Source of the DNA: Gemmatimonadota bacterium
GTDB taxonomy: Bacteria; Gemmatimonadota; Gemmatimonadetes; Longimicrobiales; Gaopeijiaceae
Assembly: GCA_003564295.1 (NCBI GenBank)
Contig: PXFI01000312.1
Span: 1-38,586, forward strand
Length of the DNA: 38,586 nucleotides
Reading direction: 5' to 3'
Part shown: positions 1 to 38,586 of the stretch, one piece after another
How the letters are laid out: every line of letters starts with the position of its first letter
How positions within the stretch are numbered: the stretch's first letter is position 1
Program-made: the position numbers and the translations under genes
Notes under the pieces: generated by a model
What the model was told of the DNA's origin: nothing
Seen by the model: only the letters and a program-made list of their open reading frames with translations
Database searches by the model: none

Positions 1-1119
1 GTTGGGCCCGACGTTCCCATCGTGGCCACCTTCGATCTCCACGGGAACCAGGGCGAGGAGTTCTTCCGGTGGGCCGACGGCTCGTTCGTAACGAAGCGCT
101 TCCCCCACTATGACTCATGGCTCCAGGGGGAGCGGGCGGCCCGCTACCTCCGCCTGGTCATGCGGGGGGACTACCGGCCCACCACGGCAACCATCAAGCC
201 CCCCATCCTTACCGCCAGCGTACTGCAGTGGACGGGGGCCTCACCCGTGATGGACATCATGGAGCGAGCCCGGCGCTGGGAGGCTCGGGAGCCGGGAGCC
301 TTCGTCAGCGTCTTCCTGGGCTTCCCCTGGTCCGACGTGCCGGATGTGGGGGCCCTGGTACAGGTCATGACCAACGACGACCAGGAGCTGGCGAACCACA
401 TCGCCCAGGACATGGCCGAGTACATGTGGCGGGTCCGGGAGGAATGGGCGTGGGCCGAGTACCCCCTCCCGGACGAGGCGGTGCGGATGACCCGGGCCGC
501 CATTGCGGCGGGAGAAACGCCGGTGCTCCTGGCCGACTACTCGGACCGGTTGGGAGACGCCACCTGGATCCTCCGGGAGCTCATGGACCAGGGGGTGGGT
601 CACGTCCTGTATGCCTCCCTCAGCGCTCAGCCCACCCTGGAGGAGATCTGGGAGCGGGACCTTCAGCCCGGCGATCCCTTCGAGGGGGAGGTGGGAGGCT
701 ACACGGGAGAGCAGGCCGGGGAGCCCGTGCGGGTTCGTGGGACTCTGGCCTGGCGGGGCCCGGCCCTGGGCTACGACCAGGTGGCGGCCATCGAGTTCGG
801 GGAGGAAAGCATGCTTATCCTGGTCCCCGCCTACCAGCAGACCACCGCGCCGGAGCAACTCCGCTTCGGTCCCATCGAGCCGGACGACTACGATGTCTTC
901 GTGTCCAACACCCGGGCCCACTTCCGCCGGGGCTTCTACGAGACGGGCTACGCCCGCACCATCATCATCGTGGACGCCCCCGGGGACTGGTTCGGGACTG
1001 TGCGCCTGAACGCCCTGGAATACGAGCACGTGGATATCACGACCTTCTACCCCTTCGGCGATCCCCCGGCGCCCCGGGTGGTGGAGGGAAGGTCGGGAGG
1101 CGTCTTCGGGAACCGGTGA
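1..1119 (+). CDS. M81 family metallopeptidase (MlrC-like), 5'-truncated by the window edge
   Basis: This is the C-terminal part of a protein of the microcystinase C / M81 family (DUF1485 plus MlrC C-terminal domain). The frame is open from the first base, so the GTG at 22 is probably internal and the true start lies outside the window. Visible signatures are DLHGN near the start and FPHYDSW about 20 residues later, which match the conserved D-x-H and P-H-x-D elements expected to bind metal. The GFPWSDVPDVG block and the VLLADYSDRLGDAT block are also typical of the family. Characterised MlrC cleaves linearised microcystin fragments, but most homologues have unknown peptide or amide substrates, so no substrate is assigned. 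The gene is on the opposite strand from the arabinose genes and converges on araD, so it is probably unrelated to them. The stop is TGA at 1117-1119. Confidence 0.85.
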   Translation, partial: VGPDVPIVATFDLHGNQGEEFFRWADGSFVTKRFPHYDSWLQGERAARYLRLVMRGDYRPTTATIKPPILTASVLQWTGASPVMDIMERARRWEAREPGAFVSVFLGFPWSDVPDVGALVQVMTNDDQELANHIAQDMAEYMWRVREEWAWAEYPLPDEAVRMTRAAIAAGETPVLLADYSDRLGDATWILRELMDQGVGHVLYASLSAQPTLEEIWERDLQPGDPFEGEVGGYTGEQAGEPVRVRGTLAWRGPALGYDQVAAIEFGEESMLILVPAYQQTTAPEQLRFGPIEPDDYDVFVSNTRAHFRRGFYETGYARTIIIVDAPGDWFGTVRLNALEYEHVDITTFYPFGDPPAPRVVEGRSGGVFGNR

Positions 1120-1163
1120 GGGGGACCCGGAGAGCCGGCGTCGGCCTGGGGAGTCTGTCTCCC

Positions 1164-1319
1164 ATCCCGCAGGGCGTTTGCCAGGTTGGTCAGGGTCACG
1201 GCTACCGTGGTGGACTGGCGCCCGGATCGACTCTCCTGGATGGCCAGGGCCCTCAGGTTATGGAGCGTATTTGCAACCAACGGGTGCCGGTCGCCGAAGA
1301 GGGCTCGCCGGATGAAGGC
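1164..1319 (-). pseudogene. Remnant of a tetratricopeptide-repeat protein
   Basis: The 336-bp interval between the M81 gene and araD has no intact gene. On the minus strand a stretch reads as a short TPR segment with the hallmark LFGDRHPLVANTLHNL, followed by VAVTLTNLANALRD. This spacing matches kinesin-light-chain-type TPRs, in which G-D-x-H-P-x-V-A-x-T-L-x-N-L recurs. The flanking residues in the same frame are low-complexity, arginine- and proline-rich nonsense, so only about 50 residues appear genuine. It is probably the decayed end of a TPR regulator or kinase tail. It could also be a chance match, but the motif is long. Confidence 0.5.
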
Positions 1320-1455
1320 GGGGGTGAGCGCACGGCCGCCCCAGCGGGTGAGCCCCGTCAGCTTCGTAAGAATCCGCGTCCCTTGGCATCTGACAAGCGC
1401 ACCTGGGGGCGCGGGCGGTGCAACGACCTCGGATCGGCACTTGCCGGGCCGACAC

Positions 1456-2160
1456 TCAGCGCTGGCCGTAGTACGCATCCTTGCCGTGCTTACGCAGGAA
1501 ATGCTTGTCCACCAGGTATGTGGCAGCCCTCCCTGCGTCCGGGGCGACTGTGCGCACCATGCACTCCATCCGGGCCAGAAACTCCAGGACCTGCGCCCGC
1601 TCCACTGAATCGCCGGCATGGGAGCCCCAGACAAAAGGGCCGTGGTTCGCCACCAGCACTGCCATCACCTCCTGCGGCGAGATGCCGGCCGTTGCAAAAG
1701 TCTCCACGATCACAAGCCCCGTGTTACGCTCATACTCCGTCTCCACTTCCTCCCGCGTCATCTCCCGGGTCACGGGGACATCGCCCCGGAAGTAATCGGC
1801 ATGGGTGGTGCCCATGCACCGGAGGGGGAGGCGCGCCTGCGCCAGCGCAGTGGCGAACTCCGAATGGGTGTGGGTTACGCCACCACACGGGAAGGCCCGA
1901 TACAGCTCCAGGTGGGTCGCCGTGTCGGATGACGGCCGCAGCTCACCCGCCAGCACCTCACCGCTGGCAAGGGAAACCGGAACCATGTGATCCGGCGTCA
2001 ACTCCTCATACGGAACCCCACTGGGCTTGATGACGCATAGACCTGCGTCCCGGTCCACCCCTGACACGTTGCCGAAGGTGCCCATGACCAGACCGCTCCC
2101 GGCCAGGTCCAAGTTCGCCTGCAGCACCTCCTCCCGTAGCTGGGACGACGCCATGCTCAC
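1456..2160 (-). CDS. araD: L-ribulose-5-phosphate 4-epimerase
   Basis: This class II aldolase-fold, metal-dependent enzyme converts L-ribulose 5-phosphate to D-xylulose 5-phosphate in the cytoplasm, the last step of the arabinose pathway. Diagnostic blocks are GTFGNVSG, KPSGVPYEELTP, SSDTATHLELYRAFP, THTHSEF, MGTTHADYF and ANHGPFVWG. Counted from the internal ATG at 2154, the metal-ligand histidines fall at 95, 97 and 171, the same numbers as in Escherichia coli AraD. Two starts are possible. The GTG at 2160 overlaps the araB stop in a GTGA arrangement and sits five bases after GGAGGAG, whereas the ATG at 2154 is eleven bases away. GTG is preferred on ribosome-site spacing, giving 234 residues, close to the family's usual 231. 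The overlap implies translational coupling to araB. A weak five-base-pair hairpin (1434-1452) follows the stop. Confidence 0.96.
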   Translation of the reverse strand: MSMASSQLREEVLQANLDLAGSGLVMGTFGNVSGVDRDAGLCVIKPSGVPYEELTPDHMVPVSLASGEVLAGELRPSSDTATHLELYRAFPCGGVTHTHSEFATALAQARLPLRCMGTTHADYFRGDVPVTREMTREEVETEYERNTGLVIVETFATAGISPQEVMAVLVANHGPFVWGSHAGDSVERAQVLEFLARMECMVRTVAPDAGRAATYLVDKHFLRKHGKDAYYGQR

Positions 2161-3857
2161 GACTGCTCCTCCCCACGGCCCACCCGCTCCCGCAGGGCCA
2201 GAAGACGCTTCATCAGGGTGCCAATGTCAGCGGATGCACCCTCCACCCCACCGAACCCATCGTGCAGCTCCCGGTACATCCCGAACAACTCGGTGTACAC
2301 CTCGTGGGCCCCCGGGTCCGGGTCGAACCGTTCATCACTCAGCGAGGTCATCCGAGCCTGGGCCTCCTCGAAGCTGTCGAAACCGCCCACGGCCGAGCCC
2401 GCGGTCACCGCCGCCGCGATGGCCGCGCCAAGGGCAGGCGTCTGGTCAGAGGCCGCCACCAGCATGGGCCGGCCCAGCACGTCGGCATAGATCTGCATGA
2501 ACAGCTGGTTCTTGGCGGCGAGGCCGCCGCAGTTGACCACACGCTCGATGGGGACACCCGATTCCGCCAGACGTTCCACGATCACCCTTGCACCAAAAGC
2601 CGTACCCTCGATCAGGGCGCGGTACACCTCCGCCCGGTCCGTGTGTAGCGTCTGACCCATCAGCAGCCCCGTCAGCCGGGGGTCCACCAGCACTGTGCGG
2701 TTCCCGTTGTTCCAGTCCAGGGCCAGGAGCCCCGACTCGCCGGGCCTCAGCTCGGATGCCCGATCCGATAGCTCATCGTGGAGCGTGTGGTCACTCTCGC
2801 AAATGTCCTCCACCCACCAGCGAAGCAGGTCCCCCACGGCAGACTGGCCGGCCTCAATCCCGTACCAGCCAGGCTTCACCGAGCCATCAACGATACCACA
2901 GATGCCCGGTACGTCCGCCATGGGCTCATCAGATGGAGCGATGGCTATGTCGCAGGTGGAGGTACCGATGATCTTCACCAGGGTCCCTGGCTCGACACCA
3001 GCGCCCACGGCCCCGTAATGGGCATCGAACCCGCCCATTGCCACCACGATGCCAACGGGCAACCCCAGGGTGTCCGCCCACTCGGGAGACAACCTGCCCA
3101 CCGGTCGATCCGGCGGGTAGGCTTCCTCGTAGAGCCGGTCTCGCAACTCGGCCAGCCGCGGGTCCAGCAGCCCGAGGAAATCCTTGGACGGCAAACCGCC
3201 CCAGGCTGGGGAGTACATGGCCTTGTGCCCCGCGGCACATACGCAGCGCGAAATCCGGCGAGCGTCGTCCACCCCCGTCAGGACAGCAGGGATGAAGTCC
3301 GACAGCTCCACCCAGGTGGCGGCGTCGTCGAAGACCTCTGGCGCCACCTTGAGGCAGCGCCAGATCTTGGACCAGAACCACTCGGAAGAGTACGTCCCGC
3401 CGATGGGCTCCAGGTACTGGGGAGCATGCTTCCTCGCCGTAGCCGTGATGGCCTCAGCCTCGGTGGCGGAAGTGTGGTCCTTCCACAGCCAGGCATGAGC
3501 CGCCAGATCGTCCCGCCATGTGTCGTCCAGGGCCAGCGGCCTGGCCTTCTCGTCCACAGGCATGGGCGTGGACCCGGTGGTGTCCACGCCTATACCGATC
3601 ACCCGGTCACGGGAAAACCCGGGCTCCTGCTCTGCCGCTTCCAGCGCACCGCGGGTCGCCTCACGCAAGCCCGCCAGGTAGTCCGCCGGGTTCTGGCGGG
3701 CCAGATGCGGATCCCGGGGATCCAGCAGAATGCCTCGCTCTCCCGACGGATATTCGAAGACGCGCGTATCCACGATACGTCCATCCGCGCAGTCCACAAC
3801 CACAGCCCGTACCGAGTTGGTGCCGTAATCCAACCCAATGGTGTACGATGGACCCAT
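2157..3857 (-). CDS. araB: L-ribulokinase
   Basis: This FGGY-family kinase phosphorylates L-ribulose with ATP in the cytoplasm. The N-terminal nucleotide loop GLDYGTNSVRAVVVD, the GVDTTGSTP segment, the MGGFDAHYGAVGAG block, the IGTSTCDI motif, the EAGQSAVGDLLRWW stretch and the C-terminal NCGGLAAKN signature are all present. The frame is open to 3896, but the start is placed at the ATG at 3855-3857, five bases after GGTGAGG. This gives 566 residues, the same length as E. coli AraB, and a seven-base gap from the symporter stop. The 13 residues added by the upstream start would overlap the symporter gene and have no match to the family. The gene lies between the symporter and araD in a tightly packed operon. 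Confidence 0.96.
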   Translation of the reverse strand: MGPSYTIGLDYGTNSVRAVVVDCADGRIVDTRVFEYPSGERGILLDPRDPHLARQNPADYLAGLREATRGALEAAEQEPGFSRDRVIGIGVDTTGSTPMPVDEKARPLALDDTWRDDLAAHAWLWKDHTSATEAEAITATARKHAPQYLEPIGGTYSSEWFWSKIWRCLKVAPEVFDDAATWVELSDFIPAVLTGVDDARRISRCVCAAGHKAMYSPAWGGLPSKDFLGLLDPRLAELRDRLYEEAYPPDRPVGRLSPEWADTLGLPVGIVVAMGGFDAHYGAVGAGVEPGTLVKIIGTSTCDIAIAPSDEPMADVPGICGIVDGSVKPGWYGIEAGQSAVGDLLRWWVEDICESDHTLHDELSDRASELRPGESGLLALDWNNGNRTVLVDPRLTGLLMGQTLHTDRAEVYRALIEGTAFGARVIVERLAESGVPIERVVNCGGLAAKNQLFMQIYADVLGRPMLVAASDQTPALGAAIAAAVTAGSAVGGFDSFEEAQARMTSLSDERFDPDPGAHEVYTELFGMYRELHDGFGGVEGASADIGTLMKRLLALRERVGRGEEQS

Positions 3858-3864
3858 TATCGCC

Positions 3865-5622
3865 TCACCCACGGAAGTAGAGATAAGCAGCTGCAATCGC
3901 CATCAACAGCACCACCGACATGACCACGTCCCCGGCCGACCAGCTCGCACGAGTGGCGGACCGGTCCTCCTCCGTTGCCGTGGCGTACGTGATCCCGCTG
4001 ATCCGCTGGTAATCTGGCGGGGGCGTCATGTAGCTCACCCCGATCATCGCCACCACCGTCACCAGGAAGATCAGCAGGCTGTAATACTGGAAGTAGATGT
4101 GGTTCACGATCCAGAGGAACGTCCCCTCGGCGTAACCGTGGGGCAACAAGCCAAGTGTCACCGGTGTGTCCACCCCCAGGCGGAACGCTCCCATGAGGAA
4201 GCCGATGATCAGCGCCGCCAACGCTCCCTGGTGGTTCACCCGTTTCATGAACACCCCCAGGAAGAACACGGTGAAGATCGGTGGCGCCAGGTAGCCCTGC
4301 ACGCCCTGGAGGTACTCGTACAGCCCCCGGGCACCCCGGATCACCGGAATCCACGCAAGGCCCACCAAGACCATGGACGTAGTGGCGACACGGCCCATCC
4401 ACACCAATTGGTGCTTCGAGGCCGTGGGATTCCACTTCTGGTAGACATCCATGGTAAACAGGGTGGACGAGGCGTTGAACACGCCCGCCAGTGAGCTCAT
4501 GAGAGCGGCCAGAAGCCCGGCTACCACGATGCCCCGCAAGCCCACCGGCAGCACCTCCATGACCAGGAGGGGGAAGGCACCCTGGGCCGCCTCGGGAATC
4601 ACCCTCCCCTCAGCGTCCACCATGGCGGCCAGGCCCTCGAACTGGCCCGTCTGCGCCAGCGCCAGCGCTATCATCCCCGGTATGATGAAGATGAACACCG
4701 GAAGGAGCTTCAGGATGCCCGCGAATATGCTCCCCCGCCTTGCCTGCGTTTCGTCCCGCGCACCCAGCGCCCGCTGCACGATGTACTGGTCGGTGGTCCA
4801 GTACCACAGGCCGATGATGGGAGCGGCGAAGAGCATCCCCAGCCACGGATAGTTGGTGTTGAAATACCACGCGATCCGGTCCGCCTCCATCACCGGAGCC
4901 CACGTCCAATCCATGCCCACGGGGATGAGGGGCTTCCACAGGTTGAACATGTCCGGATCGAGCGTGGCCCTGAACTCGCCCCAGCCGCCAAGGGCCGCCA
5001 GGCCAAAGAGAGTCAGGAGCCCGGACCCCAGCACCAGCACCGGCGTCTGGATGGCGGAGGTGTAGGCAACAGCTCTCAACCCACCAGCCACCGTGTAGAC
5101 ACCGGTGAAGAGTATTACTGACACCGAGCCGATCCAGAAGCTGTCAAGCGTCCACGGCCCAACCACCATTCTGAGCTCGGGAAGCAGGCTGGCGAACACC
5201 ACCCCGCCCGCGAAAATGCCCACCGCGATCTTCGTGAGCACGTAGGCCACCAGCGAGATCAGCGAGAGGACCCAGCGCGCCGCCGGAGAGAAGCGCCGCT
5301 CCAGGAACTCGGGCATGGTGTACACCCGGGAGCGCATGTAGAAAGGCACGAAGACCCATGCCAGCACCAGGAGGCACCAGGCGTGCAGCTCGTAGTGTGC
5401 CATGGCCACACCATCCGTCGCCCCGGACCCCGCCAGCCCCACCACGTGCTCGGATCCGATGTTGGATGCGAAAATGGAGGCCCCCACCACGAACCAGCCA
5501 AGATTGCGATCCGCCAAGAAGTAGTCGTCTGGTGTGTCCTTCCGCTTCAGGAAGACCCAGATCGCAAGACCCATCACGCCGATCAAACTGCCGACGATGA
5601 TCAGCCAATCGAGAGTACCCAT
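3865..5622 (-). CDS. Sodium/solute symporter (SSS family), probable L-arabinose importer
   Basis: This is a 585-residue inner-membrane protein of the SSS (SGLT-like) family with roughly 14 hydrophobic segments. The segment DDYFLADRNLGWFVVGASIF followed by NIGSEHVVGLAGSG corresponds to the signature region around TM1 of vSGLT-type transporters. YWTTDQYIVQRALGARDE and GLLAALMSSLAGVFNASSTL are further family blocks that contain the sodium-site region. The sugar is not readable from sequence. L-arabinose is inferred from the position between the mutarotase and araB. Other pentoses or galactose are possible, because SSS sugar specificity is poorly predictable. It ends seven bases before araB and starts 29 bases after the epimerase gene, so it is almost certainly co-transcribed with both. 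Confidence 0.92.
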   Translation of the reverse strand: MGTLDWLIIVGSLIGVMGLAIWVFLKRKDTPDDYFLADRNLGWFVVGASIFASNIGSEHVVGLAGSGATDGVAMAHYELHAWCLLVLAWVFVPFYMRSRVYTMPEFLERRFSPAARWVLSLISLVAYVLTKIAVGIFAGGVVFASLLPELRMVVGPWTLDSFWIGSVSVILFTGVYTVAGGLRAVAYTSAIQTPVLVLGSGLLTLFGLAALGGWGEFRATLDPDMFNLWKPLIPVGMDWTWAPVMEADRIAWYFNTNYPWLGMLFAAPIIGLWYWTTDQYIVQRALGARDETQARRGSIFAGILKLLPVFIFIIPGMIALALAQTGQFEGLAAMVDAEGRVIPEAAQGAFPLLVMEVLPVGLRGIVVAGLLAALMSSLAGVFNASSTLFTMDVYQKWNPTASKHQLVWMGRVATTSMVLVGLAWIPVIRGARGLYEYLQGVQGYLAPPIFTVFFLGVFMKRVNHQGALAALIIGFLMGAFRLGVDTPVTLGLLPHGYAEGTFLWIVNHIYFQYYSLLIFLVTVVAMIGVSYMTPPPDYQRISGITYATATEEDRSATRASWSAGDVVMSVVLLMAIAAAYLYFRG

Positions 5623-5651
5623 CCTTAGATGCCCCGTGTCTGTAGGTCTCC

Positions 5652-6830
5652 TCAGTCCGCCACGCCGAACACCATCACAGTCTGCGTCCGATACTCCTCA
5701 CCAGGGCGTAGGATCGTGGACGGGAACGCCGGCTGGTTGGGCGAGTCGGGAAAATGCTGCGTCTCCAGGCAGAACCCGGTACGATGATGGTAGACCGTCC
5801 CATCCTTGCCGGTGATCGTGCCGTCCAGAAAGTTGCCAGCATAGAACTGGATGCCCGGCTCCGTGGTCAGGATCTCCAGGGTACGCCCCGTCGTGGGCTC
5901 CACCACCCTCGCCGCAAGTTCCAGCCCGGGCCCCGTACGGTCCAGTACCCAGTTGTGATCGTACCCAAGGCCATAGCGGATCTGCTGGTCATCCGCATCG
6001 ATCCGGGCACCGATCGGCGTGGACGTCCGGAAATCGAACGGCGTCCCCGCCACCGAGCGGATTTCGCCCGTTGGAATCAACGTAGAGTTAACTGGTGTGA
6101 ACGCACCGGCCGCTATCATCAGCTCGTGATCCAGGATGTCGCCGCTGTCGTGGCCGGCCAGGTTGAAGTAGCTGTGCTGCGTCAGGTTGACGGGAGTGGC
6201 CCGGTCAGAGGTGGCATGATAGTCGACGATCAACTGGTTGTCGTCCGTCAACGTGTAGGTGACGCGCACATCCAGGTTCCCCGGGTAGCCTTCCTCCCCG
6301 TCGGGACTCAGGTACGTGAACACCACGCCTACCTCCGAGTCCCGCTGGAACGGCTCGGCGCCCCATACCACCTTGTCGAAGCCCCGCACCCCACCGTGCA
6401 AATGGTTCGGGCCATCGTTGGTCGCCAACTGGTACGTCCTACCATCCAGCGTGAACCGCCCGTTCGCGATCCGGTTGCCATACCGGCCAATGATCGAACC
6501 GAAATACGGCGAGCCGTCCAGGTACGGCTCCACCCCCGAGAGGTACGGCTCCAGCGAGTCGAACCCCAGCACCACGTCTCCCATGTTCCCGCCACGGTCG
6601 GGAACCAGCAGGTGCGTGATGATGCCACCGTACGTGATGGCCCGTACCTCCATGCCGGCCCGGTTCTTCAACGTGAACTGCTCGACGACCTCACCTTCCG
6701 GCGTGGTGCCGAAGTCTGAGCGCACAACCTCATTCATGGCAGGCTCCCCCACCCCGCAGGCAGTTAGGGAGAGAAGGAAGGCGGCAGCTGCCGCGCCGAA
6801 TGAAATGGAAGCTTTCCTATCGCAGGCCAT
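5652..6830 (-). CDS. galM: Aldose 1-epimerase (mutarotase), lipoprotein
   Basis: The enzyme interconverts alpha and beta anomers of aldoses. Family motifs are present in order: GRYGNRIANGRF, NHLHGG, QHSYFNLAGH, YDHNWVLD, PGIQFYAGNFLDG and CLETQHFPDSPNQP. The histidines in NHLHGG and QHSYF and the glutamate in CLETQ are the expected catalytic set. The frame is open to 6953, but the likely start is the ATG at 6828-6830, with another nine bases upstream. From there a lipoprotein signal peptide (ISFGAAAAAFLLSLTAC, cleavage before Cys) is seen, so it probably acts in the periplasm or on a membrane surface. No clear Shine-Dalgarno precedes either ATG. It sits between araA and the symporter, consistent with presenting the transported anomer of arabinose released outside the cell. 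Confidence 0.92.
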   Translation of the reverse strand: MACDRKASISFGAAAAAFLLSLTACGVGEPAMNEVVRSDFGTTPEGEVVEQFTLKNRAGMEVRAITYGGIITHLLVPDRGGNMGDVVLGFDSLEPYLSGVEPYLDGSPYFGSIIGRYGNRIANGRFTLDGRTYQLATNDGPNHLHGGVRGFDKVVWGAEPFQRDSEVGVVFTYLSPDGEEGYPGNLDVRVTYTLTDDNQLIVDYHATSDRATPVNLTQHSYFNLAGHDSGDILDHELMIAAGAFTPVNSTLIPTGEIRSVAGTPFDFRTSTPIGARIDADDQQIRYGLGYDHNWVLDRTGPGLELAARVVEPTTGRTLEILTTEPGIQFYAGNFLDGTITGKDGTVYHHRTGFCLETQHFPDSPNQPAFPSTILRPGEEYRTQTVMVFGVAD

Positions 6831-6980
6831 GGGAACCATCCATCGCAAGAGTTTATGGCCGGTTACAGAACACGCACAGAATAAACCGTGGTGGATTGAC
6901 GAAACAGGGAATGGCCAGGTCAGAAAGAAACCGTTCGAGCCAGTTTCCCCCAACCTCCCCCCTCCACTCCCAACCCATCC

Positions 6981-8486
6981 TCAGCGACTGGCCGACACGC
7001 CATAGGCTGCGTCGTTCCAGCGAAGCTCATTGCGGAACTGCCGCAAGTTGGTATCCCCGTCGATCAGCAGGAATTCCAGCCCCGCCATGGCGGCAAAGTC
7101 CTCCAGGTGTTCGGGCCTCAGCGCCAGTGAAAAGCCGGTGTGGTGGGCTCCTCCCGCATAGATCCAGGCCGCCGCCGCAGTGTTCAGGTCCGGCCTTGGC
7201 TGCCACAGCGCCCGGGCCACCGGGAGTCTGGGCAGGGAGGCAGGCGGCTCCACCACGTCCACCGTGTTGACCACCATGCGGAACCGCTCACCCATGTCCA
7301 CAATGCTGGCGTTCACGGCGATCCCGGTCGCCGAATCGAAGACGAGTCGCACCGGATCCGCCTTTCCGCCGATACCCAGGGGGTGGATTTCGCAGCTGGG
7401 TTGTTGGGTGGCCAAGGACGGGCAGATCTCCAGCATGTGGGCACCCAGCACACCAGGACCGCTGGGATCGAAGTGGTACGTGTAGTCCTCCATGAAGCTC
7501 GTTCCACCCTGGAGTCCGTGGGCCATGACCTTCATCGACCGGACCAGGGCGGCGTGCTTCCAATCACCCTCCGCGCCGAAACCGTAGCCGTCCTCCATCA
7601 GCCTCTGCGCCGCGATGCCCGGAAGCTGCTCCAGCCCGTGGAGGTTCTCGAAGGTGTCGGTGAAAGCGTGGAATCCCTCCTCCTCCAGGAAGGAGCGCAG
7701 CCCCAGCTCGATACGCGCCGCCGCTCGCAACGACTCCCGCTTCGCTCCTCCCTCCCTCAGCTCCTCCATCAGCCCGTACCTGGACTCGTATTCGGCGCAC
7801 AGCTCGTTCACCGCGCCCTCCGCCACACTGTTCACCCGGGCCACCAGATCCCCAAGGCCGTAGCCGTTGACCGAGTAGCCCAGCCTCAGCTCCGCCTCCA
7901 CCTTGTCACCTTCCGTAACAGCCACCTGCCGCATGTTGTCCCCGAAACGGGCTATCTTCATGGTCTGGCTGTCGTGCCACGCCGCCGCTGCCCGGAGCCA
8001 CACCGACAGTCCATGGTGGACCGCTCCGTCCTCCCAGTGGCCCACCACCACCTTCCGCTGCATGCGCAGCCGCGAACAGATGAACCCGAACTCCCGGTCC
8101 CCGTGGGCCGATTGATGGAGATTCATGAAATCCATGTCGATGGAAGCCCAGGGAATGTCTCGCCCGAACTGCGTGTGCAGATGGCAGAGAGGCTTCCGGA
8201 GCCGGCTCAGTCCCCCTATCCACATCTTGGCCGGGCTGAACGTATGCATCCAGGCGATGATCCCGATGCAGTTCCCCGCAGCGTCTGCATCCCGCAGCAC
8301 CGCCGCAATCTCTTCCGGTGTGGTCAGGACAGGCTTGTAAACAACCCGCACCGGAACAGCCGCCGAGTTGTTCAATCCCTCCACGATCGCCCGCGAGTCC
8401 CGTTCCACCTGAGCAAGGGTCTCGGGACCGTACAGATGCTGACTGCCTGTGACGAACCAGGCCTCCAAAGGGGCATAATCAATCAT
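6981..8486 (-). CDS. araA: L-arabinose isomerase
   Basis: This cytoplasmic, manganese-dependent enzyme converts L-arabinose to L-ribulose. The frame is open to 8519, but the start is the ATG at 8484-8486, five bases after GGAGGT, giving 501 residues (E. coli AraA has 500). With this start the catalytic and metal-binding residues fall at Glu306 ([12 protein letters not shown]), Glu333 ([10 protein letters not shown]) and His350 ([10 protein letters not shown]). These match the E. coli numbering, and the last histidine lies in GGAHHTGFS at 448-449. The N-terminal [13 protein letters not shown] block is also diagnostic. It is the first gene of the araA-galM-symporter-araB-araD block, preceded by a 381-base intergenic region that probably carries its promoter. 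Confidence 0.97.
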
Positions 8487-8867
8487 GCCAGACCTCCATG
8501 GCCGTCCTGTTGGTTCCACTAGGAATCCTGCTCAGCCATCCAATGATCGGGGGCCCTCGCTACCATGCCTTCCCCGAACCACCGCGGGACACTATACCCC
8601 TCCTTTCTCAACGGCGCCAGGCCGGACCAGAGCGAACTTGCTCCAATCCTGAGGGCCCGTTCCGGAGAACGCTGTGGAAGGAGGTCCGCTGCATTCCACA
8701 GGGAATGCCGGGAGGAAGGAAGGGAGGACCGGCAGGCGGAAGTACCCGGCTTTTCCGGACTAATCATTCAACGGGGAACCGCCGTTGCGTCCCGGGTTCT
8801 GAGCTGCGGTGGTTGAGGCGCAACGGCGGCGGTGTTGCTCCTGCGGCTCTGCCGGGCAGAGGGGTCA
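8487..8867. other. Intergenic region between the GH51 gene and araA
   Basis: No coding potential was recognised on either strand in these 381 bases. On the minus strand a TATAGT hexamer (8591-8596) lies about 105 bases before the araA ATG and could be a -10 element, but no good -35 sits 16-18 bases upstream of it. The Shine-Dalgarno GGAGGT for araA is at 8492-8497. A long inverted repeat near the GH51 end is listed separately. The layout of stop, hairpin, then promoter-like site suggests that the araA block can be transcribed independently of the GH51 gene. Confidence 0.4.
8779..8829 (-). terminator. Inverted repeat after the GH51 gene, terminator-like
   Basis: An exact 11-base inverted repeat, CCGCCGTTGCG at 8779-8789 and CGCAACGGCGG at 8819-8829, is separated by 29 bases and begins about 38 bases after the GH51 stop codon. 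The stem is strong, but the loop is long and no T-run follows on the minus strand, so it is not a classical intrinsic terminator. It could instead be a 3'-end stabilising structure or a two-half-site regulator target. Confidence 0.3.
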
Positions 8868-10409
8868 TCAGCGCAGTTCCAGCACGACGACGGACTTGGG
8901 CGGTAGCTCCACGATGAGGTCGCTACCCGAGAGCCGGGCTCCCCCGAAATCGGTGGGGGCCACGTTGTTGGGCTGTTCGAAGGTATTGTGGGCGGTCATG
9001 GTCTCTGCGGTGAGGATTCTTCCCGAGACGGACCTGGCGTTGATGCCGCGCAGTTGGGACTGCACGGTGCGGGGTCGGGTCGGGTCCAGGTTGGTCAGGG
9101 TGATGTGGACGGTGCCCTGCTGGTTGCGCGATGCGGAGGCGGTGATGGCCGGGATGGCCTCATCGCCGTGGGAGTACAGTCCCGCATCCAGCTCCAGAGG
9201 CAGGAGTGTTGCGTCCATGTGGACCTTGTACATGTGGAAGACGTGGTAGGTGGGGGTGAGGATCATCTGATCCCCCTGGGTCAGGATGACCGACTGGAGC
9301 ACGTTCACCGTCTGCGCCAGGTTGGCCATTCGGACGCGGTCGGCGTGGTTGTTGAACACATTGAGGTGGAGGCCTGCCACGACTGCATCTCTGAGAGCGT
9401 TCTGCTGATAGAGGAATCCAGGGTTGGTGCCTGGTTCCACATCGTGCCACATACCCCACTCGCCGACAATGAGCCAGACGCGCTTGCGCGGGTCGAAGCG
9501 GTCCATGATCTCCGAGTGACCGCGGATGATCTCATCGATGCGGAGGGCTCTCTGCATTGCTTCGAACCATTCTGCCTCGTTGAACTCCGTGGCCCGGCCT
9601 TTGTTCTGCCACGTGCCGGTGTAGGTGTAGTAATGGAGGTCGAGGCCGTCGATGAAGCGGCCGGCGTCGCCCATGAGTGTCTCTGTCCACTCGAACATGG
9701 CGGCGTTGGGTCCGCTGGCGATGCGGAAAGGTCGTACATCCCCCATGGGTCGGAGGAAGGTCTGATAGCGTCGGTATTCGCGGGCGTACTCGGAGGCGGT
9801 CATATTGCCGCCACACCCCCAGTTCTCGTTGCCCACGCCGAAGAAGCGGACGTCATAGGGATCGGGATGGCCGTTGGCGGCTCGCAGGTCCGCCAGCGAG
9901 CTGCCGCCCGGGTGGTTCAGGTACTCCCACCAGTCGGCCATGTCTCGGACGGTGCCGCTGCCTACGTTGCCCACCACGATGGGCTCGGTGCCGATACGCT
10001 GGACCAGTTCCATGAACTCGTGTGTGCCGAAGCTGTTGTCCTCCGTGACACCACCCCAGACGGTGTTGACCATGGATGGACGCTGATCCCGGGGCCCGAT
10101 CCCATCCCGCCAGAAGTAGTAGTCGGCGAAACAGCCGCCGGGCCAGCGCAGGTTGGGTATCTGGAGCTGGCGGAGCGCCTCGATCACGTCGTCACGCAGT
10201 TGCCATTCACCCTCCTCGTTCCTCACCCAGACGCCGTCGTAGATCATACGGCCCAGGTGTTCCGAGAAGTGCCCGTATATGTGGCGATTGATAGTGGTCT
10301 CGCCCTGGTCGCCGTGAATCACTATGCGTACGGGCACCTGTGCGGTCACGCATACGGGAATAAGCAAGGCCGTGAGCAGCAGCCAGACACCGCAACGTGC
10401 GCCCATCAT
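8868..10409 (-). CDS. Secreted GH51 alpha-L-arabinofuranosidase
   Basis: This retaining glycosidase removes terminal alpha-L-arabinofuranosyl residues. The TIM-barrel signatures are clear: LRWPGGCFADYYFWRDGIGP, then GVGNENWGCGGNM with the acid/base Glu near residue 195, then IVGEWGMWHD with the nucleophile Glu near residue 317. A C-terminal beta-sandwich ends in LPPKSVVVLELR, as in the family. The frame is open to 10469, but the ATG at 10407-10409 (with a second at 10404-10406) follows AAGGAG and opens directly into a signal peptide (WLLLTALLIPVCVTA, cleavage before Gln). The upstream ATG at 10430 lacks a ribosome site. Most GH51 enzymes are cytoplasmic, so export of this one is notable and suits extracellular or periplasmic debranching. 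It follows the LacI-type regulator gene by about 64 bases and is probably co-transcribed with it. Confidence 0.94.
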   Translation of the reverse strand: MMGARCGVWLLLTALLIPVCVTAQVPVRIVIHGDQGETTINRHIYGHFSEHLGRMIYDGVWVRNEEGEWQLRDDVIEALRQLQIPNLRWPGGCFADYYFWRDGIGPRDQRPSMVNTVWGGVTEDNSFGTHEFMELVQRIGTEPIVVGNVGSGTVRDMADWWEYLNHPGGSSLADLRAANGHPDPYDVRFFGVGNENWGCGGNMTASEYAREYRRYQTFLRPMGDVRPFRIASGPNAAMFEWTETLMGDAGRFIDGLDLHYYTYTGTWQNKGRATEFNEAEWFEAMQRALRIDEIIRGHSEIMDRFDPRKRVWLIVGEWGMWHDVEPGTNPGFLYQQNALRDAVVAGLHLNVFNNHADRVRMANLAQTVNVLQSVILTQGDQMILTPTYHVFHMYKVHMDATLLPLELDAGLYSHGDEAIPAITASASRNQQGTVHITLTNLDPTRPRTVQSQLRGINARSVSGRILTAETMTAHNTFEQPNNVAPTDFGGARLSGSDLIVELPPKSVVVLELR

Positions 10410-10473
10410 TATCTCCTTACTTGTCTTCATGGTTGTGGCCAAGGGCCCGTAGCGGCCCGCGCACGCCACGGGA

Positions 10474-11529
10474 TCACCCGCCGTGGGTCACGAGATCGCC
10501 GCGCAGCGAGCGGGTGGAATCCCTTACGATCAGCTCGCTCTTGGTCACGATCCTCCTGGGCGCGACCGGGGAGCGGGCCTCGATCTCGCGGATCAGGAGC
10601 TGGACCGCCTGATCCGCCATCTCCCGCGTGGGCATGCGGACGGTGGTGAGCCGCAGCGCCAGATACTGCAGGAGCTCTATGTCATCGTGCCCCACCACCG
10701 AGACGTCTTCGGGCACACCGAGACCCAGCTCCCGCAGGGCCCGCAGCAGGCCAATGGCCACCAGATCGTTGAAGCAGAGAACGGCGGCGGGTCTTGCCGC
10801 CGGCTCCACCTGGCTGAAGTACTCCAACCCGACCCGGTAGCCGTCCTCGAGACGGGCACCGGTGGGGATGACGGCTCCTGCAGGGAAGATCAGGCTGGAT
10901 TCGCTGAACGCCCGGTGTACTCCCGCCAACCGCTGCTCGAGATGGATCGAGTAGGACGGCCCCCCGAAATAGATGATCTTCTCGTGCCCGTTGTCGATCA
11001 GGTGTTTCGCCGCCTCTCGGGTGGCCTCCACGTTGTCCACGTCCACCAGGCTGGCTTGCACGCCCCGGATCTCGCCGAGAAGAACGAAAGGGGTATTGCG
11101 ACGCTTCAGCTCGAAGATGGGCGAGAGGTCGGCGTTGTCGTCGAACACGGGGTTCACCACGAGACCGTCCACGTCCTTGGCCCGCATCAGCTGGAATATC
11201 CGCCGCTCCGCCTCCGTGTCTCCCTCGGAGGTAGCCACCAGCAGCGTGTAGCCCTGGGCGTGTGCCCGCTTGCGCGCGCTGGTGACGATGGCCGTGTAGA
11301 ACGGGTTGTCCGCCTCCTTGAGCAGGAGACCGATGCTCTTGACCCTGTGCGGGAGACGCCGGTGCGCTCTACCGCTCGGCCGATAGTTCAGGTGCCGCAT
11401 GACACCCAGCACCCGCTCCCGCGTCGCTTCGCTCACCGACGACTTGTCGTTTATCACCGCCGACACGGTGGCTTTGGAAACCCCCGCCTCCACCGCCACA
11501 TCCTGGATCGTGGGACGCCTAGTGTTCAT
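10474..11529 (-). CDS. LacI-family transcriptional regulator, probable arabinose-locus regulator
   Basis: This is a 351-residue DNA-binding regulator. The N-terminal helix-turn-helix is typical: TIQDVAVEAGVSKATVSAVI, then SEATRERVLGVMRHLNYRPS. It is followed by a periplasmic-binding-protein-like sugar-sensing domain with SIGLLLKEADNPFYTAIVTS, DGLVVNP, and FNDLVAIGLLRALRELG leading to VVGHDDIELLQYL. The start is the ATG at 11527-11529, eight bases after GGAG; the frame extends to 11595 but the extra residues are not family-like. The gene lies centrally among arabinan-use genes, directly upstream of the GH51 gene, so arabinose or an arabino-oligosaccharide is the inferred effector. Repression with release by the sugar is the usual mode for the family, but activators also occur. 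Confidence 0.93.
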   Translation of the reverse strand: MNTRRPTIQDVAVEAGVSKATVSAVINDKSSVSEATRERVLGVMRHLNYRPSGRAHRRLPHRVKSIGLLLKEADNPFYTAIVTSARKRAHAQGYTLLVATSEGDTEAERRIFQLMRAKDVDGLVVNPVFDDNADLSPIFELKRRNTPFVLLGEIRGVQASLVDVDNVEATREAAKHLIDNGHEKIIYFGGPSYSIHLEQRLAGVHRAFSESSLIFPAGAVIPTGARLEDGYRVGLEYFSQVEPAARPAAVLCFNDLVAIGLLRALRELGLGVPEDVSVVGHDDIELLQYLALRLTTVRMPTREMADQAVQLLIREIEARSPVAPRRIVTKSELIVRDSTRSLRGDLVTHGG

Positions 11530-11623
11530 GCCGATCGCTCCGCGCGCCAGTCGGGGCCCGTCCCCTTCCCGGCAAAGTTCCATGGTCGCACCCATGCGGC
11601 CGGCACCCGCCCCCTCGGCCCGT

Positions 11624-11652
11624 TTGACAGGCCTCGACGGCGAACGTACAAT
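11624..11652 (+). promoter_or_regulatory. Strong sigma70-like promoter facing away from the LacI-type gene
   Basis: The plus strand carries TTGACA (11624-11629), a spacer of exactly 17 bases, and TACAAT (11647-11652), which is close to the consensus. No recognised plus-strand gene follows until the nucleotidyltransferase gene 22 kb away. The only candidate product is the 44-codon frame starting at 11729. In a GC-rich genome such a match is unlikely by chance, but activity is unproven and the local housekeeping sigma consensus may differ. Confidence 0.4.
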
Positions 11653-11658
11653 GGCGGC

Positions 11659-11688
11659 AGTTTAGCATGGTTCAAGGGGGTTTGACAA
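11659..11688 (-). promoter_or_regulatory. Candidate promoter of the LacI-type regulator gene
   Basis: On the minus strand TTGTCA (11683-11688) and TAAACT (11659-11664) are separated by 18 bases. They lie about 130 bases upstream of the regulator's ATG. The site faces and nearly abuts the plus-strand promoter at 11624-11652, so the two could interfere or share an operator. Confidence 0.35.
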
Positions 11689-11728
11689 GGGCGCCCCGAG
11701 GGAGGGCTGTACGCAGAGGAATTGAGAG

Positions 11729-11863
11729 ATGACGGAAGATTCCCAGGAGCGGGCCATGACTGGTGCGAGACAGGTTCGTTCTGTCGGCTGGCCATGCATC
11801 CATAGCCCGCGGGACGCCGAGCGAGCGGCAGCCGGAAACGGAGCGCGGCTTCCGTGGCCATGA
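11729..11863 (+). CDS. Possible small protein of 44 residues
   Basis: A plus-strand frame begins at an ATG eight bases after AGAGGA and about 77 bases downstream of the near-consensus promoter at 11624-11652. It ends at a TGA at 11861-11863. The product would be hydrophilic, starting MTEDSQERAM and ending ARLPWP, with no signal peptide, membrane segment or recognisable domain. The only support is the promoter and ribosome-site placement. It may equally be a non-coding leader or chance. Confidence 0.2.
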   Translation: MTEDSQERAMTGARQVRSVGWPCIHSPRDAERAAAGNGARLPWP

Positions 11864-11987
11864 CACGGAAGCCGGAGTGATATGGGTCGGGATGATGGCC
11901 GGAGAGGATGTGTGCCGGCTACCGCGGGTGCTGCATAGAACCCCGGCAGGTGATGCTTTCCGTCGCAGCCGTGGTGGGGTCCCGCTA

Positions 11988-12446
11988 CTAGTCCAACTTG
12001 GTCTCGATCAGTATCACGCCGTTTGCGCCTCGTACGCCATAGATGGACGTGGAGCTCACATCCCGAAGGACCGTAATCCGGGCGATCTGCGAAGGGGAAA
12101 GGAAACGCAGGGTCCGGCCCACATCAGCCGACGACACTGCCATACCGTCGATTACCACCAGCGGAGCCCTGCCAGTATCAGGAACCAGGCTGTCCTGGCC
12201 GCGGATCCGGAATGCCAGGTTCCCGTTGGGGAGGGTGATCACGTGAAGGCCGGGAATCCGGCCCCGGAGCATCTCCTCCACAGTCTGGAAGTGCTGGCCT
12301 TCCAGGTCGGCCTCGTCCACCTGCCCCCGGGCCCCCAGGGCGGCTACCCGTGGTGCTCGGTCCTGGACCTCCCCCGACGAACCGTGGGCGCATGCCGCCA
12401 ATAGACCCGCCAGGCAGCATGTCAGAAGTATGTGTGGCACCCGCAT
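11988..12446 (-). CDS. Stand-alone TonB-receptor plug-domain lipoprotein (second copy)
   Basis: This 152-residue protein consists of a lipoprotein signal peptide and one plug domain, without any beta-barrel. The start is the ATG at 12444-12446, five bases after AGGGAGGT. The signal PHILLTCCLAGLLAAC has a clear lipobox. The plug hallmarks follow: MLRGRIPGLHV, APLVVIDGMAV, ITVLRDVSSTSIYG and RGANGVILIETK. In SusC-like receptors these segments lie in the N-terminal quarter and lead into a 700-residue barrel; here a stop follows directly. It lies 96 bases downstream of a paralogue with the same layout. Its role is unknown. Ideas include a periplasmic accessory of the SusC/D system or a TonB-binding competitor. 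Confidence 0.8.
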   Translation of the reverse strand: MRVPHILLTCCLAGLLAACAHGSSGEVQDRAPRVAALGARGQVDEADLEGQHFQTVEEMLRGRIPGLHVITLPNGNLAFRIRGQDSLVPDTGRAPLVVIDGMAVSSADVGRTLRFLSPSQIARITVLRDVSSTSIYGVRGANGVILIETKLD

Positions 12447-12542
12447 ATGAAACCTCCCTGCATGCATCGGGACGCCGACCATTGGCGTCCGTTCGCCCAG
12501 ATGACATGCGCAAGGGGCATTCCACCAGCGCAGGGAAGCCTC

Positions 12543-12986
12543 TTATCGCCGTTTGGTCGTGATCAGGATCACTCCGTTCGCCCCGCGGTTCCCGTAGACC
12601 GACGTGGAGCTCACGTCGCGCAGGACCTGGATCCTGTCGATGTCATCCGCACTCAACCTCTGGATCTCCCTGGAGTTCTGCCCCTCGGGCACGGACACGC
12701 CGTCGATCACCAGCAGCGGTTCCGCGTGTACCCCCTCGAGAAGGGTGGTAGCTCCCCGGACTCGCAACGTGATGTTGCCATCGTTGTCCACGATTGCCTG
12801 CAGCCCCGGCACCCGCCCCTGGAGCATCTCCAGGAGGGACTCCCTGTGCTGGCCTTCACGCTGCGCATCCGTCACTTCAGTGACCGCGCCCATGGGCCTT
12901 CCGTCCACACCCGCCTGGGTGGAGCCGTGGCCGCAGCCGTGCCACAGCACCAACCCGCAGCAAAGGGCCAGCCCTTGTTTCCACAC
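12543..12986 (-). CDS. Stand-alone TonB-receptor plug-domain lipoprotein (first copy)
   Basis: This 147-residue paralogue of the neighbouring plug protein most likely starts at a GTG (12984-12986), five bases after AGGAGG. That start opens straight into a short hydrophobic signal (LALCCGLVLWHGC) ending in a lipidation-type cysteine. The frame is open to 13100, but the upstream residues are arginine- and proline-rich and unlike a protein start. Plug hallmarks are MLQGRVPGLQA, EPLLVIDGVSV, IQVLRDVSSTSVYG and RGANGVILITTK. The barrel is absent. It follows the SusD-like gene by about 134 bases, so it may be part of the susC-susD transcript. The conserved core and intact signal argue for a working gene rather than a fragment. 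Confidence 0.78.
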   Translation of the reverse strand: MWKQGLALCCGLVLWHGCGHGSTQAGVDGRPMGAVTEVTDAQREGQHRESLLEMLQGRVPGLQAIVDNDGNITLRVRGATTLLEGVHAEPLLVIDGVSVPEGQNSREIQRLSADDIDRIQVLRDVSSTSVYGNRGANGVILITTKRR

Positions 12987-13120
12987 GAGAGCCTCCTGTT
13001 CGGTCTTCTCGACCCGTCTCGGGCAGGGGCGCGTCCGCCCCTCACCTCGAGAGCGGTTGGGGCCGGGCGTCGCGGAGGATCGCGACGCCCGACGCCCCAT
13101 CGGTTCATCTACTTCCCGGG

Positions 13121-14764
13121 TCAGTACCCCGGATTCTGTTTATAGTTCGGGTTCGTGGCCAATACAGCCTCCGGTATGGGATAGAGGTTCCGGTGCGACT
13201 CGCTCGGACCCGGCCGGTTCATCCACTGATGGCTGAGGAAGATGCCCCACCGGAGCAGCTGCATCCGCCGGTGACCTTCAATGGCCAGCTCCCACCCTAG
13301 CTCGTCCAGGAAGCGACCGTACTGGATACCGGCGCCTCCGTCGAATGTGGGCGTGCCACCGGGGCCGTTCTTCACCACGCCATCCACATCGTAGTAACCG
13401 TAGTTGTACACGCTACCCTGGAGGAGCTCCGGCCCCGTAACGGTGGCCTTCGCCGGGTTCGTGGATGCAAAGGCCCGCTGCCGCACTTGAGTGACCAGGG
13501 CGGCCGCGCCTGCATGGTCACCGGTACGCAGCAGCGCCTCGGCCCGCATCAGGAGCACCTCGGCATAACGGATCACCGGGTAATCCACGGAGGAGGACCC
13601 CGTCATCCCCTCGTAGATCTCGTACTTCCAGACCGGATAGCCGTTATCAAAGCGGTTGTATTCCGGGGTGCCGAACCCACCGGAACTGACGCTCGGGATA
13701 TGGGCCACGAAGTCGTAGCCACGCCCCTGATCATCGAATTGGGGCCCCATGAGCCATGTATCCTGCTTCCGGGTGTCGTCCGGATCGTACGTGGCCACGA
13801 ACTGCGGGTTGGCGGCACTCCCACCCCAGGGCTGGGCCCGCATGCCGAAGACGAACCGCAGGTCCGGCTTCAGCGTCTTCATGTGGAAGTTGCTACCCGT
13901 GGCGTAGACCTCGTCTTGCGGTGCATGCCACAGGATCTCCACCGACGTGTTGTTGGTCCGCAGGAACGGTGCCTTGTAGTTCGGCTCGAGCTGGTAGCGG
14001 CCAGAGGCGATGATGTCCTGGGTCAGCGGCAGCACCTTCTCATACATGGGCTGACCGACGATCACCTCGGCGTTCAGGTAGGCCCGGGCCAGCAGCGCCT
14101 TGGCGGCCCACTGGTTCAGGCGCCCGTACATGGCAGCGCCCGTCTCCGTGGACAGCCGGGGGATCACCTCCTCCAGCTCCGACACCACGAAGTTGAACAC
14201 CTCCTGGCGCGTATGCTGCGGCGGTAGCTCCGGATCGGCGAAATCCCTCACGATGGCCACGTTCCCGTGGGTAATCACCAGGTTGTAGTAATAGTAGGCC
14301 CGCAACGCCCGGAGCTCCGCCAGGATCCGGTCCTTGAAGGCCTGGTCCGCGATGGGTACCAACCCACTCATGATCTGGTAGTAGACCCGGTTGGCGGCGT
14401 TGATTCCCGAATACTGCTGGTTGAACCACCGGATGTGCTGGCCGTCCGATTCGGTCCACCGGTGGTGCATGTTGCGGATGTAGATCCCTCCGTCATACCA
14501 GCCGTTTGGCCGGACGGGCGTGACGAAGTGGTCCGACGCCTCCTCGCTCCAGTCGAGGCCGCCGTACCATTGCATCCACATGGTGCGCACCGGGATGTAG
14601 GCGGGCGATACCATAGCCGCCACGTCACGGGGCAGGGGGTTGAAGGTCTCTTCGGTGATCTCCGTGCGCGGGAGCTCCGTGAGGTCCGTGCATGCGGCCA
14701 TGAGCACGGCGATGGCTCCCAGCCCCATCACCGCCCTGGCACTCCTTGAATACCTGTTTCTCAT
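13121..14764 (-). CDS. SusD/RagB-like glycan-binding outer-membrane lipoprotein
   Basis: SusD-like proteins sit as a lid on the SusC transporter and capture oligosaccharides at the cell surface. This 547-residue protein begins at the ATG at 14762-14764, six bases after AGGAGG. It has a signal peptide with lipobox (AIAVLMAAC). Family features are the TPR-like helices with AELRALRAYYYYNLVITHG, VVSELEEVIPRL, and RLNQWAAKALLARAYLNAEV. Later come YPVIRYAEVLLMRAEALLRTG and the C-terminal RFLDELGWELAIEGHRRMQLLRWG, the two most conserved blocks of the family. It is directly downstream of the SusC-like gene, with 34 bases between them. The ligand is inferred to be an arabinose-containing oligosaccharide from the surrounding enzymes. 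Confidence 0.95.
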   Translation of the reverse strand: MRNRYSRSARAVMGLGAIAVLMAACTDLTELPRTEITEETFNPLPRDVAAMVSPAYIPVRTMWMQWYGGLDWSEEASDHFVTPVRPNGWYDGGIYIRNMHHRWTESDGQHIRWFNQQYSGINAANRVYYQIMSGLVPIADQAFKDRILAELRALRAYYYYNLVITHGNVAIVRDFADPELPPQHTRQEVFNFVVSELEEVIPRLSTETGAAMYGRLNQWAAKALLARAYLNAEVIVGQPMYEKVLPLTQDIIASGRYQLEPNYKAPFLRTNNTSVEILWHAPQDEVYATGSNFHMKTLKPDLRFVFGMRAQPWGGSAANPQFVATYDPDDTRKQDTWLMGPQFDDQGRGYDFVAHIPSVSSGGFGTPEYNRFDNGYPVWKYEIYEGMTGSSSVDYPVIRYAEVLLMRAEALLRTGDHAGAAALVTQVRQRAFASTNPAKATVTGPELLQGSVYNYGYYDVDGVVKNGPGGTPTFDGGAGIQYGRFLDELGWELAIEGHRRMQLLRWGIFLSHQWMNRPGPSESHRNLYPIPEAVLATNPNYKQNPGY

Positions 14765-14798
14765 TTCTAGCCTCCTGTTCTTCAACGCCTTGGACGCG

Positions 14799-17777
14799 TC
14801 AGAACGCCAGGTTCATGCCAAAGGTCCAGGACCGGATCGTGGGATAGCCGTCACGGAAGTCGTTGCCCGGAGATAGCCCGGTCTGGGGGACCTCCGGGTC
14901 CAACCCCTTGTAGCCCGTGATGGTCCACAGGTTGCGGCCCGACACGTAGACCCGGACGTTGGTAACCACGTCGGACAGGAGGCCGGGGAGCCGGCTCATG
15001 TCGAACGTGTAACCCAGTGTCACGTTGTCCACCTTCCAGTAGTCACCATCCTCGATGTAGTAGCTGACGTAATGCTGGTCGTAGTCCAGTGTCCGCTTGC
15101 CGTACACATCGTGGAACGCCGACCGCAGCACGTTGTACTGGATCCGCGGGTTCTCGTAGAACATCCGGTTGTGGTTCAGGATCTGGAACCCGAAGGCGCC
15201 CCGCATGGTGGAGCTCAGGTCCACATTGCCCCAGCGCACCGTGTTGTTCCACGCCGCGTAGTGCCGCGGAGTGCCGTTGCCGATCTTGCGCCGGTCGTCC
15301 AGCCCGGCGTCATCCATGGAGATGGGCTCGCCGTCCGCGCTCAGTACGATCCACCTGCCCTGCTCGTCGATGTCCACCGACTCCCAGCCCCAGAAATAGC
15401 CGGTCCGCTCGCCGATCCAGACCCTGTGAGTCCACTGCTGTACCGGCTCGCCCGTGTGCCCGGCCGGGGTGAACCAGTCGTTGGTCAGCTGGTAGATGTC
15501 GCGAGTCAGGCTGACCAGGCGGTTCGAGTTGGTGGAGAAGTTGACGTTCGAGGACCACCGGAGCCCCGGTCGCCGGATGACGTCGTAGGTCAGGTCCGCC
15601 TCGATGCCCTGGTTCCGCATGCGGCCCACGTTGGCCAACATGGAGCCGAAGATGAACGGGGGTGACGGGACCGAGTAGCTGTACAGCAGGTCCTTGGTAT
15701 CGCGCCGGTAGACGTCCAGGCTCCCGAACAGACGGTAGTCGAACAGGGAGAAGTCCATGCCCACGTTGGTCTCGTCCTTCCGCTCCCATCGCAGGTCCGG
15801 GTTCGGGTTCCGCGACGGTGTCAGCCCCTGCACCCAATCGCCACCGAAGGGGAACCGGGCCCCGTAGCTGTAGCTGGCCTGGTGCAGGTACCGCGCGGTG
15901 GGCGCCATGCCCGTGACACCGAAGCCCACCCTCAGCTTCAGATCGCTCAACCAGAAGAGCCGGTCCCGGATGAAGTCCTCCTCCGTGACCCGCCAGCCAG
16001 CCTGGATGGCCGGGAACCAGCCCCACTGGTGGTTGGCTCCGAACCGGGAGTCACCCTCGTAACGGCCGCTCACCATCAGCAGGTAGCGGTTGTTCCAGTC
16101 GTAGTTCAACCGGCCGAAGAACCCGATGGTCCTGTCGCCGCCTCCGCCACTGCTCATGCTGGACTGGCCCCGTTCATGGGCATCACCGCGCTGCAGCTGA
16201 TAATAGCCGAAGACGTCGGTGGGGAAGTCCCAGTTGCTCGCGTTGAAGAACTCGTCCTCGTTTCGCAGGAACGTGTAGCCACCCAGCACGGTGAAGTTGT
16301 GGCCATACCAGGTGTCGGAGTAGGTTCCCGTCATCTCCAGGGTCTGGGTCAGGTCCGAGCTCGTCGACCTGGACGCCCACGCGTTCTCACCGCCCACCAC
16401 CGTGCTGTGGTGAGCCATGGTCCGGTAGGAACCGTCCAGGTTGCTGCCCCGGGAGGTCCCCGCCAGCAAGGAGAGCCGCAGGTTGTCGATGGGACGGAAC
16501 GTCAGCACGCCGTGCATCCGGAGCTGGCGCAGCTCCCGCTGTCCGTGCTGCTCGTTCAGCAGGCCCAGCGGGTTGATGTAGAAGTAGCCGGTCCGCTCCT
16601 GCCAGGCGCCGTTTTCATCCCGGATCCGGTCCATGGGGTTGCGGATCATGGCCTGGCGCCAGATGTAGCCCATGCTCGGGCCACGGAAATCCGTATCGAT
16701 CCGGGTCAGCAGGTTGAAGTCCGCGTGCAGTCGACCATCGAACATGCTGTGGCCCACGTTCAACCGGCCCGTGATCCGCTCCAGCTCCGAGCGACGGAAG
16801 ATGCCCTGCCGATCTTCATATGTGACCGCCCCCAGGTAGTTGGTGTCCGTCCCGCCACCCGCAACTGTCACGGAGTGGCGCTGGCTGACCGGAGTCCGGA
16901 GAAGCTCACCGATCCAGTCAGTCGCGTAGCCCTCGTCCGGGAACGGCAACGCGTGCTCTTGCCTGAGAGCCCGGTATTCGTCCGCCGTCAGCATATCGGG
17001 CCGGTTGTAGATGGTCTCGACAGCGGTGTAGGCCTCGTACCGGATGGTAGGGGCAGCACCGTCGTGGCGACGGGTGGTGATCAGGAGCACGCCGTTGGCG
17101 GCACGGGACCCGTACACCGCCGCCGCCGAGCCGTCCCGCAGCACCTCGATGGATTCGATGTCCTGCGGGGAGACCGTGGTGAGGTCGCCGGGGATGCCGT
17201 CGATCAGCACCAGGGGCGAAGCCGAGCCACGGATGGTGCTGACGCCCCGGAGCTGGATGGCCGGCGTGCTGCGGGGGTCGCCGCTGCTGTGCACCACCAC
17301 CAGACCCGGAATGCGTCCCACCACCAGCGATGCGGCGGACCTGGCCGGACCCTCGATGAACTGCTCCCGGCTTACCCTGCTCACCGAGCCGGTGATCTCC
17401 TCACGCCGCTGGGTGCCGTATCCCACCACTACCAGCTCGTCGAGGGCCACCGCCTGCGGCTGCAGCTCGAAGCTCACCGTGGCGGTGGCGTCCGCACCCA
17501 CCGTCACCGTCTCCTGAGCCGAGGCGTAGCCCATGGCCCGAACAAGCACCAAGGCCTCGCCGACAGGCACCTGCGGCAATACGTACCTGCCTTCGGCCGT
17601 GGTTAGCACGGCCAGGTTGGTGCCCACCACACTCACGTGGGCACCCACCACGGGAGCAGCCGTCTGCCTGTCAGTGACGGCCCCCATGATGCTGCCCGTC
17701 GCTTGCGCCGACACCGCCGAGGCGGATGCCAGCACGAGCGCGGACATCAAGCCCGCACATTTGAACCAGACTCGCAT
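14799..17777 (-). CDS. SusC/RagA-like TonB-linked outer-membrane transporter
   Basis: This 992-residue TonB-dependent transporter imports oligosaccharides across the outer membrane. The start is the ATG at 17775-17777, six bases after GAGGAG. From the N-terminus it has a signal peptide ending in AVSAQ, a carboxypeptidase-regulatory-like beta-sandwich (about residues 28-105, GSIMGAVTDRQTAAPVVGAH), and the SusC signature DELVVVGYGTQRREEITGSV. A plug domain (SPLVLIDGIPG, SIEVLRDGSAAAVYGSRAAN) and a C-terminal barrel ending in the outer-membrane-type sequence SWTFGMNLAF follow. No STN domain is visible, so anti-sigma-factor signalling is not expected. It heads the susC-susD-plug group, and a near-consensus promoter lies about 340 bases upstream. 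Confidence 0.95.
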   Translation of the reverse strand: MRVWFKCAGLMSALVLASASAVSAQATGSIMGAVTDRQTAAPVVGAHVSVVGTNLAVLTTAEGRYVLPQVPVGEALVLVRAMGYASAQETVTVGADATATVSFELQPQAVALDELVVVGYGTQRREEITGSVSRVSREQFIEGPARSAASLVVGRIPGLVVVHSSGDPRSTPAIQLRGVSTIRGSASPLVLIDGIPGDLTTVSPQDIESIEVLRDGSAAAVYGSRAANGVLLITTRRHDGAAPTIRYEAYTAVETIYNRPDMLTADEYRALRQEHALPFPDEGYATDWIGELLRTPVSQRHSVTVAGGGTDTNYLGAVTYEDRQGIFRRSELERITGRLNVGHSMFDGRLHADFNLLTRIDTDFRGPSMGYIWRQAMIRNPMDRIRDENGAWQERTGYFYINPLGLLNEQHGQRELRQLRMHGVLTFRPIDNLRLSLLAGTSRGSNLDGSYRTMAHHSTVVGGENAWASRSTSSDLTQTLEMTGTYSDTWYGHNFTVLGGYTFLRNEDEFFNASNWDFPTDVFGYYQLQRGDAHERGQSSMSSGGGGDRTIGFFGRLNYDWNNRYLLMVSGRYEGDSRFGANHQWGWFPAIQAGWRVTEEDFIRDRLFWLSDLKLRVGFGVTGMAPTARYLHQASYSYGARFPFGGDWVQGLTPSRNPNPDLRWERKDETNVGMDFSLFDYRLFGSLDVYRRDTKDLLYSYSVPSPPFIFGSMLANVGRMRNQGIEADLTYDVIRRPGLRWSSNVNFSTNSNRLVSLTRDIYQLTNDWFTPAGHTGEPVQQWTHRVWIGERTGYFWGWESVDIDEQGRWIVLSADGEPISMDDAGLDDRRKIGNGTPRHYAAWNNTVRWGNVDLSSTMRGAFGFQILNHNRMFYENPRIQYNVLRSAFHDVYGKRTLDYDQHYVSYYIEDGDYWKVDNVTLGYTFDMSRLPGLLSDVVTNVRVYVSGRNLWTITGYKGLDPEVPQTGLSPGNDFRDGYPTIRSWTFGMNLAF

Positions 17778-18126
17778 CTTGGACTCCTCTGATTGGGGGG
17801 GGAGATGGTTCGGCTCCCAGTCCGAGGGAGCCAGGTCTGAGAGAGGCGGGATTCCAGGCGCACGCACGCCTGGCCACGACGGGAACGGTACTTCCATTGT
17901 ACCCCTGCAACATCGACGTCCTCTTGTCGCGGCATTTGTACCTGCGATGCCAGATTCCGCCGCTCCCGCCGCCGGGATAGCGGCATCTTGTATCGCTGCA
18001 CTGGCAGCAGTCAGGGCCGGATGGGAGTAACCCCAACAACCCCTCCCCAGTGAGGGGCGTCACGGGAACCCGTACTTGCGGGTCGGTCCGTGGAACAGCC
18101 CAGCCGGTAAATGGTACCGTGGATAT
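17778..18126 (-). other. Long untranslated leader of the SusC-like gene
   Basis: About 343 bases separate the predicted transcription start near 18120 from the ATG. No open frame on the minus strand resembles a protein. Candidate elements are an inverted repeat GGTAC-N7-GTACC at 17887-17903, a GGTACC palindrome at 18113-18118 close to the predicted start point, and a small hairpin ACCCG-N6-CGGGT at 18068-18083. The related strings ATTGTACC (17896-17903) and ATTTGTACC (17934-17942) recur in the leader. Any could be an operator for the LacI-type regulator, but none is proven. Confidence 0.35.
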
Positions 18127-18155
18127 ATTATACGTCCCTGTCCTGCACCCCACAA
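18127..18155 (-). promoter_or_regulatory. Promoter of the susC-susD-plug group
   Basis: On the minus strand a perfect TATAAT (18127-18132) is preceded, after a 17-base spacer, by TTGTGG (18150-18155). The site lies between the end of the upstream glycosidase gene and the SusC-like gene, and follows a strong GC hairpin at 18288-18312. It therefore probably opens a separate transcript for the outer-membrane uptake genes. Confidence 0.55.
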
Positions 18156-18287
18156 GAAGCACAAAAACCCCCGGAATCTGGTTCAACGGAGTTCGAACAG
18201 CGGCTTGTTGGCGTTGCGCGGCAGCGGGTTCCTGCCCATCGGTGGCCGGAGCCGCAGCAGTGACGGAAGTGGGGTGGGTGTGAGGCA

Positions 18288-18312
18288 GGGGGGCGCGGCG
18301 CTACCGCCCCCC
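18288..18312 (-). terminator. GC-rich hairpin after the PF07944 gene, terminator-like
   Basis: An eight-base-pair stem (GGGGGGCG pairing with CGCCCCCC) with a nine-base loop begins 12 bases after the stop codon of the upstream glycosidase. No T-run follows, so termination may need Rho or be partial. Its place between a stop codon and the promoter at 18127-18155 fits a transcription-unit boundary. Confidence 0.4.
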
Positions 18313-18323
18313 CCGGGAAGCTG

Positions 18324-20828
18324 TCACCTGAGCTGGTCAGCCCGGACCATCCGGAGTCCGAAGACCGTTGCTATCTGGCTGTCCGGCCTTGCCTGGAAGC
18401 GAACGGTGACGCTTTGCTTGCCGCTGACCAGGTTGGCCGGGATTGAGTAATCCACGTCGTAGAATCGGGGCGGCTCGGACCGCTCGATCTCGACGCTGGC
18501 GAGCCGCCGGCCGTCGATGAGGATGTCGAAGACTGCGGGTGTCCCTCGCCTGTCATCGCTGTAGTAGGTGGCAATCAGGGTCATGGGGTGGGCGGGCTGG
18601 ACGGGGATCTCGTAGGAGAACCATCCCGGGCCTCGCCGTCCCACTCGTCCGAGCATCCACTGGGTGGTGATGCCTTCGGAGCCCTGGTAGCCGTAAGGTC
18701 GCTCGGCGTCGTCGTCACCCGGGGCCAGCTGGGCCAGGGTGGCGGCCTCGACCCTGCGCATGCGCTCGGCCTCAGCGGCGTACACGCTCTTCTGCTCCTC
18801 CCACTCCTCCGGGGTAAAGAGGTCCCAGTATGCGGAATACATGCGCCGGTGCAGTCTGTAGAAGGGCTGGAAGTCCACGTCCTGCACCTGGCCCCTCTCG
18901 TCGGGCTGGCGGGCTACCCCGTCGGTGCGGAAGTGGCCTGGGGATCCGGAGACGGGCTTAAGCCATTCGGCAACGGGCCGTTCCGCAGCCACGATGACGG
19001 GCACGGGCGGGGGTGGGGGCACCCTGCCTCTTCCTACGGTTCTCGAGACCTCGGGCCCCATGTCACCGGCCAAAACCAGGGGTCCCCACATGAGGGCGGC
19101 CCGCCGCGGGTTGTCCGGGAGCGGCTCGTAGCCCAGGGATTTGGGGAGGGTGATATCCACCCGGTCACCGGGCCGCCAGGTGCGCTCGATCTCGACGAAG
19201 GAGCTCACCGGCGGGTCCCCGCTCCGGTCGTACTGACTCCGCCCCACCAACTGGATCCCGGGTTGCAGCTCCCATGGATCCGGCAGGCTGAAGGGCTCCC
19301 CGTTGACGCTGACTGTGAAGCCGTCGCCGGCCCAGTGGGGCCGTCGGAGTACCAGGATGAATCTCTGGGGATTGCCCCGGCCGATCGTGAGGGTTGCGGT
19401 TTCCCCCAGGGGGAAACCCGTCTCCATGGAGAGGCGGGCGCCGGTCTCCTCCCACACGGCGGTAGAGGGAGCGTAGAGGTTCACCCAGAGCCGGTCGCCG
19501 GATTGGTAGTAGATGCCGTGGCCGTGGAGGGCGTGGCTCTCCATCCCGGTGCCCACGCAACAGGTGAAGCTCTGGAACATGTTCGCGTACTCACGCTGCA
19601 CACCCCGTCCCACGGGCACCATGTAGCAGGTACGACCGTCCTCGGGGTCTATGGCCCCCAGGATGTGGTTGAAGAGAGCCCTCTCGTGGAAGTCGGCGTA
19701 GTGGGCGTCGGGGCGCAGTGCAAAGAGCTGCCGAGTCAGCTTGAGCATGTTGTAGATATTGCACGTTTCAGCGGTGCGCCCGTCGATCCGGTCGTTGAGC
19801 TGGTCCGGGGGACCGAAGTACTCGTCCTTGCCGTGGCCGCCCGTGGCGAAACTGTGATGCTGCACCACCCGGTCCCAGAAGAAGGTGGCGCCCATAACGT
19901 CTGCCGGCCTGCCGGCGTGGATGTAGCGGGCGGCGGAGCCGATCATCTTGGGGACGGCGGTGTTGCCGTGCTTGCCGCCCAGGTTGTCCTGGTGGCGCTG
20001 CAGGGGCTCGACGAAATCCCGGTGCTCGAACTTCCAGGCGAGAGCCAGCCAGCGAGGGTCACCCGTGTCCACCCACAGCTCCACCAGAACCTCGTTCATC
20101 CCGCCGAACTCTGTGTTCAGGTGGTATTGGATCTGGACCTCGTTGAGGGGTTCCAGAACTCCCTCGGCCCAGGCAGCGAACGCCTCCTCGACGGCCAAGG
20201 CGACCCTGTTGCCGGTGTAACGGTAGGCGTCCCGCAGCCCGGCGTACGTCTTGTGCAGGGTGTACCACGGCGCCCACTCTCCGTTCAGGTCGAAGGAGGC
20301 GGTGCGGATCTCACCCCGGGAGAGGCGGGCGAAGGCCTCCCGCCCGTTCTGGAGGGCCACCAGGTAACCGTCACCGTGGGCGTCCTGTACCTCCTTCATC
20401 TCTTGGACCAGATAGTCGGCCCGCTCCTTGAAGCGCTCGTCACCGGTGGCGGCGTACATGAGGCTAACCGCCGAAAGGTAGTGGCCGGCGATATGACCGG
20501 TGAGGTTGCGGCCGGGTCCGTCCCACCCGCCGTAGGGCTCCCCCTTCCGCGGCAACCCGGCCCGGTCCCGATAATAGGCCAGCATCCGGTCCGGCTCGAG
20601 CTGGAGGAGATATTCAGCCGTCACCTCCTGCGCCCGCTTCAGAGGCCCCCCGGTCAGGCGAACCGCCTCCAGGGGGAGGGGCTTGGCCCTCAATCGGTCG
20701 TCCGCCGTGGAGGCTGACGGCACCGGCCCCTGCGGGGCCGACTCCGCCAACAACGGCGCGGGAATGAACAATGGGACCGCCCCGGCTCCCAGGCCGAGCT
20801 TGACGGCGCTACGACGGGAAAGGGTCAT
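18324..20828 (-). CDS. GH127-like (PF07944) beta-L-arabinofuranosidase family protein, Tat-exported
   Basis: This 834-residue exported enzyme belongs to the zinc- and cysteine-dependent superfamily of GH127 and GH146, whose characterised members release beta-L-arabinofuranose. A twin-arginine signal (SRRSAVKLG) is followed by a hydrophobic stretch. The alpha/alpha barrel has GHIAGHYLSAVSLMYAATGD and WYTLHKTYAGLRDAYRYTGN. The catalytic region shows GGHGKDEYFGP (candidate acid Glu), AETCNIYNMLKLTRQ (Zn-binding Glu and Cys) and CCVGTGMESH (Cys nucleophile and ligand). After the second beta-domain comes an extra C-terminal beta-sandwich from about residue 690, resembling DUF6805-type tails. The ATG follows GGAGG by five bases. 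The sequence is closer to GH146-type members than to the HypBA1 type, judged by the AETCNxYNM motif; exact linkage specificity is unknown. Confidence 0.88.
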   Translation of the reverse strand: MTLSRRSAVKLGLGAGAVPLFIPAPLLAESAPQGPVPSASTADDRLRAKPLPLEAVRLTGGPLKRAQEVTAEYLLQLEPDRMLAYYRDRAGLPRKGEPYGGWDGPGRNLTGHIAGHYLSAVSLMYAATGDERFKERADYLVQEMKEVQDAHGDGYLVALQNGREAFARLSRGEIRTASFDLNGEWAPWYTLHKTYAGLRDAYRYTGNRVALAVEEAFAAWAEGVLEPLNEVQIQYHLNTEFGGMNEVLVELWVDTGDPRWLALAWKFEHRDFVEPLQRHQDNLGGKHGNTAVPKMIGSAARYIHAGRPADVMGATFFWDRVVQHHSFATGGHGKDEYFGPPDQLNDRIDGRTAETCNIYNMLKLTRQLFALRPDAHYADFHERALFNHILGAIDPEDGRTCYMVPVGRGVQREYANMFQSFTCCVGTGMESHALHGHGIYYQSGDRLWVNLYAPSTAVWEETGARLSMETGFPLGETATLTIGRGNPQRFILVLRRPHWAGDGFTVSVNGEPFSLPDPWELQPGIQLVGRSQYDRSGDPPVSSFVEIERTWRPGDRVDITLPKSLGYEPLPDNPRRAALMWGPLVLAGDMGPEVSRTVGRGRVPPPPPVPVIVAAERPVAEWLKPVSGSPGHFRTDGVARQPDERGQVQDVDFQPFYRLHRRMYSAYWDLFTPEEWEEQKSVYAAEAERMRRVEAATLAQLAPGDDDAERPYGYQGSEGITTQWMLGRVGRRGPGWFSYEIPVQPAHPMTLIATYYSDDRRGTPAVFDILIDGRRLASVEIERSEPPRFYDVDYSIPANLVSGKQSVTVRFQARPDSQIATVFGLRMVRADQLR

Positions 20829-20889
20829 TACAGCCTCCGGGTTTCAGGAAGTTGTGTGCGCCCGTGAACCGATCTGAACCAACCAGGAG

Positions 20890-23649
20890 TCAACCACCAT
20901 CTCTGAGCCTCACCTGCTTGGTGGTGTCATCCAGCGGAACCAGCAATGCCCCCCGTTCCGTGGCGAAGGCATCCACGGGCTGGAACGTCCCCACGCCCGC
21001 CACCGCAGCGGGCTGCTCGATCCGTAGCCGGGCTGCAGTGGTATGGGGTGTAGCCGGCTCGAGGGTCAGAATCACCTGATCTGCTGAGAAGGTGACCGAC
21101 TCGAACCTGCCCGTGTCCAGCGTAAGCCAGAGACCGAGGGGCGCCAGGTAGACCCTGGCCCGCGACGCGTCCCTGGGCTCCACCACTACCGCCTCTGCCT
21201 GTCCCTCGCCCCGTGCACGCACGTTGCCACCGAAGGCCAGCCAGCCCCAATCGGGGTGGCGCACCACGTACGTGCCGGTGTTCACCACGTGCCCGAAGAA
21301 GCCGGGCCCGTTGTCGCCCGAGTACCCGTCGATCTCCAGCGTTTCGGGGAAGGCGTGGAAGGCTGCCGGCAGGAAGCCGTCATACGTCACGTTGGCGATG
21401 GAGCCGAGCACGCCGGCGTAGCCGACCCTGAGCATGTAGATGTCGTCGGGACGATCCCGGTACTCGGTGAGGACCGGAATGGCGTTGAGTCCCGAGCCGT
21501 AGTGGTGAAGCTGGCGCTCGATGCGCCGGAGCTTGCCGGCATAGACAAAATCCCAGTAGCGGCGGGCACTGCCGTTGTATCCCCAGTGGGGAACGGTAGG
21601 CATGTAGGCCAGGATGGCATTCAGCGTCACCATGGCCTTCTCGTCGAAGCCGAAGTAGCGACACCAGGCGTACACCTCCTCCTGTCCGGTGGAGTCCCAC
21701 GGCATCTCGCTGCCGAAGGGGTAGCCCAGCCCGTCCCAGACCTCGGCCCGGGCACGCATGGTGGCCTCGAGGCCCGCTGCCTGCTCGTGCCAGCCTTCAC
21801 GCTTCAGGTCCATGAGGATCAGCACGAAGACCGTTCCCTCCATCTGCCCGAACTGGGCGTAGCGGGGAGCAAGGCGCACCATGGCCTGGCTGGTCTCGTA
21901 GGCCCGGTGGAGGTACCAGTCCCAGTCGTGATTGGTCACCAGGCCCTGGTTGTTGCGGGCCAGGCGGTACAGGACCCAGTGGGCGGCCGCCACGTGGGGG
22001 TAGTTGTAGGACCGGACCACGCTCATGGCCTCCCTGCGGTCCCAGCTCGACCAGCCGCCATAACCGACCTCGGGGCTGTACGTGCCTTCCGGCATCTCCT
22101 CCGGCTCCCAGAAGAACATGCTCTTGCGGACACCGTACCGCAGGTCACCCTCCGAGTACTGGATGCCGCCCCAGAGCACCTCGTCCACGAACCGTTTGAA
22201 CTTGGCCAGCTCCTCCGGGTCCGGCTGGATCAGCTGCTTCATGATAGCGGCGGTCCAGGAGCCGGCTCCGCCCTCGTCGCTCAACCCAGGGATCCAGGCG
22301 CGGTTGTCCTCCGTCACGTGCCGGCGCTCCTCGTAGTCGTAACTGATCACCGAGGGGCTCCGGCCGAACAGATCATCGGGCTGCTCGAACCACTGCTCGT
22401 TGAAGAGGAAGCGGCCCATGTCTTGCACCACCTGCTCCGCCGGCTTGATCACCTTGTAATGGATCGTCTGCCTGCGATCGTCGCCCCAGGTCACGGTCAT
22501 GCGAGCCCGACCCCATTCCCGGCCCCGGACGTCATAAACCTGCCAGCCGGCATCCGTGACGCCCCTCGCCTCCACGGTCAGGGCCCCCGCCGGCTCGACG
22601 TCGATGGAACGCACCGGGTAGTCGTGAGCCAGGAAGAGCTTTGCCTCGATGTCCTTGGGGACCACGTAGCCGGGAATTCCCACCGCCACCGGCCGCCCCT
22701 TGGCCCGGATCGTGTTCTCGATCTCCCGGAGCTCCGGAGCCAGCAGGAAGGCCACGCCGTAGGACCGGCTCTCCCCGGGCCGGAGCGTGAAGCTGGTGGG
22801 AGGATTCCACGGATCCGCCTCACTCCACTCGTTCTCAGCGTATCCCAGACTGTGGGCGGTCCACTCGTAGAAGCCCTCGAACGTCACCGACCGCTGCGTG
22901 GGATCGTCCAGGAGCGGGCGATAGGCCTCGAGCGGAGTATTCTCCATCGGAACCACCAGCAACACCTCACCCAGCCCCGTCAGCCGCACGACCTGGAGGT
23001 AACCGGCATCGCCGCCTATGTACGGATCGTGGAACGACGAAACGGCGTGCGCCTCATCCAGGGACCGGCCCTGCAGAATGTTGTTGAAGACCATGGGTAT
23101 GCCGAGCCCACCTATCTCCACCGGCCGATCCGAAACGTTCGTCAGCTCGAAGCGAAGCGCCAGGTCTCCATCCCGCAGCTCCCAGTACCGCCGCACCCGC
23201 AGGGGAATACCCGACGGCAGTGTGGGACCCAGATCCGCCACCGCAAGGGCCGGAGTCGACGCCGGCAGTTCCTGCACCGGAGCCCGGGCCGCCGCCGTGG
23301 AAAAGTCCTCCCAGGCCTCCGAGCCCACGACACGCAGACGCAGGTTCAGATCCCCCAGGTGGTAGAAACCATCCGCCGACCGCCTCTCCATCCGGTCCGA
23401 GGGCGTGAAATCGAAATCCGGGGCCCCCACCGGCCTCAGCCCCGCAGCCGTCTGCGAGGCCCGCACCAGATCCAGACCGAACGACGGCGTGCTCAAACTC
23501 ACGATGCCCTGCTCCAGTCCCAGACTCGGAACGGGCTGCTCGAGGGGGCGGCTCCGCTCCTGGGCCGGGAGGGGAGCCGACACGAGGGAGACCAAAAGAA
23601 GCGATACGAAAGTGCGGATCATCGCCTTCAAACCGAACTCCCCAACCAT
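20890..23649 (-). CDS. Large secreted protein resembling DUF5695, putative glycosidase
   Basis: This is a 919-residue secreted protein with a signal peptide (IRTFVSLLLVSLVSAPLPAQ). The start is the ATG at 23647-23649, five bases after GGAGG; the frame runs to 23661. Roughly residues 40-330 look like a beta-sandwich (RRYWELRDGDLALRFELTN, GGLGIPMVFNN). Residues 400-750 are rich in aromatic and acidic residues in a helical pattern typical of alpha/alpha-barrel carbohydrate enzymes (YGGWSSWDRREAMSVVRSYN, NHDWDWYLHRAYETSQAMV, GYPFGSEMPWDSTGQEEVY). A C-terminal beta-domain follows. It resembles proteins annotated only as DUF5695. No catalytic pair can be named from sequence. It lies between two PF07944 glycosidase genes, so a role on an arabinose-bearing glycan is inferred from context only. 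Confidence 0.65.
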   Translation of the reverse strand: MVGEFGLKAMIRTFVSLLLVSLVSAPLPAQERSRPLEQPVPSLGLEQGIVSLSTPSFGLDLVRASQTAAGLRPVGAPDFDFTPSDRMERRSADGFYHLGDLNLRLRVVGSEAWEDFSTAAARAPVQELPASTPALAVADLGPTLPSGIPLRVRRYWELRDGDLALRFELTNVSDRPVEIGGLGIPMVFNNILQGRSLDEAHAVSSFHDPYIGGDAGYLQVVRLTGLGEVLLVVPMENTPLEAYRPLLDDPTQRSVTFEGFYEWTAHSLGYAENEWSEADPWNPPTSFTLRPGESRSYGVAFLLAPELREIENTIRAKGRPVAVGIPGYVVPKDIEAKLFLAHDYPVRSIDVEPAGALTVEARGVTDAGWQVYDVRGREWGRARMTVTWGDDRRQTIHYKVIKPAEQVVQDMGRFLFNEQWFEQPDDLFGRSPSVISYDYEERRHVTEDNRAWIPGLSDEGGAGSWTAAIMKQLIQPDPEELAKFKRFVDEVLWGGIQYSEGDLRYGVRKSMFFWEPEEMPEGTYSPEVGYGGWSSWDRREAMSVVRSYNYPHVAAAHWVLYRLARNNQGLVTNHDWDWYLHRAYETSQAMVRLAPRYAQFGQMEGTVFVLILMDLKREGWHEQAAGLEATMRARAEVWDGLGYPFGSEMPWDSTGQEEVYAWCRYFGFDEKAMVTLNAILAYMPTVPHWGYNGSARRYWDFVYAGKLRRIERQLHHYGSGLNAIPVLTEYRDRPDDIYMLRVGYAGVLGSIANVTYDGFLPAAFHAFPETLEIDGYSGDNGPGFFGHVVNTGTYVVRHPDWGWLAFGGNVRARGEGQAEAVVVEPRDASRARVYLAPLGLWLTLDTGRFESVTFSADQVILTLEPATPHTTAARLRIEQPAAVAGVGTFQPVDAFATERGALLVPLDDTTKQVRLRDGG

Positions 23650-23770
23650 GAAATCCTCCATTCTTGAGACCCTTCTCAGGACCCTTGCTCGCCGAGCACG
23701 GTCACAGGGCTGACCGGTATCGCTTCAGTGAACTCCCGGAAGAGGCCCTCCGTCATGGGATAAACCCCGG

Positions 23771-26176
23771 TCAGCCTTCCCTGATCCAGACGATGGATCT
23801 GGGTGGGAACGGCTCCGGCCGACTTCCCTCCGGCCCCGGCTCGGGTCGCATGGGAAGGGGCGTACCCTCGACTCGGTTGAATCGGGCGTAGTTGGGGAGG
23901 GCCAGCATGGACGTCCCATCAACGAATCGACCGCGGATGGTCATGACGCCCTCCAGCAGGTCAGGGCGCCATTCAGGGGTGAGTGGCGACCGTCTGTCGA
24001 GAGCCTGGAGGATATCCTGGTCGTGATCCTCGATGTTATAGACGAGGGGCCCGTACTGGAGAGCAACGCGTCCGCGATTCGCCTCGATCCGTTCATCGGC
24101 CCACACCCGCTGGGCTTCCAGCGGCAGTTCCAGCTCGATGCGGTCTCCGGCATTCCAGACTCGGGTGATGACGGCATAGCCCTTTTCCATGACGGGCCGA
24201 ACCGATGCCCCGTTTACGGAAAGGGAGCTGAGACCCTCCACCTGCGGCTCAGCCCGATAGAGCTTACTGGGCATGCGGTTCGGGATGCGTATCCGCACGC
24301 TGAAGGACCTGCTCTGCCCCGGGTTCAGGGTTATGGAGACGGCGCCGTCCCATGGATAATCGGTCTCCTGGATGATCTCCACGTCGGTGCCTGCCACGTC
24401 GTCCACCGTCACCGTGCTCCCGACGAAGAGATTCACGTAGAGGCCATCCTTGCCCCTCGTATACATCCAATTCGGCAGCATGAGGAGGGTCCTGGGTATG
24501 TTGCCGACGCAGCAGGGGCAGTTGTGCCACTGGAACCTTGGGATGTTGGCATCCAGCGGGTTGGGATAGTAGTAATGGCGACCTTCCAGGTCCATGGCGC
24601 CCAGGAGGGCGTTGTAGAGGGTTGTCTCGTACAGGTCGGCGTATGTCGCGTCCCCGTAGATCTGATTCATCCTCAGGTTGAAGTAGATCTGGCCACAGCT
24701 GGAGCAGGACTCGCAGTAGGAGTTGTTGCGCAGTGAGAACTCCGGCCCGAAACCCTCCGAGGTCTCACCGCTTCCGATGCCACCGGTGAGGTAATACTTC
24801 CTGTTGACGATGCTGTCCCAGAGCGAGCGGGAGGCGCTGAGGTAATCGATGTCCCGCTTCTCGAGGGCTATGTCGGCCATGGCGGTATACTGGTAGACAG
24901 CTCTGACGGCGTGGCCCACGGCCTCATACTGCTGCTGCGAGGGCAGGTGGCTCTGGTCGTACTCCCGGCCACCCTCCCGGCAGTCCAGAAGGAACTTGGA
25001 CAGGTCCAGGTAGCGCATTCCGTTGCCCGGTCCCTCCACTTCGTCCACGTAGTTGGCGAAGCGAACCAGGGCGAACTCGAGACCCTGGTGACCGTCGAAC
25101 CAGGCCTGGCGAGGAGGCGGACCTATGTGATCGTACCAGCAGTCGGCCAGACGCTTGGCGGCGTCGTATAGGCGGGTATCCTGCCCCCTGGTCATGGTGT
25201 GATGCGCCATGGCCGCCTCGATGAAGTATCCCGCCACGTACCCCTCGTGCCGGCTCCGCCCGCCCGGCGTCCAGCGGTCGGGCCACCGCTCCCGCTCCTC
25301 CTCGGTCCGGAGTGTGAAGTTGGTCTGCAGGTAGCCGTCCGGGTGCTGCGCGGCCAGGATGCGGGGGATCCAGTTCTCAAGGGTGGGCCGAAAGCTCCGC
25401 TGCGCCGCCAGGATCTCCCTGTCCCCACCCGCGTCCAGCATGAGGGCCAGGCACATGGACTCCACCGTCTGATGCACCCATGCGTTGGAGAAGTTGTAGC
25501 CTTTGTGGCGACCGTGGGGCTCGCCCCGCAGCGCTTTGGCCGCTTCGTCGAAGTTGTCCAGTCCTCCGGGCCCCACGTCCAGGTCGTCCCGCTCGATCAT
25601 CTCGATGCAGAAGGGGATCCAGCTGACCATCAGCGCCTTGAGCCTGGGGCTCCAGAACTTGCTGTCAACGGCGTAGTCCCGGGTCAGGACCTGGGTGAGG
25701 CTCTCCTCCGGAGGGCCCGTCTCCGCCTGCACCGTAAAGGTGGACGACACGATGGATTCTCCATTGTCAGCCGTCATCCGCAACACGTATGTGCCGGGAA
25801 CGGAGAACGTGGCGATCGTAACCATCGAGTGGGGATCTGCGAAAGTGACCGTGCCGGGCCCAGATTCCCTGCTCCACACCACCTGCGGCTCGGGGCCGGT
25901 GGGCGTTTCCTCCTCCTCCTCCCCCGGCCTGGCCCGGCCAAGCCATGGCGGCCTGCCGTAGCCGGCCCATCCGTTCAAATAGGACTTTCCCGGCAGGACC
26001 ACAATCCGGTCGGGCCCGGCTATGGCTGACAGGGGTGTGGAACCCGAGTCCGCAGGCGCAGCCTGGAGGCAACCCTGTGCGAATGGCGGTATTATCATCG
26101 TGACAGCCGCCGCCTTGCCCACCGTGCCGAGCATTTCCCGCCGAGTAATGTCCTTCTTGCTGGAGTGCTCACACAT
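23771..26176 (-). CDS. GH127-like (PF07944) enzyme with N-terminal PKD-like domain, Tat-exported
   Basis: This 801-residue protein starts with a twin-arginine signal (TRREMLGTVGKAAAVTMI). Residues about 50-150 form a PKD/Ig-like domain, recognisable from IAGPDRIVVLPGKSYLNG, VVWSRESGPGTVTFAD and ATFSVPGTYVLRMTADNGE. A GH127-type catalytic region begins near residue 165. It has TGGIGSGETSEGFGPEF with a candidate acid Glu, NNSYCESCSSCGQIYFN with Glu-x-Cys, and HNCPCCVGNIPR with the paired cysteines. This pattern is nearer to the true GH127 type (HypBA1-like) than the other three paralogues here. The predicted activity is removal of beta-L-arabinofuranose; the PKD-like domain may be a spacer or bind glycan. 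The ATG is ten bases after GGAG. Confidence 0.85.
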   Translation of the reverse strand: MCEHSSKKDITRREMLGTVGKAAAVTMIIPPFAQGCLQAAPADSGSTPLSAIAGPDRIVVLPGKSYLNGWAGYGRPPWLGRARPGEEEEETPTGPEPQVVWSRESGPGTVTFADPHSMVTIATFSVPGTYVLRMTADNGESIVSSTFTVQAETGPPEESLTQVLTRDYAVDSKFWSPRLKALMVSWIPFCIEMIERDDLDVGPGGLDNFDEAAKALRGEPHGRHKGYNFSNAWVHQTVESMCLALMLDAGGDREILAAQRSFRPTLENWIPRILAAQHPDGYLQTNFTLRTEEERERWPDRWTPGGRSRHEGYVAGYFIEAAMAHHTMTRGQDTRLYDAAKRLADCWYDHIGPPPRQAWFDGHQGLEFALVRFANYVDEVEGPGNGMRYLDLSKFLLDCREGGREYDQSHLPSQQQYEAVGHAVRAVYQYTAMADIALEKRDIDYLSASRSLWDSIVNRKYYLTGGIGSGETSEGFGPEFSLRNNSYCESCSSCGQIYFNLRMNQIYGDATYADLYETTLYNALLGAMDLEGRHYYYPNPLDANIPRFQWHNCPCCVGNIPRTLLMLPNWMYTRGKDGLYVNLFVGSTVTVDDVAGTDVEIIQETDYPWDGAVSITLNPGQSRSFSVRIRIPNRMPSKLYRAEPQVEGLSSLSVNGASVRPVMEKGYAVITRVWNAGDRIELELPLEAQRVWADERIEANRGRVALQYGPLVYNIEDHDQDILQALDRRSPLTPEWRPDLLEGVMTIRGRFVDGTSMLALPNYARFNRVEGTPLPMRPEPGPEGSRPEPFPPRSIVWIREG

Positions 26177-26344
26177 CGCGTCTCATCTCCGGAACATGTC
26201 GAGGATCGTGCGCCCGGGAGGCCAGCCTGTTGTCGGACACCGGCACTCCACCCGGGAATATTATGCCCGTCAGCGATCCCGTAAACAATACGCAGGCGGA
26301 GCCGGGCCCTGTTTCTGGGCCCAACTCCCGGAGCATGGGATGCG

Positions 26345-29300
26345 CTACACCCGCAGATCCGCCTCCGCCCGTCTCGCTGCATCGACCACGGCGGCTGTCT
26401 GATCTGCTGTCAAGACACCGCGGGCCTCCCACTGCTGGGTGGCCTGTTCCACAGCCGCCATGAACTGGCTGTGGCCCTGGAACGGCGCCTGGTCCCATAT
26501 CGTGTCCAGCAGGGTCAGGCCGTCCGGGCCCCTGGTGTTCTCCACGCCCGAATCGATAGAGCCGAACACCACCGTAGGCTCCCGGCGCCGCAGGTACATG
26601 TGGTACGGCTGGGTGGGCGGCGCCTGTCGGCCCAGCATGGTCGCGTCCGCCGGGTCCGGCATCGGCGGGGCGGGGTCCGCCACATAGAACGGAGCCAGGG
26701 TGAGGCCGTTGGTGGTGAAGTACATGGGCCGATCCGTCGGCCTCATGGCCGGAGCCAGGTCGCCATCAAGCTTCAGATAACGATAGAAGCTGACATGGAT
26801 GAATCCTGTCTCCAAGTCCTCGCCCACGGGGTCTTCCTGCACCGCCAGCATGGTAGGGCCGTAGTACACGGACTGCATCGCCGGATCGTCCAGGGCCCGC
26901 TCCACCCGGAAGCTGAATGGCATGTCGATGTCGATACGGTCGCCGTCCTGCCACCGGCGGCTCACGGTCACGTAGGTGCCGGGCACGGCCTCCAGCGTCT
27001 GGACCTCTCCGTTGATCGCGACCGTGTAGCCCTTACGCACCCACTCCGGCACCCGGAGCTTGATCTCCAGAGGACCGCTCCCGTTGACGATCAGGCGGCT
27101 CGCACCCTCTTCGGGATACCGCGTCTCCTGCCTGATGGCAAAGCCCTTCTCCGGCCACTGGAGGGTCGAGGCAATGTACAGGTTCACATAGAGGGTCGTA
27201 TCGTCCACGGACCGGAAGTAGATGGAATCCTGGTACTTGGTGTGGTTTTCCAGACCGGTCCCGCCACAGCAGGTGCCCGTGTTGCCGTAGCTCCGGCGCT
27301 GGCCGGGACGCACCGGCACGAAGTAGGTGACCTCCGGGCTCACATCGCTGTCCCTGTCCCGGCGGGAGCTCACCATCTGGTTGAAGAGGGCGAGCTCGTA
27401 GTAGTTCATGTACTTCGGGTCAGCTGCATGGAAGAACAGGTTGCGGCTCAGCTTCAGCATGTTGTAGACGCAGCAGGTCTCGGCATGGTTGCGTTCGGCA
27501 AACAGCAGACCCGCTATCACACCCCTGGCCCGGAAGATCTCGCCTACGCCCATCCCGCCATGGCTGTAGATCCGGTGAGGCACTACCATGTTCCAGAAGT
27601 TTCGGGTGGCGGTGTACAGCTCTCCCCGCTCCCCCTGCTCGTACGCCCGCAGGTAACCGGTAAACTGGGGGATGTGGGTGTTGGCATGGCGGCCGTCCAG
27701 CCTGTCCTCGTCGGCCAGGGCGGGGCCATAGACGTTCATGTTGACGAACCGATCGGCGGCCTCAAGATACCGCTGCTCGGGCCGGAGGGAATGAAGCTGA
27801 GCCAGGCTCTCGTTGACGCCACCGTACTCCCCGGCGATGTAGATGTCCCACATCCGCTCGAGCTGCTCCGGCGGCAAGGGGCCCACACGGGTATGGACCC
27901 AATCCCCGATGGCGGCCACAATATCCAGTGCCTGCTCGTTCTCCGCATGGACGTAGGCATCGAGCAACCCGGCCATAATCTTGTGGAGCGTATAGTACGG
28001 CGCCCAGATCCCCTGGTTGTCGCCATAGGGGGCGAACTCCTCGATCCGTATGAACTGTGTCTCCGGGTAGGCGGAGAGGAAGCCGGGGTGACGTGCACCA
28101 TCGTTGGGGCCGATGATGGTTGCATCACGCCCATTGCCCGAAGAGTCCACCGCCGTGGGACCGCCATCCTCGTCGAACCGGTACCAGGCCACATCACCAC
28201 CGCCAGCGCTGCCGCCGGCAGAATCCAGCAGTGAGCGAACCTCGTCCGCCGTGAGGGCGCGGCTGTAGATCTGGAACTCATCCAGCGACCCGTTCAGGTA
28301 CGAGATGTTACGCTGCGGGAACTGGTGCCGCCCCAGCCAGTTGCCGCTGGTGAAACCCAGGTCCGCCGGGGACAGTGTCATCTCCGGGTTGGTGGCAACG
28401 GGCTCCCCGTTCACGTACAGCGTACCCGTGTTCCCCGACCGCGTGACGGCGATGTGGGTCCACCGGTCTGTGGCAAGGGGGGTAGTGCCCTCGAGGGCTT
28501 GCTCGCCCGCCCTGCCCGTTGTGGTGATTGCAAAACGCGGCACCGGTCGCTCATTGGACGCCCGCACCGTCAAGAACATCTGAGAGAGAGGCGGCTCCGC
28601 ATACTCCGGGTTTGGCCTGCCGAAGTTGAAAACCGCCGCATAGTTGGTCAGGGCTATAGGCTCCGGGCGCGCATGGGGCAACTCAGAGGGGTCGTTGACC
28701 GACGGCCGGATCCAGCTGGCAATGGTGAAGTCCCGCAAACCGCTCACGATGCCTTCTGGAAGACGGACGTGCTCCATGTGTCCGACGGGGGAGCCCGTCA
28801 ACCGGAGTGCGCCACCGTGACGACCAGTAACCCGGGGCGTGGGCTGGCTTGCCGCAGCGGCCAGGGCGGCCTGGCATTCGCCCAACGCACTCACCATGTA
28901 ATCCAGTTTCTGCTTGTACACCGGGTCACCGGTGCCAGCATACGCCTGGGCCAGCATGCTCAGAAAATGGCCCGCATAATGACCACGAAGGTAGCCTGAG
29001 GCGCTCTCCCAACTCCCCACGGGCTGCGCACCACGGGTGTCAAGACCCGCAGTGGCCCTGAAGATGCTCAACAGACGGTCCGGGCCAGCATACACGTCCG
29101 TGGCGCTGCCATAATTGCGGGCATACCCCAGCATGCGGTCCTGCTTCTCACGGAACAGGCCCTCGCCCAGCCTGACCTGATTCAGCCGGAACGGACGCAC
29201 AGACCAGCCAGCCTCCGCAGCAGCAGCAGCCTCGCCGACGAGGCCACGGTTGGGTACACACCCCAGGTAGGGATACACAGCCACTCCTGCCGTCATGGCA

Positions 29301-29362
29301 CCTGTAGTCTTGAGGAAGGTACGCCTGTCGCACCCGTTGCCGCTCGAATCAATAGGGGCCAT
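26345..29362 (-). CDS. GH127-like (PF07944) enzyme with a nested LamG-type domain, Tat-exported
   Basis: This 1005-residue protein starts at the ATG at 29360-29362, six bases after GGAGG, with a textbook twin-arginine motif (DRRTFLKTTG). The PF07944 barrel begins with GHYAGHFLSMLAQAYAGTGD. It is interrupted at about residues 175-425 by a LamG/jellyroll domain (FTIASWIRP, RWTHIAVTRSGNTGTLYVNG, NGSLDEFQIYSRALTADEV, then DVAWYRFDEDGGPTAVDSSG). The barrel resumes with PGFLSAYPE and APYYTLHKIMAGLLDAYVH. Catalytic motifs are intact: HGGMGVGEIF, HAETCCVYNMLKL and GTCCGGTGLENH. The C-terminus has further beta-structure and a short helical tail. Predicted function is an exported beta-L-arabinofuranosidase; the LamG domain probably binds carbohydrate or controls access to the active site. 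Confidence 0.87.
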   Translation of the reverse strand: MAPIDSSGNGCDRRTFLKTTGAMTAGVAVYPYLGCVPNRGLVGEAAAAAEAGWSVRPFRLNQVRLGEGLFREKQDRMLGYARNYGSATDVYAGPDRLLSIFRATAGLDTRGAQPVGSWESASGYLRGHYAGHFLSMLAQAYAGTGDPVYKQKLDYMVSALGECQAALAAAASQPTPRVTGRHGGALRLTGSPVGHMEHVRLPEGIVSGLRDFTIASWIRPSVNDPSELPHARPEPIALTNYAAVFNFGRPNPEYAEPPLSQMFLTVRASNERPVPRFAITTTGRAGEQALEGTTPLATDRWTHIAVTRSGNTGTLYVNGEPVATNPEMTLSPADLGFTSGNWLGRHQFPQRNISYLNGSLDEFQIYSRALTADEVRSLLDSAGGSAGGGDVAWYRFDEDGGPTAVDSSGNGRDATIIGPNDGARHPGFLSAYPETQFIRIEEFAPYGDNQGIWAPYYTLHKIMAGLLDAYVHAENEQALDIVAAIGDWVHTRVGPLPPEQLERMWDIYIAGEYGGVNESLAQLHSLRPEQRYLEAADRFVNMNVYGPALADEDRLDGRHANTHIPQFTGYLRAYEQGERGELYTATRNFWNMVVPHRIYSHGGMGVGEIFRARGVIAGLLFAERNHAETCCVYNMLKLSRNLFFHAADPKYMNYYELALFNQMVSSRRDRDSDVSPEVTYFVPVRPGQRRSYGNTGTCCGGTGLENHTKYQDSIYFRSVDDTTLYVNLYIASTLQWPEKGFAIRQETRYPEEGASRLIVNGSGPLEIKLRVPEWVRKGYTVAINGEVQTLEAVPGTYVTVSRRWQDGDRIDIDMPFSFRVERALDDPAMQSVYYGPTMLAVQEDPVGEDLETGFIHVSFYRYLKLDGDLAPAMRPTDRPMYFTTNGLTLAPFYVADPAPPMPDPADATMLGRQAPPTQPYHMYLRRREPTVVFGSIDSGVENTRGPDGLTLLDTIWDQAPFQGHSQFMAAVEQATQQWEARGVLTADQTAAVVDAARRAEADLRV

Positions 29363-29947
29363 CACCAGCCTCCAGAGAGTTTCTGGAATCGATAGTGGAG
29401 CAGAACCGCTCACGCTGTTTCAAGAGGGGAACTTTGATCGGCAGCCGCCCTCCTGTCAAACGGACCGTAAAACGTTCCCGACGTGATGCTGCGGGCAACG
29501 GGCCTGTCGGCCCGCCGCGGCGCATCCCCATAGCGACCCTCGGACGCCGCAGGCGTCCGTAGCGAAGCGGGGGAGCGAGGGGAGACGGCTGCCGGCAGGG
29601 CCGCCTCCTCTGTGCCGCCCCCCTTCGCCACCGACGCCTGGTAGATGCTCTGGATGAAGCCGTCGCCCTCACGAATCTTGTGGATGAGAGGTGCCGGAGG
29701 GCCCTGCCTAGCCGGTCCAGTGTGCGGCCCATCGCTCCTGGATCCACAACGTGACCTAGCAGGAGGGGGAGGGCCGGGGTAATCTACGACCCGCCCACTC
29801 CCACGGAGTTGGCGTTGGACCAGGTGCCCGCCTCGCTCGAGGCCCCCAACCTGGTGGTCCTGGCGGAGTCGGCCGGCTACTGGGAGCGGCTCATCCGGCC
29901 GTGGGGCCAAAACGCCTCCGAAGCCCCGGTCGACTCCCGGCTCCTCC
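29363..29947. other. Intergenic region with possible gene fragments on both strands
   Basis: No intact gene is visible in these 585 bases. On the minus strand a stretch reads PLIHKIREGDGFIQSIYQAS, and further down SITSGTFYGPF; on the plus strand 29779-29910 reads VIYDPPTPTELALDQVPASL and then NLVVLAESAGYWERLIRP. Both look protein-like but have no start, no end and no recognised family, so they are probably decayed pieces. A TTGACA on the minus strand (29455-29460) lacks a convincing -10. A perfect hairpin lies at 29541-29559. Confidence 0.35.
29541..29559. repeat. Perfect short hairpin
   Basis: CGGACGCC, a GCA loop and GGCGTCCG form an eight-base-pair stem. No T-run follows on either strand. 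It lies about 390 bases after the end of the next gene upstream, so it is not an obvious terminator. It may be a small dispersed repeat or part of a decayed gene. Confidence 0.4.
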
Positions 29948-31837
29948 CTACCGTATGGCGTCTATGTAGACCGAGTAGCGCTCCTCGACCACCTGGTAAT
30001 GGGGCATCAGGTAGATGTCAGTGGTCGTCCAGACCCCGTTCTCTTGGATCCTCCCGATCCCTTCTGCCCGGAAGTGCAGGGGTTGCCCCGGGACCGGCTC
30101 CAGGGAGGCCAATAACTGGTCGTTGGACCCCATCAGCTCCGGAACATGGTCATTATCCAGGATGACGTTGAGGAGCACGGGTCCGTGGAAGAAGGCGATC
30201 CGATCGGGGTTGTCGGGCATGGACTCGATCCGGAGCTCCCTGGGGATCTCTACTTCCACCACATCGCCGTCACTGAACGTCCTCCGGATCTCAACGTACC
30301 CGTTGCTGGCCGGGACCTGGTGTGGCTCACCGTTGACGGATACTTGCATGGGTCCGCCCCACCACGCCGGCTCCCGGATCAGGAGGCTCAGCTCGGCAGG
30401 CCTTCGGGGGGAGACCGTGATGCGGCTACTGGTCGCCAGGGGGAAGTCCGTCTCCTGCCGGATCCGCACATTCCTCTCAGCCCAATCCAGCTCGGTGGCC
30501 ATGAAGAGATTGACGAAGAGAGAGTCAGCCGACCGGTAGTACACGTCCTCGCCGTAGCTCGTATGGATCTCCATCCCGCTCCCCACACAGCACCACCATG
30601 AGTCGGTGGGGTGGCTGAACCCTTTCCGAGCCGGCATGTCGAGGTATCCCTTGTATTTGACCATGCCGGTCTCGGGATGCTGGCTGGCCAGGATGTGGTT
30701 GAACAGGGCCCGTTCGTACCAATCCATCAGGTGGCCGGAAGGCTCCCACGAGAAGAGGAACCTGGTGAGCCACTGCATGTTGAAGGTGTTACAGGTCTCG
30801 GTAGTCTGTGTGAGGCGGTCCGAGAGCTGCCCGGGAGGACCGAAACGCTCCCGGTGGCTATGGCCCCCGTTCACGTAGCTGTGGTAGTTGACGACCCGGT
30901 CCCAGAAGAAGGTGGCTATGGTGCGGTACCGCTCCTCACCCGTGAGCTCATAGATCCTGGCCACACCCCTCACCTTGGGGATCTGGGTGTTGGCATGCAT
31001 CCCTGCCAGCTCGTCGCGCTGCTCCGCCAGCGGGTCCAGGACGGCGTTGTGGTAGAACTTGTTTGCCAGCTCGAGATGCCTGGGGTCACCGGTGATGGCG
31101 TACACGTCAGCCAGTGTGTGGTTCATGCCGCCGAACTCTACGCTGAGCATCTCCTGCCACTGGTCGTCGGTCAGGTTGCGGGTCGTGGCGTAGGCCCAGT
31201 CCGTCAGCTCCACCAGCACATCCCGAGCCTGGCGGTTGCCCGCCAGCCCATAGGCGTCAATGAGACCAACCCACAACTTGTCCAGGTTGTACCAGGGCAC
31301 GTTGGCGTCGTTAAGCTGGAATCCGGGGCGGGGGCGAACATCGCCGCGGCGTATGTCGCGGAATAGATCGCGACCATCGGGAATGGCCGCGATGAAACCG
31401 TCGCCGTGCTGGGCTTGGACCAGGGCCAGCTCTTCCACGATGTAGTCCACGCGCTCCTTGAAGCGCGGGTCCCCGGTGGCCCTGTAGTGCTTGGATACCG
31501 CCGACAAGTAGTGACCGAGGCTGTGGCCGGAGAGAATGTAGCCCTCGCTCTCCCATCCGCCGTAGACCTCGCCCTTCGGCTCCAAACCCGCTTCCTTGCG
31601 GAACCAGGCCAGGAATCGGTCAGGCTCCAGCTCCAGCAAATAGCGGGCGTTCGCCTCCATGGCATGGCGGAACGGTCCGTCCAAGAGTCGGACATCCGAC
31701 AGCTCGAACGGTTCGGCCTGGACAGGGACTACCCGTTCCACCTCCGGCGCCGGGGCGGTTTCGCAGGCCGTCAGGGAAAACAACAATGGTACTGCACCGA
31801 ATAGAGCGATCAACCTGCTCATGGTAAGGAATCTCAT
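29948..31837 (-). CDS. GH127-like (PF07944) beta-L-arabinofuranosidase family lipoprotein
   Basis: This 629-residue enzyme is the most compact of the four paralogues and has only the alpha/alpha barrel and beta-domains. Unlike the others it carries a Sec-type lipoprotein signal (LIALFGAVPLLFSLTAC), so it is probably anchored to a membrane. Barrel motifs are SGHSLGHYLSAVSKHYRATG, QHGDGFIAAIPDGR and NVPWYNLDKLWVGLIDAYG. The catalytic set is NGGHSHRERFGPP (candidate acid Glu), TTETCNTFNMQWL (Glu and Cys) and WWCCVGSGMEIH (paired Cys). The ATG at 31837 is used, with an alternative at 31822; neither has a strong ribosome site. It is the first gene of the minus-strand glycan block, and the 585-base gap after it suggests it may be transcribed separately from the other three. 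Confidence 0.88.
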   Translation of the reverse strand: MRFLTMSRLIALFGAVPLLFSLTACETAPAPEVERVVPVQAEPFELSDVRLLDGPFRHAMEANARYLLELEPDRFLAWFRKEAGLEPKGEVYGGWESEGYILSGHSLGHYLSAVSKHYRATGDPRFKERVDYIVEELALVQAQHGDGFIAAIPDGRDLFRDIRRGDVRPRPGFQLNDANVPWYNLDKLWVGLIDAYGLAGNRQARDVLVELTDWAYATTRNLTDDQWQEMLSVEFGGMNHTLADVYAITGDPRHLELANKFYHNAVLDPLAEQRDELAGMHANTQIPKVRGVARIYELTGEERYRTIATFFWDRVVNYHSYVNGGHSHRERFGPPGQLSDRLTQTTETCNTFNMQWLTRFLFSWEPSGHLMDWYERALFNHILASQHPETGMVKYKGYLDMPARKGFSHPTDSWWCCVGSGMEIHTSYGEDVYYRSADSLFVNLFMATELDWAERNVRIRQETDFPLATSSRITVSPRRPAELSLLIREPAWWGGPMQVSVNGEPHQVPASNGYVEIRRTFSDGDVVEVEIPRELRIESMPDNPDRIAFFHGPVLLNVILDNDHVPELMGSNDQLLASLEPVPGQPLHFRAEGIGRIQENGVWTTTDIYLMPHYQVVEERYSVYIDAIR

Positions 31838-31904
31838 GGTCCGCGTCGGTTACGGGGGCATAGGGCCGAAAACGTGAACACTCTTCGATGTCAGGGGGCC
31901 ATGT

Positions 31905-32200
31905 TCCTGATCAGGTGGAACTTGGGGCGACCGACGATCCGGGTCAAGCTCTTGTGTCACAACGATTGCTGTGCTTTCGGGCGCCGGAGCACCGTCCTGA
32001 GCCCCCGGCCCGCGGCGGGTGGCCAACACGATGGCCTCCATGGGCGAACAGCCGTTCTTGGACCTCTTGGTGGCTGAGGTGTTTTCCGATCACTCGGACC
32101 ACGCCTCCGGCCCCACCTGCAGCTCCTGGGCCAGGAAGGTCATCTCCATGGCCGTGGTGGCGAGGCAGGGCTCATCGTGGCCCAGGGTCCCGGGCAGGCG
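31905..32200 (-). pseudogene. Decayed C-terminal fragment of an amidohydrolase
   Basis: One minus-strand frame reads TTAMEMTFLAQELQ, hits a stop at 32090-32092, then continues in the same frame with GCSPMEAIVLATRRG. The last block is typical of imidazolonepropionase-like amidohydrolases (G-x-x-P-M-E-A-I-x-x-A-T-R). About 60 bases further, another frame gives SLTRIVGRPKFHLIRN, which resembles the family's closing strand. An in-frame stop plus a frameshift indicate a dead gene. The assignment rests mainly on the PMEAI block, so it is tentative. Confidence 0.4.
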
Positions 32201-32344
32201 GAGGCTCCCGGACGCCTGGTCCGGGACCATCTCACAACAGGAATCGACCCAGCGTTGAAGGCCAAGCCTGCTCCTCACCGCCTCCAGATACTGGGCTACC
32301 CTTCAGATGCCCGCACCACAGTCTCCGCACCGACGGACCTCTCC

Positions 32345-32640
32345 TTACTGGCCGTCCTCCTCCTGGGAACCGCGCCAACCCTCTATGCGAAACACCGTCA
32401 CCGCATTCACCCCGAGATCGTTGCACTGGGTGGCCAGGATCCGGCCTTGCCGAATGTCCAATACCTGCACCCGGGGAGGAAGGGACACCGAGGCGAGCCA
32501 TGCCCCCGTAGGGGAGAACACGTCGAAGTGCTCCGTAGTCCTGTAGTCGAGGGATAAGGCACCGACCCAGGCGAAAGTCGGCCCGGCTGGGTCCCATCCC
32601 AGCCTCCGGATCCGTACCCACCGGGTGTCCCGATTCAATG
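32345..32640 (-). pseudogene. C-terminal fragment of a beta-propeller protein
   Basis: The minus-strand frame ending at 32345 contains HFDVFSPTGAWLASVSLPP followed by VQVLDIRQGRILATQCNDLG and VNAVTVFRIEG. This is the pattern of the last blade of six-bladed propeller lipoproteins (F-D-x-x-G-x-x-L-x-x-V-x-L-P). Only this end is present in frame; further upstream the frame lacks propeller character and no start or signal peptide is found. It probably belongs to the same former gene as the fragment at 32940-33200. Confidence 0.5.
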
Positions 32641-32860
32641 GAGAGGGGAAGAGTAGGCTACCGGCAGCAGTCCTGCGACACAAATCCTGGCAGGGGAGCA
32701 CCGCTGGCCACCGTGTTCGCCCTGCCCGGTCCGGGGGTCCGGGGCAAGAGTCTTTAGGCGTACCGGCAACCAGGAGTCGGGGGGGCTTCGCCCAGTCTGG
32801 AGAACCCCGGGGCCGGTTCCCCGAAGTGCCTATTTTCCAACAACATCGGAGAAGTTATGA

Positions 32861-32901
32861 TGGGGGTTATCGAGACTTCTGATAGAACGCGGCGACGTTC
32901 T
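32861..32901. repeat. 41-bp direct repeat, left copy
   Basis: This copy matches 34802-34842 at 38 of 41 positions in the same orientation. The shared core is ACTTCTGATAGAACGCGGCG. It overlaps an inverted repeat in which CTTCTGATAGAA (from 32877) faces TTCTATCATAAG (ending at 32921) with one mismatch. The repeat lies between two propeller-gene fragments, as if an element had inserted there. The two copies are 1941 bases apart and bracket the nucleotidyltransferase module. Confidence 0.75.
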
Positions 32902-32939
32902 TCGCCACCTTCTATCATAAGCTTGGAATGCGGGCCGTT

Positions 32940-33200
32940 GGAGAGTCTGGCAGCCTTCACCGGCCAAGAGCTCACCCCCCACCACGGGATCGGACCGAAC
33001 CCCCCACCCCTCGAGACCCCCTACGGTGCCGATGACCAGATCCTTCGGCAGGGACACCTGGGCCCAGGGGTCGCCCTGAGGATCCAGGCTCATCCAGCGA
33101 ACGTCGGGGACTCCGCCCCCACAGAGAGTGCGTCGGCACGGATGGAATAGGCGAGGCCCGTGCTCGCAGGGGGGGAGATCTTGGCCAAAATCGCGAGAGG
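32940..33200 (-). pseudogene. Frameshifted fragment of a beta-propeller protein
   Basis: A minus-strand frame reads VPDVRWMSLDPQGDPWAQVS followed by LPKDLVIGTVGG, a propeller-blade pattern. In an adjacent frame just upstream, ILAKISPPASTGLAYSIRAD looks like the preceding strand, so a frameshift near 33110-33130 is likely. No intact start or signal peptide is visible. Together with the fragment at 32345-32640 it suggests one propeller gene broken by insertion and decay. Confidence 0.4.
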
Positions 33201-33249
33201 TCGGTATTGTGTAGAAGGAGGATCGAGGACTTGAGCGGAGGCCGTAGGT

Positions 33250-33484
33250 ATGAACAACCAACATCTTTGGCCGCCCTCGGTGGAGGACCTCGTCCGGGAG
33301 GAGTACCCAACTCCCAAACCGATTGTGGCCAGCTCAGTCGCTTTGAACGCGGCGCCTCCGCCGGCAGCGCGGTTCGGTCTCTCCTGCGTGCCGACCAGCG
33401 GATTTACCGCGGGTTCGTTGACCGGTTGGGTGGAGCGAGGAGGTCCAGGTAGCGTGGGTCAGACTGGGTAGACTACGGAACGAA
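33250..33484 (+). pseudogene. Frameshifted small gene just upstream of the nucleotidyltransferase
   Basis: A plus-strand ATG at 33250 opens a frame beginning MNNQHLWPPSVEDLVREEYP and PKPIVASSVALNA, then becomes proline-rich. An adjacent frame continues in protein-like fashion with AVRSLLRADQRIYRGFVDRL and stops at 33452. The third frame gives EVQVAWVRLGRLRNEL and runs straight into the nucleotidyltransferase ATG. Two frameshifts in about 230 bases suggest a decayed small gene at the place where the antitoxin lies in AbiE-type pairs. No domain was recognised, so the role is inferred from position only. Confidence 0.4.
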
Positions 33485-33487
33485 CTC

Positions 33488-34261
33488 ATGACCGAGCGAG
33501 AACGCGAGGAATTCGAACAGGTTATTGCGGAGGGCCGTGCCCTCCAGCGACACCTGCCGTGGCTGGACATGGTCGCTGTCGGCGGCACGGCGGCAGCGCT
33601 GCACGCACACCATCGGTACTCGCTCGACACGGACCATGTCACGCCTCTTCTGCGCCGTCAGTACGAACTGGTCAAGGAAGAACTCCGGACGTGGGAGGGA
33701 TGGCACCTCAAGCGAGAGCGCCGTCCGTTCGTCCTCCTTGGTGAGCGGCACGGTGTAGACCTCGGGATTCGGCAGCTCCGACGCGTAATTTCGCTTGAGC
33801 GGGAGACGGTCGGGGACCTGGTCATCCCCACGGCGGAGGAGACGCTTCGGATCAAAGCGTTTCTCTGCACGGATCGGCAAGCGCTTCGGGACTACCTCGA
33901 CCTGGCGGCGTTGACAGATACGGTCGGCGACGAGGGTGCTCTTCAGGCATTGCGGTTCCTCAACGTCCTCTACCCGGGGTCAGGCAACCAGACATGTATC
34001 ACGCGCCTGGCCGAGGTGACGAGCCAAGAGCCGGTCGACCTCGACCAACACGACCTGAGGACCTATCGCGGGATTCAGGCCCCCTATGACGATTGGCGTT
34101 ATATTGAAAGTCGATGCCGTGACCTGGCCCGGCGGTTGCTCGTATTGGAACTCGAAGGCGAAGTCGCGACCGACGTGGAGGAGTTCCTTGCAACAGCCGA
34201 CGCGCAGGATCTACGTCAACAAGGCGACCAGATCCAAGGTAATGGCATAGGTCCCCGATAA
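33488..34261 (+). CDS. AbiEii-like nucleotidyltransferase
   Basis: This 257-residue cytoplasmic protein resembles the AbiEii/AbiGii nucleotidyltransferases used as toxins in toxin-antitoxin and phage-abortive systems. The nucleotidyltransferase signature is at residues 31-50: VGGTAAALHA followed by HRYSLDTDH, giving the G-G and S-x-D-x-D metal and nucleotide site. Further family-like blocks are ERHGVDLGIRQLRR, VIPTAEETLRIKAFL and RQALRDYLDLAALTD, the last being the R-x-x-x-D-x-x-D-L-A pattern of the helical region. A toxic activity such as transferring nucleotides to tRNA is known for some relatives but is not shown here. The upstream frame is open back to 33422, but no start codon exists there, so ATG at 33488 is used. 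The gene is one of very few plus-strand genes in the window and lies between two copies of a direct repeat. Confidence 0.75.
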   Translation: MTEREREEFEQVIAEGRALQRHLPWLDMVAVGGTAAALHAHHRYSLDTDHVTPLLRRQYELVKEELRTWEGWHLKRERRPFVLLGERHGVDLGIRQLRRVISLERETVGDLVIPTAEETLRIKAFLCTDRQALRDYLDLAALTDTVGDEGALQALRFLNVLYPGSGNQTCITRLAEVTSQEPVDLDQHDLRTYRGIQAPYDDWRYIESRCRDLARRLLVLELEGEVATDVEEFLATADAQDLRQQGDQIQGNGIGPR

Positions 34262-34264
34262 CCG

Positions 34265-34531
34265 ATGAAGCAGCCGCGCATCACATCCACCCGCGGGTTT
34301 CTCGACCTCGTCGACGTGTTGGGTCGTGGAGGCACCGACGAGTGGCGCCTTCTGTATCGGCGCGCTGAACACGACGTCGCCGTGCGTGAGCAAATCCGTG
34401 CGGCGCTCCCGCTCGTGGATCCGGAGATCGGCTCCGGGCGCGAACTCTGGTCCTTCCTCCTCGACCACCTCGAACAGCGCGAGGCGCGACGCTCCTCTTC
34501 GACCCAGAGCGGCCGATCCCGCGCCGGCTGA
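34265..34531 (+). CDS. Small protein paired with the nucleotidyltransferase, function unknown
   Basis: This 88-residue frame begins three bases after the nucleotidyltransferase stop codon, so the two are almost certainly co-translated. Residues 1-70 look like a compact helical protein (TSTRGFLDLVDVLGRGGTDE, EWRLLYRRAEHDVAVREQIR, ELWSFLLDHLEQ). The last 15 residues are serine- and arginine-rich and may be unstructured. No family was recognised. Tight linkage to a probable toxin makes an antitoxin or accessory role possible, but antitoxins of AbiE systems usually lie upstream and carry a winged helix, which is not seen here. Confidence 0.6.
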   Translation: MKQPRITSTRGFLDLVDVLGRGGTDEWRLLYRRAEHDVAVREQIRAALPLVDPEIGSGRELWSFLLDHLEQREARRSSSTQSGRSRAG

Positions 34532-34621
34532 CGCAGCGACGAGCGGCGGCGCCAGCCGCTCCGTTCCGTCTCCACCGCACGCTACCGCAAGCCCTCGCCA
34601 CGCTGTAGGCCTAAGAGCCGA

Positions 34622-34657
34622 ATCTGCCCGGTGGGGGAAGCTTCCCAACCGGACAGA
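34622..34657. repeat. Long near-perfect palindrome centred on AAGCTT
   Basis: The arm ATCTGCCCGGTGGGGGAAG and its partner CTTCCCAACCGGACAGAT pair along about 18 positions, with one extra base and two mismatches. It lies about 95 bases after the small-protein stop. No T-run follows, so it is not a standard terminator. It could mark the end of a mobile element or be a protein-binding site. Confidence 0.6.
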
Positions 34658-34728
34658 TCTGAGTAGAAAACCGAGACCCTTGTCTCACCGCTAGGTGATA
34701 AGCTATCTCAAATCAAGAAGTTAGGTAC

Positions 34729-34784
34729 AATTACGATAGAATCTGCACAGAATTACGATAGACGACTCTCGTGAATTACGAGAG
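34729..34784. repeat. Three iteron-like direct repeats plus a perfect inverted repeat
   Basis: AATTACGATAGA occurs at 34729-34740 and again at 34751-34762, and AATTACGAGAG at 34774-34784. The spacing is 22 and 23 bases, about two helical turns, as for a protein binding one DNA face. The third copy is part of a perfect palindrome, CTCTCGT-GAATT-ACGAGAG (34766-34784). Shared GATAGA strings link these iterons to the 41-bp repeats. Units are too short and too few for a CRISPR array. Confidence 0.6.
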
Positions 34785-34801
34785 CTCACACAAACACCAC
34801 G

Positions 34802-34842
34802 TGGGGGTTGTCGAAACTTCTGATAGAACGCGGCGCCGTTCT
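34802..34842. repeat. 41-bp direct repeat, right copy
   Basis: This matches 32861-32901 at 38 of 41 positions. Its right part is a perfect palindrome, GATAGAACG-CGGCGC-CGTTCTATC (34822-34845), which is imperfect in the left copy. It ends about 65 bases before the pilC stop codon. Confidence 0.75.
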
Positions 34843-34907
34843 ATCCCTGGGCGTGGCGAACCACACCCGCCACCACGAATCACCTGGCCTTCAGGCAGGA
34901 GCCCTCT

Positions 34908-36110
34908 CTACTGCACCGCACTGATCATGTCGAAGATCGGCAGATACATGGCCACGATCATGCCACCCACCACCACACCCAGGAACACGATCATGATGGG
35001 CTCCATGGCTGACAGGAGGGCCTCCACGGCCGCGTCCACCTCGTCGTCGTAGAAGTCGGCGATCTTGGAAAGCATCTCGTCCAGGCCGCCGGTCTGCTCC
35101 CCCACGTTGATCATCTGGACCACCATTGGGGGGAAGACGCCTGACTCCTTCAGGGGCCCGGCGATGGTCTCACCCCCGGCGATGGAGGCCCGGGAACCCA
35201 TGACGGCGTCGTGGATGACCCGGTTCCCCGCCGTCTTCGCCGTGATCTCGAGCCCTTCCAGGATGGAGACACCCGAGGAAACCAGCGTGCCCAGGGTCCG
35301 GGTGAACCGGGCCACGGCAGCCTTCCGCTGGAGGTCCCCCAGGATGGGCAGGTTCAGCAGGATCCTGTCGAAGAAGAGCCTTCCATCTGGGGTGGCATAT
35401 ACCTGCCTCAACAGGAAGGCAGCCGCCACGATCCCAAGGCCCACGGCCCACCAATAAACCTGGAAGAACCCCGAGAGGTCGATGACGATCCGCGTGGGGA
35501 GGGGCAGGGGGATGCCCGCCGATTCGAACATGCCCTGGAAGGTGGGGATCACGAAGATGAGCAGGACCACCACCGCCAGCACGGCCACGGTGACGATCAC
35601 CCCGGGGTAGATCATGGCCCCTTTGATCTTCCTCGCCAGGGCATCGTTCTTTTCCAAGAACGTGGCCAGCCGCAGAAGGATGGTGTCCAGGATACCACCG
35701 GCCTCACCGGCAGCCACCATGTTCACGAAAAGCTCCGTGAAGATCTTGGGGTGCTTCTTCAAGGAGTCCGCCAGCGTGTTACCCGACTCCACGTCGTAGA
35801 GGACCTCCTGGATCACCTTCCTGAGGGACTGGTTCTCCGTCTGCTCCGCCAGGATGTCCAGGCTCTGCACCAGAGGCAGGCCCGAGTTGATCATGGTGGC
35901 GAACTGGCGGGCGAAGATGACGATGTCCCGGGTGCTGACGCCAGTGCCGAAGGTGATGTTGATCCCGGCATCCTTCTGACGCACCGAGACTGGAATCATC
36001 TTCTGTCGGTGCAGGTACGACAGCACCTCGTCTTTGGTGTTGACCTGCATCTCGCCGGACTGGATGTCGCCTCCGGCGGCGGGTCTGGCGCTGTAGACGA
36101 ACTTTGGCAT
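34908..36110 (-). CDS. pilC: Type IV pilus inner-membrane platform protein PilC
   Basis: This 400-residue inner-membrane protein is the assembly platform on which the PilB and PilT motors act. It has an N-terminal cytoplasmic segment (KFVYSARPAAGGDIQSGEM) and two T2SSF domains. Each contains the family pattern: IVIFARQFATMINSGLPLVQ with LFVNMVAAGEAGGILD, and VARFTRTLGTLVSSGVSILE with MVVQMINVGEQTGGLDEML. Hydrophobic segments lie near residues 170-195 and 220-240 and at the C-terminus (PIMIVFLGVVVGGMIVAMYL). It starts 18 bases after the pilT stop, so the genes form one minus-strand unit pilB-pilT-pilC. The related GspF of type II secretion is the alternative, but the adjacent PilT favours pili. 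Confidence 0.94.
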   Translation of the reverse strand: MPKFVYSARPAAGGDIQSGEMQVNTKDEVLSYLHRQKMIPVSVRQKDAGINITFGTGVSTRDIVIFARQFATMINSGLPLVQSLDILAEQTENQSLRKVIQEVLYDVESGNTLADSLKKHPKIFTELFVNMVAAGEAGGILDTILLRLATFLEKNDALARKIKGAMIYPGVIVTVAVLAVVVLLIFVIPTFQGMFESAGIPLPLPTRIVIDLSGFFQVYWWAVGLGIVAAAFLLRQVYATPDGRLFFDRILLNLPILGDLQRKAAVARFTRTLGTLVSSGVSILEGLEITAKTAGNRVIHDAVMGSRASIAGGETIAGPLKESGVFPPMVVQMINVGEQTGGLDEMLSKIADFYDDEVDAAVEALLSAMEPIMIVFLGVVVGGMIVAMYLPIFDMISAVQ

Positions 36111-36128
36111 GGATCTCTATGGCTCCCG

Positions 36129-37250
36129 TTATTCCCCAGGAACCGATTCCCCCACGGCCCGCAGGAGCTCGTTGGGATCGGGCGAACGCTTCAGGGCTTC
36201 CTGCAGGGTTACCTCACCTTGCATGTAGAGGCTGGCCAGAGCGTCGTTCAAGGTCTGCATCCCGTGCTTCTTGCCGGCCTGCATGAGGGAGTAGATCTGG
36301 TGGATCTTGTCGTCCCTAATCACGGACCGTATGGCCGGGGTGCACACCATGATCTCGGCGGCGGCGACTCGGCCGCCCCTCTTGGCCCGGGGGAGGAGGG
36401 TCTGGGTCACCACGCCTTCCAGCACGAAGGCGAGCTGGGCCCGGACCTGCCCCTGCTGATGAGAGGGGAAGGCGTCGATGATACGGTTGATGGACTCGGC
36501 CGCCGAGTTGGTGTGAAGGGTAGCCAGAACCAGGTGTCCCGTCTCGGCAATGGTCAGGGCCGCAGCGATGGTCTCCAGGTCCCGCATCTCCCCCACCAGG
36601 ATGATGTCCGGGTCCTGCCGCAGGGCATATTTCAGGGCGGAAGCGAAGCTCCTGCTATCGGAGCCGATCTCTCGCTGATTCACGATGCAGTTCTGGTGAC
36701 GATGGATGAACTCGATTGGATCCTCGATGGTGATGATGTGGCTCCTCCGCTCCCGGTTGAGCTTGTCCACAATAGCCGCCAGGGTGGTGGACTTGCCGGA
36801 TCCCGTGGGTCCCGTCACCAGCACCAGACCCCTGGGACGCTCGGCGAACCGGTTCAGGATGGGAGGCAATCCCAGCTTCTCGATGGAAACGATCTCATAG
36901 GGGATTTGCCGGATGGCCATGGCCACGCAGCCCCGCTGCTTGTAGACGTTGCCCCGGAAGCGAGAGAGATTCTGAACGCCGAAGGAGAAGTCGAGCTCGT
37001 CGTCCGTCTCGAATCTCTTCTTCTGGGCCTCCGTGAGAATGGAGTACGCAAGCTGCAGGGTGTCCTTCGGGTTCAGGACATGGTTGAACTGGGAGTTGGC
37101 CAGATCCCCGTCCACCCGTAGCTTCGGCCGCTCTCCCACGGTGAGGTGCAGGTCCGAAGCCCCTCTCTGGATCATCTCCTGCAATAGGGCCCGCAGGCTC
37201 AGTTCCTGGGAGGGGGCGGCCGGTGCCTGTTGCGTCTCTTGCATTTCCAT
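36129..37250 (-). CDS. pilT: Type IV pilus retraction ATPase PilT
   Basis: This cytoplasmic hexameric ATPase powers pilus retraction and twitching motility. The 373 residues carry Walker A (GPTGSGKSTTLAAIVD), the Asp box (IITIEDPIEFIHRH), Walker B (ALRQDPDIILVGEMRDLET) and the His box (TGHLVLATLHTNSAAESI). The C-terminal PAIRSVIRDDK matches the AIRNLIRE motif that distinguishes PilT from PilB. The N-terminal PAS-like domain begins SLRALLQEMIQRGASDLHLT. The ATG at 37250 is used, with another ATG two codons later; no strong ribosome site separates them. It lies 38 bases after pilB and just before pilC. Confidence 0.95.
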   Translation of the reverse strand: MEMQETQQAPAAPSQELSLRALLQEMIQRGASDLHLTVGERPKLRVDGDLANSQFNHVLNPKDTLQLAYSILTEAQKKRFETDDELDFSFGVQNLSRFRGNVYKQRGCVAMAIRQIPYEIVSIEKLGLPPILNRFAERPRGLVLVTGPTGSGKSTTLAAIVDKLNRERRSHIITIEDPIEFIHRHQNCIVNQREIGSDSRSFASALKYALRQDPDIILVGEMRDLETIAAALTIAETGHLVLATLHTNSAAESINRIIDAFPSHQQGQVRAQLAFVLEGVVTQTLLPRAKRGGRVAAAEIMVCTPAIRSVIRDDKIHQIYSLMQAGKKHGMQTLNDALASLYMQGEVTLQEALKRSPDPNELLRAVGESVPGE

Positions 37251-37288
37251 GATGTCGCCGGTTCTCGGATTCGTGGCAGGCCAACCGG

Positions 37289-38586
37289 TCAGGAGCCGGC
37301 GGCAGTTTCCTTCATGACCTCCTCAAGGGTGGTCACCCCTTTCTCCAGCTTCTTCAAGCCGTCCATCCGGAGGGTGAGCATACCCTCCTCAATGGCGGTA
37401 TCACGGAGCTCGTCGGTCCCGGTCTCCTGCATGATGAGCTTTCGGATCCGCGCGCTCATGGCCATGACCTCATAGAGCCCCTGTCTTCCCTTGTAGCCGG
37501 TGCCGCCGCACTTGTCGCAGCCCTCCCCGCGGTAGAGGGGCACCTCGTCCAGGAAACCCGCGGGCAGCTTGGCCATCTCCAGTACCGCGGTGTCGTACTT
37601 CACCTCCACCTTGCAGTTGGAGCATATCCGTCGCACCAGCCGCTGGGCCGTCACCAGGTTCAGGGCCGCAGCCACGTTGAAAGGCTCCAACCCCATGTCG
37701 ATGAGACGGGTGACGGTGGAGGGAGCATCGTTGGTGTGGAGGGTGGAGAGGACCAGGTGTCCGGTGAGGGACGCCTTGATGGCGATGCCCCCCGTCTCGA
37801 GGTCCCGGATCTCCCCCACCATGATGATGTTGGGGTCCTGCCGGAGGAAGGCCCGGAGGGCAGCCGCGAAGGACATCCCGATCTCGGAGCGGACCTGGAC
37901 CTGGTTGATCCCGTGGAGGTTGTACTCCACGGGGTCTTCGGCCGTCAGAATGTTCACCCCCTCGGTGTTCACCCTGGACAGGGCCGAGTAGAGGGTGGTG
38001 GTCTTACCGGAGCCCGTGGGGCCTGTCACCAGCACCATCCCGTAGGGATTGGCGATGGCGTTCATGAAGTCCTTCTCGGCCTTGGGCTCGAATCCGAACT
38101 GGGAGAGGTCGAAGGTGAGGTTGCCCTTGTCCAGGATCCGGAGCACGATCTTCTCGCCGAAGATCACCGGGAGGGTGGAGACCCGGAAATCCACCACTCT
38201 GTTCTTCATCCGCAGCTTGATCCGCCCGTCCTGGGGGATCCGCCGCTCGGCAATGTTCAGGTCCGCCAGGATCTTGATGCGGGAGGTGAGGGCCGCCTTC
38301 ATCTTCATGGGCGGCTTCATGACCTCCTGCAGGGCCCCGTCGATCCGATAGCGGATCCTGACCTCCCTCTCATAGGGCTCGATGTGGATGTCGGAGGCCC
38401 CTTTCATAACGGCGTCGGTGAGGAGCCCGTTGATGAATTTCACCACCGGCGCCTTGTCCACCTCGGCTTCCAGGGCGGCTACGGAGATGTCTTCCTCCTG
38501 CTCCTCCAGGACCTCCACCTCTTCGTCCAGGAGGTCACCGAGCATCTCCTGCATCTTGGACTCGCCCAGCCCATAGTACTCCTCCA
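37289..38586 (-). CDS. pilB: Type IV pilus extension ATPase PilB, 5'-truncated by the window edge
   Basis: PilB/GspE-type ATPases drive pilus assembly. The frame stays open past the ATG at 38554 to the window edge (visible upstream residues EEYYGLGESK), so the start and the N-terminal T2SSE domain lie outside. Present are SDIHIEPYEREVRIRYRIDG, Walker A (GPTGSGKTTTLYSAL), the Asp box (TAEDPVEYNLHGINQVQV), Walker B (AFLRQDPNIIMVGEIRDLET), the His box (TGHLVLSTLHTNDAPSTV), and the zinc-binding tetracysteine (CSNCKVEV and CDKCGGTGYKGRQGLYEV). The tetracysteine marks PilB/GspE rather than PilT. It is the first visible gene of the pilB-pilT-pilC unit, though more pilus genes may lie upstream. Confidence 0.95.
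   Translation of the reverse strand, partial: EEYYGLGESKMQEMLGDLLDEEVEVLEEQEEDISVAALEAEVDKAPVVKFINGLLTDAVMKGASDIHIEPYEREVRIRYRIDGALQEVMKPPMKMKAALTSRIKILADLNIAERRIPQDGRIKLRMKNRVVDFRVSTLPVIFGEKIVLRILDKGNLTFDLSQFGFEPKAEKDFMNAIANPYGMVLVTGPTGSGKTTTLYSALSRVNTEGVNILTAEDPVEYNLHGINQVQVRSEIGMSFAAALRAFLRQDPNIIMVGEIRDLETGGIAIKASLTGHLVLSTLHTNDAPSTVTRLIDMGLEPFNVAAALNLVTAQRLVRRICSNCKVEVKYDTAVLEMAKLPAGFLDEVPLYRGEGCDKCGGTGYKGRQGLYEVMAMSARIRKLIMQETGTDELRDTAIEEGMLTLRMDGLKKLEKGVTTLEEVMKETAAGS

What the first reader, a model, noticed from the sequence alone, without database searches (positions are those of the whole stretch)
28090..28840. LamG-type domain nested in a GH127-like barrel, apparently circularly permuted
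In the 26345-29362 protein the barrel sequence is broken between ALGECQAAL and PGFLSAYPE by about 250 residues of jellyroll sequence. A paralogue in the same locus runs through this point without a break (AHGDGYLVAL). Typical LamG domains open with a strand like VAWYRFDE...DSSGNG and end with DEFQIYSRALTADEV. Here the opening strand comes after the closing one. Because the two end strands are neighbours in the fold, a permuted domain would bring its termini together and suit insertion into a loop.
Basis: partly seen in the sequence, partly recalled or inferred. Interest (0 to 1): 0.65.

Follow-up and report, generated by a model that had tools for sequence, protein, structure and literature searches.

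The report
Rearranged sugar-binding domain inside an enzyme
An arabinose-releasing enzyme carries, plugged into a loop of its catalytic barrel, a lectin-like domain whose first strand has moved to its end, and the same rearranged domain sits inside at least three other kinds of host domain in soil bacteria, so it looks like a natural plug-in module.

Summary
In P0001 (window 26345-29413, minus strand) one ~250-residue LamG domain (residues ~190-441) splits a GH127/GH146 barrel. Its opening segment (VAWYRFDE..DSSGNG..ATIIG, 408-435) follows its closing segment (DEFQIYSRALTADEV). A profile of standard-order LamG domains hits the insert as two swapped blocks (41-218, then 13-41). Rotating the sequence in silico gives one collinear hit. 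AlphaFold2 models the insert as one confident domain (pLDDT 90, pTM 0.91) that leaves the barrel intact. All 41 insert-bearing homologues in the first scan are permuted; Streptomyces homologues lack the insert, and the tree, with the more distant homologues outside, favours one gain and later losses. Related permuted LamGs also sit inside CBM6 sandwiches, ricin trefoils and the small sandwich of another glycosidase; standard-order relatives sit at protein ends or between domains. The strand order itself is not new: pentraxins share it. The locus is an L-arabinose utilisation cluster, catalytic residues are conserved, and the closest fold in rmsd is an arabinan-binding module, so the insert most likely binds substrate beside the active site (inferred).

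The parts
26345..29413 (-). P0001: TAT-like signal, GH127/GH146-type barrel with nested permuted LamG, beta-sandwich domains
28850..29191 (-). First part of the GH127/GH146 barrel (residues 75-188), ends at ..LGECQAALAAAA
28220..28843 (-). LamG body, standard positions 41-218 (residues ~191-398), placed first; ends with DEFQIYSRALTADEVRSLL
28193..28225 (-). Gly-rich linker (SAGGSAGGGD, residues ~397-407) joining old C-end to old N-end
28109..28192 (-). Relocated opening segment VAWYRFDEDGGPTAVDSSGNGRDATIIG (residues 408-435), standard positions 13-41, placed last
   Evidence: 34.5 bits with opening-segment profile
27224..28090 (-). Second part of the barrel (residues 442-730), resumes at HPGFLSAYPE; W470/Y474 align with active-site residues of GH146 structures
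   Evidence: PMC10850190
27266..27541 (-). Catalytic and zinc residues: E625 (acid/base), E645, C647, C715 (nucleophile), C716
   Evidence: invariant or nearly so; aligned to GH146 residues
26918..27196 (-). GH127 middle domain (residues 740-832)

Best explanation
P0001 is a secreted GH146-like beta-L-arabinofuranosidase of an L-arabinose utilisation locus. A single LamG-type lectin domain is nested in the barrel loop that leads to the active-site residues W470 and Y474. The domain is a circular permutation of the standard bacterial LamG: the seam lies at standard position ~41, the old ends are joined by a short Gly-rich linker, and the new ends lie across a short turn (shown by sequence; one confident domain in the model). 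Most likely a tandem LamG pair was cut out of register once (inferred), and the permuted unit was then re-used as a plug-in inside other host domains in Actinomycetota; one such insertion founded this enzyme subfamily, with later loss in Streptomyces. The Gemmatimonadota copies group inside Actinomycetota, so horizontal transfer is likely. The domain most likely binds arabinose-containing glycan and holds it at the active-site rim (inferred).
For: Permutation: two swapped blocks against the standard profile; rotated control collinear; the reciprocal swap: the permuted profile hits standard domains as swapped blocks; for solved 4qvs the opening block scores only 0.8 bits. Discrete domain; the host still aligns with BtGH146 8qf8 over 567 residues, Z 42.8, and the insert with pentraxin folds, Z ~21. 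Conserved: 41 of 41 inserts permuted. One gain and two losses on the host tree with the other homologues as outgroup; Gemmatimonadota rows inside Actinomycetota. Same module nested in CBM6 (joining flanks restores profile 2-123 of 125, 61.6 bits against 43), in ricin trefoils, and in a glycosidase sandwich whose empty site exists in relatives. 66 of 68 strong hits in 395 Actinomycetes genomes are permuted, 0 of 7 in 299 Bacillota genomes. Function: closest fold by rmsd is AbnA domain 4 (1.8-1.9 A), which binds arabinan with Kd ~8-11 uM (PMC9110388); a terminal LamG of GH146 Bll3HypBA1 raised activity on larch arabinogalactan 5.8-fold (PMC10850190). Locus: AraA, FGGY kinase, aldose epimerase, alpha-L-arabinofuranosidase, SSF transporter, SusC/SusD-like pair, LacI regulator, four GH127-family proteins.
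Against: No binding or activity was measured. The model's coordinates could not be read, so neither the distance from the insert to the active site nor the distance between its ends is measured; the position rests on residue mapping. The LamG core tree is poorly resolved at depth: permuted and standard rows need three changes, one origin is not rejected (AU p 0.30) but not shown. The host tree was a quick search with long-branch warnings. The tandem-duplication route is only made plausible by similar linker lengths (3-8 in tandem arrays, median 12 in permuted domains).
Confidence: 0.72

Rival explanations
1. The insert is not a permuted LamG but a bacterial pentraxin-type domain that always had this strand order; standard LamG order would be the derived one.
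For: Pentraxins, PAPP-A and 4dqa align collinearly with model residues ~7-249, Z ~20; the permuted profile also finds PTX3 by sequence (36 bits).
Against: Sequence relatedness to standard-order bacterial LamGs is far closer: about 160-220 bits for body plus opening segment and 150 bits for solved 4qvs against 36 for PTX3. The strongest relatives in Bacillota and several GH127-linked ones are standard order.
Confidence: 0.15
2. The permuted order arose more than once, by separate insertions of out-of-register pieces of tandem LamG arrays into each host.
For: Core tree needs three changes between permuted and standard rows; tandem LamG arrays with similarly short junctions occur in the same genomes.
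Against: The cut point is the same in all hosts (profile ~15-27 to ~239-245); one clade is not rejected (AU p 0.30).
Confidence: 0.25
3. The nested domain is a structural lid or spacer with no sugar binding of its own.
For: Other GH127/GH146 enzymes cover the active site with non-homologous elements: a C-terminal jelly roll in BT0349 and a loop in Bll3HypBA1 (PMC10850190). Streptomyces homologues do without it.
Against: The same module is nested in binding modules (CBM6, ricin) rather than only beside active sites, and standard-order relatives are terminal appendages of glycosidases.
Confidence: 0.25
4. Artefact: assembly error or chance resemblance.
For: The window comes from a fragmented, incomplete genome (369 contigs).
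Against: Open frame without stops; the same arrangement in dozens of independent genomes, isolates included.
Confidence: 0.01

Closest known systems
GH146 beta-L-arabinofuranosidases BT0349/BtGH146 (5opj, 6yqh, 8qf8) and Bll3HypBA1 (8k7x, 8k7y)
   Same: Barrel and following sandwich domains (Z 36-43, 31-34% identity); zinc and catalytic residues align. Bll3HypBA1 also has LamG domains.
   Different: Their LamG or jelly-roll parts are terminal, not nested in the barrel.
Standard bacterial LamG_3 (PF13385), e.g. 4qvs and AbnA domain 4 (5hon)
   Same: Same family by sequence; AbnA D4 superposes at 1.8-1.9 A over ~170 residues.
   Different: In 4qvs the opening segment is at the N-end, and AbnA D4 aligns only with the body of the insert; AbnA D4 is the C-terminal domain, not nested.
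Pentraxins and the PAPP-A LG domain
   Same: Same strand order as the insert: collinear alignment over roughly 180-205 residues, Z ~17-21.
   Different: Low sequence similarity (12-20% identity in the listed rows); animal proteins, not nested in glycosidases.

Membership tests
GH127/GH146 (clan GH-P) | Catalytic domain profile PF07944 and middle domain PF20736 | tested here: met
GH127/GH146 (clan GH-P) | Zn site Cys3-Glu with Cys nucleophile and Glu acid/base | tested here: met
   E645, C647, C715, C716, E625 align to E723, C725, C804, C805, E694 of Bll3HypBA1
GH127/GH146 (clan GH-P) | Beta-L-arabinofuranosidase activity | not testable with these tools
   needs an assay; locus context agrees
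GH146 rather than GH127 | Closer to GH146 members in sequence and fold | tested here: met
   GH146 5opj E 2e-82 against GH127 4qjy 3e-15; Z 42.8 with 34% identity against 38.5 with 20%
Laminin_G_3 (PF13385) | Profile match above the curated cut-off | tested here: met
   87.4 bits against cut-off 27.6
Laminin_G_3, standard strand order | Opening segment (WYxFDE..DSSGNG) precedes the body | tested here: not met
   it follows the body
Pentraxin | Sequence match to a pentraxin family model | tested here: not met
   the Pfam scan of P0001 at E up to 1 lists laminin-G models but no pentraxin model
Carbohydrate-binding module | Measured sugar binding | not testable with these tools
   inferred from AbnA D4 and Bll3HypBA1

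The most novel reading that the evidence does not exclude
A circularly permuted LamG is a natural plug-in domain: permuted once, then inserted repeatedly into loops of unrelated host folds (GH127/146 barrel, CBM6, ricin trefoil, glycosidase sandwich), with the permutation itself making it insertable, much like engineered permuted-domain insertions.
Probability: 0.4. Interest if true: 0.75.

Novelty: new variant of a known kind. Interest (0 to 1): 0.55.

Why it matters
Natural cases in which a permuted domain is found nested, in several hosts, with closely related unpermuted versions at protein ends, would let the link between permutation and insertability be tested directly. It also warns that profile annotation (PF13385 starts after the opening strand) hides the rearrangement, and it marks a group of Actinomycetota glycosidases and lectins with a built-in binding module.

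Tried and rejected
Literature searches for GH127+LamG+insertion, circularly permuted LamG, nested-domain plus permutation, and pentraxin/ConA-like permutation found nothing relevant; the library is open-access only. The own genome has only one LamG_3 domain, so a local donor was rejected. Plasmid collection: 200 relatives, none covering 80% or more of the query in one place, so no plasmid copy with the insert was recognised. IQ-TREE on 124 LamG cores timed out; FastTree placed four standard-order domains among permuted ones with weak support; the careful 71-row tree with an AU test was used instead. Rfam: no match in the window. Model coordinates are not given by the tools, so end-to-end and active-site distances could not be computed. 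Phyla other than Gemmatimonadota, Actinomycetota and Bacillota were not sampled, and Gemmatimonadota only with the whole protein.

Full report
The finding. P0001 (window 26345-29413, minus strand, 1022 codons) is a GH127-family protein with a TAT-like signal. Pfam splits the catalytic domain and places Laminin_G_3 between the parts. Joined in silico, the two flanks match the catalytic profile without a break, positions 1-376 of 376. The paralogues P0004 and P0006 have no insert at the site, and neither do the Streptomyces homologues, most at 52-55% identity, which bridge it with a short linker.

Strand order. I built a profile from 12 standard-order LamG domains taken from relatives' genomes (opening segment, then body). 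Against the P0001 insert it gives two swapped blocks: positions 41-218 at the front (162 bits) and 13-41 at the back (21 bits). Shuffled inserts reach at most 3.0 bits. Moving the last segment to the front by script yields one collinear hit of 194 bits. The reciprocal test agrees: a profile of the inserts (alignment A4) hits standard domains as swapped blocks (L101: profile 200-240 at residues 73-113, then 21-204 at 114-290), and the solved standard domain 4qvs likewise, though its opening segment scores only 0.8 bits there. PF13385 itself begins after the opening strand, which is why annotation does not show the change.

Structure. AlphaFold2 gives the isolated insert pLDDT 90.4 and pTM 0.91, and the full protein pLDDT 86.1 and pTM 0.86. 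The full model aligns with the GH146 enzyme 8qf8 over 567 residues (Z 42.8, rmsd 2.2), so the barrel is intact around the insert. The insert aligns collinearly over its length with pentraxins, PAPP-A and 4dqa (Z ~20), and over residues 1-209 only, at 1.8-1.9 A, with AbnA domain 4. So the strand order is that of pentraxins, while the sequence is that of bacterial LamGs (150 bits to 4qvs against 36 to PTX3).

Distribution. In the first genome scan 41 homologues carry the insert, all permuted, in Gemmatimonadota and in Actinomycetota such as Glycomyces, Lentzea, Actinoplanes, Micromonospora and Jiangella. One Symbioplanes gene keeps only an in-frame stub of both edges (L087). A tree of the host barrel needs three changes of state; with the more distant GH127 homologues and the Eubacterium row outside, that reads as one gain and two losses (Streptomyces, L087). 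The Gemmatimonadota rows lie within Actinomycetota, beside Glycomyces, and only 2 of 298 Gemmatimonadota genomes have the gene, so transfer is likely. The host tree is a quick one with long-branch warnings.

Other hosts. The insert profile finds 68 strong matches (E up to 1e-45) in 34 of 395 Actinomycetes genomes. By match span and context, 42 are in GH127 proteins, 24 are permuted in other proteins and 2 are standard order (my count; few candidates per genome were scored, so counts are lower bounds; two of the 24 sit at contig edges and show only one flank). The other hosts are CBM6 sandwiches of ThuA/GSDH proteins, ricin trefoils, the small sandwich of a glycosidase (L105, L106, L200), and one GH43-ricin protein (L188) where nesting in the trefoil edge is likely but not shown. 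For CBM6, joining the flanks restores profile 2-123 of 125 and raises the score from 43 to 61.6 bits. For the glycosidase, relatives with an empty site read straight through (TTTPPGQTGLDGFASYD). In 299 Bacillota genomes the 7 strong matches are all standard order. The standard-order relatives I looked at lie at protein ends or between domains; I did not test every one for nesting. Because the permuted domains are related, the link between order and nesting is not a set of independent events.

Origin. One clade of permuted domains is not rejected (AU p 0.30) but not shown. Linkers between closing and opening segments are -1 to 16 residues in permuted domains (median 12) and 3-8 at genuine tandem junctions, which agrees with permutation by tandem duplication and out-of-register excision; this route is inferred.

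Function. Residues that matter in Bll3HypBA1 are conserved: E625, E645, C647, C715, C716, and also W135, E529, H576, N578, Y474. The locus encodes L-arabinose isomerase, an FGGY kinase, aldose epimerase, an SSF transporter, an alpha-L-arabinofuranosidase, a LacI regulator, SusC/SusD-like proteins, a DUF5695 protein and four GH127-family proteins (the SusC-like call for P0005 rests on reading its sequence, not on a profile). AbnA domain 4 binds arabinan with Kd ~8-11 uM (PMC9110388), and the N-terminal LamG of Bll3HypBA1 raises activity on larch arabinogalactan 5.8-fold (PMC10850190). I therefore take the insert to be a substrate-binding module at the active-site rim.

Verdict. What is new, as far as the searched literature shows, is the nested re-use of the permuted form; the fold, the order and the enzyme family are known.

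Noticed in passing
window 2157-31837: An L-arabinose utilisation locus in a Gemmatimonadota genome: AraA, FGGY kinase, aldose epimerase, SSF transporter, alpha-L-arabinofuranosidase, LacI regulator, SusC/SusD-like pair, DUF5695 and four GH127-family proteins.
   Followed up: partly
window 20890-23661: P0003 is a near full-length DUF5695 protein (1282 bits) between GH127 genes; in Bacillota, DUF5695 proteins L114 and L201 carry standard-order LamGs close to the insert, which suggests a shared glycan role.
   Followed up: no
L087:6979: Symbioplanes GH127 gene with an in-frame deletion that leaves only the two edges of the nested LamG (GGALQLTGDGRDAAVVTG); a decayed insert or an assembly fault.
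   Followed up: partly
L176, L187, L205: ThuA/GSDH multidomain proteins with a CBM6 split at profile position ~80 by a permuted LamG.
   Followed up: yes
L195, L196, L197: The glycosidase family of L105 carries the permuted LamG either in its own sandwich or in an attached ricin trefoil, depending on the member.
   Followed up: partly
L202-L204: Bacillota GH127 proteins with LamG domains at both ends, all in standard order.
   Followed up: no

Follow-up and report, generated by a model that had tools for sequence, protein, structure and literature searches.

A nucleotidyltransferase gene pair between direct repeats in a Gemmatimonadota bacterium: a plausible scar of insertion with long target duplication

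How chromosomal toxin-antitoxin (TA) pairs enter genomes without a surrounding mobile element is an open question. Restriction-modification (RM) systems are known to insert with long, variable target duplications, on the order of 100 bp (PMC3874152; PMC3031569), a process traced to Nobusato 2000 and Furuta 2010 as far as these two papers relate it. For TA modules, no report of insertion with target duplication was found in the literature covered, which took in few papers behind subscriptions and not the primary one on RM systems. In a contig of a Gemmatimonadota bacterium, a nucleotidyltransferase (NTase) gene and a small companion gene lie between two similar sequences. The whole stretch analysed, 38,586 nucleotides long, is called the window below, and the features of the locus are given in their order along it.

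32861..32901, plus strand: copy A, left 41-bp direct repeat; likeness goes on to about 32919 past a 12-nt indel
32908..33222, minus strand: degraded remnant of the C-terminal part of a six-bladed beta-propeller gene, between A and the gene pair
33488..34261, plus strand: P0001, nucleotidyltransferase of 257 aa, MenT/AbiEii-like toxin candidate with catalytic-type motifs GGT...DxD kept
34265..34531, plus strand: P0002, small helical partner of 88 aa, antitoxin candidate, adjoining the NTase in most relatives
34727..34784, plus strand: triple direct repeats AATTACGATAGA / AATTACGATAGA / AATTACGAGAG with 22-23 nt spacing, directly behind pilC
34802..34842, plus strand: copy B, right 41-bp repeat; likeness goes on to about 34846
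34908..36110, minus strand: pilC-like type II/IV secretion inner-membrane protein (PF00482, E 2.7e-67), the right-flank host gene

Taken by itself, P0001 gives no match to any Pfam, NCBIfam or PADLOC model, in which it differs from the MenAT and AbiE systems, and its role as toxin is that of a candidate. Of eight proteins from its family, six do match PF08843 (AbiEii). The confident AlphaFold model of P0001 (pLDDT 92.9) has MenT1, from the MenAT1 toxin-antitoxin pair of M. tuberculosis, as its top PDB match (E 2.7e-6), and the NTase fold is found together with the GG...DxD motif that marks the MenT/AbiEii type of NTase TA systems. The likeness to MenAT and AbiE thus consists of the fold and of a small partner encoded next to it. 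The partner itself sets the pair apart from those systems, being a short four-helix protein of no recognised antitoxin family or fold; the fold search with P0002 gave no PDB match at E 0.001. It adjoins the NTase, on the upstream or the downstream side, in 81 of the 89 loci examined. Because family members match AbiEii, the model resembles MenT1 and the helical partner is kept adjacent, P0001 and P0002 are most simply taken as a TA-like module with predicted toxicity.

The NTase is patchily distributed: 295 genomes represent the class, and 11 of them carry it. Across many phyla, 342 relatives were found. Within a related genus some genomes carry the module and others lack it at one and the same site, which lies between a stop codon and the promoter that follows; no flanking repeat accompanies it in this genus, where empty sites are available. 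The palindrome ACTTTGTTCGG...CCGAACAAAGT beside the relatives' modules also occurs in the empty sites and was therefore assigned to the promoter of the neighbour. Eight plasmid records carry the NTase, and the five of them that were inspected have no strong flanking repeats; a search of phage records with one relative as query gave no NTase match. Two further observations concern the surroundings of these genes. At four loci (L129, L124, L125 and L016) a conserved operator-like palindrome ACTTTGTTCGGYNACCGAACAAAGT lies behind a TTGACA box, and the neighbours of the gene downstream of it vary in the presence of the NTase pair. In genome G039 (L005:1100-2600) the nearest homologue of the NTase, at 66%, is missing the N-terminal part; it continues into a frame that resembles an ATPase, and next comes a gene of minimal nucleotidyltransferase-like type.

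The repeats A and B, first pointed out in an earlier note made from the sequence alone, are 38/41 identical and in the same orientation, and both their coordinates and their identity were confirmed. They form the best ungapped pair of 41-mers in the window, the corresponding value in ten dinucleotide-preserving shuffles being 26-29/41. If a 12-nt indel, TTCTTCGCCACC, between two TTCT is allowed, the similarity extends to TATC. The note had advised searching the genome and its relatives for the sequence, and it proved not to be dispersed: the 20-bp core occurs, with at most three mismatches, in only two places of the 3.34-Mb draft genome (89% complete), namely A and B, and 395 genomes of the phylum hold none except apparent chance matches inside coding sequence. 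A dispersed repeat family was accordingly rejected, the matches outside this genome (G000; up to two mismatches) resembling chance occurrences in coding sequence, most of which read FYQ-type codons. The palindrome ascribed to each copy needs to be redrawn. GATAGAACG itself is not palindromic; it forms, in B, one arm of a perfect 9-6-9 inverted repeat (34822-34845, GATAGAACG-CGGCGC-CGTTCTATC), and in A the inverted arms are reduced to 6 bp, with an alternative hairpin TGATAGAA...TTCTATCA possible. An Rfam search of the window gave no match.

Copy B lies about 66 bp past the end of pilC, which is encoded on the minus strand. Copy A was said to sit inside a broken propeller gene; it lies instead some 45 bp past the point where the degraded minus-strand fragment is inferred to end, the assignment of which has a weak basis (39% over 38 residues to a protein of G037). 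The wider region 31880-33260 holds gene remains: two propeller C-termini, and pieces resembling the ends of an amidohydrolase and of a prolyl oligopeptidase that this genome encodes. The gene pair is separated from A by 588 bp and from B by 271 bp. The triple repeat has a 79% match beside pilC in a distant genome of another family (G102, L257:1501-1570) and is absent from closer relatives; it is probably DNA of the pilC side rather than part of the inserted pair. Arrays of similar layout and other motif occupy the same place behind pilC in G006, G015 and G001, with no recognised transposase gene nearby. An apparently duplicated pilC end in G019 turned out to be an overlap of contig ends. The pilC flanks of the relatives are not syntenic with the window.

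More can be learned from the relatives of the module, whose left and right flanks were compared for direct repeats. Most of them have no flanking repeat. At four clean and independent loci the left copy corresponds to the 3' terminal part of the gene that precedes the module, a different gene in each: the C-terminus and stop codon of a PASTA-domain-like gene at L102 (116/121 bp), the C-terminus and stop codon of the upstream gene at L100 (110/134), and the 3' end of the preceding host gene at L074 (96/116) and at L047 (131/142; L050 is the same site). At these four loci the repeat is thus target-derived and locus-specific, an origin that is putative for the repeat of the window. Their right copies start from -14 to +38 nt relative to the last stop codon of the module. 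In L102 and L074 the differences between the copies lean to third codon positions, which implies that one of them at least has a history of coding evolution. L070, L117 and L121, with dispersed repeats, and L080, with a palindromic one, were left out of the clean cases.

Enrichment was judged by repeats scoring at least 25 whose right copy lies at -60 to +100 of the end of the unit. Such repeats accompany 10 of 81 modules, as against 9 of 270 among the remaining ORFs at these loci (one-sided Fisher p 0.004) and none of 27 pfkB control genes; without three dispersed-repeat loci the count is 7/81 (p 0.05), so that the excess over control ORFs is modest. The strongest match among the controls is itself a TA pair, parDE (L053:470-808), flanked by a duplication of 160/183 bp; this duplication corresponds to the start of a gene that, read from its translation, is tyrosine-recombinase-like. 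ParE was used as a second test family and gave four matches, three attC-like by eye and one a G+C-rich repeat, and for this reason adds no support for target duplication. In our judgement, not a computed value, long target duplication is likely to have taken place at L102, L100, L074 and L047. The suggestion that the module is a mobile, inserted unit is thus supported by its patchy occurrence, the many phyla that hold relatives, its presence and absence at one site and the target 3'-end repeats of the relatives; its site-specific part is taken up below.

We propose that the NTase and its helical partner may form an addiction module that spreads horizontally and would enter chromosomes by insertion with a long and variable duplication of the target. 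The landing site would usually be the 3' end of a gene, single before insertion and double after it, and since its DNA is present twice afterwards, the host gene would be kept whole. Such a layout would be expected from a staggered break with fill-in, or from integration of a circle by a single crossover, and addiction might then hold the module in place. Applied to the window, B would be the native copy on the pilC side and A the decayed copy on the far side, which may since have lost an internal stretch, the whole unit measuring about 1.9 kb.

This proposal resembles what is known of RM systems in that an addiction-type gene pair, with no transposase, lies between direct repeats that derive from the target and vary in length, on the order of 100 bp. 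It differs in that the unit is an NTase TA-like pair found across phyla, and the repeat-flanked cases are known from occupied sites alone. Long and variable flanking repeats are found in the window (38/41) as in the relatives (96/116 to 131/142). Against the scar counts that the repeats of the window do not abut the module: its right copy lies 271 bp away (the left 588), as compared with -14 to +38 nt at L102, L100, L074 and L047, and the propeller fragment intervenes between A and the genes. The lack of flanking repeats in most relatives and in the related genus with empty sites also counts against it, as does the modest excess over control ORFs. Moreover, as the triple repeat also stands beside pilC in G102, the sequence to the left of B seems to belong natively with pilC, and a simple 41-bp target is then insufficient. 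Either the duplicated target was longer, reaching to about 34.69 kb, and A suffered a deletion, or A and B are copies of a small element with an origin of its own. A leftward extension of A is suggested by comparison with shuffles in one setting (9/1000 for 32761-32860) and not in others (91/1000 for 32801-32860; 377/1000 for 32816-32860), and is not robust. By our own estimate, which is not computed, A and B stand an even chance of being the decayed scar of an insertion of the pair with long target duplication.

The main rival reads A and B as a small hairpin-forming element (a 3'-flank hairpin, a MITE-like piece or an old segmental duplication) behind two minus-strand genes, flanking the pair by coincidence. 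Both copies do fold as hairpins, each lies just 3' of a minus-strand gene at the distances given above, and neither abuts the module. An element of this kind is at odds with the occurrence of only two copies in the draft and of nothing but chance-like coding matches in the 395 genomes, and a terminator scan found no T-run terminator at A or B. We hold it to be possible, but doubtful.

Three further readings would replace the scar of a target duplication by the remains of another vehicle. An IS-like element could have carried the module, its ends surviving as the AATTACGATAGA repeats beside B and as TTCTATCATAA beside A. The motif indeed recurs beside pilC in a distant genome and not in closer relatives, and multiple short repeats next to B resemble IS21-type ends. 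No transposase is found; in several genomes pilC is followed by solo arrays with different motifs, likewise with no recognised transposase in the vicinity, and TTCTATCATAA is already accounted for as the pairing strand in the hairpin of A. Carriage by such an element is therefore improbable.

Still less credit can be given to A and B as attL and attR of a tyrosine-recombinase element, with the 9-6-9 inverted repeat of B as its core site. The 9-bp inverted arms around a 6-bp spacer, the same-orientation repeats at both ends and the direct repeats beside B, reminiscent of arm sites, all fit such a site. Yet no recombinase is recognised between A and B, the genes recognised there being the NTase pair; the core symmetry is broken in A; and no site matching the core was found in the phylum or in viral contigs. 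The proposed insertions share with phage and ICE attachment a duplicated 3' end of the target gene that leaves the host gene whole. Unlike phage and ICE attachment, no integrase was found, the target differs by locus and the unit measures only 1.0-1.9 kb. The site-specific insertion offered in the earlier note is not supported by these findings, as the repeat differs from locus to locus, no related palindrome was found in the phylum or the viral contigs, and no attC motif is present. The last reading, an integron-type cassette with the repeats as attC, is very unlikely: ParE toxin genes of the same phylum (L165, L175, L187) are by eye flanked by attC-like repeats, but the neighbourhood of the pair yielded no integrase gene and on inspection A and B carry GTTATCG / GTTGTCG instead of the GTTRRRY end of RYYYAAC...GTTRRRY.

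The repeats of the window are plausibly, by analogy, the worn scar of a known kind of insertion, the parallel being good but incomplete. It is conceivable, though we would lean against it, that chromosomal TA-like pairs in general behave as free-standing units that, without transposase or integrase, duplicate the 3' end of the gene ahead, and that this holds for addiction modules (RM, NTase-TA, parDE) across phyla. Several independent copies with target-derived repeats offer insertion scars that can be compared with one another, and would extend the mode of mobility described for RM systems to TA-like modules.
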